Assembly: GCA_038040445.1 (NCBI GenBank)
Contig: JBBPIG010000003.1
Coordinates: 124,001 to 188,000, forward strand
From: Acidobacteriota bacterium
Lineage (GTDB): Bacteria; Acidobacteriota; Blastocatellia; UBA7656
Length of the DNA stretch: 64,000 nt
Reading direction: 5' to 3'
The translations under genes and the position numbers were made by a program. The notes beneath the pieces were generated by a model. The model was not told the DNA's origin. It ran no database searches and was given only the letters and a program-made list of their open reading frames with translations. Each line of letters starts with the position of its first letter. Positions within the stretch are counted from its first letter, which is position 1. Of the stretch, positions 1-64,000 are shown one piece after another.

Positions 1-60
1 AGACTTCAGTCTGTGTCTTTTGAATCTAACGACCGGCACAGGCTAGAGTCAACGCAACGT

Positions 61-97
61 CCGGAACCCGGAACCCGGAACTCTGAACCAGGAACCA
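61..97. repeat. Short GGAACC-type direct repeats
   Basis: Degenerate direct repeats of a GGAACCCGGAACTC-like unit lie just before the nitrilase gene. The same phrase returns in both orientations near 21878-21945. The left edge of the window (about 1-22) also carries one arm of the GACTTCAGTC palindrome family seen complete near 57250. No gene is seen in 1-103. Confidence 0.6.
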
Positions 98-103
98 CAA
101 AAG

Positions 104-1024
104 TTGATCGTCAAAGTGGCAGCAGTTCAAGCAGCTCCGGTCTATATGGATCTGGCGCGCTCGGTCGAAAAAGCTATCTCGCTTATTGCGGAAGCCGCTT
201 CATCAGGCGCGAAGTTGATCGTCTTTCCCGAGACGTGGCTGCCGGGCTATCCCGCCTGGCTCGATTGCTGCCGCGATGTCGCGCTGTGGGACCACGAGCC
301 GGCGAAGAAAGTCTTTGCTCGATTGATGGAGAACAGCGTGGTCGTGCCGGGGCCGGTCACCGAAGCGCTCGCCGCAGCGGCGCGCGAGCATCAAGTTGTT
401 CTCAACATCAGCGTTCACGAGCGAGTCGTAGAAGGCGCCGGCCGCGGCACGCTTTACAACACCATGCTGACCTTTGGCGAAGACGGTGCGTTGCTCAACA
501 CGCATCGCAAGATCATGCCTACCTACACCGAGCGGATGATCTGGGGCCAGGGCGACGGTTCAGGCCTGCGAGCCGTCGCAACCGGCGCCGGCCGGGTCGG
601 CGGATTGATCTGCTGGGAGCACTGGATGCCGCTTGCGCGTCAGGTGCTGCACTCGTCGGGCGAAGACATTCACATTGCCGCCTGGCCGCAGGTGAAAGAG
701 ATGAACCTTGTCGCAAGCCGGCACTACGCGTTTGAAGGCAGATGCTTCGTGATCGCCTGCGGCGCGGTAATGAGAGCAAGCGAGCTTCCTGCGGAGCTTG
801 AGCCAATCGAATCGCTAAAGCAGCGTCCCGATTCATTCGTGCTCAACGGCGGCAGTGCGATCATTGCGCCGGACGGTTCATTGCTTGCGGGTCCGGTGTT
901 TGACGAAGAGGTGATCCTGACGGCCGATCTTGATTTGTCACGCGTGGCAGAAGAGAGTCTTGCACTAGATGTGACGGGACACTATTCTCGCCCAGACATC
1001 TTTGACGTGAAGCTGAAGTTCTGA
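104..1024 (+). CDS. Carbon-nitrogen hydrolase, nitrilase type
   Basis: Cytosolic nitrilase-superfamily enzyme of 306 aa that would hydrolyse a nitrile or amide C-N bond; the substrate cannot be told from sequence. The catalytic triad is visible: Glu43 in [12 protein letters not shown], Lys136 in [11 protein letters not shown] and Cys170 in LICWEHWMP. The LPGYPAW and CWEHWMP surroundings favour true nitrilase/cyanide-hydratase branches over N-carbamoylases. Translation probably starts at a TTG, because the conserved first strand ([11 protein letters not shown]) begins immediately after it; the first ATG at residue 15 would remove that strand. It converges on the selenoprotein gene with no gap: its TGA ends at 1024 and the opposing TAA starts at 1025. 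Confidence 0.93.
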
Positions 1025-1669
1025 TTATTTGGATGTCTTCATCTGGGCAAGCATCGCTTTCAGTTTCGCTGTGAACGTTGCTTCGTCTAACCGCGGTGCT
1101 TTTGTCACGCCGTCGAGTTGATGCATCCAGAATTCGGGCGCCGGCGGCTCCTCCTCCCACGTTGCAGCAGTCCCGTACAAAAGATACACATCCCAAGCGA
1201 TGCTTCTCTCAGTCCTGAGAACCCGCTCCCAGAGTTCGCCGGTTTGAGATTCCGCGTCGAGGAAGTAAGAGACTCGCCTGTCTCGAAAGCTATTCGAGAG
1301 CTTTCGCGCTTCGCCGCGGAAGTCACCACCAAAGATGGGAAGCCAGACGACGTAAGCTCTGACTCGATCCTCGGTCACCTTCTTTAGGGTCTTCACTATG
1401 TTGGAGAACCCCCAACGACACATCGGTCAGGTGGGAGAGACAAGAGCAATCAACCGCACCTTGCCCGCGTCGTTCCGAAAGCGTTCCTTCAATTGGTCAA
1501 GGCTGAGGAGTTCGACGGCTCGCGTCTTGCGGACTGCCGCAGCGGAACTGCCAGCTTTCTGCGCCGCGGCGCATGTAGGCGCACTCAGGCCGGCTAGTAT
1601 TGCTGCTAAGACTATCAGGGCTATGATTGCAGGCCACCGCTTCGAGCTGTCTGCGTGTTGCGTTCTCAT
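1025..1669 (-). CDS. Candidate selenoprotein, exported thioredoxin-like UxxC protein
   Basis: Read conventionally, the minus strand holds two open frames (1750-1427 and 1423-1025), but they are in the same frame and separated by one TGA at 1429-1427 plus one Pro codon. Reading TGA as selenocysteine gives one 214-aa protein: an N-terminal signal anchor (hydrophobic AIIALIVLAAILAGL, residues about 15-30), then a thioredoxin-like core in which strand LIALVSPT runs into Sec81-Pro-Met-Cys84, followed by a helix and the strand VRAYVVWLPIF. UPMC sits exactly where a CxxC redox motif belongs, and sequence on both sides looks like one conserved domain. A SECIS-like hairpin lies just downstream. Start chosen at ATG 1669 (GAAGAA upstream); ATG 1687 is an in-frame alternative. 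A simple nonsense pseudogene is the main rival explanation. Confidence 0.8.
1400..1416 (-). promoter_or_regulatory. Candidate bacterial SECIS hairpin
   Basis: On the minus strand, GTTGG (1416-1412) pairs perfectly with CCAAC (1404-1400). A G-T and a G-C pair can extend the stem to 7 bp, leaving the loop GTT. The stem opens 10 nt after the in-frame TGA and the loop G lies about 16-18 nt after it. Known bacterial SECIS elements sit inside the coding sequence right after UGA, with a small G-containing apical loop about 16-37 nt away. Position and shape therefore fit; this was judged by eye, not folded computationally. Confidence 0.65.
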
Positions 1670-1800
1670 TTCTTCTGCGTAAATCATAGCACAGGGTTTA
1701 AGAGGATTGGTGAGATTGACTCTTGCCGAAATGCACGGTCTAACGGTCAAGCAATCACGCGCACGAACAGCGGACCATTGCCTGGAGGGGCGAGTTTAGT

Positions 1801-1890
1801 CAGAAGAGCATGGAGTTCAGGCTTTAGCCTGCGTCTGTTCTGATTGACCGAGCCAAGACCAGGCTGAAGCCTGAACTCCATGCTCTTCTG
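1801..1890. repeat. Long inverted repeat with palindromic arms
   Basis: Two 30-nt arms (1801-1830 and 1861-1890) are reverse complements with one mismatch, around a 30-nt spacer. Each arm contains its own small palindrome (AGGCTTTAGCCT and AGGCTGAAGCCT). It fills most of the gap between the selenoprotein promoter side and the MFS gene and belongs to the dispersed palindrome class of this window. Confidence 0.85.
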
Positions 1891-2013
1891 ATAGGAGCCG
1901 AGTGCTGTATACTACCGGGCGCTTACCGTCGGCGAAGTAGGAAGACGACGTGCTGTCAGCACACGCCACGCAAGCCGGCGGGTGGCCGCTGCCGGCTTCC
2001 GATCGACTATTCT

Positions 2014-3288
2014 ATGGATCACGAGGTGCAGCGACGACGGTTCACGGGTCTCTGGCGCCACGGCGCTTTCATGCGGCTGTGGACTGGCCAAACGCTGTCC
2101 GTCTTCGGCTCGCTGATCGGCAGTACGGCGATGGGGTTCACTGCGATTCTCGTCCTTCACGCTACGCCGTTCCAGCTCGGGCTCCTTTCGGCCGCCCGCC
2201 TTGCGCCGGGGTTCCTGACCGGTTTGATCGCGGGCGCCTGGGTGGACCGGCTGCGGCGAAGGCCGATCCTGATCGTTGCCGACATTGGGCGAGCCGCGCT
2301 GCTGGCCACAATTCCGCTGGCGGCGGTCCTTGGCCATCTGCGAATCGAGCAACTCTACATCATTACTTTCCTGGTCAGCATCCTGACGATCTTCTTCGAT
2401 GTCGCGTACCAGTCTTATCTACCCTCGCTGATAGGCCGGAAAGATCTGATCGAGGGCAACAGCAAGCTCTCGGCTAGCGCCTCTGTCGCCGAGGTCAGCG
2501 GGTTCGGCCTGGCTGGCTGGCTCGTTCAGATTTTCACGGCCCCGATTACGATCCTGATCGACGCAATCTCGTTCCTCGCCTCAGCGGTCTGTGTCTCGCT
2601 GATTCGTGTCCCGGAGCAGGCGGCGGTCAGCGACGCACAGCCGAACATGCGCCGCGAGATCGCAGAGGGTTTGCATGCAGTCTGGAGCCATCCGCTTCTA
2701 CGCGCTACAGCAGCATGCATGCTCACACAGGAGTTCTTCGGTGGGATGTACGGCACGCTGGTGGTCTTGTACATGGCGCGCGATCTCGGGTTTGCGCCGG
2801 GCGTCCTCGGCACGATCTGGGCGGTGGGCGGAATCAGCTCGCTCATCGGCGCGATGGTGACCGCCTCGGCGACCCGGCGGTTTGGGATCGGCCCGGCGAT
2901 GATCGTGGGATTGCTAGTGATGGGTACCGCGATGTTCTTCATCCCGCTGGCACAGGGCGCGACGCTCACTGCGGCAGTGTTGCTGCTCATCCAGCAGATC
3001 GGAGGGGATGGCGCAGCGACCATCTACCAGATCAACCAGGTCAGCCTGCGCCAGGCGATCACGCCGGAGCGGTTGCTTGGGCGTGTGAATGCCAGCGCGC
3101 ATTTTCTTGGGTTGGGCGGAACGCTTGCGGGCTCGCTGCTGGGTGGGCTATTGGGCGAGATGATTGGGGTGCGAATGACGCTGTTTCTGGGCGCGTTCGG
3201 CACTGTGTTGTCGGCGCTCTGGCTGGTGCTGTCACCTGTTCGTGAGCTGCGCGCTGCTCCCGCGGCGCTCGCCGAACCGGCAGCCTGA
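2014..3288 (+). CDS. MFS transporter, MFS_3/EntS-like exporter
   Basis: Integral membrane protein of 424 aa with about 12 hydrophobic segments, of the major facilitator superfamily. The loop between helices 2 and 3 carries the MFS signature GAWVDRLRRRP (about residues 74-84). The overall look (short N-terminus WRHGAFMRLWTGQTLSVFGS, and FDVAYQSYLPSLI after helix 4) is that of the MFS_3 group that includes enterobactin exporter EntS and macrolide efflux proteins. Substrate unknown. It stands alone between two palindromic elements, with no regulator next to it. Confidence 0.88.
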   Translation: MDHEVQRRRFTGLWRHGAFMRLWTGQTLSVFGSLIGSTAMGFTAILVLHATPFQLGLLSAARLAPGFLTGLIAGAWVDRLRRRPILIVADIGRAALLATIPLAAVLGHLRIEQLYIITFLVSILTIFFDVAYQSYLPSLIGRKDLIEGNSKLSASASVAEVSGFGLAGWLVQIFTAPITILIDAISFLASAVCVSLIRVPEQAAVSDAQPNMRREIAEGLHAVWSHPLLRATAACMLTQEFFGGMYGTLVVLYMARDLGFAPGVLGTIWAVGGISSLIGAMVTASATRRFGIGPAMIVGLLVMGTAMFFIPLAQGATLTAAVLLLIQQIGGDGAATIYQINQVSLRQAITPERLLGRVNASAHFLGLGGTLAGSLLGGLLGEMIGVRMTLFLGAFGTVLSALWLVLSPVRELRAAPAALAEPAA

Positions 3289-3333
3289 GGTTGTCAAGCT
3301 GAGCGCTTTGCATTCATCGCTCGTTGCTCAGGG

Positions 3334-3420
3334 CTCGTGGTCGGGAAGGTGGGCTTGCCCCCGATGAGCCAGTGCTCTGCTTATAGACAGCGGGGGCAAG
3401 CCCACCTTCCCGACCACGAG
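3334..3420. repeat. Perfect 30-bp inverted repeat
   Basis: Arms 3334-3363 and 3391-3420 are perfect reverse complements (30 bp) around a 27-nt spacer; the core reads GTGGGCTTGCCCCC. It starts about 45 nt after the MFS stop and could fold as a hairpin in its mRNA, but no T-run follows, so it looks like a repeat element rather than a standard terminator. Confidence 0.85.
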
Positions 3421-3482
3421 CCTGAGTTATGCGCGGGTTTGGCCGCGAGTAACACTCCGATGAATCAAGTTGGAGTTCTGGT

Positions 3483-3612
3483 GGGTGGCGGCATAAATCT
3501 TGTTAGCGGTGCCCGGCGCCACCCGCTTCGCGGGTTCAGGTGGTTCCGTTCTGCCGTTCCACGGGTTCGCGGACTCACCCGTGGCTTTATGCCGCCACCC
3601 GCTTCGCGGGTT
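3483..3612. repeat. Nested inverted and direct repeats
   Basis: GGGTGGCGGCATAAA (3483-3497) is inverted at 3586-3600. The hairpin CCACCCGCTTCGCGGGTT occurs at 3519-3536 and its core again at 3596-3612. Together with 3334-3420 this accounts for most of the 378-bp gap before the HhH gene; an open frame runs through it but has no coding character. Confidence 0.75.
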
Positions 3613-3666
3613 AGTGAAGCTGCGGATGGATTGACCTTGCCTCGCAAGCGGAGATACCTTACTCGC

Positions 3667-4170
3667 GTGAGCGATTCACAAACTCAAGAAGGAAATCCCG
3701 CGGCCGACAACGCTGAAGTGGCCCGGGTCCTCCAGCAGATCGCCGACATGCTCGAGTTCAAAAACGAAAACCCGTTCAAATACCGCTCCTATCAGATGGC
3801 AGCCGAAACAATCGGTTCGATGGCAACCCCGGTGACTGACATTGTCTCGCGAGGCGGCGCCGGCGAGCTTCAGAAGATTCCAGGCATCGGCAAGACAATC
3901 AGTGCGCAGATACTGGAGATCATTCAAACAGGGAAGTCTTCATATTTTGAAGAACTAACCAAAGATATTCCCGCGACTGTGCTCGACTTGCGGAGAGTCT
4001 CCGGCATCGGACTGAAAACCGCGCAGTTGCTTTACCGGGATCTTGGCGTGAACAGTCTCGATCAATTGAAATCGTTAGCCGAGGGAGGGGGGCTGGCGTC
4101 TGTTCCCGGCCTGGGTGAGAAGACCATCGCTCGAATAAAGTCATCGCTGACCCGGCTGAGTCAGAAGTGA
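3667..4170 (+). CDS. Stand-alone helix-hairpin-helix protein (PolX N-terminal-like)
   Basis: 167-aa protein matching only the N-terminal 8-kDa and HhH part of bacterial family X DNA polymerases. The start of the family domain (EVARVLQQIADMLEFKNENPF, about residues 17-37) is followed by three HhH-type loops: IPGIGKT (71-77), VSGIGLKT and VPGLGEKT. The polymerase palm and the PHP exonuclease domain of full PolX (usually near 570 aa) are absent; the frame ends right after the third loop and trkA follows 96 bp later. GTG 3667 is chosen because the conserved domain starts only 16 residues later and the next ATG would cut into it. Probably a DNA-binding protein; catalysis is not supported. Confidence 0.75.
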   Translation: MSDSQTQEGNPAADNAEVARVLQQIADMLEFKNENPFKYRSYQMAAETIGSMATPVTDIVSRGGAGELQKIPGIGKTISAQILEIIQTGKSSYFEELTKDIPATVLDLRRVSGIGLKTAQLLYRDLGVNSLDQLKSLAEGGGLASVPGLGEKTIARIKSSLTRLSQK

Positions 4171-4266
4171 GCGCCGGTGTGAACGTGATTCAGTCCTGTC
4201 AGGAGCCGCGCGCTGATCTCCTTGCGCTTGTCAGCGGTTCGGCTGGGCGTTAGTCTAAAGGAAGGC

Positions 4267-5412
4267 ATGAAGATCGTCGTTATCGGATACGGGAGAGTTG
4301 GGTCAAGAACAGTTGCAGCGCTTCTCGAGCGAGGGCACGAGATCACCGTCGTAGACAAGGAAGCCAGCCGTCTCGGCCGCGCTTCGCAACTGGAAGGCGT
4401 CGAACTTGTTCAAGGTAACGGCATCGACGTGGACGTCCAGCGCGAAGCCGGCATAGGCGAAGCCGACCTCCTGCTTGCGGTGACCTTCGATGATAACGTG
4501 AACCTGATGGCTGCGCAGGTCGCGCGCACCCATTTTCACATCCCCCGCGCAATCGCTCGCGTGTACGAACCAAGCCACGCAGAAGCCACTCAGGAAGATC
4601 CCCAGTTGATCGTCGTCTGCCCCACCCTTCTTGCTGTGACTATGATCGTCGAGCAGGTGGATATCGCGGCGGGTCAACCTGCGCCGGAGCGAATGCCGCC
4701 CGAAGTCGCTGTAGCTCAACCGCGGCGGCGCACCGAACCGACGGATGATTCGCGATACATCCTGATCTCCGGCGGCGGTAAGGTCGGAGTGAATCTCGCG
4801 CGCGAGCTCTACGAGAGCGGGCACGAGGTGGCCCTTATCGAAAGAGATCCGGTTCGCGCTGTTGCGTTATCAGCCAAGCTCGACTGCCAGATATACGTCG
4901 GCGACAGCTCGACGCACGACGTGCTCGAGGGCGCGGACGCAGCCCGTGCGCGGGTGTTTGTGGCGGCTACCGGCAGCGATCAGGACAACCTGATCGCTTG
5001 CGAGGTGGCCAAGAAAGTATTCGGAATTCAAAAGACGATCGCCCGAGCCTCGAATCCAAAGAACGAAGAGGTCATGGCGCGGCTCGGCGTAGATTCCACG
5101 GTCAGCTCGACCGCAATCATCCAACAGGTCATTGAACGCGAGCTTCCGACCGTTCGCATAAAGACTTTGCTTAGTCTCCAGTCGGGCGCTTTTCAGATAC
5201 TCGAATACCCGCTGGACGCGACCTCTCCGGCTAGCGGCCGCATGGTGCGGGAGATCGAGTTGCCCCAAGAAACCAACCTCATCGCTATTTTGCGCGGCAA
5301 CACAATGGTAGTCCCCCGCGGGGAAACCGTGCTCGAAGACGGGGACGTGATAGTCGCGTTGGTGAATACGGAAAAGGAAGCAGGGCTGCGGCTGGCCTTG
5401 CTCGGCGCCTAG
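4267..5412 (+). CDS. trkA: TrkA-family potassium channel/transporter regulator
   Basis: Cytosolic NAD(H)-binding regulatory subunit of Trk-type K+ uptake, 381 aa. Two Rossmann RCK-N domains are visible: the first starts MKIVVIGYGRVGSRTV with GxGxxG at residues 7-12, the second begins ILISGGGKVGVNL at about residue 162. One C-terminal TrkA_C/RCK-C domain covers roughly residues 300-381. The first RCK-C domain, present in canonical TrkA of about 450 aa, is missing, giving an N-N-C layout with a Pro/Arg-rich linker. No trkH/trkG membrane subunit lies nearby. The start ATG fits the first beta strand and follows an AAAGGAAGG Shine-Dalgarno sequence. Confidence 0.88.
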   Translation: MKIVVIGYGRVGSRTVAALLERGHEITVVDKEASRLGRASQLEGVELVQGNGIDVDVQREAGIGEADLLLAVTFDDNVNLMAAQVARTHFHIPRAIARVYEPSHAEATQEDPQLIVVCPTLLAVTMIVEQVDIAAGQPAPERMPPEVAVAQPRRRTEPTDDSRYILISGGGKVGVNLARELYESGHEVALIERDPVRAVALSAKLDCQIYVGDSSTHDVLEGADAARARVFVAATGSDQDNLIACEVAKKVFGIQKTIARASNPKNEEVMARLGVDSTVSSTAIIQQVIERELPTVRIKTLLSLQSGAFQILEYPLDATSPASGRMVREIELPQETNLIAILRGNTMVVPRGETVLEDGDVIVALVNTEKEAGLRLALLGA

Positions 5413-5454
5413 CCCGCAGCAGCCGTTCGTTGATACTGGAACAAGGGGATCACT

Positions 5455-5820
5455 GTGAAAAAGGTACTAGTTGTCGAAGATCATCACGACACTTCATTCT
5501 TGCTCTGCCGTTTGCTGAAGACCGAGGGATACGAAGTGGAGCATGCGATCGATGGGATGGTAGGTTATAACGCCGCCTCGAGCGCGCCCCCGGACCTGAT
5601 CGTTACCGACATCCAGATGCCGCGCATGGATGGGATCGAAATGATAAAACGGATTCGCCGGTCGGCCGACATCAGCCGCACGCCGATCATAGTGATGAGC
5701 GCTTACGGAAAGCGGGTGATCGACGAGGCGCTTGATGCCGGAGCCGACGGCTTCGTCGAGAAACCCATCGATCTGGCGAGCTTCCTGGAAACGATCAAGT
5801 CAAAGCTTCCCGTAGGGTGA
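5455..5820 (+). CDS. Single-domain response regulator (CheY-like)
   Basis: 121-aa receiver domain without an output domain. Phospho-acceptor Asp52 (VTDIQMPRMDG), acidic pair Glu8/Asp9, Ser82 and Lys103 (EKP) are all in place. GTG start with a GGGGATCACT leader. It sits 42 bp after trkA on the same strand and tail-to-tail with the FHA-GGDEF gene, which makes a functional link to that cyclase possible but unproven. No histidine kinase is adjacent. Confidence 0.92.
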   Translation: MKKVLVVEDHHDTSFLLCRLLKTEGYEVEHAIDGMVGYNAASSAPPDLIVTDIQMPRMDGIEMIKRIRRSADISRTPIIVMSAYGKRVIDEALDAGADGFVEKPIDLASFLETIKSKLPVG

Positions 5821-5833
5821 GCATCACTGCGCA

Positions 5834-6829
5834 TCACTGGGCATCTGCGGGACCGTAGATGATTGCCGAAGCATCGACCGTAGGATGAAAGGAATCCGGC
5901 CGGTCTACCTCAGGATCGAAGACACAGGTTCGATTGCGCCCGCTGAGCTTGGCTCTGAAGAGAGACTGATCTGCCTTCTGTACGATCTCCAGCGCCCCCG
6001 CGCCGTCATCTGGGAATGTAGCCACCCCCAGGCTGATCGTGATGTGCATTGTCTGAGCGAGATCGCTGGTGGATGCCGGGAACGGATGGGCTTCGACGGT
6101 CTTTCTGATTCCTTCAGCTACTTCAAACGCGCGTTCGCGCGAACCCACCACGTAAGCCATGTACTCCTCGCCGCCGTAACGTGCCGCCAGGTCCGCGCTG
6201 CCGGCAACATCGCGAATGATGTGGCCGACATCGCGAATGGTGTGGCTTCCCACAAGATGCCCGCGCCCGTCGTTGACTCGCTTGAAGAAGTCGATGTCCA
6301 TCATCAGAACGCTGATCTGAGAAGGCGCCGCGCTGCGGGCCGCTTCGGTGATCTTGTGATCAAGCTCGGCGAACAGACTCCGGCGCGAGCGCAGACCCGT
6401 AAGCTCGTCGCGCTGGGTCATCTGATGAAGCTTCTCCTGAAACTCGGCCTCAAACTCGTCGAGCATCGCGTACTTCATCATGTGGTCGCCGATTTTTATC
6501 TTGTCGCCGTCCTGAAGTAGCTGTTGCGACGTAATCTTTGCGCCATTCAGAAAGGTCCCGTTGGTGGAGTCCAGATCGTTGACGTAGTACTCGAGGCAGT
6601 TTCCCTCCAGGCAAAGGCGTATTATCTCGGCGTGCAGGCGCGAGGCGATTTCGTCTCTGAGCACCAGGTCGGCCTTTGAGCCGCGACCTACGACGGTGCG
6701 CTCCTTTTCCAGATTGATCGTTACTCCGATTGAGTTGCCCTGCAATACGACCAGGACTGGCCGCTTGGTGTTCCCCGCTAGAGCGACTTCGCGGAGGTCG
6801 AGCTTTATTGTGCGCTCGGCATCATTCAC
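5834..6829 (-). CDS. FHA-GGDEF diguanylate cyclase
   Basis: 331-aa cytosolic protein. An N-terminal FHA phosphothreonine-binding domain (about residues 40-120: VVGRGSKADLVL, SRLHAEI, DSTNGTFLNG) precedes a GGDEF domain (about 140-300: RDELTGLRSRR, MDIDFFKRVND, YGGEEY). The active-site loop reads GGEEY rather than GGDEF/GGEEF; aromatic replacement of the last Phe should be tolerated. The inhibitory RxxD I-site expected five residues upstream is not present (GSAD instead), so product inhibition may be weak. An FHA-GGDEF layout suggests a c-di-GMP enzyme placed by phospho-Thr signalling. Confidence 0.93.
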   Translation of the reverse strand: MNDAERTIKLDLREVALAGNTKRPVLVVLQGNSIGVTINLEKERTVVGRGSKADLVLRDEIASRLHAEIIRLCLEGNCLEYYVNDLDSTNGTFLNGAKITSQQLLQDGDKIKIGDHMMKYAMLDEFEAEFQEKLHQMTQRDELTGLRSRRSLFAELDHKITEAARSAAPSQISVLMMDIDFFKRVNDGRGHLVGSHTIRDVGHIIRDVAGSADLAARYGGEEYMAYVVGSRERAFEVAEGIRKTVEAHPFPASTSDLAQTMHITISLGVATFPDDGAGALEIVQKADQSLFRAKLSGRNRTCVFDPEVDRPDSFHPTVDASAIIYGPADAQ

Positions 6830-6867
6830 AGCTAATCACCTTTGATGAATGAATATATCAACGACCG

Positions 6868-6923
6868 GGCAAAGAGCAAAGAGCAAAGAGCAAAGGGCGA
6901 AGGGCGAAGGGCGAAGGGCGAAG
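6868..6923. repeat. Eight tandem heptamers
   Basis: Exactly eight 7-bp units: one GGCAAAG, three AGCAAAG and four GGCGAAG, i.e. two homogenised blocks of one purine-rich heptamer. The array lies between the divergent diguanylate cyclase and ribA genes, 22 bp upstream of the proposed ribA -35 box. Confidence 0.9.
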
Positions 6924-6945
6924 CGCTTTGCTCCTTTCTCTTCGC

Positions 6946-6974
6946 TTGACGCTAACAAGACCGCTAACTACACT
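6946..6974 (+). promoter_or_regulatory. Predicted sigma-70-type promoter of ribA
   Basis: TTGACG (6946-6951), a 17-bp spacer and TACACT (6969-6974) lie 32 bp before the ribA start. The -35 matches 5 of 6 consensus bases and the -10 matches 4 of 6. No FMN riboswitch was recognised in the short leader. Confidence 0.55.
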
Positions 6975-7006
6975 TTTACCAAGTTAATCATTGATCGGGT
7001 TCGACT

Positions 7007-7660
7007 ATGACGAAAACCAACGGCGATTCAAACAGACGATGCAGCGGTGTTGAGCGTCTCGCCGAAGCAAATCTGCCAACCGAATTCGGACTGTTTCGAA
7101 TCATCGGCTTCAAGAGCCTCGCCACTAACGAAGAGTTTCCCGTGCTCGTCAAAGGAGAGCTGGATGAAAACACACCTGCTCTCGTTCGCATTCACTCACA
7201 GTGCTTGACTGGTGACGTGTTTCACTCCCTGAAGTGCGACTGCGGTCGACAGCTTGATCACGCGATGAAGCTCATTCAAGAAGAAGGGCGAGGCGTGATC
7301 ATCTATCAACAACAGGAAGGCCGTGGCATTGGTATCACGAACAAGATTCGTGCTTACGAGCTTCAGGATGCCGGCCAGGACACGGTGGAAGCGAACCTGT
7401 CGCTGGGGTTCGAGGCCGATCTTCGCCAGTATGAATGTTGCGTGGATATTCTCAAGCAACTGGGTCTGCGGCGCATCCGGCTGATGTCTAACAACCCGGA
7501 GAAGATCGCGGCGGTGCAGCAAGCAGGGATCGAGATAGTCGAACGCGTTTCTATTGAAGTTGAACCGCACGAGAAGTCGCTGGGCTACATGAAGACCAAG
7601 AAAGAGAAGCTGGGCCACCTTCTGGACAACGTCGGGGCCGAAGACAAGGCGCTCATCTAA
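7007..7660 (+). CDS. ribA: GTP cyclohydrolase II
   Basis: First enzyme of riboflavin synthesis, converting GTP to 2,5-diamino-6-ribosylamino-pyrimidinone phosphate, formate and PPi. 217 aa, the monofunctional length; no RibB domain is attached. The zinc ligands are Cys66, Cys77 and Cys79 ([17 protein letters not shown]), followed by [16 protein letters not shown] and NNPEKIAAV. The first 20 residues are poorly conserved, so a slightly later start is possible. No other rib gene is nearby. Its last four bases overlap the 3' end of the convergent hypothetical gene. Confidence 0.95.
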
Positions 7661-8772
7661 GAAGCTCCGCTGTGCCCCGACCCGCCCACAAACTCGTCCG
7701 AGTCATCCAGATACCTTGATTCTGACTCAGTCAGCGCGACACAAGCGCCGGTCTCAGGATCCAGCAACAGAAGAAACTCGTCGAGCCGTTTGACGATTGG
7801 TCCCGCCGCCCCGATGCCGACCGAGCCACGAGATGAGGGAAGGTGAGACAGCAGAACGCTGGGAACAAAGACTTCGTCGCCCCACTGCAAGATCCATCGC
7901 CCGGCTTCGGCGCCGGCGAAGACGGTGCGTATCCCGCCCCGCGCAATTTGCCGCGCGTTCAAGCGGTCAAGCTCACCCGAGATTATGTCCGCCCATTTAC
8001 GCGCTTCCCGCGGTGTCAACGCGACGCGCTTATCTGAATCCCTTAGTTCTATTCCTTCCACCGAGCGCGAAGCCGTCAACGAATAGATTGGTGTGATCTC
8101 TTCGAAGGGTTCGAAGCTGCCGGTGTTCGCGAGATGCTCGAGCGTCGCGGCCAGCTTGAACGCCGACTGAAGGTGCACCGTCAGTCCCTTCAGCGAGATT
8201 GTGGGAGGCGCCGGTCGACTCAGCGCTGCCGGCGCAACGCGAAGCGCTTCGAGCCTGCGTTCAAGCTCACCAATGTGGTCGCGGCCGAGCAATACCCATC
8301 GCCCGGTCCGCTGATCGCTTATCAACAAGCGCCCGCCGCCGGTGGAAACAGTCAGCCATTCGCGAAGGCCCGACCGGCTCACCTCAGCCTCTGGTCTCGA
8401 TTCTGAGCTGAACACATCTACAAAAACGGAAACCGCCGGACTGTCCAACCACAGCTCGGATTGGGGGTGCGACAACAACAGCTCATCGCCCACGTTTGCC
8501 AGCACAACTTCGTCTTGCATCCTCGCAACATCATAGAACTCGCTTCTGAACTGGACGGTGGCTAAGTAGTGTGCGGCCTCTTCCCGCCCGAAATACGCTT
8601 GCCGATTCTGATGCCTCAGCACCACGTTGTCATCAGACCTGACTATTAACCCGCTGCCGCCCTGGCGCACAACCCGCGATGTTACAGCGCCTTCTTTCAG
8701 GAACTCCGCGACACTTGCCGCGAGATACGGAGCGAAAGCAAGGCTGCACCTTATTGAGAGAATGTTGATCAT
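7657..8772 (-). CDS. Uncharacterised 371-aa protein
   Basis: I do not recognise this family. The protein is soluble-looking, with many short beta-rich stretches and repeated aromatic-Val-Leu segments such as [21 protein letters not shown] (about 160-180) and [18 protein letters not shown] (about 295-312); the repeated GRW(V/I)L suggests two related halves. No signal peptide, membrane helix or catalytic motif is evident. Codon use is like that of its neighbours and the long frame has no competing real gene. It converges with ribA with a 4-bp overlap. Confidence 0.7.
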
Positions 8773-8883
8773 CGGCGATGTTCAAGCATGAGCTTGAGCG
8801 CGCCGAAGTATCAAGTCATCACGTCATCATCATAGGGCCGATCGGCGTTGCGCTGGAGCGGCGACTTAGGTAGAAATGAAGCT

Positions 8884-9192
8884 ATGTCGAGCAAGGGTCC
8901 GAGCCACAAAGAAGCGGTTCAAATTGCGATCGAGGGGTCCGTGCTGGAGTGCGAAGGCCAGGAACTGAAAAAGGGCTTGTGGGAAAACGGGGTCTACCTG
9001 GGCGCGGATGGCTTCGTCTATCACATCAGCACGAGACAGGCTCGGGGAGGCATACAGAAGACAATTAAGGGCAAACGCGCAGTCGGCGAGTATTTGAGAT
9101 GGGTCGACGGGCTGTTTCGCCCGGGCGAACTTCCAAGCGAAGCGAACGGTATTCATTACCGCGCCGCGCGCAAGCTCCGCGAGTTGATCTAG
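8884..9192 (+). CDS. Small conserved-looking hypothetical protein
   Basis: 102-aa charged protein. ATG 8884 chosen because an AGGTAG stretch lies upstream at a plausible distance. Its middle, VYLGADGFVYHISTRQA, and the end, IHYRAARKLRELI, look like a compact alpha/beta fold. No family recognised. It could be co-oriented with the zinc-ribbon protein downstream. Confidence 0.5.
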   Translation: MSSKGPSHKEAVQIAIEGSVLECEGQELKKGLWENGVYLGADGFVYHISTRQARGGIQKTIKGKRAVGEYLRWVDGLFRPGELPSEANGIHYRAARKLRELI

Positions 9193-9325
9193 CTCTCTCT
9201 CATTGGCAAGCTCAGCCCGATGGTTTCGTCCCGACTTTGGCACGGTCTCTCCCATCAAACGCCTTTTTCTCGTCGGTTCTTCGGCGAAACTGGAAGTTGG
9301 ATAATCCGAATGTTATAGTCAAGCA

Positions 9326-9763
9326 ATGCTGTACAGAAAGCCTCGAGTCGGACAAGAACTGAATGCGCACTGCGGCAAATGCAAAGATGAACGAACTCAC
9401 ATCGTCGCTGCGATGGACGGGGAAATCGTCCGCAGGGTTACTTGCTCGATGTGCGGCAGCACGCACAACTACAAGGTGAAACCTGCCGCCGCCCCGGAAG
9501 GGGGAACACCTGGCGCGGCCGCGCCTGCCAAAAGAAAAGTGGGCTCCAGGCGGGCCAAGGAAGCAAACACTTTTAACATCGATCCGAAGCGCCCGGTAAA
9601 GTCTTACGACATGAATAACATCTTTTCAGCCGGTGACGTCATCAATCATCCAAAGTTCGGGCTGGGCGCTGTTGAGGCGGCGCTTCCACCGAACAAGATT
9701 GAGGTCAGATTCCAGGAAGGCAAAAAGATGCTGCTTCATAACATGAAGAATTTCCGCTACTGA
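9326..9763 (+). CDS. Zinc-ribbon protein with CarD/Tudor-like C-terminus
   Basis: 145 aa in three parts: a zinc ribbon with Cys16-x2-Cys19 and Cys40-x2-Cys43 (residues about 1-50), a Pro/Ala/Lys-rich linker (about 51-95), and a C-terminal small beta barrel, SAGDVINHPKFGLGAVEA...VRFQEGKKMLLHNM. That end resembles the CarD/TRCF-interaction-type or UvrD-tail barrel that contacts RNA polymerase. A nucleic-acid or RNA-polymerase associated role is inferred. A TATAGT box lies only 6 nt upstream of the ATG, compatible with a leaderless mRNA. A clear terminator follows. Confidence 0.75.
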   Translation: MLYRKPRVGQELNAHCGKCKDERTHIVAAMDGEIVRRVTCSMCGSTHNYKVKPAAAPEGGTPGAAAPAKRKVGSRRAKEANTFNIDPKRPVKSYDMNNIFSAGDVINHPKFGLGAVEAALPPNKIEVRFQEGKKMLLHNMKNFRY

Positions 9764-9793
9764 CGCCGAAGATTTGATAAAGAGACACAAAGA

Positions 9794-9841
9794 TGAGCCG
9801 CCGTTTGAACGAATCAACGGCGGCTCATTCTTTGTCTTTTT
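9794..9841 (+). terminator. Rho-independent terminator, probably bidirectional
   Basis: Perfect 12-bp stem TGAGCCGCCGTT/AACGGCGGCTCA with a 10-nt loop, followed by ATTCTTTGTCTTTTT. It sits 30 bp after the zinc-ribbon gene; the opposite strand also has a T-rich tract after the stem and can serve the ferredoxin operon ending at 9892. Confidence 0.88.
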
Positions 9842-9891
9842 GGTGATTCCTATCCTGCCAGAAACTGCCGTTGGCATGGGACTAGCGCCGG

Positions 9892-10131
9892 CTATCGGAA
9901 AAACACCGCGTTCTTCTGAATGAAGCGCCGCCACTTAGCTGGCACGCCGGCTTCAGCGAAGATCGCAGACACCGGACACGCGGGCACGCATGCGTTACAG
10001 TCGATGCATGTGGCCGGGTCTATGTACATCTGTTGCTGATCGGGGCCGCCCTGAATGCAGTCAACGGGACATACATCGACGCAGGCGAGTTCCTTTGCGC
10101 CGACGCAGGGCTCACATATCACGTATGCCAA
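9892..10131 (-). CDS. Ferredoxin, seven-iron [3Fe-4S][4Fe-4S] type (second copy)
   Basis: 79-aa soluble electron carrier. Cys9-x7-Cys17-x3-Cys21-Pro and Cys42-x2-Cys45-x2-Cys48-x3-Cys52-Pro match seven-iron ferredoxins such as Azotobacter FdI: the position that would give a second classical CxxC is Ala12, leaving a 3Fe site plus a 4Fe site. It has extra Cys6 and Cys25. It is a tandem paralogue of the gene 18 bp upstream and the last gene of the run nuoBCD-E-F-G-I-aspA-fdx-fdx. Confidence 0.9.
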   Translation of the reverse strand: MAYVICEPCVGAKELACVDVCPVDCIQGGPDQQQMYIDPATCIDCNACVPACPVSAIFAEAGVPAKWRRFIQKNAVFFR

Positions 10132-10149
10132 ACTTCTTGCTCCGCGCGG

Positions 10150-10410
10150 TCATTGCTTGAAGTAGTCGGCGTTCATCTGAGTGAAGTTCTTCCATTGCTC
10201 AGGGAGATCGTCTTCGGTGAAGATTGCCTGTACCGGGCATGCCGGCTCGCACGCGCCGCAGTCGATGCACTCGTCGGGGTGGATGTACAACAACTCAACG
10301 TTCTCAAAGTCGGGCTCGTCTTTTCGCGGGTGTATGCAGTCTACAGGACAGACGTCGACGCAGGCGGTGTCCTTGGTCCCTATGCAGGGTTCAGCGATAA
10401 CGTACGTCAT
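10150..10410 (-). CDS. Ferredoxin, seven-iron [3Fe-4S][4Fe-4S] type (first copy)
   Basis: 86-aa ferredoxin with Cys9, Cys17, Cys21, Cys25, Cys48, Cys51, Cys54 and Cys58 in the seven-iron spacing. It is about 60 percent identical by eye to the following copy, with a 7-residue longer inter-cluster loop. A strong Shine-Dalgarno (AAAAGGAGG) precedes the ATG. It follows aspA after a 207-bp gap containing a long hairpin, so it may have its own promoter. A role in supplying or draining electrons at the neighbouring complex I genes is an inference from context. Confidence 0.92.
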   Translation of the reverse strand: MTYVIAEPCIGTKDTACVDVCPVDCIHPRKDEPDFENVELLYIHPDECIDCGACEPACPVQAIFTEDDLPEQWKNFTQMNADYFKQ

Positions 10411-10511
10411 TGAAACGTAAGCCTCCTTTTCAGGTATTAATAAATGATTTGACCGTTTGCCTGTACAAATTTCGCCGATTTAGTTTAAAGAGTCAAGGAA
10501 GGGTTAGTCAG

Positions 10512-10606
10512 CGGACGGACGACGGATGACGGGCGACCGGCGACTGACGATAATCAAAGGTCAGTGTCCGGTCGTCAGTCGCCGGTCGTCCGTCGTCCGT
10601 CATCCG
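10512..10606. repeat. Large imperfect hairpin of CGGACGAC-like octamers
   Basis: The core CGACCGGCGACTGACGA (10534-10550) is perfectly inverted at 10572-10588 (17 bp). Both sides continue as imperfectly paired tandem octamers (GGACGACGGATGACGG and complement). It fills the gap between aspA and the ferredoxins. It could attenuate read-through, but there is no T-run. Confidence 0.75.
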
Positions 10607-10617
10607 TCATCCACCGA

Positions 10618-12024
10618 CTACTGACCCTCCTCATACTCAGTCATCGCACGAGTGTCCATAACCTCAGCCAGCTCTTCGTCGGTGAGCAAGCCCTCTTCCT
10701 TGATGGTTTCTCGAATAGTCTTGCCCTTGCTGATCGCGAGCTTTGCGATCTCGGCCGCGCGAGCATAGCCGATTCGCGGACTGAGCGCGGTCACCAGTGA
10801 GACGCTGTGTTCAACGTACCAGCCGCAGCGCTCCTCGTTTGCTGTGATGCCTTCAACACACCGATCTTTCAGGACCCTCAACGCGTTGGTCAAGATCGTC
10901 AGCGACATCAAAAGATTGAACGCTATCACGGGCATCATCACGTTGAGCTCCAGTTGGCCCGCTTGCGCAGCCGTCGCGACAACCAGATCGTTTCCCATCA
11001 CTTGAAAGCACACCATGCCGGTCATCTCTGCGATCACCGGATTGACCTTGCCGGGCATGATCGACGAGCCGGGCTGAACAGCCGGCAGATTGATTTCCGC
11101 CAAACCGGTGTTCGGACCCGAACTTAGAAGCCGCAAATCATTGGAGATTCTGAGCACGTCTGTCGCAAGCGTTCTGAGCGCACCCGACAACCCGACGAAC
11201 GGTGACATGCTCTGCATCGCCTCGAAGTAATCGCCGGTTGCTCGAAGCTTTTGATTCGTGACTCGACTCAATTCCTCAACCACGCGCGTGCGGTAGCCCG
11301 GCGGCGCGTTCAAACCGGTCCCGGCGGCCGTGGCACCCAAGCCGATCTCCTTCAACTCATCTGCCGCTCGAGCGATTCGATCCGCGTTTTTCTGAATCGC
11401 AGTCGCGTAAGCCCCGAACTCCTGTCCCAACCTGATCGGCACTGCATCTTGAAAATGGGTGCGCCCGGATTTGACGATGTCGTCGAATTCGCTCGACTTG
11501 GTTCGCAGCGACGCCGCTAGAACGTCGAGAGTGCTTATCAACTTGTCCACTGACTCCAGGGCGGCAAGCCGCATCGCCGTAGGGAACACGTCGTTGGTCG
11601 ACTGGGCCATGTTCACGTGATCGTTAGGGTGAACGATGGAGTAGTCACCCCGTTCTCCCCCGAGCAGCTCAATCGCGCGATTGGCCAGCACCTCGTTCGC
11701 GTTCATGTTGTGCGAGGTCCCCGCGCCAGCCTGGAAAGGATCGACCACGAACTGATCGCGCAACCTTCCGGCGAGCACTTCATCGGCGGCCGCCTCGATT
11801 GCGTTTGCTAGCCGCGCGTCCAGCGAGCCAAGCGCCGCGTTCACCCGCGCGGCGGCCTTCTTTATCTGCACGGTTGCGGTGACCAGCGAAGGGTAGGGCT
11901 TCCACCCGGAGATAGGAAAGTTCTCGATCGCGCGCGCGGTCTGAATCCCGTAGTAGACATCGCCCGGCAGTTCACGCTCGCCGAGCGAGTCTCGCTCAAT
12001 CCTTGGTTGGGTCGAACGTGACAT
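10618..12024 (-). CDS. aspA: Aspartate ammonia-lyase
   Basis: 468-aa member of the aspartase/fumarase superfamily, converting L-aspartate to fumarate and ammonia. Hallmarks: NMNANEVLANRA, GRTHFQDAVP, LGATAAGTGLN and the catalytic loop GSSIMPGKVNP at about residue 325. The C-terminal stretch (AGQLELNVMMPV, KGKTIRETI, GLLTDEEL) follows aspartase more closely than fumarase C. Its start overlaps nuoI by 29 bp, so it is translated from the nuo transcript; making fumarate in a respiratory operon could tie aspartate catabolism to electron transport (inference). Confidence 0.88.
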   Translation of the reverse strand: MSRSTQPRIERDSLGERELPGDVYYGIQTARAIENFPISGWKPYPSLVTATVQIKKAAARVNAALGSLDARLANAIEAAADEVLAGRLRDQFVVDPFQAGAGTSHNMNANEVLANRAIELLGGERGDYSIVHPNDHVNMAQSTNDVFPTAMRLAALESVDKLISTLDVLAASLRTKSSEFDDIVKSGRTHFQDAVPIRLGQEFGAYATAIQKNADRIARAADELKEIGLGATAAGTGLNAPPGYRTRVVEELSRVTNQKLRATGDYFEAMQSMSPFVGLSGALRTLATDVLRISNDLRLLSSGPNTGLAEINLPAVQPGSSIMPGKVNPVIAEMTGMVCFQVMGNDLVVATAAQAGQLELNVMMPVIAFNLLMSLTILTNALRVLKDRCVEGITANEERCGWYVEHSVSLVTALSPRIGYARAAEIAKLAISKGKTIRETIKEEGLLTDEELAEVMDTRAMTEYEEGQ

Positions 12025-12649
12025 GAGGAATCATCTCGACGTCTTCTTTCAGCGTCACACGGCCCGCCAGCTTCTTCTTCTCTTTCACTATGGGGGTGAA
12101 CTTGATCGTGCTATCGACCAGCTTCTCATTTGGCCGGTATCCCAACCCGAATTCCGGAAGCTCGGGCCGGCTCATCAACCGCTTGATGTCCCACATTGTT
12201 TCTTCGCGCGTGTAAGCGCATATCTCCGTTTCGCGGCTCATGATGATAGCTTCTTCGGGACACGCGTCAACGCAGAAACCGCAGAACACGCAACGCAGCA
12301 TGTCGATATCAAACCTTGCGGGATACTTTTCGATCAGCGGATCGGGATGCTCAGCCGCCTCGATGTAGATGCAATCGGCCGGGCACGCAGTCGCGCACAT
12401 GTAGCAGGCGACGCAGCGCGGCGAGCCGTCCTCGCGCGCGGTCAGGATATGCGCGCCACGAAACCGGTCCGAGTAGGCGCGGCGCTCTTCCGGATAGCGG
12501 ATCGTCGCATTGACCTTCCCCGTCAGATTGTCGATCATCCGGTTCATGGTGAGGCCCATCCCGAACAGCGGGCCGAGCATGTCTTTGGCGAATGACGACT
12601 CCGCCTCCGCGCGCTCCCTGACGTTGATGACTTTGGCTGATCGCTTCAT
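11996..12649 (-). CDS. nuoI: NADH-quinone oxidoreductase subunit I
   Basis: Peripheral-arm subunit carrying clusters N6a and N6b. 217 aa with two CxxCxxCxxxCP motifs (RCVACYMCATACP and RCVFCGFCVDACP). ATG 12649 is preferred over an upstream TTG because AAGG lies about 10 nt upstream. The C-terminal tail of about 60 charged residues is longer than in short bacterial NuoI. It follows nuoG by 46 bp; nuoH, usually between nuoG and nuoI, is absent here. Confidence 0.96.
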   Translation of the reverse strand: MKRSAKVINVRERAEAESSFAKDMLGPLFGMGLTMNRMIDNLTGKVNATIRYPEERRAYSDRFRGAHILTAREDGSPRCVACYMCATACPADCIYIEAAEHPDPLIEKYPARFDIDMLRCVFCGFCVDACPEEAIIMSRETEICAYTREETMWDIKRLMSRPELPEFGLGYRPNEKLVDSTIKFTPIVKEKKKLAGRVTLKEDVEMIPHVTFDPTKD

Positions 12650-12695
12650 GGGTAGCAAAGACCTTACTCTGTATATCTCCGGGGCAGACTAAAGT

Positions 12696-14309
12696 CTACC
12701 CTACAACCACCCCCGGCAGGCGTGTTTGATCCAACGTGATACCGCGATACGCCGCGACGCTTTCGGTCATCGTCGCAAACACATCTTCTGCCGACATCCA
12801 CAGCGACTCGGCGCCGCTCGCCTGAAGCAGCATCGCGAACACTTCCCAAACCGCCAGCGTGTCTCCCCCGGGCTCGATTGCCTTGCCTGCGAGCTGAACC
12901 CGTCCCTCGAAGTTCGTGTAAGTCCCATCCTCTTCAGACCACGCAGCGACCGGCAACACAACGCTTGCTGCTGCCTGCCAATCTGCTTCGTGAGCCGCCA
13001 GCACTACGGAGTACTCGAGCTCGTCGATCAGCTCGAAAATCCGCCCTTCGACTTCCTCGTCGTTGGGCCGCCGCACCAGCGGTTTGAAGTACACCACCAC
13101 CGCCGCCTTTATTCGGCGCTCGCGTGCAGCCTTGATCGCGCCCTCGATCCCGCCGAGTTCCTCGCTCATAAGCCCCAGCTTGATCGCGCCCATCGAGTTC
13201 GGATGCTTATCGAAGTGACGCAGTATCTGGTCCTCCTCCTCCGCCAGATTCTTGTCTTCGGAGTCAACGCGGAAATCAAACTGAGTCGCGCCCAACTGAT
13301 CGCCGAGATATTTCTTTAACAGGAACAGCGCTTCGTTTGTAGTCGAGGGCGAGGCGAAACCGAGAAGCGAACCCGCGCCGCTGGCGTCGCGGATCTCCTT
13401 CAAGCGCGAATCAATCGACCGCGCGGCTTCTTCCCAGGTAACGGGCGCTTGCACCCCGTCGCGCCCCTTCATCAGCGGCCGGTGAATGCGCCTGGCGTTA
13501 TTCAGCTCGTGAAAGCTCAGCCGCCCCTCGTCGCACAGCCAGCTTCGATTCACCTTGGGATTGCGCCTGGGTATCAACCGGAAGATCGCTCCGTCTCGGT
13601 GGTCGATCCGCACAGTGCAACCGGTCGAGCATCCGCCGCACACCGAGTCCGTGGCGTGCAGGAACCACACGCGGCACTTAAACCTGAAGTCGCGAGATGT
13701 CAACGCGCCGACCGGACAGATGTCGACAACGTTGCCCGAGTACGGATTGTCCAGCGGCGCGTCCTCAAACGTCCCGATGGCAACGTGATCGCCGCGCCCG
13801 AAGAATTGCATCTCGCCCGTCTCGGTCACCTCCTCGAAGAAGCGAATGCAACGCGAGCACAGCACGCATCGTTCTTGATCGAGCACGACCATCGGCCCCA
13901 GGTCGATCACTTTGCGCTTGCGCACCTTCATCGCGAGCGGGATCTCGCTGGTGTGCAGCCCGTAAACCATGTAGTAGTCCTGCAAACGGCACTCGCCCGC
14001 TTGATCGCAGACCGGGCAATCGACCGGATGATTGATCAGCAAGAACTCGAGCACGCCGCGCACAGCTTCTTTGACTCGCTCGTTGTCCGAATGCACGACC
14101 ATCCCTTCATTCACCATCGTTGTGCAGGCCGGCGTGAGCTTGGGCATTTTCTCCACGTCAACCAGACACATGCGGCAGTTGCCGTCGATGGACAAGTCGG
14201 GGTGGTAGCAATAGTGCGGTATCTCTATGCCGTGATCTTCGGCAGCTTGAATGATGGTCTGCCCGTTTCTGGCTTCGACCTCTCGTCCGTTTAGAGTGAA
14301 TTTCGGCAT
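12696..14309 (-). CDS. nuoG: NADH-quinone oxidoreductase subunit G
   Basis: Iron-sulfur subunit of the peripheral arm, 537 aa, shorter than the roughly 900-aa enterobacterial form. The [2Fe-2S] ligands Cys34, Cys45, Cys48 and Cys62 (HYCYHPDLS, GNCRMC, PACTT) are followed by the His/Cys motif (HPVDCPVCDQAGEC), then CVLCSRCIRF and DICPVGAL, then a Mo-bisMGD-like domain start with CGGCSTGCTV and a shortened molybdopterin-fold remainder. ATG 14309 chosen because the family begins KFTLNGREVEA; an ATG 24 bp upstream is possible. Confidence 0.95.
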   Translation of the reverse strand: MPKFTLNGREVEARNGQTIIQAAEDHGIEIPHYCYHPDLSIDGNCRMCLVDVEKMPKLTPACTTMVNEGMVVHSDNERVKEAVRGVLEFLLINHPVDCPVCDQAGECRLQDYYMVYGLHTSEIPLAMKVRKRKVIDLGPMVVLDQERCVLCSRCIRFFEEVTETGEMQFFGRGDHVAIGTFEDAPLDNPYSGNVVDICPVGALTSRDFRFKCRVWFLHATDSVCGGCSTGCTVRIDHRDGAIFRLIPRRNPKVNRSWLCDEGRLSFHELNNARRIHRPLMKGRDGVQAPVTWEEAARSIDSRLKEIRDASGAGSLLGFASPSTTNEALFLLKKYLGDQLGATQFDFRVDSEDKNLAEEEDQILRHFDKHPNSMGAIKLGLMSEELGGIEGAIKAARERRIKAAVVVYFKPLVRRPNDEEVEGRIFELIDELEYSVVLAAHEADWQAAASVVLPVAAWSEEDGTYTNFEGRVQLAGKAIEPGGDTLAVWEVFAMLLQASGAESLWMSAEDVFATMTESVAAYRGITLDQTRLPGVVVG

Positions 14310-14327
14310 CGCTTCTTTTTTCCGTTC

Positions 14328-14422
14328 AAACACAAAGGCACGAAGTCACAAAGGAAAAGAGCTGATAGCGACTGTCCCTGTCGGACCCTCCATTCTTAGT
14401 GTCTTTGTGCCTTTGTGTTTAA
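14328..14422. repeat. Inverted AAACACAAAGGCAC element in nuoF-nuoG gap
   Basis: AAACACAAAGGCAC near 14328-14345 is inverted as GTGCCTTTGTGTTT near 14407-14422, with further CAAAG phrases between. It occupies the gap between nuoF and nuoG and may form a long hairpin in the transcript. Confidence 0.65.
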
Positions 14423-14428
14423 GCGCTC

Positions 14429-15670
14429 TCAGCTCGAACACAACGCTTCGAACTCGCTTCTGAACTTGGTTACGAAACTTCTGATCGGCATCACGTCCGC
14501 GTCCGCCAGCGGACAAATCGTCTTGCCTTCCATTCGATCGGCGATCTTCAAAAGCAAATCTACGTCGGATCGCCGGCCTTTGCCCGCAACGATGTTCTTC
14601 AGAATCTTAGCTGCCCAGCCGGTTCCTTCCCGGCAAGGCGTACACTGGCCGCACGATTCGTGCGCGTAGAAGTCCGCGATCACCGACAATGTCTCGGGCA
14701 TGCTGGTAGTCTCGTCCAGCACGATCATCCCGCCTGAACCAAGCATCGAGCCTGCCTTTAGCAACGACTCGTAATCCAGCAGCGCGCCTTCGCACTCGGC
14801 GGCGGTCATCACCGGAACGGATGAGCCTCCGGGTATGACGGCCTTCAACTTGCGGCCGTTTGGTATGCCGCCCGCTTCGTTGTTGATGAAGTCCAGCAGC
14901 GGATACCCCATGTCGACTTCGTAAACACCCGGCTTGTTGACGTGACCCGAAACCGAAAAGAGCTTTGTGCCTTTACTCTTCTCGGTCCCGATCGCTGCGT
15001 GCGCCGCCGCGCCGTTCTGAATGATCCAAGGCAGCGCTGCCAACGTCTCAACGTTGTTCACCACAGTCGGTGAAGCAAGGAATCCGTGAGTGGCCGGAAA
15101 CGGCGGCTTGATGCGCGGATACCCGCGATTGCCCTCCAGCGATTCGATCAGCGAAGTTTCTTCACCGCAGATGTAAGCGCCTTGCCCAAGGTGTATGAAT
15201 ATATCGAGCCCGTAGTCCTTCCCCAATAGCGAAGGCCCGAGTATCTTCGCTTCGTACGCTTCATCGAGCGCTTTCTGTACGATGTTCGCGACGAACTCGT
15301 ACTCGCCTCGAATGTAGATGTACGACAAATGGCTGTTCAGCGCGTAGCAGGCGATCGCCATTCCTTCGATCATCAAATGCGGATCACGCTCCATCAAGAT
15401 GCGGTCCTTAAACGTGCCCGGCTCGCTCTCGTCGGCGTTGCAGAGCAGGTAAGTCGGCTTGGCAGTGCGCGGCACGAAGCCCCACTTGATACCGGTTGGA
15501 AAGCCGGCGCCTCCGCGCCCGCGAAGCCCACTCGCCTTCACTTCGTCAATCACGGTCGCCGGGTCCATCGCCAGCGCTTTCTCGAGCGCCTTGTAGCCGC
15601 CGCGCTCGCGATACTTCGTGATGCTCGCCTGATCCGGCTTGTCTATGTTGGTGAGTAATATCTTAGTCAT
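14429..15670 (-). CDS. nuoF: NADH-quinone oxidoreductase subunit F
   Basis: NADH-binding flavoprotein subunit of complex I with FMN and cluster N3; 413 aa, family length. Visible are the FMN/NADH region GLRGRGGAGFPTGIKW, CNADESEPGTFKDR and GAYICGEETSLIESLEG, and the cluster motif ESCGQCTPCREG with the distant fourth Cys in KTICPLADA. It follows nuoE after 54 bp. Confidence 0.97.
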   Translation of the reverse strand: MTKILLTNIDKPDQASITKYRERGGYKALEKALAMDPATVIDEVKASGLRGRGGAGFPTGIKWGFVPRTAKPTYLLCNADESEPGTFKDRILMERDPHLMIEGMAIACYALNSHLSYIYIRGEYEFVANIVQKALDEAYEAKILGPSLLGKDYGLDIFIHLGQGAYICGEETSLIESLEGNRGYPRIKPPFPATHGFLASPTVVNNVETLAALPWIIQNGAAAHAAIGTEKSKGTKLFSVSGHVNKPGVYEVDMGYPLLDFINNEAGGIPNGRKLKAVIPGGSSVPVMTAAECEGALLDYESLLKAGSMLGSGGMIVLDETTSMPETLSVIADFYAHESCGQCTPCREGTGWAAKILKNIVAGKGRRSDVDLLLKIADRMEGKTICPLADADVMPIRSFVTKFRSEFEALCSS

Positions 15671-15724
15671 CGATCTTGGGATCCTGGGAGCGCAGGCATC
15701 CTGCCTGCCTTCCGTCTTCTCATC

Positions 15725-16201
15725 CTAGTCATTGCGCAGTTTCTCAATTATCTCCGCGATCTTTGCAGGCGTCAGGTTCTCGTAGTATCGATCTCCCACT
15801 TGCATCGCCGGCGCCGTCCCGCAAGAGCCCAGACACTCAGTCAAATCCCAACTGAACTTTTCATCACTTGTGACTTCTCTTTTCTCAACTCCCAGTTGCC
15901 GCTTGATCTCGTCGATGCACGGATTGACGCCCATCAACCAGCAGCTCAGGTTTTTGCAGATGTCGATGTGATGCTTGCCCGCAGGTTTCTTGTGAAGCAT
16001 CGTGTAGAAGGTCGCGACGCTCAACACGTCCGAGGGCGGATAACCCATCAACCCACCGACGTATTCGGCGACCTCGGGCGAGATCCAACCGAACTCACGT
16101 TGGGCAAGCGTCAGCACTGGAAGCAATGCGGCGCGCTTCTCGGGATAGTGGCTCAATATCGTCTGATAGCGGCGCTTTGCCTCTTCGCTGAATTCGATCA
16201 T
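15725..16201 (-). CDS. nuoE: NADH-quinone oxidoreductase subunit E
   Basis: 158-aa thioredoxin-like [2Fe-2S] (N1a) subunit; ligands in C-x4-C (ICKNLSC) and C-x3-C (ECLGSC). ATG 16201 is preferred over GTG 16210 because AGGTGG stands at a good distance from the ATG and overlaps the GTG. It is separated from nuoBCD by 218 bp with a tandem 31-bp repeat. Confidence 0.96.
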   Translation of the reverse strand: MIEFSEEAKRRYQTILSHYPEKRAALLPVLTLAQREFGWISPEVAEYVGGLMGYPPSDVLSVATFYTMLHKKPAGKHHIDICKNLSCWLMGVNPCIDEIKRQLGVEKREVTSDEKFSWDLTECLGSCGTAPAMQVGDRYYENLTPAKIAEIIEKLRND

Positions 16202-16210
16202 CAATCCCAC

Positions 16211-16273
16211 CTATTTGGACCGCGCCGCCCTCTACCTTCACCTTATTTGGACTGCGCCGCCCTTTACCTTCAC
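16211..16273. repeat. Tandem 31-bp direct repeat before nuoE
   Basis: A unit TATTTGGACYGCGCCGCCCT plus YTACCTTCAC occurs twice in a row (about 16211-16241 and 16242-16273) with two or three differences. The rest of the 218-bp nuoBCD-nuoE gap carries CAAAGAC-type short repeats and no gene. Confidence 0.75.
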
Positions 16274-16419
16274 CTTCCCTGAGCTTGTCATCGGCGGCGC
16301 TTTTGCTGACTCTAAAACGCTACACCTTATTTATCCGACATCTTCGTTCAAAGCGGCTCTTCCCACTTCGCCACGTTTCGCGCAAAGACAGCAAAGACTC
16401 GCAAAGGACGCAAAGACAC

Positions 16420-18735
16420 TCATCGATCAAGCTCTCCCGCGATTATGTTCAAGCTGCTCAGCGTCGCAATTGCATCCGCAAGCAGTCCGCCTTCTATCAG
16501 CTTCGGATACGCCGAGAATATCGGAAAGCACGGCCCGCGCGCGTGACAACGCCAAGGGCGCAACGAACCGTCGCTCACTATGTAGAAACCAAGCTCGCCG
16601 TTAGCGCCCTCGCTGTAGCCGTACACTTCACCGGGCGGCGCTTGGATCCCGTGCATCACCAGCTTGAAATGGTTCATTAGGTCTTCGATGTTCTCATACA
16701 CGCCCTGCTTCGGCGGCAGCGTGATCCTGCGATCGTCAACTTGATAAGGACCCTCCGGCAAATTCTCGAGCACTTGCTCGACGATGCGAACGCTCTGGCG
16801 CATCTCTTCCATGCGAACCAGGTATCTGTCGTACACATCGCCGCGATTTCCTATCGGCACTTCGAAGTCGAAATCGTCGTAGCTCGAATACGGGTGATTC
16901 TGGCGAATGTCATAGGGCACGCCAGCCGCGCGCAGCATCGGGCCGGTCATGCCCCAATCAGCCGCATCTTTGCCCGAGATCTCCGACACGCCGACCGTCC
17001 GTTGTTTGAAGATCACGTTGTTCGTGTTGAGCTTTTGCAGATCGTCGATGTACTTCGGCAATCGCGCAAGCACCTCGCGGCAACGCGGGACAAAATCTTT
17101 GGGAAGGTCTGCCGAGAGTCCGCCCACTCGCACGTAGCTCACCATCATCCGCTGGCCGGCGGTCATCTCGAGCAAATCGTAAATTTCTTCGCGCGGCTCG
17201 AATGAGTACCAGAAGTTGGTGATCGCGCCGAGGTCAACCAGCGCCGCCCCCAAACAGATCATGTGGTCCATTATCCGGGACAGCTCGCCAAGCAGCACGC
17301 GAATGTACTGGACGCGCTTCGGCACCTCTATGCCGAGCAGCTTTTCAACCGTGCATGCATAACCGACGTTGTTCAAGAACGACGAGCAGTAATTCAACCG
17401 ATCGGTGTAAGGGATCACCCCGTTCCACTGATGGGTCTCGGCCATCTTCTCGAAGCAGCGATGCAGATAGCCTATCTCGCAATCCGACTCGATTACTTTT
17501 TCGCCGTCCAGCCGGGCAACGATCCTCAGCGCGCCGTGCGTAGCCGGATGCGACGGGCCTATGTTGATGATCGTAGGCTGCGGACTCAACCGGTCGGTCT
17601 CGTGTCCTTGCCACTCCGTCTTGTACTCGATCGGCAGCTTGTAGTCGCGCGACAGCGGCGTGCGTGCGCCCGGCTCGTGATCCTTGCGAAGCGGGTGGCC
17701 GATGAACTCTTCGTGACACAGGATGCGGCGCAGGTCGGGATGATTGCGGAAGCGGATCCCGAACATGTCGAACGTCTCGCGTTCATGCCAGTTCGCCGTC
17801 TTCCATACCGATGACACGGAATCAACTTCCGGAGCCGATTCCGGGAGCGGCACCTTCAACCGCACCCGGTGTCCGTGGTCGATCGAGTACATGTGATAGA
17901 CGACGTTGAACCGCTCCTCTCGCTTTTTATCGGGATAGCCCAGATAGTCGAGACCAGTGATCGTGCTCAGCAGATCAAATTTCGTAGTGGGGTCTTCCTT
18001 GAGTGTGCGGCAGATCTCGGCGACCTTGTCCGGTCTCACCGTGATCGCCAGATCGCCGCGAAAATCATTCACGTCCAGCACCTGATCCGCGAAACGTCCC
18101 TGGACCAACGCGGCGATGGGGTTCTGCGGCGCGGCCGGCTCGCGGGTGATCTGCACGAGCCGCACTGCCGCGCGCGCTTGCTCTTCGGCGATTAACATCG
18201 GCTTAGGCGAAGTCTCGGTGATCTCTTTCAGCATCCGCTCGCGCAGTTCGCGGCGCGCGTCGGCGCCGACGATGTTTTCTTTCTCGATGAGCTGACGGAT
18301 CATCAAGACTGCTTGCAACACCGCTTCAGGCGTTGGCGGACAGCCGGGAATGTAAACGTCTACGGGGATGATTTCGTCGATGCCCTGCATCACGTGATAA
18401 GCGCGATAGAAGCCACCCGAGGTCGCGCACGCGCCCATGCAAAGCACCCACTTCGGATCAGGCATCTGCTCGTAGATCCGCTTGAGCACCGGCCCCATCT
18501 TGTCGGTGATCGTTCCCATGACCATCAACAGATCCGACTGACGCGGCGAAAAGCGGACAACTTCAGCGCCAAACCTGGCGACGTCATAGTGCGCCGACAC
18601 GACTGACATGTACTCGATAGCGCAACAGGCGGTCCCGAAAGGCAGGGGCCACAGCGAGTTCTTCCGCGCCCAGTTGGCGATCTCGCTGACCGTGGTAGTA
18701 AAAAAGTTGTCGCCAACCGCAGACTCGATAGCCAT
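16420..18735 (-). CDS. nuoBCD: NuoB-NuoC-NuoD triple fusion of complex I
   Basis: A single 771-aa frame encodes three peripheral-arm subunits in order: NuoB (about 1-170; cluster N2 ligands Cys37-Cys38, Cys103 and Cys132), a charged linker (about 170-230), NuoC (about 235-370; WHERETFDMFGI, HPDLRRILCHEEFIGHPLRKD) and NuoD (about 385-771; IGPSHPATHGALR, GVSEISGKDAADWGMTGP). NuoCD fusions are common; B+C+D is much less usual. All functional motifs look intact. It is the first gene of the cluster; nuoA, nuoH and nuoJ-N are not in the window. A second diverged copy of its first 41 codons lies at 20214-20336. Confidence 0.96.
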   Translation of the reverse strand: MAIESAVGDNFFTTTVSEIANWARKNSLWPLPFGTACCAIEYMSVVSAHYDVARFGAEVVRFSPRQSDLLMVMGTITDKMGPVLKRIYEQMPDPKWVLCMGACATSGGFYRAYHVMQGIDEIIPVDVYIPGCPPTPEAVLQAVLMIRQLIEKENIVGADARRELRERMLKEITETSPKPMLIAEEQARAAVRLVQITREPAAPQNPIAALVQGRFADQVLDVNDFRGDLAITVRPDKVAEICRTLKEDPTTKFDLLSTITGLDYLGYPDKKREERFNVVYHMYSIDHGHRVRLKVPLPESAPEVDSVSSVWKTANWHERETFDMFGIRFRNHPDLRRILCHEEFIGHPLRKDHEPGARTPLSRDYKLPIEYKTEWQGHETDRLSPQPTIINIGPSHPATHGALRIVARLDGEKVIESDCEIGYLHRCFEKMAETHQWNGVIPYTDRLNYCSSFLNNVGYACTVEKLLGIEVPKRVQYIRVLLGELSRIMDHMICLGAALVDLGAITNFWYSFEPREEIYDLLEMTAGQRMMVSYVRVGGLSADLPKDFVPRCREVLARLPKYIDDLQKLNTNNVIFKQRTVGVSEISGKDAADWGMTGPMLRAAGVPYDIRQNHPYSSYDDFDFEVPIGNRGDVYDRYLVRMEEMRQSVRIVEQVLENLPEGPYQVDDRRITLPPKQGVYENIEDLMNHFKLVMHGIQAPPGEVYGYSEGANGELGFYIVSDGSLRPWRCHARGPCFPIFSAYPKLIEGGLLADAIATLSSLNIIAGELDR

Positions 18736-18865
18736 GCTCTACTTTTTCTCCAGTGCTGTTCTTGTCTCAGGTCGGATTGAGTTAGGGATGGTCATCGTGG
18801 TTGTCCAATCTCGATTTGAAATCTTATCTTCGAGACACAGGCGAGTCAAACTGATGGCTTTCTGA

Positions 18866-18934
18866 GTTCGTAGTCCCGCATTTATGCGGAAGTCAGTGGC
18901 TTCGAAACTTCCGCCTAAAGGCGGTACTACGAAC
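18866..18934. repeat. Inverted repeat with compensated core (GTTCGTAG family)
   Basis: Arms 18866-18893 and 18907-18934 pair over 28 bp with three mismatches. Each arm holds a palindrome, GCATTTATGC in one and GCCTTTAGGC in the other, so the two differing bases preserve pairing within each arm. The same element with perfect arms is at 49675-49757. It lies between nuoBCD and the ATPase gene. Confidence 0.85.
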
Positions 18935-19007
18935 AACGAGGCGAGGAATTCTCGACCCTGAAATTCCGGCATTGCCTGCCCGATATTCAGGGTGTAATCT
19001 GTGGAAC

Positions 19008-20162
19008 ATGATAGACCGAAAGAGGGACGTCCAGTTGGTCCGAACCGCGCTGAAGCGCAGCCGCGTCGTCGCTCTGCTGGGCCCTCGCCAGTGCGGCAAA
19101 ACCACGCTGGCCAGACTGCTGGTGCGGCCGGACTCCCTGAACTACTTCGACCTCGAAGATCCCCAGAGCCTGGCCCGTCTTGATGAGCCGGCTACCGCAT
19201 TGCGTCCACTCAAAGGGCTGGTCGTCATCGATGAAGTCCAACGCCGGCCTGACCTATTTCCCTTGCTACGAGTTTTGGCCGATCGCCGGCCGCTGCGCGC
19301 GCGCTTCCTGATCCTTGGAAGCGCTTCGCCCGATCTGCTCCGGCAATCTTCTGAAACTCTGGCTGGCCGAGTGGAGACCGTTCAGCTCGAGGGCTTCCGG
19401 CTTGCCGATCTCGGCGCCGCCAACGAAAGACGACACTGGCTTCGCGGCGGGTTCCCGCTTTCTTTTACAGCGCGCACGGAGGCCGACTCGCTTGCGTGGC
19501 GGCGCCAGTTCCTCCAAACATTTCTCGAGCGCGACCTGCCCCAGCTCGGCATTCAGATCCCGGCGATTGCTCTCCGGCGCTTCTGGAACATGGTCGCCCA
19601 CTACCATGGCCAGATTTGGAACGCCGCCGAACTGGCCCGCGCGCTCGCCGTCAACGAATCGACCGTGCGCCGCTACCTTGATCTGATGACCGGTGTGTTA
19701 ATGGTGCGGCAACTGCCGCCGTGGTTCGAGAACCTCGGAAAGCGACAGGTAAAGGCGCCCAAGGTCTATGTGCGAGACAGCGGCCTGCTTCACGCACTGC
19801 TGGGCGTCGCCAATCAGCGTGACCTCGAACATCACCCCAAGGTGGGCGCTTCGTGGGAGGGCTACGCGGTCGAGGAAGTGCTCAAGGCATTGCGCCCCGA
19901 CGACGCGTACTACTGGGCCACGCACAGCGGCGCTGAGATTGACCTTTTGCTCTTCAAGGGCGGGCGGCGAATCGGCATCGAATGCAAGCGTGCGGACGCG
20001 CCCAGGCTCACGCCCTCCATGCGAATAGCTCTGGAAGACCTCAAGCTGGATCAACTCTTGGTGGTGTATCCGGGCGAGCGCCGCTATCCGCTCGGCAAGC
20101 GGGTGGAAGCTATGCCGTTGGCAGAGTTGGTGGGCCCTGCCGCGAAAGCGACAAAGCGTTGA
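19008..20162 (+). CDS. AAA ATPase with DUF4143 C-terminal domain
   Basis: 384-aa protein of the widespread AAA_14-DUF4143 family. Walker A GPRQCGKTT (residues 25-33), Walker B in LVVIDEVQ (about 70-77), then a winged-helix-like part and a C-terminal PD-(D/E)xK-like core: GAEIDLLL followed by RIGIECKRAD. The cellular role of the family is not established; members are scattered accessory genes. Start at ATG 19008, the usual family N-terminus. The gene sits between two copies of the nuoB 5' region (18613-18850 and 20214-about 20437), suggesting it came in with a recombination at this site. Confidence 0.9.
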   Translation: MIDRKRDVQLVRTALKRSRVVALLGPRQCGKTTLARLLVRPDSLNYFDLEDPQSLARLDEPATALRPLKGLVVIDEVQRRPDLFPLLRVLADRRPLRARFLILGSASPDLLRQSSETLAGRVETVQLEGFRLADLGAANERRHWLRGGFPLSFTARTEADSLAWRRQFLQTFLERDLPQLGIQIPAIALRRFWNMVAHYHGQIWNAAELARALAVNESTVRRYLDLMTGVLMVRQLPPWFENLGKRQVKAPKVYVRDSGLLHALLGVANQRDLEHHPKVGASWEGYAVEEVLKALRPDDAYYWATHSGAEIDLLLFKGGRRIGIECKRADAPRLTPSMRIALEDLKLDQLLVVYPGERRYPLGKRVEAMPLAELVGPAAKATKR

Positions 20163-20204
20163 GCTTTCAGAGGAGGTGCGGGTAGCCGGTCACAGCCGTC
20201 AGTC

Positions 20205-20336
20205 TCATTGGGCCTCGATAGCGCAACAAGCGGTGCCGAACGGCAGGGGCCACAGCGAGTTCTTACGCGCCCAATTGGCGATCTCGCTGACCTTGATATT
20301 AAAAAAGTTGTCGCCAACCGCAGACTCGATAGCCAT
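20205..20336 (-). pseudogene. nuoB 5' fragment (duplicate of first 41 codons)
   Basis: Positions 20214-20336 match 18613-18735, the start of nuoBCD, without gaps: 8 differences in 123 bp. Five are synonymous; the other three are clustered and change residues 13-15 from TTT to NIK. After codon 41 homology stops and the frame ends at a TGA (20205). Homology also continues upstream of the ATG, more weakly, to about 20437 (CTTAGAGC/CTCTAG region, CAGGTGAGTCAAA). The Cys-Cys pair of cluster N2 is kept, but no functional protein can result. Confidence 0.9.
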
Positions 20337-20447
20337 GCTCTAGTATTTCTCCGGTGCTGCTTAGATTGAATCAGCGAAGGTCATGATTGGATTCGTGTCG
20401 ATGAAACCCTTATTGCCCAGACGCAGGTGAGTCAAATTAACAGACTC

Positions 20448-20564
20448 TTAGCAAATCTGCGCTCTGTGTTGATCCTGCCATGAGCTGTTTGATAGCCTCA
20501 CCTGGGCCACTGGTGCAACCGAGAGCGCAAGCAGAACAAGGAGCGACTTCGAGGCCTTTAGCAT
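20448..20564 (-). pseudogene. Truncated start of an exported-protein gene
   Basis: GGGAGGG followed 6 nt later by ATG opens a 38-aa frame beginning MLKASKSLLVLLALSVAPVA, a typical signal peptide, then stops at 20448, about 10 bp from where the nuoB-like homology begins. It looks like the 5' end of a secretory gene cut off at the rearrangement junction; a genuine tiny exported peptide is the alternative. No family can be assigned. Confidence 0.45.
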
Positions 20565-20849
20565 ACGAATCCCTCCCGAAAGATGGCTTGAGTTGTTTCT
20601 GGTTTTCATGGGTGCTGAGGCCGAGCCTGCGATTCATTCCTCAATATCCTGGACGCTCACGACCCTCAAGAATATAGTCTCCTCGACCACCGAATGCTAT
20701 CGTCCGCGCACCAGGGGCTACCAGAAAGCGGGCAGTCTTCAAGGCTTGGGTCGGATGCGAGAACGGTGTTTGATGCTGTGCGTCGAACGAAATACCCTGT
20801 TGCTGTTTATCGCCGGTGTCGTTGCGAAATAGAGACAACTGGAGGAACT
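20565..20849. other. Intergenic region without recognised gene
   Basis: Short open frames on both strands lack ribosome-binding sites and recognisable domains. The only clear signal is the GGAGG at 20841-20845 that serves the following exported-protein gene. Confidence 0.5.
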
Positions 20850-21434
20850 ATGATGTTCAAACTGTTACTTAGAAACACTCGCGCACTCGCGGGAACAATC
20901 GCCGCGCTGGCGGCGATCTTGTGTCTTGCTAGTTCAGCTCGCGCACAATCTAAGGACGTCGGCCAACCAACTCCACTCACCACAAACTCGATCCGAGGCA
21001 CGTTGGAAAAAGCCGAAAACAACTACTACATTTTTCAGGCGGGGCCGGGCGAGGTCTCGGCGGCGCTTTTCGTGGAAGCGTGCTCCCCCTGTTACGCACA
21101 GGCTAACGTCCAGTTGTTCTCCGGCAATGGCGTGACCCCGCTGTGTCCGCTGGCGCAGGTGACCGCGGTAAACGGCGTGACCGAGCAAAAGGCTTGCACC
21201 GCGCGGCTCACAAAGCGCCAACCGGTCATGCTACGAGTCGGCCGCGCCCAGGGTGGACCAAAGAGCACCTTTCAAGTGCGAATCAGCGGAGATGTCGCCT
21301 TCGATTCGCCCGGAGCCGGTGCTACAGAGACCAGGGGCACACCGGCGGGTTATCGCACACTGGTCATTAAGATGAAGGATGGCTCGAGCCAGGAAATCGA
21401 CTTGAGCAATGTCGCGGATATCATCTTTCGGTGA
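20850..21434 (+). CDS. Secreted hypothetical protein (pre-peptidase-like beta domain)
   Basis: 194-aa exported protein: signal peptide to about residue 33 (LAAILCLASSARAQ), then a beta-rich domain beginning SIRGTLEKAENNYYIFQAGPGEV, which resembles bacterial pre-peptidase C-terminal folds, with four Cys likely in disulfides (CSPCYAQ, PLCPLA, KACTAR), and a final motif DGSSQEIDLSNVADIIFR. GGAGG lies 5-9 nt before the tandem ATGs. The next gene starts 18 bp downstream, suggesting co-transcription. Confidence 0.7.
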   Translation: MMFKLLLRNTRALAGTIAALAAILCLASSARAQSKDVGQPTPLTTNSIRGTLEKAENNYYIFQAGPGEVSAALFVEACSPCYAQANVQLFSGNGVTPLCPLAQVTAVNGVTEQKACTARLTKRQPVMLRVGRAQGGPKSTFQVRISGDVAFDSPGAGATETRGTPAGYRTLVIKMKDGSSQEIDLSNVADIIFR

Positions 21435-21452
21435 ATTTGTGCGGGGTGCCGG

Positions 21453-21839
21453 ATGAAGGATGGAGAGGTGTTTTCCTGGGAGCGGACCTTCAACGAAGAG
21501 GATATTCGATTGTTCGGCCGACTCTCGGGTGACGAGGGCGAGCACCACGTTGTGCCCGATCAGCAAGGGCGGTTGATGGTACAGGGTCTGTTGACCGCCA
21601 CGCTTCCGACAAAGATCGGCGGAGACTTGAACTTCATTGCGCGAGAATTGACGTTTGAGTTCCTTCGACCTGTTTTTGCCGGAGACACGGTTCGCTGCGA
21701 GGTGACCGTAGGAGGCCTGGAACAGTCCGATCAATACACTCGCATGTCATTCAACTGGGTCTGCCGAAACCAGCACGGAAAAGAAGTGATGACCGGGCGC
21801 GGGTATGGTGTGATCAAATCCCCGTCTAATAAATTCTGA
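21453..21839 (+). CDS. MaoC-like hotdog-fold protein
   Basis: 128-aa protein of the MaoC/R-hydratase type: FNEEDIRLFGRLSGDEGEHHV has the Asp and His of the hydratase active-site loop (SGDxxxxH), followed by MVQGLLTATL and a hotdog beta sheet (RPVFAGDTVRCEVTV). The classical NP before His is GE here, so enzymatic activity towards enoyl-CoA is uncertain. Confidence 0.8.
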   Translation: MKDGEVFSWERTFNEEDIRLFGRLSGDEGEHHVVPDQQGRLMVQGLLTATLPTKIGGDLNFIARELTFEFLRPVFAGDTVRCEVTVGGLEQSDQYTRMSFNWVCRNQHGKEVMTGRGYGVIKSPSNKF

Positions 21840-21877
21840 TTGGCTCGCGTTGAGCTCCGACGCGCCCGACGTTCTGG

Positions 21878-21945
21878 GTTCCGAGTTCCGGGTTCCGGGT
21901 TTCAATTTCCGGTTTCCGAACTCGGAACTCCGAACGCTGAACCGG
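21878..21945. repeat. GGTTCCGAGTTCCGGG repeats
   Basis: Repeats of GGTTCCGAGTTCC and GGGTTCC run directly into their complement (GAACTCGGAACTCCGAAC), forming an imperfect hairpin. Same phrase as at 61-97. The 298-bp gap before the protease has no gene beyond this. Confidence 0.65.
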
Positions 21946-22137
21946 CTGAAGTTGGGGTTTTCACAAGAGTCTCTCCCGCTGAGGGAGTCCGTGCTGACTC
22001 GATATCCAATTCGAGAAAGATGCGACGGACCGGATCATTGACGCGACTGTTAAGCTGCTGTATAGGGTGTGTGATCCGTTATGGCGGCCGCTTCAGTAGC
22101 GTGCACGAAGAATCGATGATTCTCAAAGCACTAGGTT

Positions 22138-24129
22138 ATGAAGATTCGCCTGCTGACAATCCTGCTGTTCGTCGTTACCACCGTCGCGTCGGTGCACTCG
22201 AGCATTACGCCATCTCAAACAACGCAGAGCTCGGCGCTAACGAAAGTCGCTCCGTGGGTGCTTGAACAGACCAGCCTGTCCAGGCAAGCGGAGTTCTTCG
22301 TAGTGCTCGCCGACCAGGCTGACCTAAGCGGCGCCGCTTCGCTCAACACCAAGAGCGCGAAGGGTGATTACGTCTATCAGACCCTTAGGAAAAAGGCGCG
22401 GGAGACTCAGGGACCGATTGTCGAATGGCTTGTCTCGCGCGGGATCGAACATCGCTCGTTCTACATCGTCAACGCGATTCTGGTTACGGGTGACCGTAGC
22501 GTCGCTATGGAGCTTGCAGCGCGCCCTGAGGTAGGGCGCATCGAGGGCAACCCGCAAATTCAGAATCTTCCGCAGCCCGGAGTCGAGATCGAATCACAAG
22601 TCCACATCACCGCGGCGGAGGGCAATATCACAAATACGGGAGCGCTTGATGTGTGGGCGCTGGGCTTCACCGGACAGAACGCAGTCATCGGCGGCGCCGA
22701 CACCGGGATTCGCTTTGACCACGCGGCGCTCAAAAGCCACTACCGTGGAACTAAAGGCTCGAAAGCCAAGCACGATTTCAACTGGCACGACAGCATTCAT
22801 TCCGGCGGCGGCGCTTGCGGACCTAGTTCTATCGTGCCGTGCGACGACAACGGGCACGGCAGTCATACGGTAGGCACCGCGATAGGCGATGATGGAGGGG
22901 CGAACCAAATCGGCATGGCGCCGGGAGCGAAATGGATTGGCTGCCGCAATATGGATCAGGGCACTGGCTCGCCTGCCACCTACATGGAATGCTTCGAGTT
23001 CTTTCTCGCCCCTTATCCGGTGAACGGCACTTCATCAAACGGCGAGCCTTCGAAGGCGCCGGACGTCACTATCAACTCCTGGGTGTGTCCGCCGTCGGAG
23101 GGCTGTTCCGCGTTGACGCTGCAAGCGGCAGTCGAGGCGCAACGGGCTGCCGGCATAGTGACGGTAGTCTCGGCAGGCAATTACTCATCAAACTGCTCGA
23201 CTATCGTGAACCCACCTTCGCTCTACGAGGCAGCTTACAGTGTGGGAGCTTTCGACCATACTACCGGATTGATCGCGGGGTTCAGCGGGCAAGGGCCGAT
23301 CACTATAGATGGCAGCAACCGGCTCAAACCCGACATCACCGCGCCCGGCGTTGGGATTCGTTCCAGCACGCGGACGAGCACGACGGCTTACGCTTCCCTG
23401 AGCGGCACTTCTATGTCCGGTCCGCACGTCGCCGGGGCGGTGGCGTTGTTGCTGTCGGCGCGGCCCGATTTGCGTGACAATGTGACGGAGTTGCAAGGCT
23501 ACTTGAACGACACCGCAACGCCTGTTTCGTCCAATGCATGCGGCAGCGCCGGAGTGCCCAACAACACCTGGGGACATGGGAGGCTCAACGTAAAAGCCGC
23601 GGTCGATCTCGCGCTGACGACGATGGTGCCGGCTAACAACGCATTTTCCGCCGGCGGCGGAACGGGGACCATCAACGTGAATGCGGTGGGTGCCACTTCC
23701 TGGACCGCGGCCAGCAACGATTCGTGGATAGTCATCGACTCGGGATCGAGCGGCACCGGGAGCGGGGCGGTCAGCTACAGCGTCGCGCAGAATTCGGGAC
23801 CGGACGCGCGCATCGGCGCCGTCATCATCGCGCGAAGAACCTTTGCGGTGTTTCAAGCGGGAACCGTGCCGGGAACATGCAGTTACTCGATTGCTCCGGT
23901 GTCGAAGACTATTCCGTCAAGGGGTGGAAACGGTACGGTGGAAGTGGGAGCAAGCGCGGGTTGCGTGTGGGGCGCGGTGAGCAACGACAGTTGGATCACT
24001 GTGGTATCTGGCGCCGGCATTGGCGCCGGCGCAGTGACCTATTCGGTGGAGGCAAACATTGGTCCGGTGCGCAGGGGTACTATCACCATCGCCGGGCAGG
24101 TGTTCTCGATCAAGCAGAAGCGAGGTTGA
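22138..24129 (+). CDS. Secreted subtilisin-like serine protease with BACON-type repeats
   Basis: 663 aa, exported. Signal peptide (residues 1-22), inhibitor-I9-like propeptide (about 40-150), peptidase S8 domain (about 155-490) with Asp188 (GGADTG), His240 (NGHGSHTVG), oxyanion Asn348 (SAGN) and Ser425 (GTSMSGPH), then two BACON-like repeats (about 500-577 and 580-663) marked by SNDSWI and AGxGxGAVxYSV. BACON repeats usually bind carbohydrate or mucin-like surfaces. The signal, propeptide and full triad indicate an active extracellular protease. Confidence 0.95.
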   Translation: MKIRLLTILLFVVTTVASVHSSITPSQTTQSSALTKVAPWVLEQTSLSRQAEFFVVLADQADLSGAASLNTKSAKGDYVYQTLRKKARETQGPIVEWLVSRGIEHRSFYIVNAILVTGDRSVAMELAARPEVGRIEGNPQIQNLPQPGVEIESQVHITAAEGNITNTGALDVWALGFTGQNAVIGGADTGIRFDHAALKSHYRGTKGSKAKHDFNWHDSIHSGGGACGPSSIVPCDDNGHGSHTVGTAIGDDGGANQIGMAPGAKWIGCRNMDQGTGSPATYMECFEFFLAPYPVNGTSSNGEPSKAPDVTINSWVCPPSEGCSALTLQAAVEAQRAAGIVTVVSAGNYSSNCSTIVNPPSLYEAAYSVGAFDHTTGLIAGFSGQGPITIDGSNRLKPDITAPGVGIRSSTRTSTTAYASLSGTSMSGPHVAGAVALLLSARPDLRDNVTELQGYLNDTATPVSSNACGSAGVPNNTWGHGRLNVKAAVDLALTTMVPANNAFSAGGGTGTINVNAVGATSWTAASNDSWIVIDSGSSGTGSGAVSYSVAQNSGPDARIGAVIIARRTFAVFQAGTVPGTCSYSIAPVSKTIPSRGGNGTVEVGASAGCVWGAVSNDSWITVVSGAGIGAGAVTYSVEANIGPVRRGTITIAGQVFSIKQKRG

Positions 24130-24163
24130 TCTCGTTAAGGATGCGGGGGAGCTGAAGACTCCG

Positions 24164-24352
24164 GGAATCCCACCCACGGCAGTGGTTGGATTGTTCAAGC
24201 CCAGCCTACAAAGGGGCGCACCCGGATTCCCGTTTTTCCCCTCCTCTCCCCTCGCGGCGAGGGGAGAGAGAGATAACAAAAACAAAGGGGGCGGGCGGCT
24301 CTCTATGTAGGCTGGGCTTGAACGATCCACCCACTGCCGTGGGTGGTATTCC
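24164..24352. repeat. 47-bp inverted repeat with inner hairpin
   Basis: Arms 24164-24210 and 24306-24352 pair over 47 bp with three mismatches; the interior contains a second hairpin TCCCCTCGCGGCGAGGGGA. Most of the 351-bp space between the protease and pyrR is this element. Confidence 0.88.
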
Positions 24353-24420
24353 GGAGTTTCACAGTCTCTGTCAGAGGTGATGCGCGAAAATCTGACGCGA
24401 CCCTTCAAAAGCGGGTCACC

Positions 24421-24449
24421 TTGAGCGTCACTTTCTGCCGTGCTATATT
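24421..24449 (+). promoter_or_regulatory. Predicted promoter of the pyr operon
   Basis: TTGAGC, 17-bp spacer, TATATT, ending 31 bp before pyrR. The -10 matches 5 of 6 and the -35 4 of 6 consensus bases. The leader is too short for a full PyrR attenuator upstream of pyrR, so any attenuation must act elsewhere, for example in the pyrR-pyrB gap. Confidence 0.6.
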
Positions 24450-24480
24450 CACCGCGACTCGCAATCTGACGAGACCGCGA

Positions 24481-25026
24481 ATGGACCTCAAGCTTAAGAC
24501 TCACATAATGGATGCTGCGGGAATAAGTCGCGCTCTGTCGCGGCTCGCCTCGCAAATAGTCGAGCACAATCGCGGGACTAAGGACCTGCTTCTGGTGGGT
24601 ATTCGACGGCGCGGCGTCCCGCTCGCCGAAAGAATCGCCGACAAGATCGAGCAGCTCGAAGGCCAACGTCCTCCGACTGGACAACTCGACATTACGCTTT
24701 ATCGCGACGACCTCTCGACCGTTGGGCCTCGCCCGGTCGTGAACAAAACCGACATCCCGGCTGACGTGACCGATAGCACGATCGTGCTTGTGGACGACGT
24801 GCTGTACACGGGTCGAACCGTGCGCGCGGCCTTGGACGAGCTTGTCGATTTCGGCCGCCCGCGAAGAGTCGAGCTGGCGGTGCTGATCGATCGTGGCCAC
24901 CGCGAGCTGCCCATACAGGCCGACTACGTTGGCAAGAACGTGCAAACGGCGGACAACGAGATCGTCAAGGTGATGCTTCAGGACTACGACGAAGACGAGC
25001 AGGTTATTGTTGTTGAGAACGAGTAA
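24481..25026 (+). CDS. pyrR: Bifunctional pyr operon regulator/uracil phosphoribosyltransferase
   Basis: 181-aa PyrR: RNA-binding regulator of pyrimidine genes that also converts uracil and PRPP to UMP. The PRPP loop [14 protein letters not shown] (about 99-112) and [14 protein letters not shown] are typical. First gene of pyrR-pyrB-pyrC. ATG 24481 fits the conserved N-terminus ([14 protein letters not shown]). Confidence 0.96.
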
Positions 25027-25029
25027 GCA

Positions 25030-25076
25030 GTGATGCGTGATGCGTGATTCGTGATCCGTCACGCATCACGCATCAC
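25030..25076. repeat. Perfect 18-bp hairpin between pyrR and pyrB
   Basis: GTGATGCGTGATGCGTGA (25030-25047) is perfectly inverted at 25059-25076 with an 11-nt loop. It is built of tandem TGATGCG units, starts 3 bp after the pyrR stop and ends 14 bp before the pyrB ATG. In RNA it would lie next to the pyrB ribosome-binding site. Related hairpin at 42619-42667. Confidence 0.85.
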
Positions 25077-25090
25077 GTATCACGCAAGAG

Positions 25091-26035
25091 ATGGCGTTCA
25101 CCAGGAAAGACCTTCTAGGCATCAGGGAACTTTCAGTCGAGGAGATCAACACAATCCTCGACACGGGTGAGTCGTTCAAAGAAGTCTCCGCTCGCGCGAT
25201 CAAAAAAGTCCCGGCCCTTCGGGGCAAAACCATCATCAACCTCTTCTTCGAAGCCTCCACTCGCACCCGCACTTCGTTCGAGATTGCCGCGAAGCGCCTT
25301 TCGGCAGACACGGTCAACATCTCCGCTTCGACTTCATCGATCAGCAAGGGCGAATCGCTGATCGATACGGCTCAGAACCTTCAAGCGATGGCGCCCGACG
25401 CGATCGTGATACGTCATCCCTCGCCTGGGGTGCCTCATCAGCTTTCGAGAATGGTCAGCGCTTCGATAATCAACGGAGGCGACGGCGCGCACGAGCACCC
25501 GACTCAAGCTCTGCTCGACGCCTTCACGATTCGCGAACACAAAGGCCGGATTCAAGGGCTTCAAGTCGCAATCGTCGGCGACATCACCCACAGCCGGGTG
25601 GCTCGCTCGAACGTTCACTTGCTGACCAAGCTCGGCGCGCACGTGCGCATCGCGGGTCCGCGTACGTTGATCCCGATCGGCTACGACAGGCTGATCGAAA
25701 ACTCCGAAGGCTCGCTGACCGTCTGCGATCACGTCGACGAAGCGATTGCCGGAAGCGATGTCGTGATGATGCTGCGCATTCAGCGCGAGCGAATGACTGA
25801 CGCGTTCTTTCCTTCGCTCAAGGAATATTCGATTCAGTACGGGTTGACGCTTCGACGGTTGGAGCTTGCCGCCGGCGATTGCATCGTGATGCACCCGGGG
25901 CCGGTCAATCGCGGAATCGAAATCAGCTCTGAAGTGGTGGACAGTGCGCGGTCGTTGATACTCGATCAAGTGACCAACGGCGTAGCGGTTCGAATGGCGA
26001 TTCTGTTCCTGCTCATCGGCACGGAGGGAACGTAG
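25091..26035 (+). CDS. pyrB: Aspartate carbamoyltransferase catalytic subunit
   Basis: 314 aa, the normal catalytic-chain length; forms carbamoyl-aspartate from carbamoyl phosphate and aspartate. [12 protein letters not shown] (about 49-60) binds carbamoyl phosphate; [12 protein letters not shown] and MHPGPVNRG are also conserved. No pyrI regulatory chain follows. Its TAG stop codon (26033-26035) is part of the first arm of the palindromic element 26032-26120. Confidence 0.97.
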
Positions 26036-26120
26036 CGCAAGCTGCCAGCTTGCGAATTCGTATGGAAGGAGCCAACGATGGTTCAATCTAAACGTGTCGC
26101 AAGCTGGCAGCGTGCGCTAC
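26032..26120. repeat. Inverted repeat between pyrB and pyrC (GTAGCGCA family)
   Basis: Arms 26032-26055 and 26097-26120 pair over 24 bp with one mismatch. Outer ends read GTAGCGCA and TGCGCTAC; the core is the palindrome AAGCTGCCAGCTT. The TAG in the first arm is the pyrB stop codon. Confidence 0.85.
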
Positions 26121-26136
26121 TCCACGGGGAGGGTCA

Positions 26137-27408
26137 GTGAGGCTGTTAATCAAAGGCGGACGGATCATCGATCCTTCGCAGCAACTCGACAGGATCGCCG
26201 ATTTGCTGATCGAAGACGGCCGGGTCAAGTCCATCGGAGACTCCTTACACGATGATGGCGGCGAGGTCTTCGACGCGAGCGGTTTGATCGTCGCGCCCGG
26301 ATTCATCGACTTGCACGTTCACCTTCGCGAGCCGGGAGAGGAATACAAAGAGATGATCGCTTCTGGAGCGGCGGCGGCAGTAGCGGGCGGCTTCACCTCG
26401 ATTTGTGCGATGCCCAACACGAAGCCGGTGAACGACAATGCTTCGGTCACGCGCTTCATCATCGACAAGGCTCGCGAAGCCGCGCTTGCGCGAGTCTACC
26501 CGGTCGGCGCCATCACCCGCGAGTCAAAAGGCGAAGAGCTCGCGGAGATGGCCGAGATGAAGGAAGCCGGCGCGGTTGCGGTGTCCGACGACGGCCGTCC
26601 GGTGATGGACTCGCAGGTGATGCGCCACGCGATGGAGTACGCGCGCGACCACGGGCTCGTGGTTGTGGATCACTGTCAGGACTTGCACCTTGCGGCCGGA
26701 GGCGTGATGAACGAGGGCCGCTACTCGACCCTGTTGGGACTCAAAGGAATGAGCCGCGCTGCTGAAGAGAGCCACGTCGCTCGCGACATGATGCTTGCCG
26801 GGCTGACCGGCGCGCGAGTTCATATCGCGCACATTTCTACGGCAGGGTCCGTCGATTTTGTCCGTCGAGCCAAACTAGAGGGCCTGGCGGTGACCTGCGA
26901 GGTCACCCCTCATCATCTGGCCCTCACCGACGCGGCGGTCGTAGGCTTCGACACGAACACCAAGATGAGCCCTCCGCTTCGCTCGGAAGAAGACCGCGCC
27001 GCGCTGATTGAAGCCGTGCGCGACGGGACGATTGACGCGATTGCGACAGACCACGCGCCTCATCACCTGGATGAAAAGATGTTGGAATACGACCGCGCGC
27101 CTTCAGGGGTCGTCGGACTCGAGACTGCGTTAGGCGTCGCGCTTACGGTTCTCTATCATTCAGGCGCAATCCCTCTCCCGCGCATAATCGAGATGCTGAC
27201 TATCGGCCCAGCGCGAGCGTTCTCGCTTCCGGGCGGCTCGCTTGCTGTGGGTTCGCTTGCAGACATAACCGTCTTCGACCCCGACTGCGAATGGACGGTG
27301 GACCCGCGGCGATTCAAGTCAAAGAGCCGCAACACACCGTTCGTTGGATGGAAGCTTAGCGGGCATGTTTCTGCGGCGTTTATCGCCGGCCGAAGAGTGT
27401 TCGGTTGA
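26137..27408 (+). CDS. pyrC: Dihydroorotase
   Basis: 423-aa class I dihydroorotase, a zinc amidohydrolase for the third step of pyrimidine synthesis. [17 protein letters not shown] carries the HxH metal pair; CAMPNT, later His residues ([20 protein letters not shown]) and IATDHAPH complete the binuclear site. GTG start preceded by GGGGAGGG. Third gene of the pyr operon. Confidence 0.97.
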
Positions 27409-27548
27409 CACGCCGATCCCTCGGGGTCGGTTCCTGACAGCTACTCGATACTCGATACACTTGAGCTTCGGGGTCCCTGCGATTGACGCTGGCAGACAGC
27501 ATTTTTGAATCGAACAGAAAGGGCGTCTTGTTAGACACGATCAGGAGT

Positions 27549-28127
27549 CTAGTGTCTTTTCAGGTCGTCGAACAATTCATCAATCGAATGGTATTCTCTC
27601 TGTTGCTGTTTTTCACGAGCGAAGAAAGAGTCTTTGGCTATTATGAACTCTCGTTCTTGAGACCAGATCTTTATTACTGTCTCCCGGTTGATCTTAGATT
27701 TGGGCTGGCTTCGGAGTTTGAGAACGCCTGCTTTCAAGAGGTCCCAAAGCGCATTCGAGGCGATGTTTACGGCGACGGGGTTCGAGGCAATCGCGAGAGA
27801 AATAGTTACTACAAGCGGCAGGACGCCTTCTGAAAACCGATATTCACCATTGTGCAGGGAAACTTCAAAGCCTTGACCGAACGACTCTGCAATGGCTGAT
27901 CGCTCAATGTCGGATGCTTCAGCGGAAGCATAAATATCTAACCCTGGCCTTTCGGCATTCACATGCAATGTGACCGGCACCTGCGGTCGCGGCATTCGCA
28001 GGCTTGCTTTCGCAAAGAACGTGTCGTCCAACGGCGGAATATCGGAAGTGTCTATCTCCTCATCCGTCAGCTTTTCAATTCGTTCCCAGTCCGTCTCTGA
28101 TGGCTTGTTCATATTTGATGCGTTCAT
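27549..28127 (-). CDS. BrnA-like antitoxin with a foreign C-terminal domain
   Basis: 192 aa. The N-terminal about 60 residues are clearly BrnA (DWERIEKLTDEEIDTSDIPPLDDTFF, then MPRPQVPVTL). Normal BrnA (about 90 aa) continues into a ribbon-helix-helix DNA-binding domain; here the sequence departs after VPVTLHV and gives about 130 unrelated residues with a hydrophobic stretch (GVLPLVVTISLAIA) and NPVAVNIASNALWDLLKAG. No family recognised for that part. It overlaps brnT by 53 bp, as is usual for this module. Start ATG 28127 has GATGAAGC upstream; ATG 28112 is possible. Confidence 0.75.
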   Translation of the reverse strand: MNASNMNKPSETDWERIEKLTDEEIDTSDIPPLDDTFFAKASLRMPRPQVPVTLHVNAERPGLDIYASAEASDIERSAIAESFGQGFEVSLHNGEYRFSEGVLPLVVTISLAIASNPVAVNIASNALWDLLKAGVLKLRSQPKSKINRETVIKIWSQEREFIIAKDSFFAREKQQQREYHSIDELFDDLKRH

Positions 28128-28368
28128 GCTTCATCGCCTTTCGCAACGAAATCACCCTTATCGTTTCTGCATCGAGTTCAGCAAACACGATTACGACAAT
28201 CTGTCCCTTAAGCGACCCGATTCCAATCCAACGGTCCTCGCCATAATCCTCTCGTTCATCAAGACCGGCAAGCAACGGCGCTTCGAAGATCTCCCACGCA
28301 TCAGCGAAATCGAAGCCATGCTTACGGATGTTGGATTTGTTCTTTTCATCGTCCCACTCGAAGCGCAC
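28075..28368 (-). CDS. brnT: BrnT toxin (ribonuclease of BrnTA system)
   Basis: 97-aa BrnT-family (DUF497) toxin, an RelE-fold RNase that inhibits translation. Typical FEWDDEKNKSNIRKHGFDF, then AWEIFEAPL, RWIGIGSLKGQIVVIVFAE and the C-terminal IRVISLRKAMKHERIKYE. Full length and apparently intact. First gene of the module with the antitoxin-like gene overlapping it. Confidence 0.92.
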   Translation of the reverse strand: MRFEWDDEKNKSNIRKHGFDFADAWEIFEAPLLAGLDEREDYGEDRWIGIGSLKGQIVVIVFAELDAETIRVISLRKAMKHERIKYEQAIRDGLGTN

Positions 28369-28454
28369 ACCTTAGTCTAGTCGCACGGTTCTTGACAAAC
28401 AAGCAGGTAAGGGTGGAAGCCGGGCGTGCTACTTACGCTCATAACATCCCGTCA

Positions 28455-29444
28455 TCACTCGCGGTTGCTTCGAGCAGTCTCAATAAGCGGACACGGGAGC
28501 CCTTCGCTCGTCGCGAGCAAAGCCAGCCCGTCCGCACGGTAACAAATTGCTTCGCCCTGTTGGCGAGCTCCTACATTGACCGGCATCAGCGGCTGTTTCC
28601 AAATCTCATCGAAAGCAAGGCCTCGCGTGGCCGGTAGAACAAGTTCGAAACCGCCAAGATAATCGCAGAGAATAACCCTCTTACCATCAGGAGAAATATC
28701 TCCGCCGGTAATGAGTCCTATCAGCGAATTCGGGAATTGCACCTCTCCAATCCGGACCAGCGTGGACGGCCCTGAATTTGGAAACGGCGCCTTCAGCTTA
28801 TACACGCCTGCGGCCGCGCCTCTTAGTTTGGTGATGATGTAAAGGTCGCCTGTTGACGGATGGACCAACAACGTTTCCGCATTGTGCTTGCCATCAGGAT
28901 ACCTTAGCCGGATCACATCCGCCGCGTCTGTGTTGCGCGGGCTCTTAGTCGTCGAAGACGAGTCGCTGGGCGCAATCGAAGGCTCGGCGACGCGGTAAAC
29001 CAGGATCTCATCCCTGTCTTTAGAATTGTCTCCGATGTCACCGGCGTAGATGTAGGACTGGCCTTGAATCGGGCCCGGACCCATGGCCATGTCTTCCCAG
29101 TCGACCGCAGACGCGCCGGCAACTCGCCAGACTCCGCGATTTTTTCCCTGTTGATCAAAGGCATATAGAAACGGTCCATCTCCGCTATCATTGTGAGTCC
29201 AGCAAACGCCCGTGTTGAGTTTGGAAGAGCCGATCCCACTACTCTCGAGGACAGATCTGTTTTCGAGGTTGGCAAGGTGAACCGGCGAATCGTAAACACT
29301 ACTGACCACTTTATTTTGATCATCTTCCCTAAACCCAAATATTTCAGATGGCCTGAAGTGCGTAAGCGATAACCAAAGCAACAAGCCGAGAAGAAGCAAA
29401 ATGATGACTGTCGCGGTTCGCCTTACCTTCAATGTGCCGGTCAT
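28455..29444 (-). CDS. Membrane-anchored beta-propeller-like exported protein
   Basis: 329 aa. One N-terminal membrane anchor (VIILLLLGLLLWLSL, about 13-27) is followed by an extracytoplasmic domain with blade-like repeats: SSGIGSSKLNTGVCWTHNDSGDGPFLYAFD, VDWEDMAMGP, YAGDIGDN, then HPSTGDLYIIT and ISPDGKRVILC. The HNDSGD and GDIGDNxxxR phrases recur in a family of bacterial secreted proteins of unknown function. No catalytic residues can be named. Confidence 0.75.
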   Translation of the reverse strand: MTGTLKVRRTATVIILLLLGLLLWLSLTHFRPSEIFGFREDDQNKVVSSVYDSPVHLANLENRSVLESSGIGSSKLNTGVCWTHNDSGDGPFLYAFDQQGKNRGVWRVAGASAVDWEDMAMGPGPIQGQSYIYAGDIGDNSKDRDEILVYRVAEPSIAPSDSSSTTKSPRNTDAADVIRLRYPDGKHNAETLLVHPSTGDLYIITKLRGAAAGVYKLKAPFPNSGPSTLVRIGEVQFPNSLIGLITGGDISPDGKRVILCDYLGGFELVLPATRGLAFDEIWKQPLMPVNVGARQQGEAICYRADGLALLATSEGLPCPLIETARSNRE

Positions 29445-29550
29445 AGTTATTCTCCGCCCTCTTGTCGCGGCTAGCGCTTCGTCTGTTGGAAGCTCTCTTC
29501 ACTCACCTTCGTTTGCTGTAAAAGTGCGCTGGTGGGTGTCCATTAGATGG

Positions 29551-30390
29551 CTACGCGGAGTTGTTGCGGCTCCGCCGATACTCTTCAATCTCCTTCCTCT
29601 TTTCTCGTCCTACTTCTTCGAGCTTTTCCAGCCACGATTCCCTGAAAGGCATCAGCGCGTCCCGCAAAGTTTGCGCAACCGCAAGGTTGCGGAACCATTT
29701 TTTGTCCGCAGGCACAATAAACCAGGGCGCATCTTTGGTGCTGCAGCGGTTGAGCGCTTCTTCATAGGCAGCAGTGTAATCGTCCCAGTACTCTCGCTCC
29801 TTCCAATCGCCGACCGAGAGCTTCCAGGATTTGATCGGGTTTTTCTCCCGTTCGAGCAGTCGCTGCTCTTGCTCATCTTTGCTGATGTGGAGGTAGAACT
29901 TGAGGACGAGGGTAGACGAATCCGCCAGCAATCGCTCGAAAGCGTTGATGTGCTCGTAGCGTTGTCGCCACACCTTCTCTGGCGCGAGTTCATGAACGCG
30001 CACAACCAGCACATCCTCATAGTGAGAGCGGTTGAAGATTTTGATGTATCCTGCAGCCGGCGTCTGCGCGTGTACCCGCCATAGGAAATCGTGGGCGAGT
30101 TCCTCTTCGGTCGGAACTTTGAAAGCGGCTACCGCGCAGCTCTGCGAGTCCAACGGACCGGCCACGTGGCGGATCGTACCGTCTTTGCCGCTGGTATCGC
30201 GCCCTTGCAGGATCACCAGCACGCTTTGCAGCCGCGCCGCGTAAAGAAGTTCCTGTAGTTCGATCAACTCTTCGATGAGATGAGCGGTCTTCTCCTCACC
30301 CTCCGCGCGCTTTACCCCCGCGTCATCTCCCGGATCAACATCCTCCAGCTTAAATCGGCGCCCGCCCTCTAAACGAAATGCATACTCCAT
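29551..30390 (-). CDS. ppk2: Polyphosphate kinase 2 family protein
   Basis: 279 aa. PPK2 enzymes move phosphate between polyphosphate and nucleotides. Walker [12 protein letters not shown] (about 63-73), lid region and [14 protein letters not shown] (about 118-131) are present, together with [16 protein letters not shown]. The [18 protein letters not shown]-terminus is characteristic of class III-like stand-alone PPK2. Start ATG 30390 with AGGAGAA upstream. Confidence 0.94.
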
Positions 30391-30588
30391 AGTGTTCTCC
30401 TACCTGATGAAAAGCATATAGCAACGAAGGGCCAACTAGATACTGCAAATCTCTGCTCGTTTATGATTCAGGCCAGGCACTTTCAGGCCAGGCACTGGCG
30501 CCCTGCTCATTGAGCTGCGGGCGCAGCGGCGGGTTTATCGGCGGGTTACGCAGCTACTTTGAGGGTTGCGGGTCCGCTTGCAGAAATA

Positions 30589-30996
30589 TCAAGCGCGAGG
30601 TCGTGATATGTGCGAGCCCAAACAGAACGCGCCATAGAGTGCTGATGCCAGCTCGAGCAAAGCGATTACCGCGGCGCTTGTGATGAAGCGGGCGTGAGAC
30701 TCCGGGCTGCCAACAGGGAGATGCCCAATGTTGTCGGGCGATACCAGCACGTAGTGGTGATACGCACCGAAGAGAAGGGAACCAAGCATGGACAGAAAGA
30801 ACACCCACAAGCCTGCTGAGAGGTAGCGCGTCCATACGAGAAAGGCGGCCACGATTGGCGCGATGAGGATCACGACATAAACGAAGATATTCTTCTCGGG
30901 CGAAAGTGTGACGGCGAGCTGGGTGTGAGCGCCCCCGTGCCAAAGCGACGCGGCCAGATGGATCACGACAAGCCCGGTTATCACGATTTTGGTCAT
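30589..30996 (-). CDS. Small integral membrane protein
   Basis: 135 aa with four predicted membrane helices (IVITGLVVIHLAASLWHGGAH, IFVYVVILIAPIVAAFLVW, GLWVFFLSMLGSLLFGAYHHYVL, FITSAAVIALLELASALYGAF). His residues cluster at helix ends (HGGAH, HHY), which might bind metal or haem, but this is speculative. ATG 30996 chosen over a longer frame because AGGA precedes it and the longer form adds an unlikely charged leader. Confidence 0.7.
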   Translation of the reverse strand: MTKIVITGLVVIHLAASLWHGGAHTQLAVTLSPEKNIFVYVVILIAPIVAAFLVWTRYLSAGLWVFFLSMLGSLLFGAYHHYVLVSPDNIGHLPVGSPESHARFITSAAVIALLELASALYGAFCLGSHISRPRA

Positions 30997-31131
30997 CAAT
31001 TGTCCTAGTGTTTGTGTGTGGCTCTCTCTAATCAGCGGGCGCGCGAGCAGGAACCGAAGGGACGATTGTGAAATGCGCTTCACGCGGCCGGTTTAAGCCT
31101 TTCCCGACGGCCTGCTGCAACCTGTTCGTGC

Positions 31132-31533
31132 CTAGCTGCCAACGACTCGCAAGAACTGCGCTGTATCTGTGTACTGTTGAAACCTAACTACCTTGCCGTC
31201 GCGAACCGTGAATAGGTGTGCGAACTGTGCCCGCACAGGCTTCTGATTCTTCTTGTAGGTGCCACTGTAATAGCCATGGCCGATAACTGTCTTTCCTGCG
31301 TCGAGGATCTCGTTCGGAGATACCGTGAAGTCATCCCATTCGGCTCCTATCCTCATGAACACACCTTCAAGCACGGCACTCTGGCCAATATAGGGATTGC
31401 CGTCGGCGTAGATGAAGTTCTCCGCCTCAAGCCACTCAATGTTTGGATCCAGCGCCGCTATGACTGTGTTAATGTCTCCGCTCCCGAAACCTTCGTACAA
31501 ACCGCGTACGATACTTACATTTTGCTCTGACAT
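31132..31533 (-). CDS. SnoaL-like/NTF2-fold protein
   Basis: 133-aa cone-fold protein: VRGLYEGFGSGDINTVIAALDPNIEWLE and VRDGKVVRFQQYTDTAQFLRVV are typical of SnoaL-like polyketide-cyclase-type domains. Members are isomerases, hydrolases or ligand-binding proteins; activity cannot be assigned. Monocistronic; AACGGGAGATCG lies upstream of the ATG. Confidence 0.85.
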   Translation of the reverse strand: MSEQNVSIVRGLYEGFGSGDINTVIAALDPNIEWLEAENFIYADGNPYIGQSAVLEGVFMRIGAEWDDFTVSPNEILDAGKTVIGHGYYSGTYKKNQKPVRAQFAHLFTVRDGKVVRFQQYTDTAQFLRVVGS

Positions 31534-31652
31534 AGGCGATCTCCCGTTGGAATGATGGATTCAAGTCCTCGCTTCGATGCGACGTGTGACTGTACTTGAA
31601 AGAGTATGTGGCAGGCAATCTTATTTGGCCGGAGCATATCCTTGGCGTCTAA

Positions 31653-31805
31653 CGGCCTGCCAGCGGGCCGGGCAAACCTGTCCCGTTGACTGACTTCAAG
31701 TCTGATTTGATCTTTTCCTGGAACTGGTCACCCGATGGCAAACAACTTGCCGTCGCGCGCGGCAGCATCACCAGCGACGTCGTGTTGATTAGCGACTTCA
31801 GATAA
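31653..31805 (+). pseudogene. Remnant of WD40/TolB-tail Ser/Thr kinase
   Basis: This stretch, too short to call a gene, reads in one frame GKPVPLTDFKSDLIFSWNWS then PDGKQLAVARGSITSDVVLISDFR and a stop. That is the typical extreme C-terminus of acidobacterial protein kinases with a WD40/TolB propeller (PLTDFKSD, SPDGKQLA, TSDVVLI). Everything upstream of about 31653 is lost or frameshifted. A relic of a deleted large gene; no promoter or start remains. Confidence 0.75.
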
Positions 31806-31868
31806 TCAGCGCTCGGCGCAGCCACCAAAATAGTGGTGCTAAGGAGAGACGGCCGTCCAGGCTCATCA

Positions 31869-32234
31869 TCATCTTTCCAGTCTTACATAAGCGACACAAA
31901 AGAGCGCACCGAAGATCAAGTCGATAGTGCCAAACGTAAGCGTCAAAGACGAAGTTCGCTGTTGAATGAAAAGCAACAGCACCGCGATCCCAAACGTGAA
32001 CTTCTCCAGTATTGACGGAATCATAATCGCGCGAAATCGCACCGGATCTCGGGACACCACCAGAAACGCAATCTGCCACGAAATTGCAACTCCAAGGAAC
32101 CCGTAGTAGAACTCCGGGTGCGTTATCGCGGGTGGAAAATCTCGTCCGGTCTTCGCCTCAGTGAAGTATTGCGGGACGAGAAGGACCAAACCATAGATGC
32201 CTGCAACCACGTACAGCAGTCTTGCGAACTTCAT
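31869..32234 (-). CDS. Four-helix membrane protein
   Basis: 121 aa with four hydrophobic helices (LLYVVAGIYGLVLLV, YYGFLGVAISWQIAFLVV, FTFGIAVLLLFI, TFGTIDLIFGALFCVAYV). AGGAGG lies upstream of the ATG. No family recognised. It follows hemG after 52 bp on the same strand and may be read from the haem transcript. Confidence 0.7.
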   Translation of the reverse strand: MKFARLLYVVAGIYGLVLLVPQYFTEAKTGRDFPPAITHPEFYYGFLGVAISWQIAFLVVSRDPVRFRAIMIPSILEKFTFGIAVLLLFIQQRTSSLTLTFGTIDLIFGALFCVAYVRLER

Positions 32235-32286
32235 ATGTCATCCTCCTGCCGGCAAGCCTCCGGAATCTCATAAGATTAAGCACGAG

Positions 32287-33726
32287 TCAGCCTCGCGGCG
32301 CCGAAGAAAGCGACTCGCCGAGATCTCTCGCCACGTGGTCCGCTTCCTTGATGCAATCGCCGGTCGAAACCCCGTGCAAGTAGTTGCCGATGAGCCGCAG
32401 CCCGGGCAGCTCGCCAAGCAGGGTTTCGATTTGCTGCACGCGCGCGAAGTGTCCAAGGTTATATTGTGGTATTGAGCGCTCGTATCGAGTGAGCGCGACG
32501 ACGCGCGGGTCGCCGGAGATGCCAAGTACTTTCCGAAGCTCGCCGTGCGCGGTTGAAACCAGCTCGGCATCCCCGAGCTGCGCGATCTCAGGGTTGCGCG
32601 CGCCGCCGATAAAAACAGTTACCAGAGCCTTGCCTGCGGGAGCGCGGCCTTCGAAAAGACTCGAGTTCCAAACACAACCCAGGATGTTCATTCGCTCGCC
32701 TGGCGGAACTAGAAAGCCAAAGCCGTCGAGCGGCGTGGAGATCGTTGACGCGTCGTAAGCGAGGCTGACGATCGCAAGCGGCGGGTAAGTTACTTCTTCG
32801 AGCAGGCCGCTCAACTGATCTGAGATGGCACGAACCAGTTTCGCCGCGGCGTTGGCCGGCGCCGCGATGACGATCCGCTCGCACGTGAGCTGGTGCCGGT
32901 CACCTGCCCGCTCGAACTCAACGGTGAACCCGGACGATTGCGACTGAGCTTCATTCCGCGAGCCGCAACGTGAAATCCGCAATTCCTCACATTCGGTCAG
33001 CAAGTCTTCACCGAGCTTTGACGCGAGCGTCTTCGGGAGGACCGCCATTCCATTTCGAAACGAGCATAGCCGCTTGCGTGCCGGGGCGGCTTTTTCGAGC
33101 ACCGCGCTGGCGGCCTTCTTCGCACGTCGCGCTTCTCGTGCGTTGGCGAACATGCCACGAAACAGGCCGCCGTAACTGGATTCAAGGTTTGCCAGTCGCG
33201 GGAAAGCTGCTTGAACGCTGAGCTGTTCAGCATCGCCGGCGTAGATGCCCGAGACGAACGGGGCAACCAGACGGTCGGCCGCCTCATTGCCGATTCGCCG
33301 CCGCGCAAACGACGCGACGCTCTCTTCTGAGTCGGAACGACGGGCGGGCACGAGAGGCTCTTTGAATATTCGCAGCTTGCCACGCAGGCTCAGCAGACCG
33401 CTCTTGATGAATGCGCCGGGACCCGACGGCACGGAGTGCAGCCGGCCATCGAAGAGAACATAAGCCGGCGCCTTCGGATCGCCTTCAACCAACTCACAGC
33501 TGATTCCCAACTCTTCCACCAGAGTCAGCAATTCCTCGGTGCCTTGCGAGCTGTTGGGACCACGCTCGACTAGAAAGCCCTCGATACTCTCGCTTTGAAT
33601 GACGCCGCCGACGCGATCGGATTTCTCAATCAACGAGACGTCGACACCAAGCGTCTTAAGCCGATAGGCGCAGAGCAACCCTGATATGCCGGCTCCGATT
33701 ACGACTACTGCGCGACGGTTTTGCAT
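32287..33726 (-). CDS. hemG: Protoporphyrinogen oxidase, FAD-dependent
   Basis: 479-aa HemY/PgoX-type enzyme oxidising protoporphyrinogen IX. FAD dinucleotide motif VVVIGAGISGLLCAYRLK (about 6-23) and ESIEGFLVERGPNSSQGTEEL follow the family; the C-terminal GNYLHGVSTGDCI closes the FAD site. Start ATG 33726 lies 5 bp after the hemH stop codon, so the two are translated from one message. Confidence 0.94.
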   Translation of the reverse strand: MQNRRAVVVIGAGISGLLCAYRLKTLGVDVSLIEKSDRVGGVIQSESIEGFLVERGPNSSQGTEELLTLVEELGISCELVEGDPKAPAYVLFDGRLHSVPSGPGAFIKSGLLSLRGKLRIFKEPLVPARRSDSEESVASFARRRIGNEAADRLVAPFVSGIYAGDAEQLSVQAAFPRLANLESSYGGLFRGMFANAREARRAKKAASAVLEKAAPARKRLCSFRNGMAVLPKTLASKLGEDLLTECEELRISRCGSRNEAQSQSSGFTVEFERAGDRHQLTCERIVIAAPANAAAKLVRAISDQLSGLLEEVTYPPLAIVSLAYDASTISTPLDGFGFLVPPGERMNILGCVWNSSLFEGRAPAGKALVTVFIGGARNPEIAQLGDAELVSTAHGELRKVLGISGDPRVVALTRYERSIPQYNLGHFARVQQIETLLGELPGLRLIGNYLHGVSTGDCIKEADHVARDLGESLSSAPRG

Positions 33727-33731
33727 GAGGC

Positions 33732-34820
33732 CTACGCCTTCGCTCGATCGCAAGCGCAGGACGCTGCCGCCGCGTTGGCCGCAACCGAAGAGTGAATGCA
33801 GTTCGAGCGCGATGTGCCTTCAGTGCGAGAGGGGAGCGCGCGTTCGACGAGTGTGGCCAAAGCTTCAATAAAGTCCGCCCTGCAATTCATCGTGGGCACG
33901 CGCCGGTATTGAGCGATGCCGGCCTGGGCGGCGAGGTCGCGATAGAGGATGTCCATCTCATAAAGTGTTTCGCTGTGTTCGGACACGAAACTAACCGGCA
34001 CAAGCATTAGCTGCGACACGGCGTCGCGGGCAAGTTTTGGAATCGTTTCATTGGTCGCGGGCGTGAGCCATTCGACCGGGCCGACTTTGCTCTGAAATGA
34101 GAGCGTGTGTGGACGATGCACTCCGAGCTTTTCCATCACAAGCTCAACCGTCCTTTTGGTCTGATCCAGGTAGGGGTCTCCATCGTCGATGTAGCTTACC
34201 GGCACGCTGTGCGCGCTGAAGAGTATGTGCGTTTGCGATGGGTCTTGATCGGGGAAGCGGGCCAGTTCTTCGCGCGCGGCGGCAGCCATGGCTTCGATGT
34301 AATTCGCATCGGCCTCCCAGCTACAGACCACGGAGGTTCTCGGCAAGCGATGGCCTGTCTCTTCGGCGATTGCGTGCATGCGATTCAGGCTCGAGCCAGT
34401 CGTCGAAACCGAGAATTGCGGATAGAGCGGCAGGACTACGAGATGATCGACTTGATCGCGCCGGATTTGATCGAGCGCTTCTTCGATGAACGGATTCCAG
34501 TATCGCATGCCGACGTAGGCTCGAGCGTTGATGTTGCGGCTTGCCAGGGCACGCTCGAGCGCGCGGGCCTGCTCTTCGGTGATGCGGCGAAGCGGCGAGC
34601 CTCCGCCGATCTGCTCGTAATAGCCTCGCGATTTCTTGTGACGCTGCGTCGAGATCAGCCAGGCGAGCGGCTTTTGCAGCGCGCGCCACGGAAGACGAAT
34701 GATGTCTGGGTCAGAGAAGATGTTGAATAGAAATGGCCGCACATCGTCGAGCGTCTCCGGCCCGCCGAGGTTGAAGAGCAGGACTCCGATACGCGAGTTG
34801 GTTGATCTAGGACCAGTCAT
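33732..34820 (-). CDS. hemH: Ferrochelatase
   Basis: 362 aa; inserts Fe2+ into protoporphyrin IX. VLLFNLGGPETLDDVRPFL, GLRYWNPFIEEAL-like GMRYWNPF, the catalytic His in ILFSAHSVPVSYI and Glu in FVSEHSETLYEMD are present. The C-terminal tail has three extra Cys (SNCIHSS, SCACD), but their spacing does not clearly match the [2Fe-2S] centre of some ferrochelatases. Directly upstream of hemG. Confidence 0.96.
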   Translation of the reverse strand: MTGPRSTNSRIGVLLFNLGGPETLDDVRPFLFNIFSDPDIIRLPWRALQKPLAWLISTQRHKKSRGYYEQIGGGSPLRRITEEQARALERALASRNINARAYVGMRYWNPFIEEALDQIRRDQVDHLVVLPLYPQFSVSTTGSSLNRMHAIAEETGHRLPRTSVVCSWEADANYIEAMAAAAREELARFPDQDPSQTHILFSAHSVPVSYIDDGDPYLDQTKRTVELVMEKLGVHRPHTLSFQSKVGPVEWLTPATNETIPKLARDAVSQLMLVPVSFVSEHSETLYEMDILYRDLAAQAGIAQYRRVPTMNCRADFIEALATLVERALPSRTEGTSRSNCIHSSVAANAAAASCACDRAKA

Positions 34821-34862
34821 GATTGGGAGAGCGTCTAGTTGGTTGTCTGGTTCCGAGGAGAA

Positions 34863-35294
34863 CTAGCTACTCGCTTCGGAGATGACCTTCAGTCCAGTGA
34901 CGTTGTCGAAATCCAACCGATTGTGTGTGATTAGCGGAACATTGTGCAAGAGAGCGGTCGCTGCAATCCAGCCATCTCCAGGCTGGATCTGGCGCCCTCT
35001 GCGTCTACCCTCCTCAGTTATCCTGGCCCATTGAATACATAGGTCATCGTCAGAGTGGAACACTAAGACGGGGCTCAAATAGTCCTCAAGTTTTTGCCGC
35101 TTTGAAGAGCCCCATTTGCTTCTTATCGCCCACCGTTGCAATTCCCCAAAAGTGACAAATGAGATGATCAAACTCTTGCCCGCTAGGTGAGGTTCGTAGA
35201 GGGTGGCACGCGTGTCATTCTTGAACACATAAGACATTACGTCAGTATCGACGACAACGACGTCAAAAAGGATGTCAAGAACGCTATCGTTCAA
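34863..35294 (-). CDS. PIN-domain toxin (VapC-like)
   Basis: 143-aa PIN ribonuclease: VVVDTDVMSYVFK (first Asp), FVTFGELQRWA (Glu), PGDGWIAATALLHNVPLITHNRLDF (last Asp pair). All four acidic positions look intact. TTG 35294 is preferred: GGAGG stands 5 nt before it and the TTGA overlaps the antitoxin stop, indicating coupled translation; an upstream GTG (35324) is the alternative. With the preceding small gene it forms a toxin-antitoxin pair between hemE and hemH. Confidence 0.85.
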   Translation of the reverse strand: MNDSVLDILFDVVVVDTDVMSYVFKNDTRATLYEPHLAGKSLIISFVTFGELQRWAIRSKWGSSKRQKLEDYLSPVLVFHSDDDLCIQWARITEEGRRRGRQIQPGDGWIAATALLHNVPLITHNRLDFDNVTGLKVISEASS

Positions 35295-35527
35295 GGCAAC
35301 CTCCGTGTTCCATCGCGACGCCACTCGCGAACCGCCGCAATGAACTCATCTACGCTTTCGTCTTCCGGCCAGAGATCACCCATCGCATGAAGTTGTTCGA
35401 GAGTGATGGGTGTTGTCCCTCTCTGTTGAATCAGCCTTTGCAGCCTGGCTCGGGCTCTGGATTGTTCAGGCGTCCGTCCTTCTTCGACATCGCTGACTTC
35501 GTCGGCTGTGGTGTTACCTTTCGTCAT
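35291..35527 (-). CDS. Putative antitoxin of PIN toxin
   Basis: 78-aa acidic protein: an N-terminal half rich in Glu/Arg and the C-terminal LWPEDESVDEFIAAVREWRRDG, a helix that commonly binds the cognate PIN toxin. No classical DNA-binding fold is obvious. Start ATG 35527 is supported by AAAGGAGAG. The stop overlaps the toxin start. It begins 32 bp after hemE. Confidence 0.75.
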   Translation of the reverse strand: MTKGNTTADEVSDVEEGRTPEQSRARARLQRLIQQRGTTPITLEQLHAMGDLWPEDESVDEFIAAVREWRRDGTRRLP

Positions 35528-35559
35528 GTACTCTCCTTTGCTAACTGCGTCGCGCAGCA

Positions 35560-36582
35560 TCACTCTGGGCTCTTTGCTGCATCGACAAATGCTCGCGCAT
35601 TTTCTACCGGCGTCATCGGAAGAATACCATGACCCAAATTCAAAATGTGACGGTGGCCGCCGCCCGCCCGAATAAGCTCGCGAGCCTTCTCAGTTATGAT
35701 CTCGGGTGTTGAGAGCAGCACGCACGGGTCGAGATTCCCTTGAAGAGCGAACTTCGGACCAACTCGAGCGCGCGCGTCTTCCAGATTCACGCGCCAGTCC
35801 ACGCTGATTACGTCGGCGCCGCACGTGGCCATCTGCTCAAGAAAAGTTCCGCTGCCGTTGATGTACATAATCACCGGCACATCCTTGCGGTTCAGCGACT
35901 CGAATATCTTCTTCTCGTATGGGAGCGCAAATGCCGCGTAGTCCCTCGGCGAAAGTTCTCCGGCCCACGAGTCGAACAATTGAATAACTTGCGCGCCGGC
36001 TTCGATCTGCGCGTTGAGATACAGGATGATCGTGTCCGCTATCTTGTCGAGCAAGGCATGAAGCGTCACCGGGTCGGCGAACATCATGCGTTTCACCTGG
36101 GCGTAGTTTTTCGAGCCGCCGCCTTCGATCATGTAAGCAGCGAGCGTCCACGGCGCGCCGGCAAAACCGATAAGCGGAACCGCGCCGTCCAGTTCCCGGC
36201 GAAGCGTATGGATGATCTCCATAACGAAGCCGGTCTTCTCAATTGGGTCTGGAACAACCAGCCGATCGATCTGTTGTCGCGAGCGAATTGGATCTGGAAG
36301 CTCGGGCCCCTTCTGCTCAGTGAGTCTGACTTCCTGGCCCATCGCTTCGACCGGGATCAGGATATCGCTGAACATGATCACCGCGTCGACGCCGAGTATG
36401 CGATACGGCTGTAGTGAAACTTCGACCGCCAGTTCCGGAGTCTTGCACAGCGTCAGGAAGTCGGTGTTGGCCCGCACGGCTCGATACTCAGGAAGGTAGC
36501 GCCCTGCTTGGCGCATCATCCACACCGGAGTTCTTTCGATTGGTTCGCCACGCGCTGCTCGGATCAATAGATCATTTTTCAT
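35560..36582 (-). CDS. hemE: Uroporphyrinogen decarboxylase
   Basis: 340 aa; converts uroporphyrinogen III to coproporphyrinogen III. Signature RTPVWMMRQAGRYLPEYR near the N-terminus (Arg/Asp active-site region), GFAGAPWTLAAYMIEGGGSK and GNLDPCVLL near the C-terminus. First gene of the haem run hemE-antitoxin-PIN-hemH-hemG; hemN/hemF-type steps are not here. Confidence 0.97.
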   Translation of the reverse strand: MKNDLLIRAARGEPIERTPVWMMRQAGRYLPEYRAVRANTDFLTLCKTPELAVEVSLQPYRILGVDAVIMFSDILIPVEAMGQEVRLTEQKGPELPDPIRSRQQIDRLVVPDPIEKTGFVMEIIHTLRRELDGAVPLIGFAGAPWTLAAYMIEGGGSKNYAQVKRMMFADPVTLHALLDKIADTIILYLNAQIEAGAQVIQLFDSWAGELSPRDYAAFALPYEKKIFESLNRKDVPVIMYINGSGTFLEQMATCGADVISVDWRVNLEDARARVGPKFALQGNLDPCVLLSTPEIITEKARELIRAGGGHRHILNLGHGILPMTPVENARAFVDAAKSPE

Positions 36583-36641
36583 TCGAATGTCTTTCGTACT
36601 CTCGGAGCGAATTCTAGCAACCAGCGATAGTGGTCACAACT

Positions 36642-37184
36642 TCACCGGCTAACGAACGGGCTCCCTTGCTCATAGAATCTCCACTCGAGGTGCATCGCTC
36701 GTGAGATACCAATGCGCTTGCTGCTGGCAATTTCCGGCGTTGTCTTACCGGGCTTGAGCTTAATTCGTCTTCCTATGCGCTCAGCATTGAAGCTCAAGTC
36801 AATACCGAATGCCTGGCACAAGCGGCCCGGTCCGCTGGCGAGCTTTCTGATGTCGCTTGTGCCGCGGCGCTCCTCCATAAGTTCGATTCCCCGGGCCGGC
36901 TCGACCGCGCGTATGAGCACCGCGCCGGCGCCCTCGCGGTTGGTCGTAAAGTTCAAGCAATAGTACATCCCATAGATGAAGTACACGTATACGTGCCCGA
37001 ACGTCTTCTGCATCACCACCGACTGTTTCGGCCGCATCACCGAATGCGACGCGGCGTCGGTGGTGTAGGCTTCGGTCTCGACTATGCGGCCTTCGCATGG
37101 TCCAACGACCAGCAGCGTTCCGATCAGATCACGCGCGACTTCGATCGTATCGCGCGCAAAGAATGCAGAAGTAAGATAGGCCAT
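36642..37184 (-). CDS. mpg: 3-methyladenine DNA glycosylase (AAG/MPG family)
   Basis: 180-aa alkyl-base excision-repair enzyme. FFARDTIEVARDLIGTLL, the catalytic region GRIVETEAYTTDAASHS (Glu as general base), VYVYFIYGMYYCLNFTT and RGTSDIRKLASGPGRLCQAFGI are characteristic. Somewhat shorter than the usual 190-210 aa at both ends. Separate transcription unit from hemE (59-bp gap) or its upstream partner. Confidence 0.94.
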   Translation of the reverse strand: MAYLTSAFFARDTIEVARDLIGTLLVVGPCEGRIVETEAYTTDAASHSVMRPKQSVVMQKTFGHVYVYFIYGMYYCLNFTTNREGAGAVLIRAVEPARGIELMEERRGTSDIRKLASGPGRLCQAFGIDLSFNAERIGRRIKLKPGKTTPEIASSKRIGISRAMHLEWRFYEQGSPFVSR

Positions 37185-37288
37185 GTTCTGAATCGTGATG
37201 CGCGGCGTCGCTAACCGTCGCCGGGCAGCGGGTCGAGGATTCTAACCAACGGTGGTTCCTTGCGCCACTTTTGCGTGCCTTTTTTCTT

Positions 37289-37316
37289 TTGCCGCGACTG
37301 CTCGCTGTGCTATAAA
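37289..37316 (+). promoter_or_regulatory. Possible promoter of mgtE
   Basis: TTGCCG, 16-bp spacer, TATAAA (37311-37316), giving a leader of about 70 nt before mgtE. The -10 is strong, the -35 moderate. No M-box riboswitch could be recognised by eye in the short leader. Confidence 0.45.
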
Positions 37317-37391
37317 AGCTTTGGGTTCAATCAGCAGCGGTAATGGACAGCAACTCTTCAAATCTTATGTTACGCAGCGGAGACGATTCGG

Positions 37392-38783
37392 ATGCAGGCG
37401 CAGCGGCTAAATCTCATGCTGGACTCTGTCGGTCGTCTTGCCCGGCGCGGCGCTATGTCGAATGCCGCCAACCTGCTTACCAAGCTGCGCCCCGTTGATA
37501 TCGCTCAAATCCTCAGTCAACTCCCACAACGCGACAGCGAAATAGTGTTCGAAGCCTTCGTGCGGCACGACCTGAGCAAAGCCGCGGAAGCGCTGGCCGA
37601 AATGGAAACCAGCCGCTCGGTCGCACTGCTGACGACGCTCAACAGGGAAGACGTTTCTCGCCTGCTTCAAGAGCTGCCTTCCGACGACGCCACGCTCATA
37701 GTCTCGGAGCTTCCCGAGGAGTTACGCGAGGAGTTTCTCGACGCGATGAAGCTCGAACACTCGACCGTCGTCAACGAGCTGCTGGGATTTGCTGATGAAA
37801 CCGCCGGGCGAATTATGACGCCCGAGTATTTCGCGCTCGACGAGTATGTAACCGTCGAGGAAGCCATCACCGAGCTTCAGCGCCGCTCGGAAGAGTTCGA
37901 GATGGCGTTTTATCTTTACGTCGTCGATTCTCGCAATCATTTGCTCGGGGTAGTCAGCTTGCGCCAGTTGTTATTGAATCCGCCGTCGACGCCGCTGCGC
38001 AAGATCATGATCGGCGACGCGATTAAGGTGACGACCGACACCGACCAGGAAGAAGTTGCCCGTATAGTCGCAACCTACAATCTTCTGGCCGTGCCGGTGG
38101 TCGACGAAGAGAACAAGCTCGTCGGAATCATAACTGTCGACGACGTGCTCGACGTGATGCGCGAAGAGGCTACCGAAGACATCTATGCGCTCGCCGGGGT
38201 TGAAGCCGATGACCGCGCGCTGGGGTCGCCAATTAATTCGGCGCGACGGAGGTTGCCGTGGCTGATGCTGTCGCTCGGCGCGGCGCTGATAGCTGTCGCG
38301 ATTGTGCAATATTACGTGAAGACGATCGAGAGCTCGATATGGCTCGCGGTTCTGATTCCGGTTGTCGCGACGATGGGCAGCAACGCCGCGACGCAGACAA
38401 TGACCGTGGTGGTTCGAGGAATCGGGCTGGGCGAAGTCGGATGGGAAACCAGCGGCCGGGTGGTGATCAAAGAGACGCTCGTTGGGCTGATCAACGGTTC
38501 GATAATAGGCGCCGGAGTGTGTGTCATAGTCACGATCTGGTTTGGCGCCAGGCTTGGCTCGATGTGGTTCGGGTTGAAGCTTGGCGGCATTCTCGGAGTT
38601 ACGATGGTATTGAGTCTCGTCGTAGCCGGAGTGACGGGCACCCTGGTTCCCGTGTTGCTCAAGCGCTTCAGAGTCGATCCCGCGCTCGCTTCGTCGATGT
38701 TCGTGGTGACATTCACCGACGTGATTACGTTTTTCTTCTACCTCGGGATGGCCACGCTCTTGCTCAGTCATTTCAAACTCTAG
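37392..38783 (+). CDS. mgtE: Magnesium transporter MgtE
   Basis: 463 aa. N-terminal superhelical MgtE_N domain (about 15-125; repeated LLTKLRPVDIAQIL, LNREDVSRLLQELP), two CBS domains (about 135-255; IMTPEYFALDEYVTVEEAI, VDEENKLVGIITVDDVLDVM) and five C-terminal membrane helices (about 285-463). The pore motif MGSNAATQTMTVVVRGI is present. Mg2+-gated channel/transporter by homology. GGAG lies about 10 nt before the ATG. Confidence 0.97.
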   Translation: MQAQRLNLMLDSVGRLARRGAMSNAANLLTKLRPVDIAQILSQLPQRDSEIVFEAFVRHDLSKAAEALAEMETSRSVALLTTLNREDVSRLLQELPSDDATLIVSELPEELREEFLDAMKLEHSTVVNELLGFADETAGRIMTPEYFALDEYVTVEEAITELQRRSEEFEMAFYLYVVDSRNHLLGVVSLRQLLLNPPSTPLRKIMIGDAIKVTTDTDQEEVARIVATYNLLAVPVVDEENKLVGIITVDDVLDVMREEATEDIYALAGVEADDRALGSPINSARRRLPWLMLSLGAALIAVAIVQYYVKTIESSIWLAVLIPVVATMGSNAATQTMTVVVRGIGLGEVGWETSGRVVIKETLVGLINGSIIGAGVCVIVTIWFGARLGSMWFGLKLGGILGVTMVLSLVVAGVTGTLVPVLLKRFRVDPALASSMFVVTFTDVITFFFYLGMATLLLSHFKL

Positions 38784-38787
38784 CTGC

Positions 38788-38898
38788 CCTGGGAGCGCAG
38801 GCGGGGTTCAGAGTTCAAGCTTCAGCTTGCGTGATTCGATCGGGTAAAGCCCTGGAAGCAAGCTGAAGCTTGAACTCTGAACGCCTGCGTTTCCAGGG
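38788..38898. repeat. 40-bp inverted repeat after mgtE
   Basis: The inner arms 38807-38830 and 38858-38881 are perfect reverse complements (24 bp) with core AAGCTTCAGCTT; pairing continues imperfectly outward to 38788 and 38898. Same nested-palindrome layout as 1801-1890. Confidence 0.85.
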
Positions 38899-38911
38899 CG
38901 GCCAATCGCCA

Positions 38912-39277
38912 ATGTTCAATCGAAAAGAAGATGACGACGGCGACGAGCGGTTGTTTTCCTGGCGGCGGATTAGAACGCTGATCGTCGGGACAGCGTTGGC
39001 GCTTGTCGCCGGACTTGTTGCGGTGAACACGTTTACTTACTTCCAGTACGGCGGGACGATGTTCGACCGCTACTTCGATAAGAAAGAAAAGAAAAGCCCG
39101 ATGGCGGGGAAGCTTGCCTTCGACAAAGGGACGAAATACTACATCGGCATCATCAGGGGCGAAGGCCATACCTCGAGGCGTGGGGACGTGTACTACATCG
39201 AGCAAGCGGGTGGGTCGATGATCGAGGTGTCGAAAGAAAACGTCGAGGTGCGCGACCCGGAGAAAATCGACAAGTGA
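38912..39277 (+). CDS. Small single-pass membrane protein
   Basis: 121 aa: acidic N-terminus (NRKEDDDGDE), one membrane helix (LIVGTALALVAGLVAVNTF, about 22-40), and an outer or periplasmic part with KYYIGIIRGEGHTSRRGDVYYIE. No family recognised. The longer upstream frame runs through the repeat, so ATG 38912 is used although its ribosome-binding site is weak. Confidence 0.6.
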   Translation: MFNRKEDDDGDERLFSWRRIRTLIVGTALALVAGLVAVNTFTYFQYGGTMFDRYFDKKEKKSPMAGKLAFDKGTKYYIGIIRGEGHTSRRGDVYYIEQAGGSMIEVSKENVEVRDPEKIDK

Positions 39278-39389
39278 CCGGAGAGCGCTCGATAGGTTGT
39301 GCTTGTGACTCGTGATGGTCTTTAGTAATATTGCGCGTCGAGACGGGCTCCTGATCTCAAATCACCGTTGAAAAAAGGGGGATGAACGA

Positions 39390-39869
39390 ATGAGCAATCA
39401 GCCGCCGAATGGCTATCCACCGGGTGGTCCTCAAGGTTATCAGGGCGGAGGCTATCCACCGCCGAGCGCGCCCACGGGCAAGACGAAAGTGATGAACCTG
39501 GACTACAACGTAGCCGGTTTGCTTTGCTATATGCTGCCCTGCTTGTGTCTGGCTGACCTGATCTTCTGTATTCTCTGGCTGGCCACGGAGCCGAAGGAGA
39601 GTCGCTTTGTGCGCTTTCACGCGATACAGGGCCTGCTGCTTTTCGGGTTAGGATTCGTCGTCGGGATTATTTTTCAGATTCTGGGAACCGGTATGGCGGT
39701 CACTACTAGCGGAGTAGTGGAAGCCGGCGGATTTGGCCTCTTGCTGCTTGTCCGCTTGGTTGTCGGCGTCGCTCTCCTGGCCCTTTATATCATCTGCATG
39801 ATCAAAGCATATCAGGGACAGATGTGGAAGCTCCCTATTATCGGCGACATTGCCGAGAAGAACGCCTAA
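39390..39869 (+). CDS. DUF4870-type membrane protein
   Basis: 159 aa: a Gly/Pro/Tyr-rich N-terminus (PPNGYPPGGPQGYQGGGYPP) followed by a DUF4870/Tic20-like four-helix membrane domain with NVAGLLCYML, ESRFVRFHAIQGLLLFG and MIKAYQGQMWKLPIIGDIAEK. Such proteins are common small inner-membrane proteins of unknown role. GGGGGATGAACG precedes the ATG. Confidence 0.88.
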   Translation: MSNQPPNGYPPGGPQGYQGGGYPPPSAPTGKTKVMNLDYNVAGLLCYMLPCLCLADLIFCILWLATEPKESRFVRFHAIQGLLLFGLGFVVGIIFQILGTGMAVTTSGVVEAGGFGLLLLVRLVVGVALLALYIICMIKAYQGQMWKLPIIGDIAEKNA

Positions 39870-39896
39870 GAACGCGCAGTTGATGAAACAGTGTGA

Positions 39897-39943
39897 AGGC
39901 CCACCTGCGGCTACGCATAGCCGGCAGGTGGGCCTCGTTCTTT
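39897..39943. terminator. Bidirectional terminator-like hairpin
   Basis: AGGCCCACCTGC pairs with GCAGGTGGGCCT (12 bp) plus further inner pairing around GGCTA, followed by CGTTCTTTC. It lies between the convergent DUF4870 and CPBP genes. Confidence 0.7.
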
Positions 39944-39953
39944 CACCACCAAA

Positions 39954-41012
39954 CTAGCTGGGGCTGGGATTCGATTCCCCCTCAGAAGGCTGCAGATCGG
40001 ATGGCGGTTGTTCCTCGGGAGTAATGCTTGCGAAAGCTGGCTCGCGTTTGCCATGTTTGATCGCGGATATCATTTCCTCGGAAGGGGTAAACAGCCCGCT
40101 CTTCCAGATCGCCAGCGTGGATAAGATCAACGCCACAGTTGCCGCCACGCCACCTTCGGGTCCGTAGCTGCCGCCTGATACCCACAAGGGCGTTCCGATG
40201 CTGCCCCGTAGCCATGCGAGTTCATTGAGCGTTGTTAAACCGCTTACCGGCAGGCCGAAGATAAACGCCATCGCAAAATTCCACGAGTAGTGAAGCGCAG
40301 TCGCAAGCCAGAGGCTTCGCGTCATCAAGTAAGCTAACCCGAGCCAGAGTCCTGCAAGAATCGTGTTGATAGTCGAGAGGGCGGTGGCGCTTGGATTCCA
40401 GATGTGTACCAGCCCAAAAATAACGGACGTCATAGCGACCGCTGTTCCCCCGCCCAGATTGTGTACCAAAGCTTGAAACGGGAACCCGCGAAAAATCAGC
40501 TCTTCGGTCGCGCCCGAACTGAGAAAAAACAGAAACACGATTATGAAACCGCGTGCGATTTGTGCTCCATCCCGCGTGTGCACTCCGAAGCTGAAAGCGC
40601 CGGTTGCTGCTGCGATTCCAACCGCAATTGCCAGCGAGGCCGCTCCCATCAACGAACCTAATCCGAAGTCCGGGCGCCAGCCTCGATGAAGCCTGAACCC
40701 CACTGACCCGAGGCTGCGGCGCTCCAACGTTCGCGCGCAGACTGCCGATGCGATCACCGCTGCGGCAAGGTTCCCGAAATTGCTGCCGGCGAGATAAGAC
40801 AATTCGGGGCGGCTGAGATGGCCGGAATCGGAAGGCTCGACGAGTAAGGAGTCGAGTGACGGGAAGAGCATCGCGAAAGCTTTGGCCAGGCCCGTCAGCA
40901 GTGAAGCCGCGAGAATGAAGACAAGGAAGAAAGCGAGTACGCGCCAACCGGAACGCAGCTCGCTTTCGTCGTTAATGAATATGTTTCTGGCGACGTCGAG
41001 CGGGTCGCTCAT
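39954..41012 (-). CDS. CPBP-family intramembrane glutamic endopeptidase
   Basis: 352-aa polytopic membrane protein of the CAAX-processing/bacteriocin-protection (Abi/Rce1-like) family. Motif 1 EELIFRGFPFQAL, motif 2 GLVHIWNP and motif 3 LHYSWNFAMAF contain the catalytic Glu-Glu-x3-Arg, His and His/Asn. A hydrophilic C-terminal tail of about 40 residues (PEEQPPSDLQPSEGES) is probably disordered. Confidence 0.92.
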   Translation of the reverse strand: MSDPLDVARNIFINDESELRSGWRVLAFFLVFILAASLLTGLAKAFAMLFPSLDSLLVEPSDSGHLSRPELSYLAGSNFGNLAAAVIASAVCARTLERRSLGSVGFRLHRGWRPDFGLGSLMGAASLAIAVGIAAATGAFSFGVHTRDGAQIARGFIIVFLFFLSSGATEELIFRGFPFQALVHNLGGGTAVAMTSVIFGLVHIWNPSATALSTINTILAGLWLGLAYLMTRSLWLATALHYSWNFAMAFIFGLPVSGLTTLNELAWLRGSIGTPLWVSGGSYGPEGGVAATVALILSTLAIWKSGLFTPSEEMISAIKHGKREPAFASITPEEQPPSDLQPSEGESNPSPS

Positions 41013-41245
41013 AGCGAGCGACTCTATCGGCGGGTCAAAGGAGTGTCAAGGAAGCGGTCGCGGAACAAACAATGGATAAGCTGTTTGAGTTGCTCGACCC
41101 ACCGCGTAGCCAGGCGTTACAACCTGATTTGACAGCCGCGCTCTGGCAAAAAGAGACCACCTCTTCATACGGCCACGCTAACGACGACGCCGGCTTGGAA
41201 GCTGACGCTCCTTGTTTAGGGGCGTGCTTCGTGTGTTGAGTAGAC

Positions 41246-42418
41246 CTATTTCGTACGGGGTGTTTTCTGGCTTTGTCCCGGCTCCTTTGCGGCGATGTAT
41301 CCGCGCTTGGTCTTGATGACCAGTCTGTCATCGCTCTTTTGAACGGGACGAGCGAGCTCGAGCTTTAGCCTGCGAAAGCTCCCGTCGCGTTTCCTGTTTG
41401 TAGACACAAAGCCGAGCGTGTACCGCGTGCGGAGATGATCGATCAGACTGTTGAAGACGCGATCCAGGTTATCCGGTTTGTCGGTCAGGACTTCGCCGCC
41501 GGTCTCCTCGGCAAGTTGCTTGAGGTTGGAGCTTTTCGCTTTGAACAAGCCTCCGATGCCGGCCGCTGCGATCATGATTCCGTTCTCCATTCGTTGGCCT
41601 GCGGTCTTGGGTATGATCCCGCACACCACGCTCCCTGACTCAAGCACCGCCATGCGCGCATCGTCCGCGGACGGCCCAGCGCAGTCGAAGTAAGTCGTGA
41701 TGCCGGTGATCATTATTATCACCCGGCGGCCATCTGGATTTCCCGCCCTGCGCATGTAATCCGCTGACTCATAGAAAGCGCGGTTGAAGCAATGGCCGGC
41801 GTTCTCGTCGTGAGGAGGCAAGTGATCCAGACCTGCGAGGACCCTGTCTTTCCCGCGGCCGAAACCGGTAACCAACTCGGTGGTATTGGCAAAAGACATC
41901 AGGGCTACTTCGTCCTGCGGCCTGAGCCTCTCGAGCGCCGCCAGAGTCGCGTGGCGCACCTTTTCGCTGAAAGGATCAAGGCATCCGCCGCGGTCGATTA
42001 GCAGAATCACCGAGAGCGGGAGCGTGTCCTGACTGAATTGAGTTACCTGCTGTCTGACTCCGTCTTCCGCGAGCACAAAGTCTTCCTTCGTGAGACTGCC
42101 GACTACACGGCCGGTCTTCTGCTGGATTACTTGTGCATCGAGGACGACCAGGTCTACGGCCAGCCTGATGTTCTCGCCGGCTCCGCCAGGCGAGTCACCC
42201 ATCGTCTGTTGAATGCTGCCGGTGTTTTGTAGTGGCAAGCTGGCGGGCTTCTGCTGTTGAGCGCCTTCACGTTTGGTGTCTTCGAGCTTGCGTTCCTGGG
42301 TGCTCCCGTTCTTGCCGCGAGAGGGCGTGTTGTTTGGCGACTGCGCGGCCACGCTCAACAACACACTCAAAGTTGAAATGATCGACAGCGAGAGTACGGC
42401 TATTCGGTGAGGGTTCAT
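41246..42418 (-). CDS. Secreted VWA-domain protein with degenerate MIDAS
   Basis: 390 aa. Signal peptide (about 1-26), disordered linker, a short beta domain (RLAVDLVVLDAQVIQQKTGRVVGSLTKEDFVLAEDGVRQQV) and a VWA domain (about 130-350). The first metal-site motif reads LIDRGGC instead of DxSxS, so metal binding in the usual way is doubtful. The C-terminus RTRYTLGFVSTNRKRDGSFRRLKLEL is typical of VWA proteins of Acidobacteria. Paralogue of the protein at 45048-46271. Confidence 0.9.
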   Translation of the reverse strand: MNPHRIAVLSLSIISTLSVLLSVAAQSPNNTPSRGKNGSTQERKLEDTKREGAQQQKPASLPLQNTGSIQQTMGDSPGGAGENIRLAVDLVVLDAQVIQQKTGRVVGSLTKEDFVLAEDGVRQQVTQFSQDTLPLSVILLIDRGGCLDPFSEKVRHATLAALERLRPQDEVALMSFANTTELVTGFGRGKDRVLAGLDHLPPHDENAGHCFNRAFYESADYMRRAGNPDGRRVIIMITGITTYFDCAGPSADDARMAVLESGSVVCGIIPKTAGQRMENGIMIAAAGIGGLFKAKSSNLKQLAEETGGEVLTDKPDNLDRVFNSLIDHLRTRYTLGFVSTNRKRDGSFRRLKLELARPVQKSDDRLVIKTKRGYIAAKEPGQSQKTPRTK

Positions 42419-42618
42419 AGGTGCCTCCTTCCAAAGCGATTAGAAATTGATGGGTCGTTTGGCACCGAGTAAAGCCAACAGCTACGGCCGGTACTGGTTC
42501 TGGTTTCGTCCGATGGCGCCGACCAGGCGGAGGAAGGAGCGAAGGAGGATGAAGCAGATGGGGTGTCTTTTACTGAGTTCGCTTTTTCATCCGCCCAGTC
42601 CGTGCCACCGAAAAAAAG

Positions 42619-42667
42619 TGTGATGCGTGATCAGTTATCCGTCTCGCGAGAAGTTGTCACGCATCAC
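42619..42667. repeat. GTGATGCGTGA inverted repeat
   Basis: GTGATGCGTGA (42619-42629) is inverted at 42657-42667. The unit is the same as in the pyrR-pyrB hairpin. The 268-bp gap between the VWA and FecR genes shows nothing else. Confidence 0.7.
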
Positions 42668-42686
42668 GGAGTCTCACTTCAGTTCT

Positions 42687-44813
42687 TCAGGGTTTTCTGC
42701 GCTGCTCCTGCTGCTGTTGGCGTTCCTGCTTTTCTTGATGACGTTCTTGCCGCGCCTGGTCGCGGTTCTCGGCATTAGGTCGCTCTCGCGGCGGCTCTGT
42801 TCGCGGAGTAGATGCGCCATTGTCGCGAGATCTGGCAGGTTCTTCCGCGCGAGTTCGCTGTCGCGTGTCCTCATTCGGTTTCGGCTCGCTAGTTGGGTGT
42901 CTTCTCTCACGCGAGCGGGTTTCGTTATCGCTTTGCCCTCCCGATGGAGCGCTTTCTTTGGGCGCAGCCGTCGCTGGAGGCTCAGGTCGCGTGCGCCGCC
43001 TCTCTCGTGCGGTCCCCTCCGCGCTTCCTTGGGAGGTCTGGGCGGGCCGTTCCCCGGCAGAGTCCCCTTCATTGGCTCGCTTGCGGGGATGCGCCGAGCG
43101 GTCGTCGTTCACTTTCTCCGACGGAGCCGGAAGCTGGATCCGCATCTTCGGCTTTCGCTCGCCAACGGAATCGAAGCCGGGTTGCGAGCCGGCAACTGTC
43201 GCCGGCGGTCTTGGCTTTCGATCCGCTCTTCGCTCTGAGCCCCGCTCAATCAATGCCGGGCCTTGCGTGATTACACCAGGGTTACGCGGCGAGATGAGGC
43301 GGCGCTCGCGCGCGTCGCCAAGTCGCGCCGGCGAATCCGCATTTTGATTGCGGGTGACGACTGAGCGCCGGATGATCTCGCTAGAAGGCACAGCGATGCG
43401 ACGAGACCGGCGGCGATCGTTTTCGTCGAGGGCAGGCGCTACCGCCACGGGAGTTGGCGTGATCTGAGGCAACCCGGCGCGCGCGCCTTTGTTGATCCAG
43501 TCTGAAAGCTCACGCCCGGGCGCCCCCGGACGCACTGAGCGATCTCCTCTGGTGAATCCCTCGGCGGGAAGAATTGTCATGCCGGGGTGTTGGCGCGGAA
43601 GCCTAATGCCGAGTCTGCCGTCGCCCGGTCTTCGCCCGCCGTCTCGCGGACCCGGGTATGGCAGCCGTGCCTGGTCATCTCCTCGCCGATGATCATGTCT
43701 GCGCCAGCGCTCCCCAGGCGCGAGCGGGTACCATCCAACGTAGTTGCCACGTGGAGTCGGACTATTGAAGAAGAAAACAAGCGCGGGACGCCAATGGAAG
43801 TCTCTGGAACCGTATCCGCGATAGGCCGAGCCGAAGCCCGGTATCCAAGCCCATCCAAGTCCGGACAAGTATGACCATCGACCGTAGTGATACGGAGCCC
43901 AACCCCATGGCTCGCTTGACAGCCACGTCCAACCTGCAGCCGGTATCCAGAGCCATTGGCCCGAACGATACGGCGCCCAATTGGAGCCGACTCGCGGTAT
44001 CCAACATTGACCGTAAGAGGAATAGTTCGTCCACGTTCCATAGCTGGAGAGGTCGCTCACTCCATAAAAGTCGTTATAGTTCGTCTCGTAGTTGGTAACG
44101 TAGTCGGGCGCAAGGTCAGCGCTCGTACGAGCAATCGTCGTGTCACGGTCGTGGCTCCACTGATCCCAGTCATCCTGGGTTGTGTCCACGGCGAGTTCGA
44201 GTCTGCCGCCGCTCGATGCATCAACCATCAGCCTGTGACCTTCGCGCACTTTGAAGCTTCCTTCGTCGGTCGACACCTCGGCTTCACCGCGGCGAACGAT
44301 CAGCGTCGTGTCCTTTTCGCCGCGGACTTCGATTCTATAGAGCCCGTCTTGCTGAACCACGACCGCAGTACTGGGTGTGTCGATCTCGAAGCGGCGGAAG
44401 GCTGTAGCGAGACGCTCTATACGAATGATGGCGGTTCCTTCGGTGATTTCGAACCGCGCTGAGGTATCCGACAGCTCGGCGATCGTCAGCTCAGTGCTTT
44501 CCGAAAGCCTGATGTAGTTGCCTCGCCCGAGTTGAACTTCGGCACGCGCTCCACGCCCCGCGTACAGTTGATCGCCGGCCAGCAAAGGCAGGTTTTCGAC
44601 AGCGGGCGCCCATTCGGTCACTCCGGCGCGAAGGAACGAAACGTCGCCCTCTACGAAACTCAATCGCGCTACTCGAGCAACCGGCGCCGAGTCATCTACA
44701 TCCGCTGATTCATCCTCGAGTGAGTTGGTCGTCTGCGCGAACGCGGTGCACGAAATGAACAGGATCGCAATGAGTAGGAATGGTGTGAGGCTCGAGCAGA
44801 GAGTGCGCTTCAT
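42687..44813 (-). CDS. Secreted FecR-domain/DUF6600 protein with charged tail
   Basis: 708 aa, exported (signal peptide about 1-26, SCTAFAQ). FecR-like domain (about 45-200: GDVSFLRAGVTEWAPA, RRGEAEVSTDEGSFKVREGHRL), then a Trp/Tyr/Gly-rich DUF6600-like region (about 240-380: WAPYRSGQWLWIPAAGWTW, EPWGWAPYHYGRW), then about 300 residues of low-complexity Arg/Glu/Pro/Gln sequence that is surely disordered. Likely a cell-surface protein. Because the tail is so GC-rich, antisense frames are long but meaningless. ATG 44813 fits the signal peptide. Confidence 0.9.
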   Translation of the reverse strand: MKRTLCSSLTPFLLIAILFISCTAFAQTTNSLEDESADVDDSAPVARVARLSFVEGDVSFLRAGVTEWAPAVENLPLLAGDQLYAGRGARAEVQLGRGNYIRLSESTELTIAELSDTSARFEITEGTAIIRIERLATAFRRFEIDTPSTAVVVQQDGLYRIEVRGEKDTTLIVRRGEAEVSTDEGSFKVREGHRLMVDASSGGRLELAVDTTQDDWDQWSHDRDTTIARTSADLAPDYVTNYETNYNDFYGVSDLSSYGTWTNYSSYGQCWIPRVGSNWAPYRSGQWLWIPAAGWTWLSSEPWGWAPYHYGRWSYLSGLGWAWIPGFGSAYRGYGSRDFHWRPALVFFFNSPTPRGNYVGWYPLAPGERWRRHDHRRGDDQARLPYPGPRDGGRRPGDGRLGIRLPRQHPGMTILPAEGFTRGDRSVRPGAPGRELSDWINKGARAGLPQITPTPVAVAPALDENDRRRSRRIAVPSSEIIRRSVVTRNQNADSPARLGDARERRLISPRNPGVITQGPALIERGSERRADRKPRPPATVAGSQPGFDSVGERKPKMRIQLPAPSEKVNDDRSAHPRKRANEGDSAGERPAQTSQGSAEGTARERRRTRPEPPATAAPKESAPSGGQSDNETRSRERRHPTSEPKPNEDTRQRTRAEEPARSRDNGASTPRTEPPRERPNAENRDQARQERHQEKQERQQQQEQRRKP

Positions 44814-45047
44814 GATTCTTCCTCGATCAAAGACTTCGTGTTCCACTGGCTTGGGCGGCCGATTCCTGGGCAACCACCGTGCCTAAGCCGGCTGAAATGT
44901 TACGGGTTGGGTCCAAGTCATTCAGGGCAAGGAGAGATTAGCTTCTACGCGGGGCGCGGGGTTGACCTGGTCGGCCAAATATTATTGAAGGTCATACACG
45001 AATTAGTGTACGAGTCGTTTGATAACGTCACGGAAGCGAAGAGAACA

Positions 45048-46271
45048 TCAGCGTGGGGCTTGATCAGTGACCCGGTAGCCGGGACGCGCGCGCACGTCAA
45101 CACCTTTGCGCGCTAACTCGAGTTTGATCTTGTGATATTTGCCATCCCGTTTACTGCTCGTCGAGTAGTAGCCGATCAAGTACTGGTTGCGCAGCTCTTC
45201 CGCGATGGCGGTGAAAGCGGCCCGCGTATCGTTGAAGGTGTCCGCGAGATAGAGTCTGCCTGCGGTGCGCGTTGTGATCGTTTGCAGATAAGAATCGGCC
45301 TCGCCATAGAGCTTGTCGAGCGTCGAAGTGATCTGGTCCGGAGGCTCCGTACTGGGTGTACGCTGAGTTCCGCTGCCTGGGCCATTCGGGTCGTAGACAA
45401 CCGGCGGCCTTCGCGGTTGGCCGATTTCGATTCGGGGAGCGTTAGGCTTTGGTAGACCGGTCGGCGTAGGATCGGGTCCGCCAAAGTCGGGAGGGAGCGG
45501 TATCCGCCCGTCCACATCGAATGGCGTCTTACGTTTCGGGTGTTCGATCTCTTGCCGGCGTGCATTCGCTTCGATCCACCATCTTGAGTCGAAGTGCAAA
45601 GCATAAATCACCGCGCCGATCTCTTCAGCGGTCCGGGTAGTGCCTTCGGCGGTCGCTTCGATGCTGCGCATATCAACGCCGTCGCTGAATACAATGACCG
45701 CACGGCGGCCTTCGACGTCTTTCAACTGATCGAGGGCGCGCGCGATGGCTTCATAGAACAGCTTGCCGAAACCTGATTCTGTACCTCTGATCGCATGCTC
45801 CAGTTCAGCCTGATCCTCGGTGAAGTCGGTCAGCGCTCGAACCTCGTGATCGAAAGAGATAACCATCATGCGGTCACCAGGCCTGAGCTGGCTGGTAAAG
45901 TTGACTGCCGCGCCCTGAATCGCCCTCAGTCTGTCCTGCGCGCTGTTCGACGTGTCCAACACCAGAACGGCGCTGAAGGGTTGCTTGACAGCCGCGAAGA
46001 AGGAAATGTCCTGCCGCTTTCCATCCTCGGAAACCACGAAATCACCTTGATGCAGGTCGCTAACGAACTTCCCGCTGCGGTCTGTGACTACGGCCGGGAC
46101 TTGCACCAGAGTCGCGTTGAGCCGAACGGCTTGTTCCTCGGAAGACTTTTGCTTACCTTGCGGTGGTCCCGGGTCAGCGACAGTCGCGAATGCCTGACCG
46201 GCAACGGCTAGTAAAAGAAGCGATGCACAAGACATCGAACTACGATGAATCATTCTGCGCGTTTTTTCCAT
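45048..46271 (-). CDS. Secreted VWA-domain protein (acidobacterial type)
   Basis: 407 aa. Signal peptide to about residue 30; RLNATLVQVPAVVTDRSGKFVSDLHQGDFVVSEDGKRQDISFF is the N-terminal beta domain; the VWA domain has an intact MIDAS (LVLDTSNSAQD; later FSDGVDMRS). A Pro-rich insertion (about 250-310) separates the VWA core from the end LRNQYLIGYYSTSSKRDGKYHKIKLEL. Ligand unknown. The following 234-bp gap to the FecR gene has no gene. Confidence 0.92.
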   Translation of the reverse strand: MEKTRRMIHRSSMSCASLLLLAVAGQAFATVADPGPPQGKQKSSEEQAVRLNATLVQVPAVVTDRSGKFVSDLHQGDFVVSEDGKRQDISFFAAVKQPFSAVLVLDTSNSAQDRLRAIQGAAVNFTSQLRPGDRMMVISFDHEVRALTDFTEDQAELEHAIRGTESGFGKLFYEAIARALDQLKDVEGRRAVIVFSDGVDMRSIEATAEGTTRTAEEIGAVIYALHFDSRWWIEANARRQEIEHPKRKTPFDVDGRIPLPPDFGGPDPTPTGLPKPNAPRIEIGQPRRPPVVYDPNGPGSGTQRTPSTEPPDQITSTLDKLYGEADSYLQTITTRTAGRLYLADTFNDTRAAFTAIAEELRNQYLIGYYSTSSKRDGKYHKIKLELARKGVDVRARPGYRVTDQAPR

Positions 46272-46355
46272 CGCTACACCGAAGCGAACCCGTTTAGCGA
46301 ACGTGGCCCGAGGAGATTATTGCAACCTGAGGAATCAGAAATCGCGTTGCGCCTC

Positions 46356-47198
46356 TTACTCTTGCCCGATTGATTTTACTATCGAAGCTACGAGCGCATC
46401 TGTATTGTACAGGTCCGGTTGAATGACTCTCTTAAGACCGTGGCTCGCCGCGGTCTCGGCGGTAACCGGTCCGATGCACGCGACGAGCATGTTTGCTAAC
46501 AGATCGGAGAGATCAGTCAATCCAACGAGCGCAGCGAAATTCGATAGTGCAGACGAGCTGGTGAAGGTAACCACGTCAATCGAGTTTTCTTTGAAGATGC
46601 GGAGGACGCTTCCCGGCTCGACATCCGGCTTGACCGTTTGATATGTCTCCACAGCGTCTACGCGAGCGCCCAGCCTGCGCAGGCCAGCCGGCAGAAAGTC
46701 CCTCGCTACGCGCGCCCGCGGGATCAAGAATCTCAAACCCCTGACATTCTCATCTCCTCCAAGGTAATCGATGATTGCCATCAGGGCGCCTTCTGCCTTG
46801 GAGTCGGAGGCCGTGACCTGCGCGATGGCTCCCGCCCGCTCCAATGCGAGCGCGGTCGCCGGACCTATAGCGCACACGACGAGTCCGGCTAGCGCCTGGG
46901 CGCCGTCGCTTCGAATTTCGCCTAAGCGGCGAAAGAAGAACCGAACGCCGTTCGCGCTGGTGAAGATGATCCAATCGTATTCTTTGATTTCCTGAATTGA
47001 AGCGTCGAGCGCAACCCAACTGCTGGGGGGAACAACCTCAATGGTAGGGCATAGGATTACGGTTGCTCCAAGCGCCTCAAGGCGCGCGGCGATGTCTTCG
47101 GACTGCCCGCGAGGCCTGGTCACCAGGACCGTCTTTCCGCGCAACGGCACATAGCGTGATGTCGACCGGTCGCCCGCAGCCTGCTCGTTTTTGTTCAT
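46356..47198 (-). CDS. hemD: Uroporphyrinogen-III synthase
   Basis: 280 aa; closes hydroxymethylbilane to uroporphyrinogen III. The two-domain HemD pattern is visible: GKTVLVTRPRGQSEDIAARLEALGA, WIIFTSANGVRFFFRRL, then FLIPRARVARDFLPAGLRRLGA, VDAVETYQTV and VVTFTSSSALSNFA. It is unlinked to the hemE-hemH-hemG run 10 kb away and has its own predicted promoter. Confidence 0.94.
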   Translation of the reverse strand: MNKNEQAAGDRSTSRYVPLRGKTVLVTRPRGQSEDIAARLEALGATVILCPTIEVVPPSSWVALDASIQEIKEYDWIIFTSANGVRFFFRRLGEIRSDGAQALAGLVVCAIGPATALALERAGAIAQVTASDSKAEGALMAIIDYLGGDENVRGLRFLIPRARVARDFLPAGLRRLGARVDAVETYQTVKPDVEPGSVLRIFKENSIDVVTFTSSSALSNFAALVGLTDLSDLLANMLVACIGPVTAETAASHGLKRVIQPDLYNTDALVASIVKSIGQE

Positions 47199-47248
47199 TA
47201 GTTGCGGCCCAAATTTCTTCAGGTAGCGAGTTTGGTTAAACGCGGCAA

Positions 47249-47278
47249 ATTATACAGTTACACCTACGAGACTTGCAA
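47249..47278 (-). promoter_or_regulatory. Predicted promoter of hemD
   Basis: On the minus strand TTGCAA, 18-bp spacer and a perfect TATAAT, giving a leader of about 45 nt to the hemD ATG. Confidence 0.6.
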
Positions 47279-47475
47279 GAAAGATCGGGTGTTCGTCCTT
47301 AAGTGCTGAAATCGTGGAGCTTCCGCGCATTGGTGACGTTGTTGACGACGACGCGTCTCGTACCTCTGCACTAAGTCCGTGCATTTCGGCACTTACGCCC
47401 CGCTCCAGGAGAGACCCCTACTCAGCTCGGGGGAAAACAGGCATGCGGGTCTTCAAAGGACGCCAAGGTATTTTC

Positions 47476-47504
47476 TTGACTTGCCGGCAAATTGTTGATA
47501 TAAA
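47476..47504 (+). promoter_or_regulatory. Predicted promoter of histone-like/TPR gene
   Basis: TTGACT (5 of 6), exactly 17-bp spacer, TATAAA (5 of 6), about 65 nt before the ATG. One of the best sigma-70-type matches in the window. The rest of the 376-bp divergent hemD/TPR region shows no gene. Confidence 0.7.
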
Positions 47505-47574
47505 ACAGCCATAAACTAGCGTATGTGCAGGATTTAAAGGTGGAGCTGGATCATTCTCAACTCCGAGGAAACTG

Positions 47575-48528
47575 ATGAGCGGCCTGATCACTAAAGCGAC
47601 TAAGAAGCGCTCATCTGAGTCTCGAAAAATCCGCGCGACGAAAGGGAAGAAGGCTCCCTCGAGAAAACCCAAGCGCCCCGGCAGAATCACCGCCGCCCCA
47701 AAGTCAAAGAAAGCAGCAATCGGGAAGAAACTTCCGCAGACCAAGAAGAGTAAGCAAGCAACTGCGGCTAAGAAACTCAGCAGCGGCCGTGCAGCCAAGA
47801 AAGTTGTGCCGAAGAAGAAAAAGATAACGGTTGCTCCAGCGAAGCGAAGGAAGGTGTCTATCACTAAAAGTTCTTCGCGCACCAAGAGTTCTTCGCGCCG
47901 GAAGACAGCGATTAAGTTGCGTGTGGCCAGAAAACCCGTGCCAAGGATGACACGGAAAATGCTGGCGGCGAGGCGAAGAGCGCTAGTTCCGAAGCCGCTC
48001 CCTGCTCCGCCCAAGAAGCCCCCGTCACCGAGCACTCTGGCAGCCGTTCGCGCGTTTGAGCAAGCATTGCGATTGTTTAATCGACAGGACTTCGCTACGG
48101 CGAAGTCAACGTTCGTGAGCCTGCTCTCGAAGTTCAATGATCAGGCTGAGATTGTTTCTCGCGTCCGCACTTATCTGGCGATTTGCGAACAACGTCTCGC
48201 GCGCACGCCTGCGGTGCCGCGCAATCCGGACGCGCTATACAACCAGGGGGTGTTCGAGCTGAACAAGGGCAACACTACCGAAGCGATCGAGTTGTTCGAG
48301 AAAGCGCTGAAAGTCGAACCTCGCGCGGACCATATCTACTATTCTCTCGCCGCTGCTTATGCCCGCCTGAACAACACTTCCAAGGCTCTTGACGCGTTGC
48401 GTCGCGCCATAGGCATTCGTCCGGTCCATCGCTCGCACGCTCGCCGAGACTTTGACTTTGCCAGCCTCCGCGGCAATGAAGACTTCCAACAACTAACAGG
48501 GTTCGGCTTCGACCTCGTCGATGAGTAA
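47575..48528 (+). CDS. Histone-H1-like basic tail fused to TPR domain
   Basis: 317 aa in two halves. Residues 1-150 are an extremely Lys/Arg/Ala/Ser/Pro-rich, surely disordered tail (for example SKKAAIGKKLPQTKKSKQAT) like histone H1 or AlgP-type nucleoid proteins. Residues about 155-317 form tetratricopeptide repeats (AVRAFEQALRLFNRQDFATA, PDALYNQGVFELNKGNTTEA, IYYSLAAAYARLNNTSKALD). A nucleic-acid-binding scaffold is inferred. GAGGAAACTG before the ATG is a good ribosome-binding site. yvcK follows 29 bp later. Confidence 0.82.
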   Translation: MSGLITKATKKRSSESRKIRATKGKKAPSRKPKRPGRITAAPKSKKAAIGKKLPQTKKSKQATAAKKLSSGRAAKKVVPKKKKITVAPAKRRKVSITKSSSRTKSSSRRKTAIKLRVARKPVPRMTRKMLAARRRALVPKPLPAPPKKPPSPSTLAAVRAFEQALRLFNRQDFATAKSTFVSLLSKFNDQAEIVSRVRTYLAICEQRLARTPAVPRNPDALYNQGVFELNKGNTTEAIELFEKALKVEPRADHIYYSLAAAYARLNNTSKALDALRRAIGIRPVHRSHARRDFDFASLRGNEDFQQLTGFGFDLVDE

Positions 48529-48557
48529 ATCGACAAGTAGTCGTCGAAGTAGTTTCT

Positions 48558-49631
48558 ATGATGGTGCAAGAAGACTTAGGGTTGAAGATTGTGTCCGTGG
48601 GAGGCGGTACGGGACTCTCGACGCTTCTTTCCGGGCTGAAGGCGTACGTAGGAAAGGAAGCCCTGCACAATGCAGCGCCTGCCGCCTACTGGATCGAAAC
48701 GTTAACAGCGGTCGTGACGGTCACGGATGATGGCGGTAGCTCGGGCAGACTCCGAGAAGAATTTCAGATACTTCCGCCGGGAGACATTCGCAACTGCATA
48801 GCCGCGCTTGCAGAAGACGAAAACTTGTTGACAAGACTCTTCCAGTACCGCTTCACGTCAGAGGGCGATCTATCGGGGCACAGCTTCGGCAATCTTTTCC
48901 TGGCAGCGCTCGCCGGTATCACTGGAGATTTTCTCGAAGCCATCAAGGTTAGCAGCGAAGTGCTGGCGATAAAGGGCAGGATATTTCCTTCCACAGTTCA
49001 GGATGTCGCACTGGTAGCCGAACTCGAGGATGGCCGCGTGATTCAGGGCGAGACGAACATCGTTGAGTCGCGCTCGCGCATAAAGCGGCTGCGGTTGTCG
49101 AGCGAGGTCTGCCGGCCGCTTCCCGAAACACTCGACGCGATCAAGCACGCCGACATCATTACTATCGGTCCCGGCTCACTGTACACTTCTATCATTCCAA
49201 ACCTCCTCGTCGATGGGATCGTGGACGCCATGCGCGACTCAGCCGCCCTGAAAATCTACGTTTGCAACATAATGACACAACCCGGGGAAACCGAAGGCTT
49301 CGACGTTAAAGACCACCTTAGAGCTCTTTTTGAATACAGCCCGAACCTCGAAGTCGATTGCGTGCTTGTAAACACAACCTCAATCAGCGAGGAGGTTCGC
49401 GCGAAGTATCTCGCCGATGGTGCGGCGCAAGTTGGGTTCGACTCATTGACGCAAGGCTGCTTCGAGCACGAGCTTCATCAAGGCTTCATTGAAACCCCGG
49501 AACGCACTCATAGCTTTCAGCTCATGTGTCGCGACGTGCTCCACGAAGACGGCCTCGTCCGCCACGACCCGGATAAGCTCGCGCGCCTGCTACTGGAGAT
49601 TCATCAAACTGAAACGCTCGCAGCGCGATGA
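48558..49631 (+). CDS. yvcK: YvcK/GlmR-type gluconeogenesis factor
   Basis: 357 aa of the YvcK/CofD-like family. KIVSVGGGTGLSTLLSGLK (about 10-28), VTVTDDGGSSGRLREEF, PPGDIRNCIAAL and ITIGPGSLYTSIIPNLLV are typical. In Firmicutes the protein binds UDP-GlcNAc and controls GlmS activity and cell-wall precursor flow; here glmU and glmS lie next on the same strand, which fits that role strikingly well (inference from known biology). Confidence 0.95.
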   Translation: MMVQEDLGLKIVSVGGGTGLSTLLSGLKAYVGKEALHNAAPAAYWIETLTAVVTVTDDGGSSGRLREEFQILPPGDIRNCIAALAEDENLLTRLFQYRFTSEGDLSGHSFGNLFLAALAGITGDFLEAIKVSSEVLAIKGRIFPSTVQDVALVAELEDGRVIQGETNIVESRSRIKRLRLSSEVCRPLPETLDAIKHADIITIGPGSLYTSIIPNLLVDGIVDAMRDSAALKIYVCNIMTQPGETEGFDVKDHLRALFEYSPNLEVDCVLVNTTSISEEVRAKYLADGAAQVGFDSLTQGCFEHELHQGFIETPERTHSFQLMCRDVLHEDGLVRHDPDKLARLLLEIHQTETLAAR

Positions 49632-49674
49632 CCGGACGCTTCTCGAAACGTCTGCCCTTCGGATAACTGCCTAA

Positions 49675-49757
49675 GTTCGTAGTCCCGCCTTCAGGCGGAA
49701 GTTTGTATCCGACGACCAACTCGCTACGAACTTCCGCCTGAAGGCGGGACTACGAAC
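49675..49757. repeat. Perfect 29-bp inverted repeat (GTTCGTAG family)
   Basis: Arms 49675-49703 and 49729-49757 are perfect reverse complements; the core CCGCCTTCAGGCGG is itself a palindrome. Same family as 18866-18934, where the core has compensated substitutions. Confidence 0.9.
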
Positions 49758-49960
49758 CCCAGAGATTTCAGCCCTCCAGCGCTGCCTCCTCTACACAAAC
49801 CTCTCGCCCCAACCTCAGCGTGAGAGTAGAATCAAGTCCGGTCGGCTCTTTCCAACGCCTTCCTGAAGGGCCGATGAAAGTGGCGGCCATTTGACGGAAG
49901 ACAGACCCGGTTGCTCGACATGAGCACCGCCTTTCTCGCGGTTTAACTGAGTGAGGATCT
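49758..49960. other. Intergenic region before glmU
   Basis: No gene, promoter of convincing quality or RNA structure was seen. Only the GTGAGGAT ribosome-binding site directly before glmU stands out. Confidence 0.5.
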
Positions 49961-51370
49961 ATGACGGACGTGATGATATTGGCGGCTGGACTAGGAACCC
50001 GAATGAAGTCGCGGCGAGCAAAGGTATTGCACGAGCTAGCTGGCCGGCCATTAGTCTCGCACGTGGCGCGCGCGGCCTTCGAACTAAGTCCGGAAGCCAT
50101 TTTCACGGTAGTCGGTCATCAAGCAGAGGAAGTGGAGAGCGCCGTGCGCGATGAAGCTGCGCGGTTGACGGCGGCCGGCGCGGCGCAGCCGGATCTGATA
50201 TTTGATGCTCAGCCCGAGTTGAGATTTGTTCTACAGGCCGAGCAGCGGGGCACCGGCCACGCGGTAATGGCGGCGCGAGATCAACTTGCTGGTCACAACT
50301 CGACGCTGGTGATCATTCCAGGCGACGCACCTTTGATCCAAGCTGACACGCTGAAGCATGTGGTCGACATTCATCATGGTCAGAAGAACGACGTGACGTT
50401 GCTGACAGTGATCCTGGATGATCCCACCGGATACGGCCGGATCATTCGAGATAAGGACGGCCGCTTGCTTCGATGCGTCGAGCAGAAAGATGGCTCGGCG
50501 GAAGAACTTGCCATTCGCGAAGTCGGAGTAAGCATCTATTGCTTCGAGGTAGCCGCGCTGCTTGCCGCCCTCGATCACCTGACGACTGATAACGCGCAGG
50601 GCGAGTACTATCTTACCGATGTGCCGAAAATAATTCAGGCCCAGGGAAAAAGGGCCGGGCTGCTGTGTCACTCGAACGCCGAAGAAGTGCTTGGCGTAAA
50701 CACGCGAATCGAGCTTGCGGATCTGGAGCGCAAGCTTCGCGATCGAAAGCTCCGCGAGCTGATGCTGGCGGGCGTAACGATTGTCGATCCCGCGACGACC
50801 TACATTCATCAAGACGTCGAGGTTGGCCTGGATTCGGTGATCCATCCGCAGGTAATCATTGAGGGCGCGAGTCGCGTCGGCTCGGGCTGTACGATTCAGT
50901 CTTGGACTCGTATGAAGAATGTCGAGATCGCCGACAACGTCATGGTTCGCAACTCGTGCGTTATTGAGGACAGCATGATCCGAGAGGGCGCGACGGTGGG
51001 TCCGTTCTCCCGCCTCCGAGCCGGAGCTGAGATCGGAGAAAAGGCAGGTATTGGCAATTTCGTTGAAGTGAAGAAGTCCAAGATCGGGCGAGGCTCTAAG
51101 GCCTCGCACTTGACCTATCTTGGCGATGCGACGCTCGGCGAGCGCGTCAACATAGGCGCAGGCACAGTGACCTGCAACTACGACGGAGTGCGCAAGAACG
51201 AGACGATCATCGAAGACGATGTGAAGATCGGAAGCGATACGATGCTCGTAGCCCCGGTCCGTATCGGGCGCGGTTCGGTCACCGGCGCGGGCAGCGTCGT
51301 GACCAGGGATGTGCCGCCTGATTCGCTTGCGGTCGGAGTTCCCGCGGTCGTCAAGAAGAAGCTCAAGTAA
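49961..51370 (+). CDS. glmU: Bifunctional GlcN-1-P acetyltransferase/GlcNAc-1-P uridylyltransferase
   Basis: 469 aa. N-terminal pyrophosphorylase ([12 protein letters not shown], then PGDAPLI) and C-terminal left-handed beta helix acetyltransferase (hexapeptide repeats from about 265: [41 protein letters not shown]). It makes UDP-GlcNAc for peptidoglycan and LPS. Family length. glmS follows after 41 bp. Confidence 0.97.
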
Positions 51371-51411
51371 GCGCATCTTCAGGACTGGGAAAAAAAGGAA
51401 GGAAGAAGCAG

Positions 51412-53274
51412 ATGTGCGGAATAGTAGGTTACGTCGGTGATAAGCAAGTCGTCGGAGTAATTCTCGACGGACTCAAGAAGCTCGAATATCGCGGCTACGA
51501 TTCGGCAGGCATCGCGGTGGTGGACGAGAAGGGGCGCCTGACGATTCGCCGCGCCGAAGGCAAACTGCGCAACCTCGAAGAAGCCATTCGATTGAAGCCG
51601 CTCGACGGCACTTACGGAATAGGCCATACGCGATGGGCCACCCACGGGCGGCCCACCGAAGAGAACGCCCATCCTCATCGTGATTGTTCGGGACGAGTGG
51701 TTGTTGTCCATAACGGCATCATAGAGAACTTTCTTCCGCTCAAGCGCAAGCTCCAGTCCGAGGACCACACGTTTGTCACCGAGACCGATACTGAAGTGAT
51801 CGCCCATTTGATTGAGAAGTATCTTAACGAAGGCCAACCGACGCTCGAGGCAAGCGTTCGACGAGCGGTTGCCGATCTGCGCGGCATCTACGCGCTGGCG
51901 ATCATGTCGTCGGACGAGCCCGAGAAGATCGTAGCGGTGCGGCAGGGGCCGCCGATCGTAATCGGACTTGGTCAGAATGAGTATTTCGTGGCGTCCGACG
52001 TTCCGCCGCTGCTGTATCACACGCGCGATGTGTTCTATCTCGGCGACGGTGAAATAGCCGTGCTCACGCGGGACGGCGTGTCGGTTACCGATTTTGAGAA
52101 TAGTCCAGTTTCCCCCGACGTGCAGCGAATTACCTGGGACCCGATCGCAGCGGAGAAGGGTGGATTCAAGCACTACATGTTGAAAGAGATTTACGAGCAA
52201 CCCCGCGCCGTTCGCGACACGATAATCGGCCGGGTCTCTCAGACGACGGGTCGCGTTTATCTGGACGAGATGGAGATCAGCGAAGCCGAGTTCCGCCAGT
52301 TCACGTCGATCAAAGCGATTGCTTGCGGCACGAGCTTGCACGCGGCGATGGCAGGAAAGTATATGCTCGAGGAGCTGGCGCGGATTCCGGTGGAAGTCGA
52401 CTACGCGTCTGAGTTCCGGTATCGCGATCCGATCATCGATGACAAGACTTTGATGATTGCAATCTCTCAATCGGGCGAGACCGCGGATACGCTTGCCGCG
52501 GTGCGCGAGTCGAAGGAGAAGGGCGCCAAGGTACTTTCGATCTGCAACGTGCGGGGATCGATGCTGATGCGCGAGTCGCACGGCACGGTCCTGACCCACG
52601 CCGGCCCCGAGATCGGCGTTGCTTCGACCAAAGCTTTCACCAGCCAGATGACCGTGCTGTACCTGCTGGCGCTTCATCTCGGACAGCAGCGCGGGGTGCT
52701 GACCGGCGAAGAATCGCTTGCGCATGTGCACGCACTCAACGGGCTGCCGGTGAAAATGGAGACGTTGCTTGGCTGCGACGATCAGGTAGAGAAGCTTGCT
52801 CGCGAGTTTCATCGCGCGCAGGATTTTCTTTATCTCGGCCGCGGCATCAACTATCCCATCGCGCTCGAAGGCGCTCTGAAGCTCAAGGAGATTTCCTACA
52901 TTCATGCGGAAGGCTATCCCGCGGGCGAGATGAAACACGGCCCGAACGCGCTGATAGACGAAGAGCTGCCGGTGGTGGTGATCTGTACTCGGGATGAAAC
53001 GAATGAGGCCTCGAAGCTGCGCTACGAAAAGACGCTTTCAAACATGGTAGAGGTGAAGGCGCGCGACGGCGTGGTGATCGCAGTGGTGACCGAGGGCGAC
53101 ACCGAGCCCGGCGAGATAGCCGATCACGTGATCGAGATACCACGAGCGAGCGATTTGATTTCTCCGATACTCTCGGTTGTTCCGCTCCAGTTGCTTGCCT
53201 ACCACATCGGTGTTCGCCGAGGCTGCGACGTCGACCAGCCTCGCAATCTGGCGAAGTCGGTGACGGTGGAGTGA
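51412..53274 (+). CDS. glmS: Glutamine-fructose-6-phosphate aminotransferase
   Basis: 620 aa. N-terminal class II glutaminase with catalytic Cys2 ([12 protein letters not shown]), [16 protein letters not shown], and two SIS isomerase domains ([45 protein letters not shown]), ending [11 protein letters not shown] as usual. First step to UDP-GlcNAc. No glmS ribozyme was recognised in the 41-bp upstream gap; control by the neighbouring YvcK homologue is plausible. Confidence 0.98.
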
Positions 53275-53276
53275 GC

Positions 53277-53591
53277 ATGATCGAGAGGGATGTTGATTTG
53301 CTTGATGAGTATGACTTCAGCAAGCTCAAGCTACAGCGTGGCAAGTATGCAGGCCGCCCGGTTAATCACAAATTCACTATCAAGCTAAGCTGCGAGAAGG
53401 ACGGAACCTGGTTGGCCGACATACCCGCATTCGACGTGCAGTTCCACGGCAGTACGCGGGACGAGGCGATTTCGAAAGTCCAAGGATTGGCTTTCCGAGT
53501 TTTGGCGGATCGCATTGCAAACGGCAAATCGGTTCTTGGCCCTTCGAGCATTTCGTTTTCAGTGGTTGAGGAGAAGCGAGGTTCCCGTTGA
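53277..53591 (+). CDS. HicB-like protein without intact HicA
   Basis: 104-aa protein whose core (FTIKLSCEKDGTWLADIPAFDVQFHGSTRDEAISKVQGLAFRVLADRI) has the HicB-antitoxin beta-alpha fold (degenerate RNase-H-like). It has no C-terminal DNA-binding domain. ATG 53277 follows GGAG and is only 2 bp from the glmS stop. A HicA toxin is not found; the following stretch has only a stop-interrupted KREIMRHCGFRLIKA that might be a relic. Confidence 0.7.
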   Translation: MIERDVDLLDEYDFSKLKLQRGKYAGRPVNHKFTIKLSCEKDGTWLADIPAFDVQFHGSTRDEAISKVQGLAFRVLADRIANGKSVLGPSSISFSVVEEKRGSR

Positions 53592-54060
53592 AATGGTAGT
53601 CAGGCGCAGAAGCGAGAAATCATGAGGCACTGTGGCTTTCGACTAATCAAGGCGCTTCCCTAGTGTCCCAACGTTTCCACGGTAGCGTCCGTAAGCTGCT
53701 GAAAGTCATTATGTTAAGTGCACTGAGGTGTCAGATCATTGGTTTAACAAGTAAAGGCGATTGGTATTACACTCTCGGTCATTCGAGCCTACCGGATTGA
53801 GATACGACGAACGGCTAGTAATTGACAGGGCAATCAGAGTCTAGATCAAGCAGATCATGAGGAGGATTGGTGATATATTAATGCAGCGATGCACCTGAGC
53901 CTTCCGAAGTCGTTCTCCTATGAATAGCTCCCCGTCTCTCTGAGTTTCTGCGTCCGGCGCGTGCCGCGCCGATCGTGGCATTGAACTCCTAGTAACCCGC
54001 CATTCCACCTGTAGAGATCGTTGAGCTGAGCTGGAGCTGAGCTGAGCTGACCCTTTCATC
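53592..54060. other. Gene-poor region with GAGCT pentamers
   Basis: No convincing gene on either strand over 470 bp. Near 54021-54051 the sequence is an irregular tandem of TGAGC/GAGCT units. The region is AT-richer than its neighbours. Confidence 0.5.
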
Positions 54061-54088
54061 TTGTTAACCCGCTGACTTGCACTATAAT
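54061..54088 (+). promoter_or_regulatory. Predicted promoter of the two-component operon
   Basis: TTGTTA, 16-bp spacer, perfect TATAAT (54083-54088), 37 bp before the histidine kinase ATG. Confidence 0.6.
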
Positions 54089-54125
54089 CTCGTTTCGTAG
54101 CTCTCCCGCGAGTGAGTAGGCACTC

Positions 54126-55886
54126 ATGCAATCGAAGCGATCGCTCAAGCTCCCTCCGCTCAAATTGCACACCAGGACCACTCTCGTCACGTCGGGCGTG
54201 CTCGTAATCGTTTTTGCAGTCATCGCCATTCTTTCTGATCTTGCGATAACCAAAGTGAGCGATCGGCAGGAGAGGGACCAGGCTCAACTGCTGGCCACGC
54301 GCTTGGCGGACACGGTCGAGCATCACATAAAGCGCCAGAAGATTCGGATCGAACGCCGCAAGAAGAGCGCGCAGTTTCAGGAAGAAGCCGAAGCAACAAC
54401 AACCATTCCAGACTGGTCCGATGTTCAAGAGGAAATCGAAGATACGATCGCCAAGACCAATCCGCAGCTAACCGAAGTGAGAGTGTTTCAAAGAGTCGCC
54501 TCTGGCCGGTGGGAAGAACGCATCAGAATCCCAGTCGACGCCGGTTCTCTGCCGGCCGATGAAGAGAAAGCCGCTTCGCAGCAAATCAACACATCCAAGG
54601 TTGTTTCGGTCCGGCAAGAAGGCACCAACAAATTGATCACCGCCACCGCCGGGGTCAATGTGCTCGACGCAGGCGGCCCGACACATTTTGGGACCGTTAA
54701 CGTGTTGCTTACCTTCGACGAGAGCCGCAGCTCGGCCGCGGAGCTTCGCCGTTTGATGTGGCCGTTGATGCTGCTCGCGATTATCTCGATTACGTTGATG
54801 ACCTACTTCCTTTTTAAGCACATGGTCTACAAGCCGATCGACAGTCTGCTGCTGGCGATGTCCAAGGCCGAGGCAGGCGATCTGGAAGCCGAGGTTGAGT
54901 CGACCGCGCCTGATGAAATCGGGCTGCTGACTTCGCGGTTCAATCGAATGCTCGGCCGCATTCGGCAGATGACTCAACAGCTCAACCTGGAGCAGCGCCG
55001 GCTCGAGGACCGGGTTCACGAAGCCACCGGGGAGATTGCCGAGCGCAAGGAGCAGCTTGAGGAAGCAAACCTTCGATTGTTCGAAATGCAGCGGCAGTTG
55101 ACTCAACTCGAACGACTCGCCGCGGCAGGTCAACTCGCCGCACAGTTTGCTCACGAAGTCGGCACCCCGCTCAATCTGATATCGGGTCACGTTCAGTTGC
55201 TTCGCGCGCGCGCGCGCGACGAACGGGTGATGCAGCGGCTCGATATTATCGCCGGTCAGATCGACAGGATTACAACCATAGTCCGTTCCATGCTTGATTC
55301 GACACGCAGACCCGTCCCCCGGCTCGAGCCTGCAGACATCAACTCACTGCTGGCTCAAATACTCGATGCAACGCAGCCGACGTTGGTGGCGCGCAACGTC
55401 GAGCTTCAGACTGAGATTGGCGAGCGCCTTCCTCCGATCCAGGCCGATGCGGATCAGTTGCAACAGGTCTTTCTCAATTTGATCAACAACAGTCTCGATG
55501 CGATGCCGCTTGGTGGAAAGCTGCGAGTGTCAACCTGCCTCGATGGCGATTCGGTGGCAATCGTGTTGGCTGATAGCGGCGAAGGAATCGCCGAGGATCA
55601 GATCGATCTGATCTTCGACCCTCTGTTTTCAACCAAACGCGGGCGGGGCACCGGTCTCGGGCTGACGATCGTAAAGCAGATAATCTCCGAGCACAACGGA
55701 GAAGTCGAAGTCGAAAGCGATCCCGGTCGAGAGACGACGGTTCGAATCAGGCTGCCGCTTGATGCGGCGAAACTCCGCGTGCCCGGCGAAGCCGCCGAGG
55801 CCTCGGACGGGAACGGGTCATCGAGCGGTGAAGACCTCGAATTAGTGACGCTTACGGTGAAAGACTCCGCAGTGGTGGATAAATGA
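54126..55886 (+). CDS. Membrane sensor histidine kinase
   Basis: 586 aa. TM1 (TTLVTSGVLVIVFAVIAIL, about 18-36), periplasmic sensor (about 40-210), TM2 (LMWPLMLLAIISITLMTYFLF, about 218-238), HAMP (about 240-290), coiled coil, HisKA with phospho-His in FAHEVGTPLNLISGH (about 340), HATPase with NLINNSLDAM, DSGEGI, GTGLGLTIVKQII. It resembles NtrB/AtoS-type partners of sigma-54 regulators. Its stop overlaps the next gene by 4 bp. The sensed signal is unknown. Confidence 0.95.
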   Translation: MQSKRSLKLPPLKLHTRTTLVTSGVLVIVFAVIAILSDLAITKVSDRQERDQAQLLATRLADTVEHHIKRQKIRIERRKKSAQFQEEAEATTTIPDWSDVQEEIEDTIAKTNPQLTEVRVFQRVASGRWEERIRIPVDAGSLPADEEKAASQQINTSKVVSVRQEGTNKLITATAGVNVLDAGGPTHFGTVNVLLTFDESRSSAAELRRLMWPLMLLAIISITLMTYFLFKHMVYKPIDSLLLAMSKAEAGDLEAEVESTAPDEIGLLTSRFNRMLGRIRQMTQQLNLEQRRLEDRVHEATGEIAERKEQLEEANLRLFEMQRQLTQLERLAAAGQLAAQFAHEVGTPLNLISGHVQLLRARARDERVMQRLDIIAGQIDRITTIVRSMLDSTRRPVPRLEPADINSLLAQILDATQPTLVARNVELQTEIGERLPPIQADADQLQQVFLNLINNSLDAMPLGGKLRVSTCLDGDSVAIVLADSGEGIAEDQIDLIFDPLFSTKRGRGTGLGLTIVKQIISEHNGEVEVESDPGRETTVRIRLPLDAAKLRVPGEAAEASDGNGSSSGEDLELVTLTVKDSAVVDK

Positions 55887-57253
55887 AACGGATCCTTGTG
55901 ATAGACGATGATCTCGAGACGTGCAACTTCCTCACCGAGATTTTCGCTGAAGAAGGTTGGGAGGTCGCCTCGAGCCAGAGTGCGGAAGGGGCTCGAGACG
56001 CAGTCGAGCAGAGTCACTTCGACTTGATCGTCAGCGACATCAACCTTGGCGCCCGCACCTCCGGCATAGCTTTGCTCAAGGAGTTCAAAGCGATCTCCTC
56101 AGATTCCGAAGTCATCTTGATCAGCGGTTTCGGGACGCTCGAAACGGCCGTCGAAGCGGTCCGCGAGGGCGCGTTCGACTACGTAAGCAAACCGTTCAAC
56201 GTGAATGAAGTTATCGCGACCGCCCGCCGTGCGCTCAAGGGTCGAGACGCGGGCGCGCCCGCGGCCGTGTTGCTCAAAGAGCACAGCGAGGCTTCCGGTC
56301 TGGTCGGTCACAGTCACAAGATGATCGAGCTATACAAAGAGATTGCGCTCGTGGCGCCCTCGCGCTCGACGGTGTTGATAAGCGGCGAATCCGGGACGGG
56401 AAAGGAACTGGTAGCGCGCGCGATGCACCGTAACAGTCCGAGAGCCCACAGCGCGTTCGTAGCGGTCAACTGCGGAGCTATCACCGAGACGCTGCTCGAG
56501 TCTGAGTTGTTCGGGCACGTCAAAGGCAGTTTCACCGGCGCGACTTCCGATAAACGCGGGCTGTTCGAAGAAGCAAACAACGGAACCATTTTTTTGGACG
56601 AGATCGGCGAGACGAGTCTGTCCGTGCAAGTAAAGTTGCTACGGGTCCTGCAGGAAGGCGAGATGCGCAGAGTGGGAAGTGCCCGTCCGGTTCGCGTTGA
56701 CGTGCGCGTGCTGGCTGCCACGAACCGCGATCTCGAGCGCGAGGTCAAAGAAGGCCGATTCAGAGAAGACCTTTACTATCGCTTGAGTGTCGTCGCACTG
56801 TGCGTGCCTCCGTTGCGTGAACGGACTGAAGACTTGCCGCTGTTGGCGGCGAACGCCCTCAGACAAGCGCGAGAAGCGGGCGCGCGAGCAACCACCATTT
56901 CGGAAGAAGCTCTTGCCGTGCTGAATCAGTACGAATGGCCGGGCAACGTGCGAGAGCTCGAGAACACGATCGCACACGCCGCGCTTTACGCTCGCGGAAA
57001 CGTGATAACGCCTGAGGACTTGCCAGCGAAGGTTCGGAAGCAAGCTCGAACGCTGCCGCCCGAGAACAAGACTCAGGCGATGTTCAGCGACCTGCCTTCA
57101 CTTGATGAACTCGAGCGACGTTACATCATTCACGTGCTGCAGAACGTTGGCGGAAGCCGGACTCGCGCGGCGGAGGTGCTGGGCATAGACCGCCGCACTC
57201 TGTATCGAATGGCCGAGCGGTTCGGAATCAACCTGAAGGAAAGCGCGGAGTAG
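55883..57253 (+). CDS. Sigma-54-dependent response regulator (NtrC family)
   Basis: 456 aa. Receiver domain (about 1-120; Asp pair at 9-10, phospho-Asp in LIVSDINLGARTSG), AAA+ sigma-54 activator domain (about 145-385; GESGTGKEL Walker A, GSFTGA in place of the canonical GAFTGA loop, GTIFLDEIGE Walker B) and C-terminal FIS-type HTH (RTRAAEVLGIDRRTLYRM). The Ser for Ala change in the sigma-54-contact loop is unusual but seen in some members. Cognate of the kinase upstream. Its TAG stop lies in the first arm of a palindromic repeat. Confidence 0.96.
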   Translation: MKRILVIDDDLETCNFLTEIFAEEGWEVASSQSAEGARDAVEQSHFDLIVSDINLGARTSGIALLKEFKAISSDSEVILISGFGTLETAVEAVREGAFDYVSKPFNVNEVIATARRALKGRDAGAPAAVLLKEHSEASGLVGHSHKMIELYKEIALVAPSRSTVLISGESGTGKELVARAMHRNSPRAHSAFVAVNCGAITETLLESELFGHVKGSFTGATSDKRGLFEEANNGTIFLDEIGETSLSVQVKLLRVLQEGEMRRVGSARPVRVDVRVLAATNRDLEREVKEGRFREDLYYRLSVVALCVPPLRERTEDLPLLAANALRQAREAGARATTISEEALAVLNQYEWPGNVRELENTIAHAALYARGNVITPEDLPAKVRKQARTLPPENKTQAMFSDLPSLDELERRYIIHVLQNVGGSRTRAAEVLGIDRRTLYRMAERFGINLKESAE

Positions 57254-57359
57254 CGCAGACTTTAGTCTGTGTGACTGGCTTAGCGGAGAGTAGCATACAC
57301 CTAGTTTGTATTGGTGGTGCGCATAGAGCGACACAATTACAGACTAGAGTCTGTGCTAC
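57250..57359. repeat. Inverted repeat (GTAGCGCA family, AGACTTTAGTCT core)
   Basis: Arms 57250-57269 and 57340-57359 pair over 20 bp with two mismatches (AGACTTTAGTCT versus AGACTAGAGTCT). The outer GTAGCGCA end is shared with 26032-26120, and the TAG in it is the response-regulator stop codon. A single arm also occurs near 12685-12702 and at the left window edge. Confidence 0.85.
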
Positions 57360-57596
57360 TTTGAGGCTCTTTTGTTTGTCGCCGGCAAAACGGCCACAGC
57401 AAAACCCTTTCTGTGCTGCTCTCAAACTCTGACGACTCGCATATCAAAGCGACTTGAACTTGGACTTAACCGAAGAGCCTCCAAGCAAGAGGGCAGGAAC
57501 GCGCCTTGCACCTGAGCAATGACGACTTGCCCGACGACAATAGCGTAACCTTAGGTGTATCGGTCCGCGGCAAGAAAAATCTACGGAGGACAATTG
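57360..57596. other. Intergenic region before small exported gene
   Basis: No gene seen. It ends with the ribosome-binding site GGAGGA about 7 nt before ATG 57597. Confidence 0.5.
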
Positions 57597-57827
57597 ATGA
57601 AAAGGATCCTTATCAGTTTTGCTTTAGCATTAGCTCTTGCCGGGACATCCGCGTTGGCGGCTCAGAACAAAAACAAACCGGCCCCAAAGCCGGCGGCGGC
57701 GGCAACTAGCACGGGAACGATGAGGAAGACTCCCGCCAAGAAGCATCACAAGAAGCGCCACCACAAAAAGCCGGCGACCTCAACCTCGGGCGGCAGCATG
57801 ACCAAGAACGCTAACAAGAAGAAGTAG
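57597..57827 (+). CDS. Small secreted Lys/His-rich protein
   Basis: 76 aa: signal peptide MKRILISFALALALAGTSAL-A, then a low-complexity mature part rich in Lys, Ala, Thr and His (KKHHKKRHHKKPATSTSGGS). Strong GGAGGA ribosome-binding site. Possible periplasmic polycation or metal binder; function unknown. Confidence 0.75.
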   Translation: MKRILISFALALALAGTSALAAQNKNKPAPKPAAAATSTGTMRKTPAKKHHKKRHHKKPATSTSGGSMTKNANKKK

Positions 57828-58007
57828 TCTCGTAAGAGCACGCTCATTACTTGCGTAGCGGGTTGGCGCCGTTGCTGACCCGCTCACGTCTTTCTGATCC
57901 CTCTCGACCCGTCGGAGGTGAAGATGGAATGGAACGGGTATTGTCGCTGAGTCCGACACGCAACGGGACGCCGGTCAGCGGACAGAAAACCACGCTGGAG
58001 TAAGGTC

Positions 58008-58403
58008 GTGAATCAACTGGCGCGAATCCTGACCGTTATTCTCATCGTCTTTGCTTTGTCGAGCTTTCTCGTTTACAGGCTTCGGCTCGGCAGCACTATG
58101 CGTCCATCGCGGCAGAGTCAGTCCGCGCCTCACCTGGTAGAAGAGACGAAAACCGTAGAAGGACAAATCCAGGCGGTTGATCCCAGCGCCGGGACTTTGA
58201 CTTTGGTAAACGACTATGAAGAGATGATGCTCGCCTTCGACGAAAGAACCGCGATTCTAGAGTCGGGCCACGCTATCCAACCCGGTTCAATAACCTCCGG
58301 CACTTCTGCGACGGTCAAGTACACGCAAAGGGGAGCCAAGAAGTGGGCTCGAAGAATTGAACTGGTTCCAGCCGAACCGCCGGATACATCCGAGTCGTAT
58401 TGA
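58008..58403 (+). CDS. Small membrane-anchored protein
   Basis: 131 aa, GTG start after GGAGTAAGGTC. One N-terminal helix (ILTVILIVFALSSFLVYRL), then a small beta domain: KTVEGQIQAVDPSAGTLTLV and SGTSATVKYTQRGAKKWARRIEL, like DUF5666-type OB-like domains of exported proteins. Role unknown. Confidence 0.65.
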   Translation: MNQLARILTVILIVFALSSFLVYRLRLGSTMRPSRQSQSAPHLVEETKTVEGQIQAVDPSAGTLTLVNDYEEMMLAFDERTAILESGHAIQPGSITSGTSATVKYTQRGAKKWARRIELVPAEPPDTSESY

Positions 58404-58631
58404 GTCTCCCGATTTACTCCTCAACGGAGAGAGTACAACACCCCTCAAATCCATTGTGAGATGATTGCCGTGCTCGCCTGCCCACGCTCGGTCCTGTCTA
58501 CGAATCACATAAGGCCTGTTTATCCGACTCCCGACAGTTGACCGTCATATGGGGAAAAATCGTGGCCGGGATTTCTCGTGTAGAGGATTTTCTTGTCGCC
58601 ATCCTTTCCTGATGGTGCTAATCTACCGGCC

Positions 58632-59435
58632 ATGTCACGAACAATGTCACGAACAATCTCACTGTACGCGGCGGTCTTGATGGTGGCCGGCTCATTCGCG
58701 CCGAACGCGGCGGCTCAAGCTTCTCAGCCGATCTACCTTCAGTACGACGGCTACGTGAAGAACAAAGACGGCACCTACACCTTATCGTTCGGATACTTCA
58801 ACATGAATCATGTCGACGTGAGAATCCAGCCCGGCGAAGGCAACAGTTTCCTACCCGGTCCGGCCGATCGAAACCAGCCGCTGCTGTTTCTAAAAGGCCG
58901 GCATCGATTCGCTTGCAGCATCGTGGTCTCGGCCGATTTCGATGGCAAACTCCAGTGGGCCGTGCGTTTCGCCGGAAAGGCTTTCACCACGACCGCAAAG
59001 ACGCTTGATCCACTTTATGAACTTGAGCTGGCCAGCGAGAAGCGGGCCACGAGTGGTCTCGACCTGGCAAAGGCGCCGAAGGGCGTCTGCGTCAACCGCG
59101 CGCCGGCTATTCAGGTGATCAATCCGCGCGCGGACGTCAATGCCGGCGCCGACACGTTGGCGGCCACGTCCTTCGCCACTCCCCTGGATCAGGAGGTCTC
59201 GCTGAGCGGCAGCGTTGAAGACGATGGGCTGCCGAGAGAGAGCAAGCTGACGGTCTCGTGGAGGAAGATCAGTGGACCCGGTACGGTTACGTTTTCCGAC
59301 TCGAGCCGGCCGGTCACGCGCGTACGTTTCAGCGAGGCGGGGGCTTACGAGTTGGAGCTGTCCGCCACGGACACGGAGCACTCCAACAGCGTGAAGATCA
59401 AAGTGACGGTTAGTCCCGCGGGCGAGAAGAAGTAA
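58632..59435 (+). CDS. Secreted protein with C-terminal PKD/Ig-like domain
   Basis: 267 aa. Signal peptide (about 1-29, PNAAAQA), an N-terminal domain starting IYLQYDGYVKNKDGTYTLSFGYFNMN, and a C-terminal PKD/REJ-type domain (LDQEVSLSGSVEDDGLP, TVSWRKISGPGTVTF, TRVRFSEAGAYELELSATD). Two Cys may form a disulfide. In other soil bacteria this layout sits near cytochrome c/copper proteins; here it is convergent with one. Confidence 0.75.
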   Translation: MSRTMSRTISLYAAVLMVAGSFAPNAAAQASQPIYLQYDGYVKNKDGTYTLSFGYFNMNHVDVRIQPGEGNSFLPGPADRNQPLLFLKGRHRFACSIVVSADFDGKLQWAVRFAGKAFTTTAKTLDPLYELELASEKRATSGLDLAKAPKGVCVNRAPAIQVINPRADVNAGADTLAATSFATPLDQEVSLSGSVEDDGLPRESKLTVSWRKISGPGTVTFSDSSRPVTRVRFSEAGAYELELSATDTEHSNSVKIKVTVSPAGEKK

Positions 59436-59554
59436 CGCCGGACAAACGCTCCGAAAAGTGGATAACGGACATTTTCCATTTTCGATTTGTTGTTGGTCAT
59501 TGATCTCGGAACCACCCGGAGCAATGATAAATTAAAAATGGAAAATGGAATACT

Positions 59555-59599
59555 GAAAAACACGAAGAGGAGAGACCCTCGCAAAGGACCTCTCCTCTT
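59555..59599 (-). terminator. Terminator of the cytochrome c-PHM gene
   Basis: AAGAGGAGAG pairs with CTCTCCTCTT (10 bp) around a 15-nt loop; on the minus strand it is followed by CGTGTTTTTC. It lies 31 bp after the stop of the minus-strand gene. An AT-rich inverted repeat of ATTTTCCATTTT lies just upstream (about 59471-59548). Confidence 0.7.
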
Positions 59600-59629
59600 A
59601 ATAGTGTTCGCCGCCCACGCGGTACCCTG

Positions 59630-60982
59630 TTACTGCGGGTTTCCGCTCGCCGTAGCTGTTTCTCTCGCCTTGCCGCCCTTCTGCTTTTGTAGTTCCGCGA
59701 ATTCCTGATCGGTGATGTAGTAGAAGTCAAGCCAGCCGATATTCATCTCATCAACCGTCCGGTCGCCCCAACCGATGAAGGCCGTCGGATCAGGATTCTC
59801 TTTGTTGCCGGGCGAGTTGTCGTGATACGCCGTCATGTGGAGGACGGTGCCCTTGGCAAGCGTCGGGGGGGTCTTGTAGGGATAGGTGATCTGCCAGGTC
59901 CACACGAAGTGCGCGACATCGGTCAGCAACTGCACCTCGCCCGTCGGAAGAATCGCCTCGAGCGTCATCCGCTTTCCGCGATAGTGCATATGCGGCTGGA
60001 AGCTGACGAGCCTCGCGGGTTCCTCTAGCCGAAAGTAAGCATCACTTCGAGCGTTAGCTTCCCCTGGCGGTATCGCCAACGTCGATGGGGATGAGATGCC
60101 TTTTGTCGAGATCAAGTACTTCGGGGTGTAGCCCTTCGGAAAGAACTTGAATCCGATCTTCGCGTGTTCGTTGACGTCCTTCTCGCCGTTGGGGTGATAG
60201 TGGAAGCTAAAGCGGAGCTTCCCCCCTGCCTTCAACATCTTCGCAGTGCCGTTGGTGAAGATGTCTCCGTCGTTACCCCTCGCATACTCTGTGAGGAGAG
60301 AACTGTTGTTCGGCCGCCCGCCAGTGCCCGGGCCCCGTCGCGCTTCGCCGAGCACAACGCCGGTGGCGGGTTCGCTCTGAATTGCATAGATGAGGACATG
60401 GTGAAGGACCTTCGGGTCCTCTGGGATCACCTGGATCCATTTGACGTAGCGGTCCTCGGTGAGCCCCGTTGGAACATCCACCTTGGGGTACTGATCCGCG
60501 GCAAATGCCGGAACGTTGAATCCCGAACTTGTCACCACCAGGTCCGGTTCTTCGCCGAACACCCACGTGTTAGCAGCCGGGAACACGCGCGGCGGAGGCG
60601 CATCCTTCGGATCGCCTTTCGGCGCGCCGCTGTCCACCCACTTGGCGATGGTGGCGATCTGCGCGTCGCTCAGCGAAGGATCGGGATCGTACTCGCCGAC
60701 GGTGCGGTCGATATGCCACGGCGGCATGTACCGAGTGACGACCTTCTCCTTGATCGAGCGAGCCCACGGCCGGGCGTCCTCGTAGGTCAGGAGCGACATC
60801 GGCGCCATGGTTCCGGCCCGATGACATTCCTGACATGACTTCTGGAGGATCGGAAGGATGTCCTTGGTGAAGGTCGGTTTCGCGGGAACCGCACCCTCGT
60901 TTGAATCAGCGGCAGCAGGAATCGCGATGGCTGCAGCGAGTGCAAACGCCGCGACGGCTACGAGCTTCCACGTGGATTTCAT
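59630..60982 (-). CDS. Cytochrome c-PHM-like copper monooxygenase protein
   Basis: 450 aa, exported (signal peptide about 1-25). A haem c site Cys50-x2-Cys53-His54 lies in an N-terminal cytochrome domain; then a PHM-like (copper type II, ascorbate-dependent monooxygenase) region with possible ligands His194-His195, His261/His263, His331-Met-His333 and Met413, the pattern of the CuH and CuM sites of peptidylglycine hydroxylating monooxygenase. Such fusions occur in Acidobacteria and Planctomycetes; no substrate is established. Its neighbours on the same strand include a PAL-like propeller, the enzyme that acts after PHM in animals. Confidence 0.85.
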   Translation of the reverse strand: MKSTWKLVAVAAFALAAAIAIPAAADSNEGAVPAKPTFTKDILPILQKSCQECHRAGTMAPMSLLTYEDARPWARSIKEKVVTRYMPPWHIDRTVGEYDPDPSLSDAQIATIAKWVDSGAPKGDPKDAPPPRVFPAANTWVFGEEPDLVVTSSGFNVPAFAADQYPKVDVPTGLTEDRYVKWIQVIPEDPKVLHHVLIYAIQSEPATGVVLGEARRGPGTGGRPNNSSLLTEYARGNDGDIFTNGTAKMLKAGGKLRFSFHYHPNGEKDVNEHAKIGFKFFPKGYTPKYLISTKGISSPSTLAIPPGEANARSDAYFRLEEPARLVSFQPHMHYRGKRMTLEAILPTGEVQLLTDVAHFVWTWQITYPYKTPPTLAKGTVLHMTAYHDNSPGNKENPDPTAFIGWGDRTVDEMNIGWLDFYYITDQEFAELQKQKGGKARETATASGNPQ

Positions 60983-61082
60983 ACCAGACTCCTCCTTGGG
61001 TGTCTGAGCCTTGTTGACCTAACGCCCAATGTAGCACCAAGAGGCTAGGAAGTCTAACAGTTTCTGGTCTTTTCATTGATTA

Positions 61083-61415
61083 TCACGCTCTTGTTCGTAA
61101 GTCGAGCTGACGTATCGCAGCGATGCTCTTGAACATGCGCAACTGTCCGGGAAACCGAACGAAGTCATACCTTTCATACCATCGGGCCAAGCTCTCGGTT
61201 CTAGCATCCAGCATCATGGCCCGAACTCCGGTACGGCTTGAGATCTCGTGAATTCTTGCTTGGGCATCCATCAATAACAACTCGCCAAGCCCATGTCCGT
61301 GAAAAGCTTCATCGACCCCGAGCTGTCCAAGGAGGACTACGGGAATTGTTCGCTTAGTCTTTGGCTTGTCCTCGGGGATTTCTTCCTGCTTCACCACTCG
61401 TATTGGGAAATGGGC
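61083..61415 (-). pseudogene. N-terminally truncated TacT-like GNAT toxin
   Basis: The frame keeps the second half of a TacT-type acetyltransferase: PVVLLGQLGVDEAFHGHGLGELLLMDA (acetyl-CoA loop), ARTESLARWYERYDFVRFP and the C-terminal strand. The usual first 70-80 residues, with the N-terminal substrate-side strands, are absent; in frame, the homologous part begins right after the antitoxin stop (AHFPIRVVKQEE). A GTG at 61397 could start a 104-aa product, but it should be inactive. Confidence 0.75.
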
Positions 61416-61739
61416 TCAATTATCAACGTGGTATCTCACACCTTTGCGACGACCCGTGCGGTATCGCTCGGCAGAGGTGCGCGAGCGCTTCGATGGCTGC
61501 TTGTCATCGGCCAGTGCCCTCAGGAAGAAATTGTAATCCTCGCTCGTGAGCACTATGGCGTCATGGCGCTCCAAGATTTGGTCTGCCTTCTCGCTGAGAG
61601 TCGATACGGCAAAGTCGGTCAGCCCCTGGCCGGTAATCGCGGCAGCTCGGACGACGCGCGCCTTGATCTTCGGGTCCAAGCGGAAGTGCATTCTATCCTT
61701 CTCACTTGTCGACGGTTTCTTAGGGTCAACTGTTGCCAT
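61416..61739 (-). CDS. TacA-like (DUF1778) antitoxin
   Basis: 107 aa. DUF1778 ribbon-helix-helix: MHFRLDPKIKARVVRAAAITGQGLTDFAVSTLSEKADQILERHDAIVLT and EDYNFFLRALAD, then a basic tail. Intact. The GGAGATTTCAAA before ATG 61739 supports the start. Partner toxin downstream is truncated, leaving this antitoxin as a probable orphan. Confidence 0.88.
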   Translation of the reverse strand: MATVDPKKPSTSEKDRMHFRLDPKIKARVVRAAAITGQGLTDFAVSTLSEKADQILERHDAIVLTSEDYNFFLRALADDKQPSKRSRTSAERYRTGRRKGVRYHVDN

Positions 61740-61925
61740 TTTGAAATCTCCTCCGTGTGGCAACCTGCCACGCACAACGAGCATTATGCGCGAGCTGTTC
61801 TGCGCGGGTCAACGCAGGAACCTGCCTGCCAAGCTATGCGCCGGGCGAGTGCCGTTCGGATTCTAGTTAATCTGCACGCTTGCTAGCTGAGTACTCTCGG
61901 TGCATGCGTAGCTGAGGAAGGGACT

Positions 61926-63011
61926 TCACCGACTGGACGTCTGCCGCGGCTCCAGACGCAACGTTAGCTTCTGGATTCGCCAGTTCAACAGCTCCGCAAC
62001 GTAGACCTCGTTCTCGGACGGGCACGCGATCTCGTGAATCCATCCGAACTGCTTAGGCTGCTTCCCCGACTTACCCACGACGCCGAGGACTTTGCCCTCC
62101 AGCGTGAGCTTATACAATCTGCCAGGATATGCGTCTGACGAGTACAGTACCTGATTAGGCCCGGGCGTTATGCAGATCGCCCAGGGCGCACCGTTCTGCG
62201 CCGCCGCCCCTTCCGGTGAAGGCATGTTGCCCTGTGCCGGACGTGTCGCCGGATCGAACGGCACATCGATCGTCATCGCGCGAATGAATGTTCCGTTGGG
62301 ATCGAACACCTGAATGCGCCGGTTCCCGCGATCCGCGACGTAGATGTTCCCCTTGGCGTCCGAAGCGATGCTGTGCGGCGTGTTGAATTCGCCCGGCTTG
62401 TTTCCGCGATCGCCCCATTGCTTCACCCAGGCGCCGTTTTTGTCGAACTTGGCTACCCGAGAGTTGATGTACCCGTCGCTGATAAAGATGTTGCCCTCGG
62501 TGTCCCAGGTGACGTCGGTCGGCTGCCGGAACTGACCGTCCACCGCGGGCCGCGGCGGAGTGACGCGCGTCCACGGCACGGCTTCATCGGATGCTTCCTT
62601 CTTGCGCCCGAAGACCATCACCACTCGGCCCGCCGGGTTGAACTTGACGATCATGTCCGAGCCCTTATCCACAGCCCAGATGTTGTCGTCTTTGTCGATC
62701 CGCACGGTGTGCGCGTATGACCACGCGTAGAGGTTCTTGCCGACTTCCCGGATGAATTTCCCGTTCGGCGCGAACTCTAACAACTGAGCTGCCGTCGCTC
62801 CATAAGCCGGGCCCGTCGTAGTGCCGCGTGAGAAGACGAACACGTGGCCTTTCGAGTTGACCGCGACGCCGGACACCTCCCCGAAGTGCAGATCCGGCGG
62901 CAGCTTGAGGAAGTCGACGTTCGAATCGACCTTGATTTCAGGCACGGGTGTTTGAGCAAACACTGCGGTTGGTGTCAGCACGAGGAAAAGGACGAATAGC
63001 CAGCGTCTCAC
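61926..63011 (-). CDS. Secreted NHL propeller resembling peptidyl-amidoglycolate lyase
   Basis: 361 aa with signal peptide (about 1-19, AVFAQ). Six-bladed NHL propeller that follows the PAL half of peptidylglycine amidating monooxygenase blade by blade: FSRGTTTG (Arg), YAHTVRIDKDDNIWAVD (His), FRQPTDVTWD, FISDGYINSRVAKF (Tyr), FNTPHSIASD (His), VADRGNRRIQVF (Arg) and WIHEIACPSENEVYVAE (His). In PAL these His bind zinc and the Tyr/Arg act in catalysis. The last His is followed by Glu rather than Asp. Lyase activity is inferred, not known. Confidence 0.85.
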   Translation of the reverse strand: MRRWLFVLFLVLTPTAVFAQTPVPEIKVDSNVDFLKLPPDLHFGEVSGVAVNSKGHVFVFSRGTTTGPAYGATAAQLLEFAPNGKFIREVGKNLYAWSYAHTVRIDKDDNIWAVDKGSDMIVKFNPAGRVVMVFGRKKEASDEAVPWTRVTPPRPAVDGQFRQPTDVTWDTEGNIFISDGYINSRVAKFDKNGAWVKQWGDRGNKPGEFNTPHSIASDAKGNIYVADRGNRRIQVFDPNGTFIRAMTIDVPFDPATRPAQGNMPSPEGAAAQNGAPWAICITPGPNQVLYSSDAYPGRLYKLTLEGKVLGVVGKSGKQPKQFGWIHEIACPSENEVYVAELLNWRIQKLTLRLEPRQTSSR

Positions 63012-63036
63012 GGTGTCCTCCTGAGTGGGAAGAGCG

Positions 63037-64000
63037 TTACTTCTTGACGTATCTCTTCAACGCGCGCGGGCCCACTTCCGCGCCGTAGATGTTGCCTTTT
63101 GCATCCGTCGCGACGCCTTCGGCTGCACTCGTACCGGCTCCATCCGGGTTCGGCTCAGGGTCGGGAATGAACGCCGTCACTCTGCCGTCCTTGGCGCTCC
63201 CAATCCTGATGCCGCGCTTCCACCCAGCGTGTCGGTTTTTGTTCGACTCCGAGTCGGCGGCATATAGGATGTCATTGCGGATATAAATCCCGCTCAGCCT
63301 GCTGAATTGCTTCCACTCATCGAGGAACTTTCCATCCTGATCGAAGATCTGAATGCGGTTGTTATTTCGATCAGCAACAAAGAGCCGGCCACGTGAATCC
63401 ATTGCAAGACTGTGAGGAGTGTCGAACTCGCCGGGCGCGGTTCCTTTCTTGCCCCAAGTCTTGATGAACTTTCCGTTCTTGTCGAACTTCACGATGCGCG
63501 CGTTCGTGTTTCCGCCGTGCCCGTCCGCAACGAAAATGTCGCCTTTGGGAGCGGTGATAACATCGGAGGGCTGATTGAAAGTGTCCGGAGCGTCCCCGGC
63601 AATTCCGAGTTTTCCAAGCGTCAGCAAGACCTTGCCCTCTGGACTGAACTTGACGACGATGTGCCCCTTGCCCGCTGCCGCTTGCTGGTTGGCAGCGCCC
63701 GGCGGAATGCCGTCGGTCACCCATACGTTTCCCTGTTTGTCGACGTGGATGCCGTGGGGGAAGACGAACATTCCCACGCCGAAGCTCTTCACAAGTTTGC
63801 CCGTCTCGTCGAACTTGAGAACCACCGGCAGGTTCGACCCGGCGCAGCTGTTCGCGCCACATCTCTCGGCGACCCATACCGACTTGCCGTCGGGGTCGAT
63901 CTCTACGGCGCTCGTCGCTCCCCACGTCCTGCCTTCGGGCATCTTCGCCCAGCCTTCGATGGTTTGATACGGATTGGGCAGGTCATTGACGGGTTGCGCG
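63037..64000 (-). CDS. NHL-repeat propeller, second paralogue (5' end outside window)
   Basis: Partial: the frame runs open to the window edge (upstream residues PVNDLPNPYQTIEGWAKM), so the start is not seen. NHL blades: FVFPHGIHVDKQGNVWVTD, FNQPSDVITAPKGDIFVADG, FDTPHSLAMDSRGRLFVADRNNNRIQIF. It shares two His and the Arg of the PAL-like pattern, but the Tyr is replaced (GHGGNTNAR) and no His begins the last blade, so it is a less likely lyase. The downstream paralogue starts 25 bp after its stop, forming an operon. Confidence 0.85.
   Translation of the reverse strand, partial: AQPVNDLPNPYQTIEGWAKMPEGRTWGATSAVEIDPDGKSVWVAERCGANSCAGSNLPVVLKFDETGKLVKSFGVGMFVFPHGIHVDKQGNVWVTDGIPPGAANQQAAAGKGHIVVKFSPEGKVLLTLGKLGIAGDAPDTFNQPSDVITAPKGDIFVADGHGGNTNARIVKFDKNGKFIKTWGKKGTAPGEFDTPHSLAMDSRGRLFVADRNNNRIQIFDQDGKFLDEWKQFSRLSGIYIRNDILYAADSESNKNRHAGWKRGIRIGSAKDGRVTAFIPDPEPNPDGAGTSAAEGVATDAKGNIYGAEVGPRALKRYVKK

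Follow-up and report, generated by a model that had tools for sequence, protein, structure and literature searches.

Gene structure and genomic setting

The 64,000-nt stretch of DNA analysed here (the window) very probably encodes, on its minus strand, a functional, exported selenoprotein with a UxxC redox motif. Judged by sequence, the selenoprotein identity itself is close to certain; that the product forms an exported UxxC redox domain is quite probable from the modelled structure, and a role of its family in handling mercury or other metals, argued by analogy from relatives of the gene, stands at about even chances. The window is part of contig 3 of a 6.75-Mb host genome in 72 contigs, whose closest named relatives are Blastocatellia/Chloracidobacterium MAGs within the Acidobacteriota.

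From the ATG at 1669, the frame 1669..1025 (minus strand; stop codon 1027..1025) runs over 214 codons with a single TGA at codon 81 (1429..1427). Translated with TGA as Sec, it reads ...RLIALVSPT-U-PMC-RWGFSN... and gives a complete protein of 214 aa whose residue 81 is Sec, an assignment based on this translation and on homologues covering both sides. This confirmed the first-pass annotation, which had joined two minus-strand frames in register over one TGA into VSPT-U-PMC-RWGF. The in-frame UGA (1427..1429) takes the first position of the UxxC motif; the codon for the presumed resolving cysteine of UPMC, Cys84 (1418..1420), lies in a column that is invariant in a 46-row alignment. The signal anchor proposed earlier corresponds to a hydrophobic segment read from the sequence at residues ~10-36 (KRWPAIIALIVLAAILAGLSAPTCAAA; 1562..1642, minus strand), which precedes the thioredoxin-fold domain and would direct export; a hydrophobic signal or lipoprotein-like start is also found in many relatives. 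Standard ORF calling yields two pieces, 1750/1669..1427 and 1423..1025, the very split that had been predicted for annotation pipelines. Two such fragments are also what a pseudogene would leave, that is, a Cys-type thioredoxin-like gene interrupted by a nonsense mutation.

The gene lies tail-to-tail with a gene for a Nit6803-like nitrilase and is divergent from an MFS transporter gene. A promoter scan returned no promoter for the selenoprotein gene, and no Rfam family was found within the window. Between the selenoprotein and MFS genes we observed an inverted repeat (1800-1891) with 32-nt arms that are 97% complementary; its core, CAGGCTNAAGCCTGAACTCC, is present in 19 genomic copies, frequently arranged as paired arms, vs 0 for the reversed control, and it is probably an intergenic palindromic repeat element. 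Another inverted repeat (3332-3422; 35-nt arms, 97% complementary) is located downstream of the MFS gene.

Conservation across the in-frame TGA

Eight of the first 58 genomes searched with the read-through protein contained a homologue besides the window's own. In seven of these homologues the matched region contained a TGA, accompanied in one case by a TAA close to the 3′ end, whereas the eighth lacked a TGA; the TGA was the same codon in all seven, and the single exception in this 58-genome search carried TGT there. With a profile, the family was then recovered from 47 of 396 Acidobacteriota genomes, 48 family loci came from scanning named GTDB genomes, and 66 non-redundant members were left after removal of near-copies. 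Their common motif is SPT[U/C]xxC, with TGA at the Sec codon in 53 members, TGC/TGT in 12 and TGG in one. Homologues with Cys or TGA at this codon and conserved sequence on either side, which the first-pass annotation had named as a check on its reading, were thus abundant. Its argument that the TGA sits too precisely to be a chance nonsense mutation is borne out as well: wherever a TGA occurs it falls on this same codon, and chance is excluded.

The family spans roughly a dozen phylum-level lineages. TGA members occur in Acidobacteriota, Zixibacteria, KSB1, Chloroflexota, Myxococcota, Gemmatimonadota, Eremiobacterota, Armatimonadota and Neomarinimicrobiota, and further ones in MAGs labelled Actinobacteria and Proteobacteria; as most TGA members are MAGs, single taxon labels are soft. 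The family was absent from the plasmid collection (query L074) and the phage collection (query P0002) searched. On the tree, the residue at the Sec site changes nine times by parsimony, at least seven of them on well-supported branches. The one TGG member, from a Calditrichia MAG (L073:4698-5471), reads SPT-W-LISQ; its second Cys is gone as well, but the remainder of the domain is conserved. Judging from its sequence, this protein is possibly a non-redox derivative.

Downstream of the TGA, dN was well below dS in all 8 pairs compared (0.16 vs 0.98 for the closest relative). Sequence is conserved on both sides of the codon, and the frame decay that would be expected of a decaying gene was not seen. 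The pseudogene reading is therefore opposed both by this persisting selection and by the position of the TGA, shared by 53 of 66 diverged members.

A bacterial SECIS element behind the TGA

The window sequence GUUGGGG-GUU-CUCCAAC (1400..1416, minus strand) folds into a hairpin with a 7-bp stem, predicted with pair probabilities of 0.86-0.92, and a 3-nt loop (GUU, 1409..1407) that begins 18 nt past the UGA. A stem-loop shortly after the UGA with a G early in the apical loop is what characterizes a bSECIS, and by its predicted pairing the hairpin is a textbook bacterial SECIS, though not the same as the fdhF hairpin. At least six of the seven pairs were present in the exact +18 register in 36 of 53 TGA members vs 0 of 12 Cys members. 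TGA members formed 5.85 of 7 pairs on average, vs at most 4.51 in 500 protein-preserving synonymous codon shuffles, and none of the other registers came near this pairing. The pair types are compensatory, with changes on both sides of pairs across members. A single fold of the 60 nt around the UGA was unremarkable (z +0.88); this result was overturned by the exact-register test over homologues, which is the better test.

No hairpin in the +18 register was seen in 17 of the 53 TGA members. Several of them (L069, L083, L091, L094, L095 and similar ones) have a candidate hairpin with its loop near +22, which may be an alternative bSECIS register.

That a covarying hairpin follows the TGA codons and not the Cys codons is further evidence against a nonsense mutation. 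In view of the conserved TGA codon, the downstream selection and this TGA-specific hairpin, we reject the pseudogene reading as extremely improbable. The covarying bSECIS, which had not been mentioned in the first-pass annotation, lends independent support to the reading of the gene as a selenoprotein.

Selenocysteine machinery and a second tRNA

The host genome contains a tRNA-Sec (anticodon UCA) whose CCA end is encoded, together with selA, selB and a Sec-type selD, so that every component proposed earlier for a check was found. The selD gene has an in-frame TGA of its own (CAGUAAK; C21:108415-109344 in G000, the host genome). It is adjoined on the same strand by a gene for a MerA-like FAD disulfide oxidoreductase (G000:C21:106878-108224, L108), which scored 380 bits, below the cut-off of 454. 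Within the Acidobacteriota sample, 33 of 36 genomes with the TGA form have selA, compared with 210 of 349 that lack the family (p about 9e-5). Each of the TGA-form genomes in which selA was not detected is a fragmented or incomplete assembly, and in a near-complete genome of two contigs with the Cys form (G357) there was no selA above the cut-off.

We also identified a second gene of the tRNA-Sec type (L002:1501-1591, minus strand, identical with G000:C5:159193-159283), which scored 65.4 bits (cut-off 47) and has the anticodon GCA instead of UCA. In the window's host, the base after its modelled end is U, and the gene was missed by ARAGORN. Homologues (L110, L111, L112) are kept in three further genomes (G001, G003 and G005) with 82-89% identity. 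Its sequence suggests a tRNA-Cys of the selC* type; such tRNAs are placed in Firmicutes, Thermodesulfobacteria, Nitrospirae and Proteobacteria by a 2020 review that does not list Acidobacteriota (PMC7609411). Among the 7 genomes searched in the window's taxonomic family, the same four carry the GCA tRNA and the selenoprotein; given the few genomes, this co-occurrence may be a coincidence.

The existence of a tRNA-Sec-shaped gene with Cys-type features raises the question of whether UGA is read otherwise here, either as Cys through such a tRNA or through a genome-wide reassignment. However, the GCA anticodon pairs with UGC/UGU and not with UGA, and the canonical UCA tRNA-Sec is present along with selA, selB and selD. 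A recoded genome is rejected because TGA closes many ordinary frames. We consider any such alternative decoding very improbable. The first-pass reading of the gene as a functional selenoprotein is supported computationally by the conserved UGA with Cys alternates, the covarying hairpin, the Sec machinery and the downstream selection.

Predicted structure

Using an alignment of 46 members as input, we modelled 175 residues with AlphaFold, corresponding to the putative redox domain and a short N-terminal linker (1028..1552, minus strand). The model adopts a thioredoxin fold (pLDDT 95.3, pTM 0.90) with beta-alpha-beta topology, and the predicted active-site helix (43-58) begins at the UxxC motif, with Sec81 and Cys84 at its start, as is characteristic of the thioredoxin fold superfamily. 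Foldseek matched it with a probability of 1.00 to ResA/TlpA/DsbE-type thioredoxins and GPX-type peroxidases as the top solved folds, at TM about 0.5-0.67 and 10-17% identity. The thioredoxin-like character noted in the first pass is therefore well founded in the predicted structure, although sequence models barely detect the family. A PDB sequence search gave marginal thioredoxin matches only, the window domain matched 0 named Pfam/NCBIfam families (DsbG-like, SaoT, HUIPC, GOS_C, TlpA, Redoxin and others), and comparison of the 46 members with named families produced only stray sub-threshold matches (best E 0.004).

The closest solved folds include ResA, DsbE, Etrx1, DipZ and GPX types, which is what would be expected of a general envelope redox protein engaged in TlpA/ResA-like thiol-disulfide exchange or peroxide defence. 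For such a protein, proximity to mer genes would be secondary and Sec would merely boost reactivity.

Association of relatives with mercury and metal genes

Several relatives are fused to domains of metal-handling proteins: an N-terminal MerT domain is present in L019 and L021 and a MerP/CopZ-like HMA domain in L018. The MerT-fused Cys form occurs in the culturable Pyrinomonas methylaliphatogenes K22. Moreover, in 22 of 45 non-redundant named loci one or more genes of the classes MerR, MerT(P), MerC, MerA-like, DF, GDCCVxC, ArsR or CopA lie nearby; the class names rest on a single representative of each cluster, and with several representatives below NCBI cut-offs, 'MerR-like' and 'MerA-like' are meant literally. 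All metal-type neighbours (55/55) lie on the gene's own strand, vs 66% of all neighbours. MerT was found in 14 of 47 genomes with the family vs 35 of 349 others (p=5e-4), and the strand-consistent mer neighbourhood recurs in several branches of the tree that are separate from one another. In G005, a genome of the window's taxonomic family (L017/L058/L106), the selenoprotein carries a DF-family (seleno)protein domain fused at its C terminus, with a MerR-type gene located directly upstream. This mercury/metal association of the relatives was missed by the first-pass annotation.

The two kinds of metal-domain fusion, MerT and HMA, and the recurrence of the mer neighbourhood argue against a general envelope redox protein. 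That reading nevertheless gains from the window copy and from many loci without metal genes nearby, and we give it somewhat less than an even chance. Linkage or fusion to mer genes, though seen in many relatives, does not extend to the window gene and its host: the locus has no metal-resistance neighbour, and the genome has no MerT and only sub-cutoff relatives of MerA. For this reason, the proposed metal role is weaker for the window copy than for the family and is least secure for this gene.

Relation to known selenoproteins

As a kind, UxxC selenoproteins with a thioredoxin fold, in which SelB and a bSECIS direct the reading of the UGA, are well known. A 2026 catalogue comprises 119 prokaryotic selenoprotein families, and its Table 1 includes as UxxC thioredoxin-fold selenoproteins Trx (PF00085), DsbG-like (NF041057), SaoT (NF040730), the HUIPC motif (NF047660), GOS_C (NF045500) and thiol:disulfide interchange (PF13098) proteins (PMC13188914). 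The present family shares with them Sec as the first residue of a CxxC-type motif, the thioredoxin fold and a UGA read by the Sec machinery. In contrast, none of its members matches their NCBIfam/Pfam models at E<=0.01, and it has conserved blocks of its own (YVVWxP, AWDVYxLYG and PPxPxxWMHQL). Likewise, the TlpA/ResA/DsbE envelope thioredoxins (1st9, 3gl3, 2l5o) resemble the window protein as exported thioredoxin folds with a CxxC-type site and provide its best Foldseek matches, but they differ in their low identity, the lack of a family-model match and other conserved core motifs.

Sec proteins tied to heavy-metal genes are also known, namely the MerT/CopZ fusion-like (NF045683), UxxU metal-binding (NF041115), Sec-containing MerT (PF02411, ABB16073) and SaoL MerB-like proteins. 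Some relatives in the present family carry N-terminal MerT or HMA domains as these do; however, the known mercury/metal selenoproteins have Sec in a transporter, metal-binding or lyase domain, whereas here it resides in a separate thioredoxin-fold domain. NF045683 did not match the window protein, and in three relatives it matched only the fused MerT/HMA parts, with 31-45 bits against a cut-off of 375 for a full-length match. The DF family (NF049942), a neighbour in 6 loci and the fused C-terminal domain in L017, is redox or metal-linked too, but is a different domain that is absent from the window protein.

As of June 2026, neither Pfam nor NCBIfam has a model that names the present family. 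Compared at the level of its table entries, the catalogue has none that visibly fits it, although an earlier listing under a vague name may exist, for example in the loosely named UxxC lines 'Redoxin family' and 'Thiol-disulfide isomerase-like' (PMC13188914). Papers searched for selenoproteins in connection with MerT, mer operons or Acidobacteria contained no account of it, nor did PMC9312934, PMC12013277, PMC1794560 and PMC5029168. The earlier description as new-looking therefore holds against Pfam, NCBIfam and the literature searched, and against the catalogue at the level of its entries; by sequence comparison, the novelty seems to lie at the level of the family.

Proposed function and implications

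With all parts of the Sec machinery present and a covarying hairpin in place, it is likely that SelB and Sec-tRNA(UCA) recognise this hairpin, 18 nt past the UGA, and insert Sec at position 81. The product would then be exported via its N-terminal signal segment, presumably as a single thioredoxin-fold domain, predicted with high confidence, in which the Sec81-Cys84 pair would act as the active site. From the fusions and neighbours in relatives, its most likely role would be that of a periplasmic or membrane-anchored selenol/thiol oxidoreductase for soft metals, chiefly Hg(II), which would either bind Hg(II) or keep the Cys pairs of MerP/MerT-type carriers reduced. As the window's host has no MerT or bona fide MerA, the protein probably serves there as a stand-alone exported thiol/metal guard. 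More tentatively, the family may have been shaped for mercury/soft-metal detoxification: its exported thioredoxin-fold selenol would capture Hg(II) or re-reduce carrier Cys pairs and pass the metal to MerT/MerA, and Sec would prevail among its members because a selenol binds Hg far more tightly than a thiol.

These results add a putative selenoprotein family in which about 80% of the known members carry Sec and whose genes would be cut at the stop codon by routine annotation without a family model. The interchange of Sec with other residues on the tree, together with an RNA hairpin found in Sec forms only, constitutes a natural experiment, and the link to mercury genes would offer, through Hg-selenolate chemistry, a concrete and testable reason for the use of selenium.

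What the first reader, a model, noticed from the sequence alone, without database searches (positions are those of the whole stretch)
1400..1429. SECIS-like hairpin directly after the in-frame TGA
GTTGG/CCAAC forms a clean stem (extendable to 7 bp) with a G-containing loop beginning about 16-18 nt after the TGA, the window used by bacterial SelB-binding elements. It also encodes conserved-looking residues (RWGFSN), as bacterial SECIS elements must.
Basis: partly seen in the sequence, partly recalled or inferred. Interest (0 to 1): 0.7.

Follow-up and report, generated by a model that had tools for sequence, protein, structure and literature searches.

The report
SECIS hairpin of undescribed selenoprotein family
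The hairpin is a real signal that makes an acidobacterial ribosome read a stop codon as selenocysteine, in a small exported thioredoxin-like protein of a family that I could not find named anywhere and whose relatives often sit beside, or are fused to, mercury-transport genes.

Summary
On the minus strand, 17 nt after an in-frame TGA (1429-1427), there is a 7-bp stem (1416-1410 / 1406-1400) with loop GUU. Taken alone it is unremarkable: 7.8% of all TGA triplets in the window have an equally stable bSECIS-like hairpin. Comparison decides. Of 55 distinct acidobacterial homologues with TGA at the same codon, 46 keep at least 6 of 7 pairs in the same register; none of 11 Cys homologues do. In 40 aligned elements 98.2% of cells pair, with 39 double-sided compensatory changes against 5.6 shuffled. 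Codons after the TGA are under purifying selection (dN/dS 0.10). The genome has tRNA-Sec, SelA, SelB and a Sec-type SelD. The gene encodes an exported or membrane-anchored thioredoxin-fold UxxC selenoprotein. No Pfam or NCBIfam family reaches cut-off, so it is probably an undescribed family. MerR/MerT/MerC/MerA-type genes occur near 22 of 54 family sites and 0 of 39 selB-centred controls; some members are fused to MerT or heavy-metal domains. This suggests work on mercury or other soft metals. That is inferred; the window's own gene has no such neighbour.

The parts
1025..1669 (-). Selenoprotein gene: exported thioredoxin-like UxxC protein (214 residues including Sec, then TAA stop; an alternative in-frame ATG lies at 1687)
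   Evidence: ORF open through one TGA; 23 of 162 class genomes and 46 of 396 phylum genomes have a homologue; dN/dS 0.10 after the TGA
1427..1429 (-). In-frame TGA read as selenocysteine (SPT-U-PMC, a UxxC motif)
   Evidence: TGA at the same codon in 55 distinct homologues, Cys codon (TGC/TGT) in 11
1400..1416 (-). bSECIS hairpin: stem 1416-1410 with 1406-1400, loop GUU 1409-1407
   Evidence: covariation in 40 homologues; absent from Cys homologues
1577..1630 (-). Hydrophobic N-terminal segment (signal peptide or membrane anchor), approximate limits
   Evidence: Kyte-Doolittle maximum 2.5 over 18 residues, starting 67 residues before Sec; similar segments in most full-length homologues
1028..1522 (-). 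Thioredoxin-fold domain (165 residues), Sec at residue 32, resolving Cys at residue 35
   Evidence: AlphaFold2 model, mean pLDDT 95.7; closest solved folds TlpA/ResA/DsbE-type and GPx, Z 11-13.5

Best explanation
The hairpin is a bacterial SECIS element. When the ribosome reaches UGA 1429-1427, SelB carrying GTP and Sec-tRNA(Sec) binds the stem-loop 17 nt downstream and delivers selenocysteine instead of letting the release factor end translation. The product is an N-terminally exported or anchored thioredoxin-fold oxidoreductase with a Sec-Pro-Met-Cys active site. Shown here by sequence: open reading through TGA, covarying hairpin, its loss in Cys homologues, purifying selection after TGA, and Sec machinery in the genome. 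Inferred: SelB binding, Sec incorporation, export, and redox chemistry through a selenol/thiol pair. For the family, the likely job is extracytoplasmic handling (binding, reduction or hand-over) of Hg(II) or other soft metals, or reduction of the thiols of such transporters, because members are fused to MerT and heavy-metal (HMA) domains and sit in mer-like clusters; I give this functional step about 0.5. The confidence below is for the SECIS/selenoprotein reading.
For: TGA homologues keep the stem in one register (46/55) and Cys homologues do not (0/11), Fisher p = 1.6e-7 uncorrected for kinship. Covariation score 0.604 against 0.243 shuffled, 98.2% of cells paired, sliding by 1-3 columns collapses it. 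At least 7 Sec/Cys changes on the tree. dN/dS after the TGA is 0.10-0.11 in all three pairs among the window gene and its two nearest relatives. tRNA-Sec with TCA anticodon, SelB 359 bits, SelA 576 bits, SelD 352 bits with its own in-frame TGA. Mer-type neighbours at 22/54 sites against 0/39 selB-centred controls, p = 7e-7. Fusions: MerT+Sec domain (L018, same family as the window's genome), MerT+Cys (L023), HMA fusions (L020, L062, L066).
Against: Nothing contradicts the SECIS reading. Weaknesses: the single hairpin is not unusual; the isolated 7-bp stem is -6.7 kcal/mol, and the -7.5 rule is met only in its folding context (-8.2 to -9.9); phylogenetically independent Sec/Cys pairs number only 7 (5 agree, 0 disagree, 2 tie; sign test p = 0.06). 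SelB is nearly universal in this class (132/162), so its presence is necessary but not telling. The mercury role is by association only, 32 of 54 sites lack such neighbours, and the window gene lies between a nitrilase and an MFS transporter.
Confidence: 0.95

Rival explanations
1. The TGA is a true stop or a decayed codon; the upstream and downstream halves are separate small genes or a pseudogene, and the hairpin is incidental.
For: An ATG follows two codons after the TGA, so gene finders would call 1423-1025 as its own ORF. The hairpin alone is within chance.
Against: One TGA at the same codon in 55 distinct homologues across the phylum; the thioredoxin fold and active site span the TGA; purifying selection continues after it.
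Confidence: 0.02
2. The hairpin is only a by-product of conserved amino acids and codon bias (for example LRGASE), with no RNA function.
For: In some homologues the codon-shuffled sequence often forms a comparable hairpin (fractions up to 0.3).
Against: Stems differ in sequence and encoded residues (RWGFSN, LRGASE, LQGASA, VRGASA) yet stay paired; 39 double-sided changes against 5.6 expected; Cys homologues, some with similar residues, do not form it (41.6% of cells paired).
Confidence: 0.03
3. Rival on function only: the protein is a general extracytoplasmic thiol:disulfide oxidoreductase or peroxidase (TlpA/ResA- or GPx-like), and the mer neighbourhood is incidental or secondary.
For: Closest folds are TlpA/ResA/DsbE and GPx; the invariant Trp-Asp (WD) resembles the Trp-Asn of GPx in sequence only (inference); most sites, including the window's, have no mer-type neighbour.
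Against: Direct fusions to MerT and HMA domains in Sec and Cys members, and none of 39 control windows has a mer-type gene.
Confidence: 0.45

Closest known systems
Bacterial SECIS consensus (bSECISearch model) and the E. coli fdhF SECIS
   Same: Stem-loop inside the coding region just after UGA, small apical loop with G first, G-[G/U] loop core, 17 nt spacing.
   Different: Shorter, G-rich upper stem with a triloop; the sequence is unlike fdhF. Comparison with fdhF is from memory; the consensus rules are from PMC13188914.
UxxC thioredoxin-like / redoxin-like selenoproteins listed in PMC13188914 Table 1 (for example Redoxin family protein, GOS_C, DsbG-like, SaoT, HUIPC-motif protein)
   Same: Thioredoxin-type fold with Sec in the first position of UxxC; probably redox-active.
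   Different: None of the NF models named there matches this family at E <= 0.1. The Redoxin family entry (PF08534) could not be compared directly, as its accession is not retrievable here; only one of 24 family members touches PF08534, at E = 0.03.
TlpA/ResA/DsbE (CcmG) extracytoplasmic thiol:disulfide oxidoreductases
   Same: Fold (Z about 11-13.5), N-terminal anchor or signal, two-residue-spaced redox pair.
   Different: Sequence identity 8-18%, Sec in place of the first Cys, conserved WD-x-Y and W-x-P motifs of its own.
MerT/CopZ fusion-like heavy metal transport selenoprotein (NF045683) and DF family (seleno)protein (NF049942)
   Same: Selenoprotein families tied to metal transport; members of the present family are fused to MerT, HMA or DF domains.
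   Different: The thioredoxin-like core of this family is not part of either model.

Membership tests
Bacterial SECIS element | Apical loop of 3-9 nt with G in its first two positions | tested here: met
   Loop GUU (or G-GUU-C); rules from PMC13188914, structure
Bacterial SECIS element | 16-37 nt between UGA and apical loop; upper stem 4-16 bp | tested here: met
   17 nt; 7 bp
Bacterial SECIS element | Minimum free energy at or below -7.5 kcal/mol | tested here: inconclusive
   -6.7 for the isolated hairpin, -8.2 in a 36-nt fold, -9.9 with the first 11 nt masked
Bacterial SECIS element | Conserved by compensatory change among UGA homologues and lacking in Cys homologues | tested here: met
Bacterial SECIS element | Binds SelB and directs Sec insertion | not testable with these tools
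   Needs an experiment
Bacterial selenoprotein | In-frame TGA aligned with Cys of homologues in a redox motif | tested here: met
   UxxC against CxxC
Bacterial selenoprotein | Genome encodes SelA, SelB, SelC (tRNA-Sec) and SelD | tested here: met
Bacterial selenoprotein | Selenium found in the product | not testable with these tools
   Needs labelling or mass spectrometry
Thioredoxin-fold UxxC oxidoreductase | Thioredoxin fold with the redox pair at the start of the first long helix after the first core strand | tested here: met
   Model pLDDT 95.7, residue 32 (Sec, modelled as Cys) and Cys 35 at the start of helix 33-48; fold matches
A named Pfam or NCBIfam family | Curated score cut-off reached by the core domain | tested here: not met
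   For the window protein the best is Thioredoxin_4 at 13.8 bits, cut-off 23.2; NCBIfam none
mer operon component | Encoded with MerR/MerT/MerA | tested here: inconclusive
   22 of 54 family sites and fusions, but not at the window's own locus (L113)

The most novel reading that the evidence does not exclude
An undescribed selenoprotein family, widespread in Acidobacteriota, whose exported selenol/thiol pair works in Hg(II) (or similar soft-metal) uptake and detoxification, sometimes as one polypeptide with the MerT transporter or an HMA metal-binding domain.
Probability: 0.4. Interest if true: 0.72.

Novelty: new member of a known kind. Interest (0 to 1): 0.55.

Why it matters
The element is a textbook-type SECIS, so the decoding mechanism is not new. 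What is new, as far as the libraries and papers on hand show, is the protein family: it is spread across the phylum, usually uses Sec, would be cut in two by routine gene calling, and has Cys variants without the hairpin, with at least 7 Sec/Cys changes on the tree. Its fusions with MerT and HMA domains make the question of whether bacteria use selenocysteine to handle mercury directly testable, since selenols bind Hg(II) very tightly (general chemistry, not tested here).

Tried and rejected
Judging the hairpin by folding one sequence: not significant and depends on the fold window. SelB co-occurrence as evidence: rejected as uninformative, because 132 of 162 class genomes have SelB. Plasmid search: no match. 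Rfam: no relevant hit; the miRNA matches are far below gathering scores and fall on palindromic repeats. PDB sequence search: only weak thioredoxin-like hits. Papers: none found that describes this family or selenoproteins fused to MerT in Acidobacteriota; the Haft 2025 paper (PMC12013261) is not held. A first context scan by regular expression gave some false MerT-like matches and was replaced by the seed-based search.

Full report
What is there. The finding lies on the minus strand. An ORF from 1669 (ATG; alternative ATG 1687) to 1025 is open except for one TGA at 1429-1427. The TGA falls in SPT-U-PMC-RWGFSN. Ten nt further on, GTTGGGG-GTT-CTCCAAC can form a 7-bp stem with a GUU triloop (1416-1400); the loop starts 17 nt after the TGA.

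Is it more than chance? Alone, no. The fold of the first 42 nt has z = -0.17 and longer stretches prefer other pairings. In the 64-kb window 7.8% of all TGA triplets are followed by a bSECIS-like hairpin at least as stable, though only 4 of 2250 have 7/7 pairs in this register. Codon-preserving shuffles reach the observed stability in 1.3% of cases. With the first 9-12 nt masked, as when the UGA is in the A site, the hairpin is the predicted fold of this gene.

Homologues. The protein has one copy in its own genome and relatives in 23 of 162 genomes of the class and, by profile, in 46 of 396 sampled genomes of the phylum. Most carry exactly one internal TGA, at the same codon; some carry TGC or TGT. 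Of 55 distinct TGA sequences, 46 keep 6 or 7 of 7 pairs in the same register, 3 use a stem shifted by 5-6 nt, and most of the remaining 6 have shifted hairpins by eye; of 11 distinct Cys sequences none reaches 6 (Fisher p = 1.6e-7, not corrected for kinship). In 40 aligned elements 98.2% of cells pair, 5 of 7 pairs show changes on both sides, and double-sided changes number 39 against 5.6 in shuffles; the covariation score is 0.604 against 0.243, and sliding by one column drops pairing to 60-72%. RNAalifold finds the same stem unprompted. The Cys set gives 41.6%. Six TGA rows of the shifted-stem subgroup that also passed the 6/7 count were left out of the 40; the 40 were chosen for having the stem, so the pairing percentage leans upward, but the double-sided changes do not follow from that choice. 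On a maximum-likelihood tree the Sec/Cys label needs 8 changes, at least 7 of them forced by well-supported branches; in 7 independent pairs the stem goes with Sec in 5, never the other way, and ties in 2.

Translation past the TGA. dN/dS downstream of the TGA is 0.10-0.11 in the three pairs among the window gene and its two nearest relatives. The AlphaFold2 model from 24 sequences has mean pLDDT 95.7 and places residues 32 (Sec, modelled as Cys) and Cys35 at the start of a long helix of a thioredoxin fold. Closest solved structures are TlpA/ResA/DsbE-type oxidoreductases and glutathione peroxidases, Z 11-13.5.

Machinery. The genome has tRNA-Sec with anticodon TCA, SelB, SelA and SelD. SelD itself has an in-frame TGA (CAG-U-AAK) followed by a strong hairpin, so this organism probably makes at least one other selenoprotein. 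SelB is common in the class, 132/162, so this is necessary but weak evidence.

Is the family known? No member reaches a Pfam or NCBIfam cut-off with the core domain; one fused member passes Thioredoxin_4 over a stretch that spans both its domains (L017). The 2026 review table of prokaryotic selenoproteins (PMC13188914) lists several UxxC thioredoxin-like families; those with NCBIfam models are excluded by the scans. One entry (Redoxin family protein, PF08534, HEU0032618.1) could not be compared, so identity with it is not excluded.

What it may do. Most full-length members have an N-terminal hydrophobic segment. In 54 windows around family genes, MerR, MerT, MerC or MerA relatives occur in 22; in 39 windows around selB of genomes of the same phylum they occur in none (p = 7e-7; not corrected for kinship, and a few seeds came from the family windows themselves). 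One Cys member lies in a MerR-MerT-fusion-MerA cluster, with MerA over its curated cut-off. Fusions by Pfam: MerT with the Sec domain in a genome of the window's own family (L018), MerT with the Cys form (L023), HMA with Sec (L020, L066) or Cys (L062); L017, also in the window's family, is fused to a DF-family domain. I take the family to be an extracytoplasmic selenol/thiol protein working on Hg(II) or other soft metals or on their transporters; this is inference from neighbourhood and fusion. At the window's own locus there is no mer-type gene; the gene stands alone between a nitrilase-family gene (104-1024) and an MFS transporter (2014-3288).

Verdict. Observation confirmed, interpretation supported. 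The hairpin is an ordinary bSECIS; the interest lies in an apparently undescribed selenoprotein family with a mercury link.

Noticed in passing
1806-1885: Intergenic palindrome with arms matching CAGGCTNAAGCCTGAACTCCATGCTC; the arm occurs 7 times in the genome, 2 of them here: a dispersed intergenic repeat.
   Followed up: partly
3326-3429: Strong inverted repeat (GTGGTCGGGAAGGTGGGCTTGCCCCCG...) between genes; Rfam miRNA matches to it are spurious, below gathering score.
   Followed up: no
L095 (G000:C21:108415-109344): The genome's SelD is itself a likely selenoprotein (in-frame TGA in CAG-U-AAK) with a strong hairpin after it.
   Followed up: partly
L087: A homologue with two TGA codons in the motif (UPKU), a possible double-Sec site; its hairpin is not in the usual register.
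   Followed up: no
L137, L138, L139 (G303): One genome holds three paralogues of the family, two with TGA and one with a Cys codon.
   Followed up: partly
L105, L106: In two genomes of other families (one Sec, one Cys member) the protein has a long N-terminal extension without a Pfam match, near an MFS-like gene.
   Followed up: no
L032, L036, L060, L065 and relatives: A GARRVQ/GARWVQ subgroup could form two overlapping hairpins 5-6 nt apart (13-19/23-29 and 19-24/28-33 counted from the T of TGA as 0); which one SelB would use is open.
   Followed up: partly

Follow-up and report, generated by a model that had tools for sequence, protein, structure and literature searches.

The closest described relative of the locus reported here is the BrnT/BrnA type II toxin-antitoxin system of Brucella abortus, formed by the toxin BrnT (PF04365) and the antitoxin BrnA, which carries a ribbon-helix-helix (RHH) domain (PF14384). 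In Brucella, BrnA represses brnTA, as stated in the available sections of two reports (PMC11980606, PMC10714953). The first of these also describes, in the part accessible to us, single-gene BrnT-BrnA fusions, of which 31 of 33 have an RHH and the other two a helix-turn-helix (HTH). For the toxin Aave_1720, the corresponding part of the second report gives Lys-17, His-18, Phe-29 and Glu-86 as important residues (PMC10714953). In the sections of the BrnTA literature that were available, no report was found of BrnA N-terminal modules placed on bodies that bind no DNA.

Such an arrangement is present in the window, i.e., the whole stretch of 64,000 nucleotides from an Acidobacteriota bacterium that was analysed. 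Both genes lie on the minus strand, at the positions given by the first-pass annotation, which had correctly described a BrnT followed by an antitoxin with a BrnA N-terminus and an unrelated rear end. As in BrnTA pairs, the toxin gene directly precedes the antitoxin gene and overlaps it. The features are as follows:

28075 to 28368, minus strand: brnT, BrnT ribonuclease toxin of 97 aa, with a GTG start; PF04365 at 7.1e-25.
27549 to 28127, minus strand: hybrid antitoxin gene of 192 codons, with an ATG start, beginning 53 nt within brnT; coding-like throughout, in one frame.
27951 to 28127, minus strand: BrnA N-terminal module, residues 1-59; it includes VPVTLHVNAE, the counterpart of the RHH beta strand.
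27552 to 27950, minus strand: orphan C-terminal domain, residues 60-192 (133 residues), found where the RHH is expected; hydrophobic stretch at residues 102-120.

The neighbour of the pair is pyrC. The pyrC loci of nine other relatives hold neither the pair nor the C-terminus within approx. 1.5 kb on each side (one genome, G001, of the same genus, gave no pyrC match), and an origin beside pyrC in the relatives was rejected on this count (0/9). Flanking repeats that could mark an insertion amounted to two short direct pairs, with no inverted ones. A promoter scan gave nothing for brnT, and k-mers over-represented in front of brnT genes of the non-hybrid type yielded no usable operator for the subfamily of the window. 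The third-position G+C is 0.50 in the C-terminus and 0.55 in brnT versus 0.58-0.72 in the six other window genes compared, which might be a weak sign of foreign origin. Elsewhere in the window, the stretch between two genes at 24059-24380 carries one 13-letter protein motif repeated in frames of both strands, as in a short interspersed repeat.

The toxin of the pair is intact. It matches the whole PF04365 profile (1-77 of 77), and among solved chains it matches 7vd7_A (6.7e-16) and 3u97_A, a BrnT (7.8e-9). In a comparison with up to 96 non-hybrid BrnTs, 22 columns are conserved at 85% or more, and the toxin of the window keeps all of them, including H17 and E82; by eye, the counterparts of the four Aave_1720 residues are probably K16, H17, F28 and E82. 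An intact BrnT implies that a working antitoxin accompanies it.

The first 59 residues of the antitoxin are a near-consensus BrnA N-terminus, with 66% identity over this length in the best match outside its own genome, and contain the BrnT-binding segment of BrnA (DW..I....D.EIDTSDIP). The A1 profile gives 110.6 bits, although its 13 rows include the window sequence; in PHROGs the N-terminus alone was matched (phrog_30665, 0.0037, residues 14-46). In the structure 7vd7, chain A is BrnT-like and chain B is an antitoxin of 44 residues; residues 9-31 of chain B match the BrnA N-module at 0.00077 with the A1 profile; the window antitoxin sequence alone reaches E=0.71. From this likeness to chain B, the N-module of the window should contact BrnT, in agreement with what the initial annotation had expected.

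In contrast with the canonical relatives L063 and L068, which match PF14384 at 7.4e-14 and 5.4e-11, the window antitoxin gave no match to this family. With filters off, a profile of the RHH gave nothing in the frame of the antitoxin or in another frame just downstream, and a degenerate RHH was rejected on the basis of this search. The proposed replacement of the RHH by about 130 unrelated residues was thus borne out: residues 60-192 have no match in Pfam and NCBIfam at E up to 10, nor in PADLOC. A possible likeness to the effector-associated domains of bacterial conflict systems received no support from Pfam and is not claimed. Single-sequence structure models were poor, with a mean pLDDT of 49.2 for the full protein and 50.3 for residues 56-192.

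To evaluate the coding status of this region, a 3-periodic Markov model was trained on 45 window ORFs totalling 50,373 bases, with the locus itself left out. The C-terminal DNA scored 0.2 in the BrnA frame, against values between -6.0 and -67.8 for the remaining five. Since the whole C-terminus is coding-like in the BrnA frame, a frameshift was rejected. Codon preference alone leaves the frames unseparated (-0.124 in the gene frame versus -0.038 in one antisense frame).

Among relatives, matches to the antitoxin fall on the N-terminus, and some of the matched proteins have no RHH after it. Loci with a BrnA N-terminus were then collected from 35 of 396 genomes of the phylum, 70 of 386 genomes of Cyanobacteria (best loci fetched), 10 of 301 genomes of Chloroflexota and a scan of genome_contigs (best 80 of 422 confirmed relatives). 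The resulting sample of 211 loci favours close N-terminal matches, and its counts are not population frequencies. It contains 157 distinct BrnA N-terminal segments: 137 continue in frame into an RHH (124 of them with an adjoining BrnT), one (L111) has the RHH in another frame, and 19 are without it. Five of the 157, including the window, combine an intact BrnT with a non-RHH C-terminus, and these C-termini are of four unrelated kinds. Hybrids are rare, because 137 of the 157 segments keep the RHH and because no open frame longer than 155 aa appeared among the matches listed for the 386 cyanobacterial genomes. The segments without RHH, besides that of the window, are the following:

L014: 170 aa, intact BrnT; membrane segment with a Kyte-Doolittle (KD) value of 2.36.
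L011 (the same locus as L121): 203 aa, intact BrnT.
L128: 218 aa, intact BrnT.
L116: 292 aa, intact BrnT.
L073, 2640-4125: 374 aa, GHMP kinase domains fused in frame to the BrnA N-module, in an uncultured cyanobacterium.
L043, 511-1647, minus strand: BrnA N-module with an S4/pseudouridine-synthase protein (PF01479, PF00849), in the acidobacterial genome G208.
L023: DUF433 on a BrnA N-terminal segment; no brnT was seen, the locus lying at the edge of a contig.
L062: an apparent run-on, rich in arginine.
L106, L156, L027 (twice), L168, L021, L054, L158, L123 and L058: ten further segments, short or truncated.

By eye, all hybrids part from BrnA after about residue 46-59. A new BrnTA subtype had been suggested from the window alone; as a single family it is not supported, given that the non-RHH C-termini are of four or more unrelated kinds. 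Two neighbouring observations concern BrnA in other arrangements. In a cyanobacterial MAG (L102:2665-3213), BrnT and the BrnA N-terminus form one open frame in which the RHH is truncated; and a second BrnA in the genome of the window belongs to another branch and retains the RHH (L002, G000:C28:27548-27688).

The relationship among the hybrids was examined with a FastTree of 101 BrnTs, with modest supports (0.23-0.94). The BrnTs of the window and L014 group with L063, L070 and L076; that of L116 with L102, L078 and L080; and those of L011 and L128 with L067, L071 and L007. Except for the truncated L102, these tree neighbours have RHH antitoxins. As the C-termini of the hybrids are unrelated, separate events can be argued, and replacements of this kind, with differing C-termini, look to have occurred independently in a few further lineages. 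The C-terminus of L014 had no match in 83 genomes, a draw outside which its own genome fell, or in plasmids; that of L116 shows 26-28% identity to hypothetical proteins of plasmids (best 20 of 55 records, one context inspected).

L121 and L128 come from different genomes of Pyrinomonadaceae, with upstream and downstream neighbours that look alike by eye. Aligned over residues 2-142 of 155, the two C-terminal domains share 40% identity, with G492 assigned as the genome of L128 on the basis of matching contig coordinates. A homologous domain common to both indicates that a hybrid can persist. A single inheritance is made less likely by the tree, where the BrnTs of L011 and L128 are not placed as sisters, although the nodes within their group are weak. 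A stand-alone relative of this domain was found in G509 (L211:1435-2495, minus strand), 31 nt after a PIN-domain gene (PF01850, 8.6e-12) that is itself preceded by a small ORF of 80 aa; the frame of this relative seems broken near the end, with the last conserved stretch in another frame. A stretch of an Agrobacterium plasmid is 34% identical to the same type of domain.

From these results, we propose, with a probability of roughly 0.7, that the N-module of BrnA is self-sufficient, and that in the window it has exchanged its RHH for an in-frame fusion to another coding sequence, with BrnT still neutralised. The first 46-59 residues or so of BrnA would constitute the neutralising module; after loss of the RHH downstream of it, the module would have been joined in frame to its new partner. 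It would still bind BrnT and block its RNase activity; that the module alone neutralises the toxin is what we infer from 7vd7 and from the intact toxin. Binding to the operator through the RHH, and with it autorepression, would be gone, because the RHH is lost and BrnA represses brnTA in Brucella (PMC11980606, PMC10714953, in the sections available). The C-terminal domain could give the hybrid a folded body and perhaps its own location, partner or stability.

A possible competing explanation, which we place somewhat below even odds, is an accident: through a deletion, brnA ran into a reading frame of neighbouring or foreign origin, the module happens to neutralise BrnT, and the C-terminus has no function and is decaying. 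A free gene adjoining a toxin-antitoxin pair, of the type seen in G509, could be brought into fusion with brnA by a deletion. In all searches, the C-terminus of the window is indeed confined to its own genome. The 396 genomes of the phylum and 162 of the class gave no convincing match beyond that genome; at E up to 0.05, with the own genome counted, there was any match at all in 6 of 396 and 7 of 162, respectively, and the weak matches (E 0.004-0.04) at seven loci inspected were rejected as unrelated proteins or wrong frames, broken-frame matches being left aside. Plasmids gave no match and viral contigs no relative; in a seeded scan of genome_contigs, 178 stretches fitted a pattern and none was confirmed, and phages gave one weak match (E=0.6 over 40 residues). 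Hence, of the first-pass annotation's concern that the architecture might occur only here with signs of frameshift, the first part applies to the exact C-terminus, whereas the frame is sound and other BrnA hybrids exist; the search it had proposed, of the C-terminus alone and of the full architecture, found relatives for the architecture but not for the C-terminus.

Accidental fusion also agrees with the fate of two other hybrids. In L073 the brnT match is present but interrupted by a short insert with the look of an inverted repeat, and in L043 no brnT was found in 500 nt translated upstream; these cases show decay to be another setting in which fusions of this type appear. The GHMP-kinase enzyme of L073 is presumably a homoserine kinase. 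The ten short or truncated segments, and a codon preference that does not exceed the value for one antisense frame, point in the same direction. On the other hand, the BrnT of the window is intact, its partner is coding-like over 133 codons, and one type of hybrid has kept its C-terminal domain in two genomes (L121 and L128).

A selected role for the new domain, as a membrane tether, a sensor or a part that binds a partner, controlling the time or place of BrnT release, seems doubtful. The initial annotation had named a sensor, a tether or a second effector as candidate roles. It would draw on the hydrophobic segment that the initial annotation had pointed out, and which is indeed found at residues 102-120 with a mean Kyte-Doolittle value of 1.99, as well as on the clearer one in L014. 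Nevertheless, the C-termini of L011/L121, L128 and L116 have no comparable stretch (best KD 0.39-1.18), and that of the window has neither a homologue nor a convincing model. A broader version, in which the N-terminus of BrnA would be a general tag, a safety catch that fits onto nearly any protein, BrnT is freed when the carrier protein is degraded, modified or moved, and each hybrid, the one of the window included, acts as a sentinel for the fate of the C-terminal partner, appears improbable to us.

It is also decidedly improbable that the new domain is another kind of DNA-binding domain that maintains autorepression by other means; the two HTH replacements among the 33 BrnT-BrnA fusions (PMC11980606, available part) offer a precedent, but residues 60-192 matched no DNA-binding family in Pfam, NCBIfam or PDB, including any recognisable HTH family, and the hydrophobic stretch is atypical for such a domain. 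Finally, we regard as very improbable that the C-terminus is not a protein and that brnA, having lost its 3' end, reads into non-coding or antisense DNA: the sequence is an orphan and the next-best frame is the plus-strand mirror frame (-6.0 versus 0.2), but only 6 of 2000 dinucleotide shuffles stay open, none reaches 0.2 (maximum -6.4), and no displaced RHH lies nearby.

The preferred reading, that of a self-sufficient N-module, makes a question testable, i.e., whether the first 50 or so residues of BrnA suffice to hold BrnT. The hybrids are a natural case of a type II module stripped of its RHH, and their recurrence points to a portable neutralising module. If they are functional, BrnT systems could be re-wired by exchange of the antitoxin body, and annotation based on the RHH would miss them: the window antitoxin has no match in Pfam or NCBIfam.

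Compared with BrnT/BrnA of B. abortus, the locus shares an intact BrnT, the toxin gene in first position, the overlapping antitoxin gene and the BrnA N-module; it differs in having 133 unrelated residues and no PF14384 match in place of the RHH. With the BrnT-BrnA fusions, as far as the available text describes them (PMC11980606), it shares the exchangeable part after the BrnA N-module; however, those are one protein whose exchanged part is DNA-binding by prediction, whereas here there are two genes and no recognisable DNA-binding domain. In the Aave_1720-Aave_1719 pair of Acidovorax citrulli, according to the accessible part of the report (PMC10714953), a BrnT-like toxin is accompanied by an antitoxin that was reported to have an N-terminal BrnA-like region and not to bind the DNA tested; this antitoxin differs in having 107 residues and a reported RNase activity. 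The Panacea antitoxin domain (PMC8832971, available sections) meets many toxin families, in contrast with the one toxin family and several antitoxin bodies seen here, and no homology is claimed; the likeness is that of a portable neutralising domain placed in different contexts.
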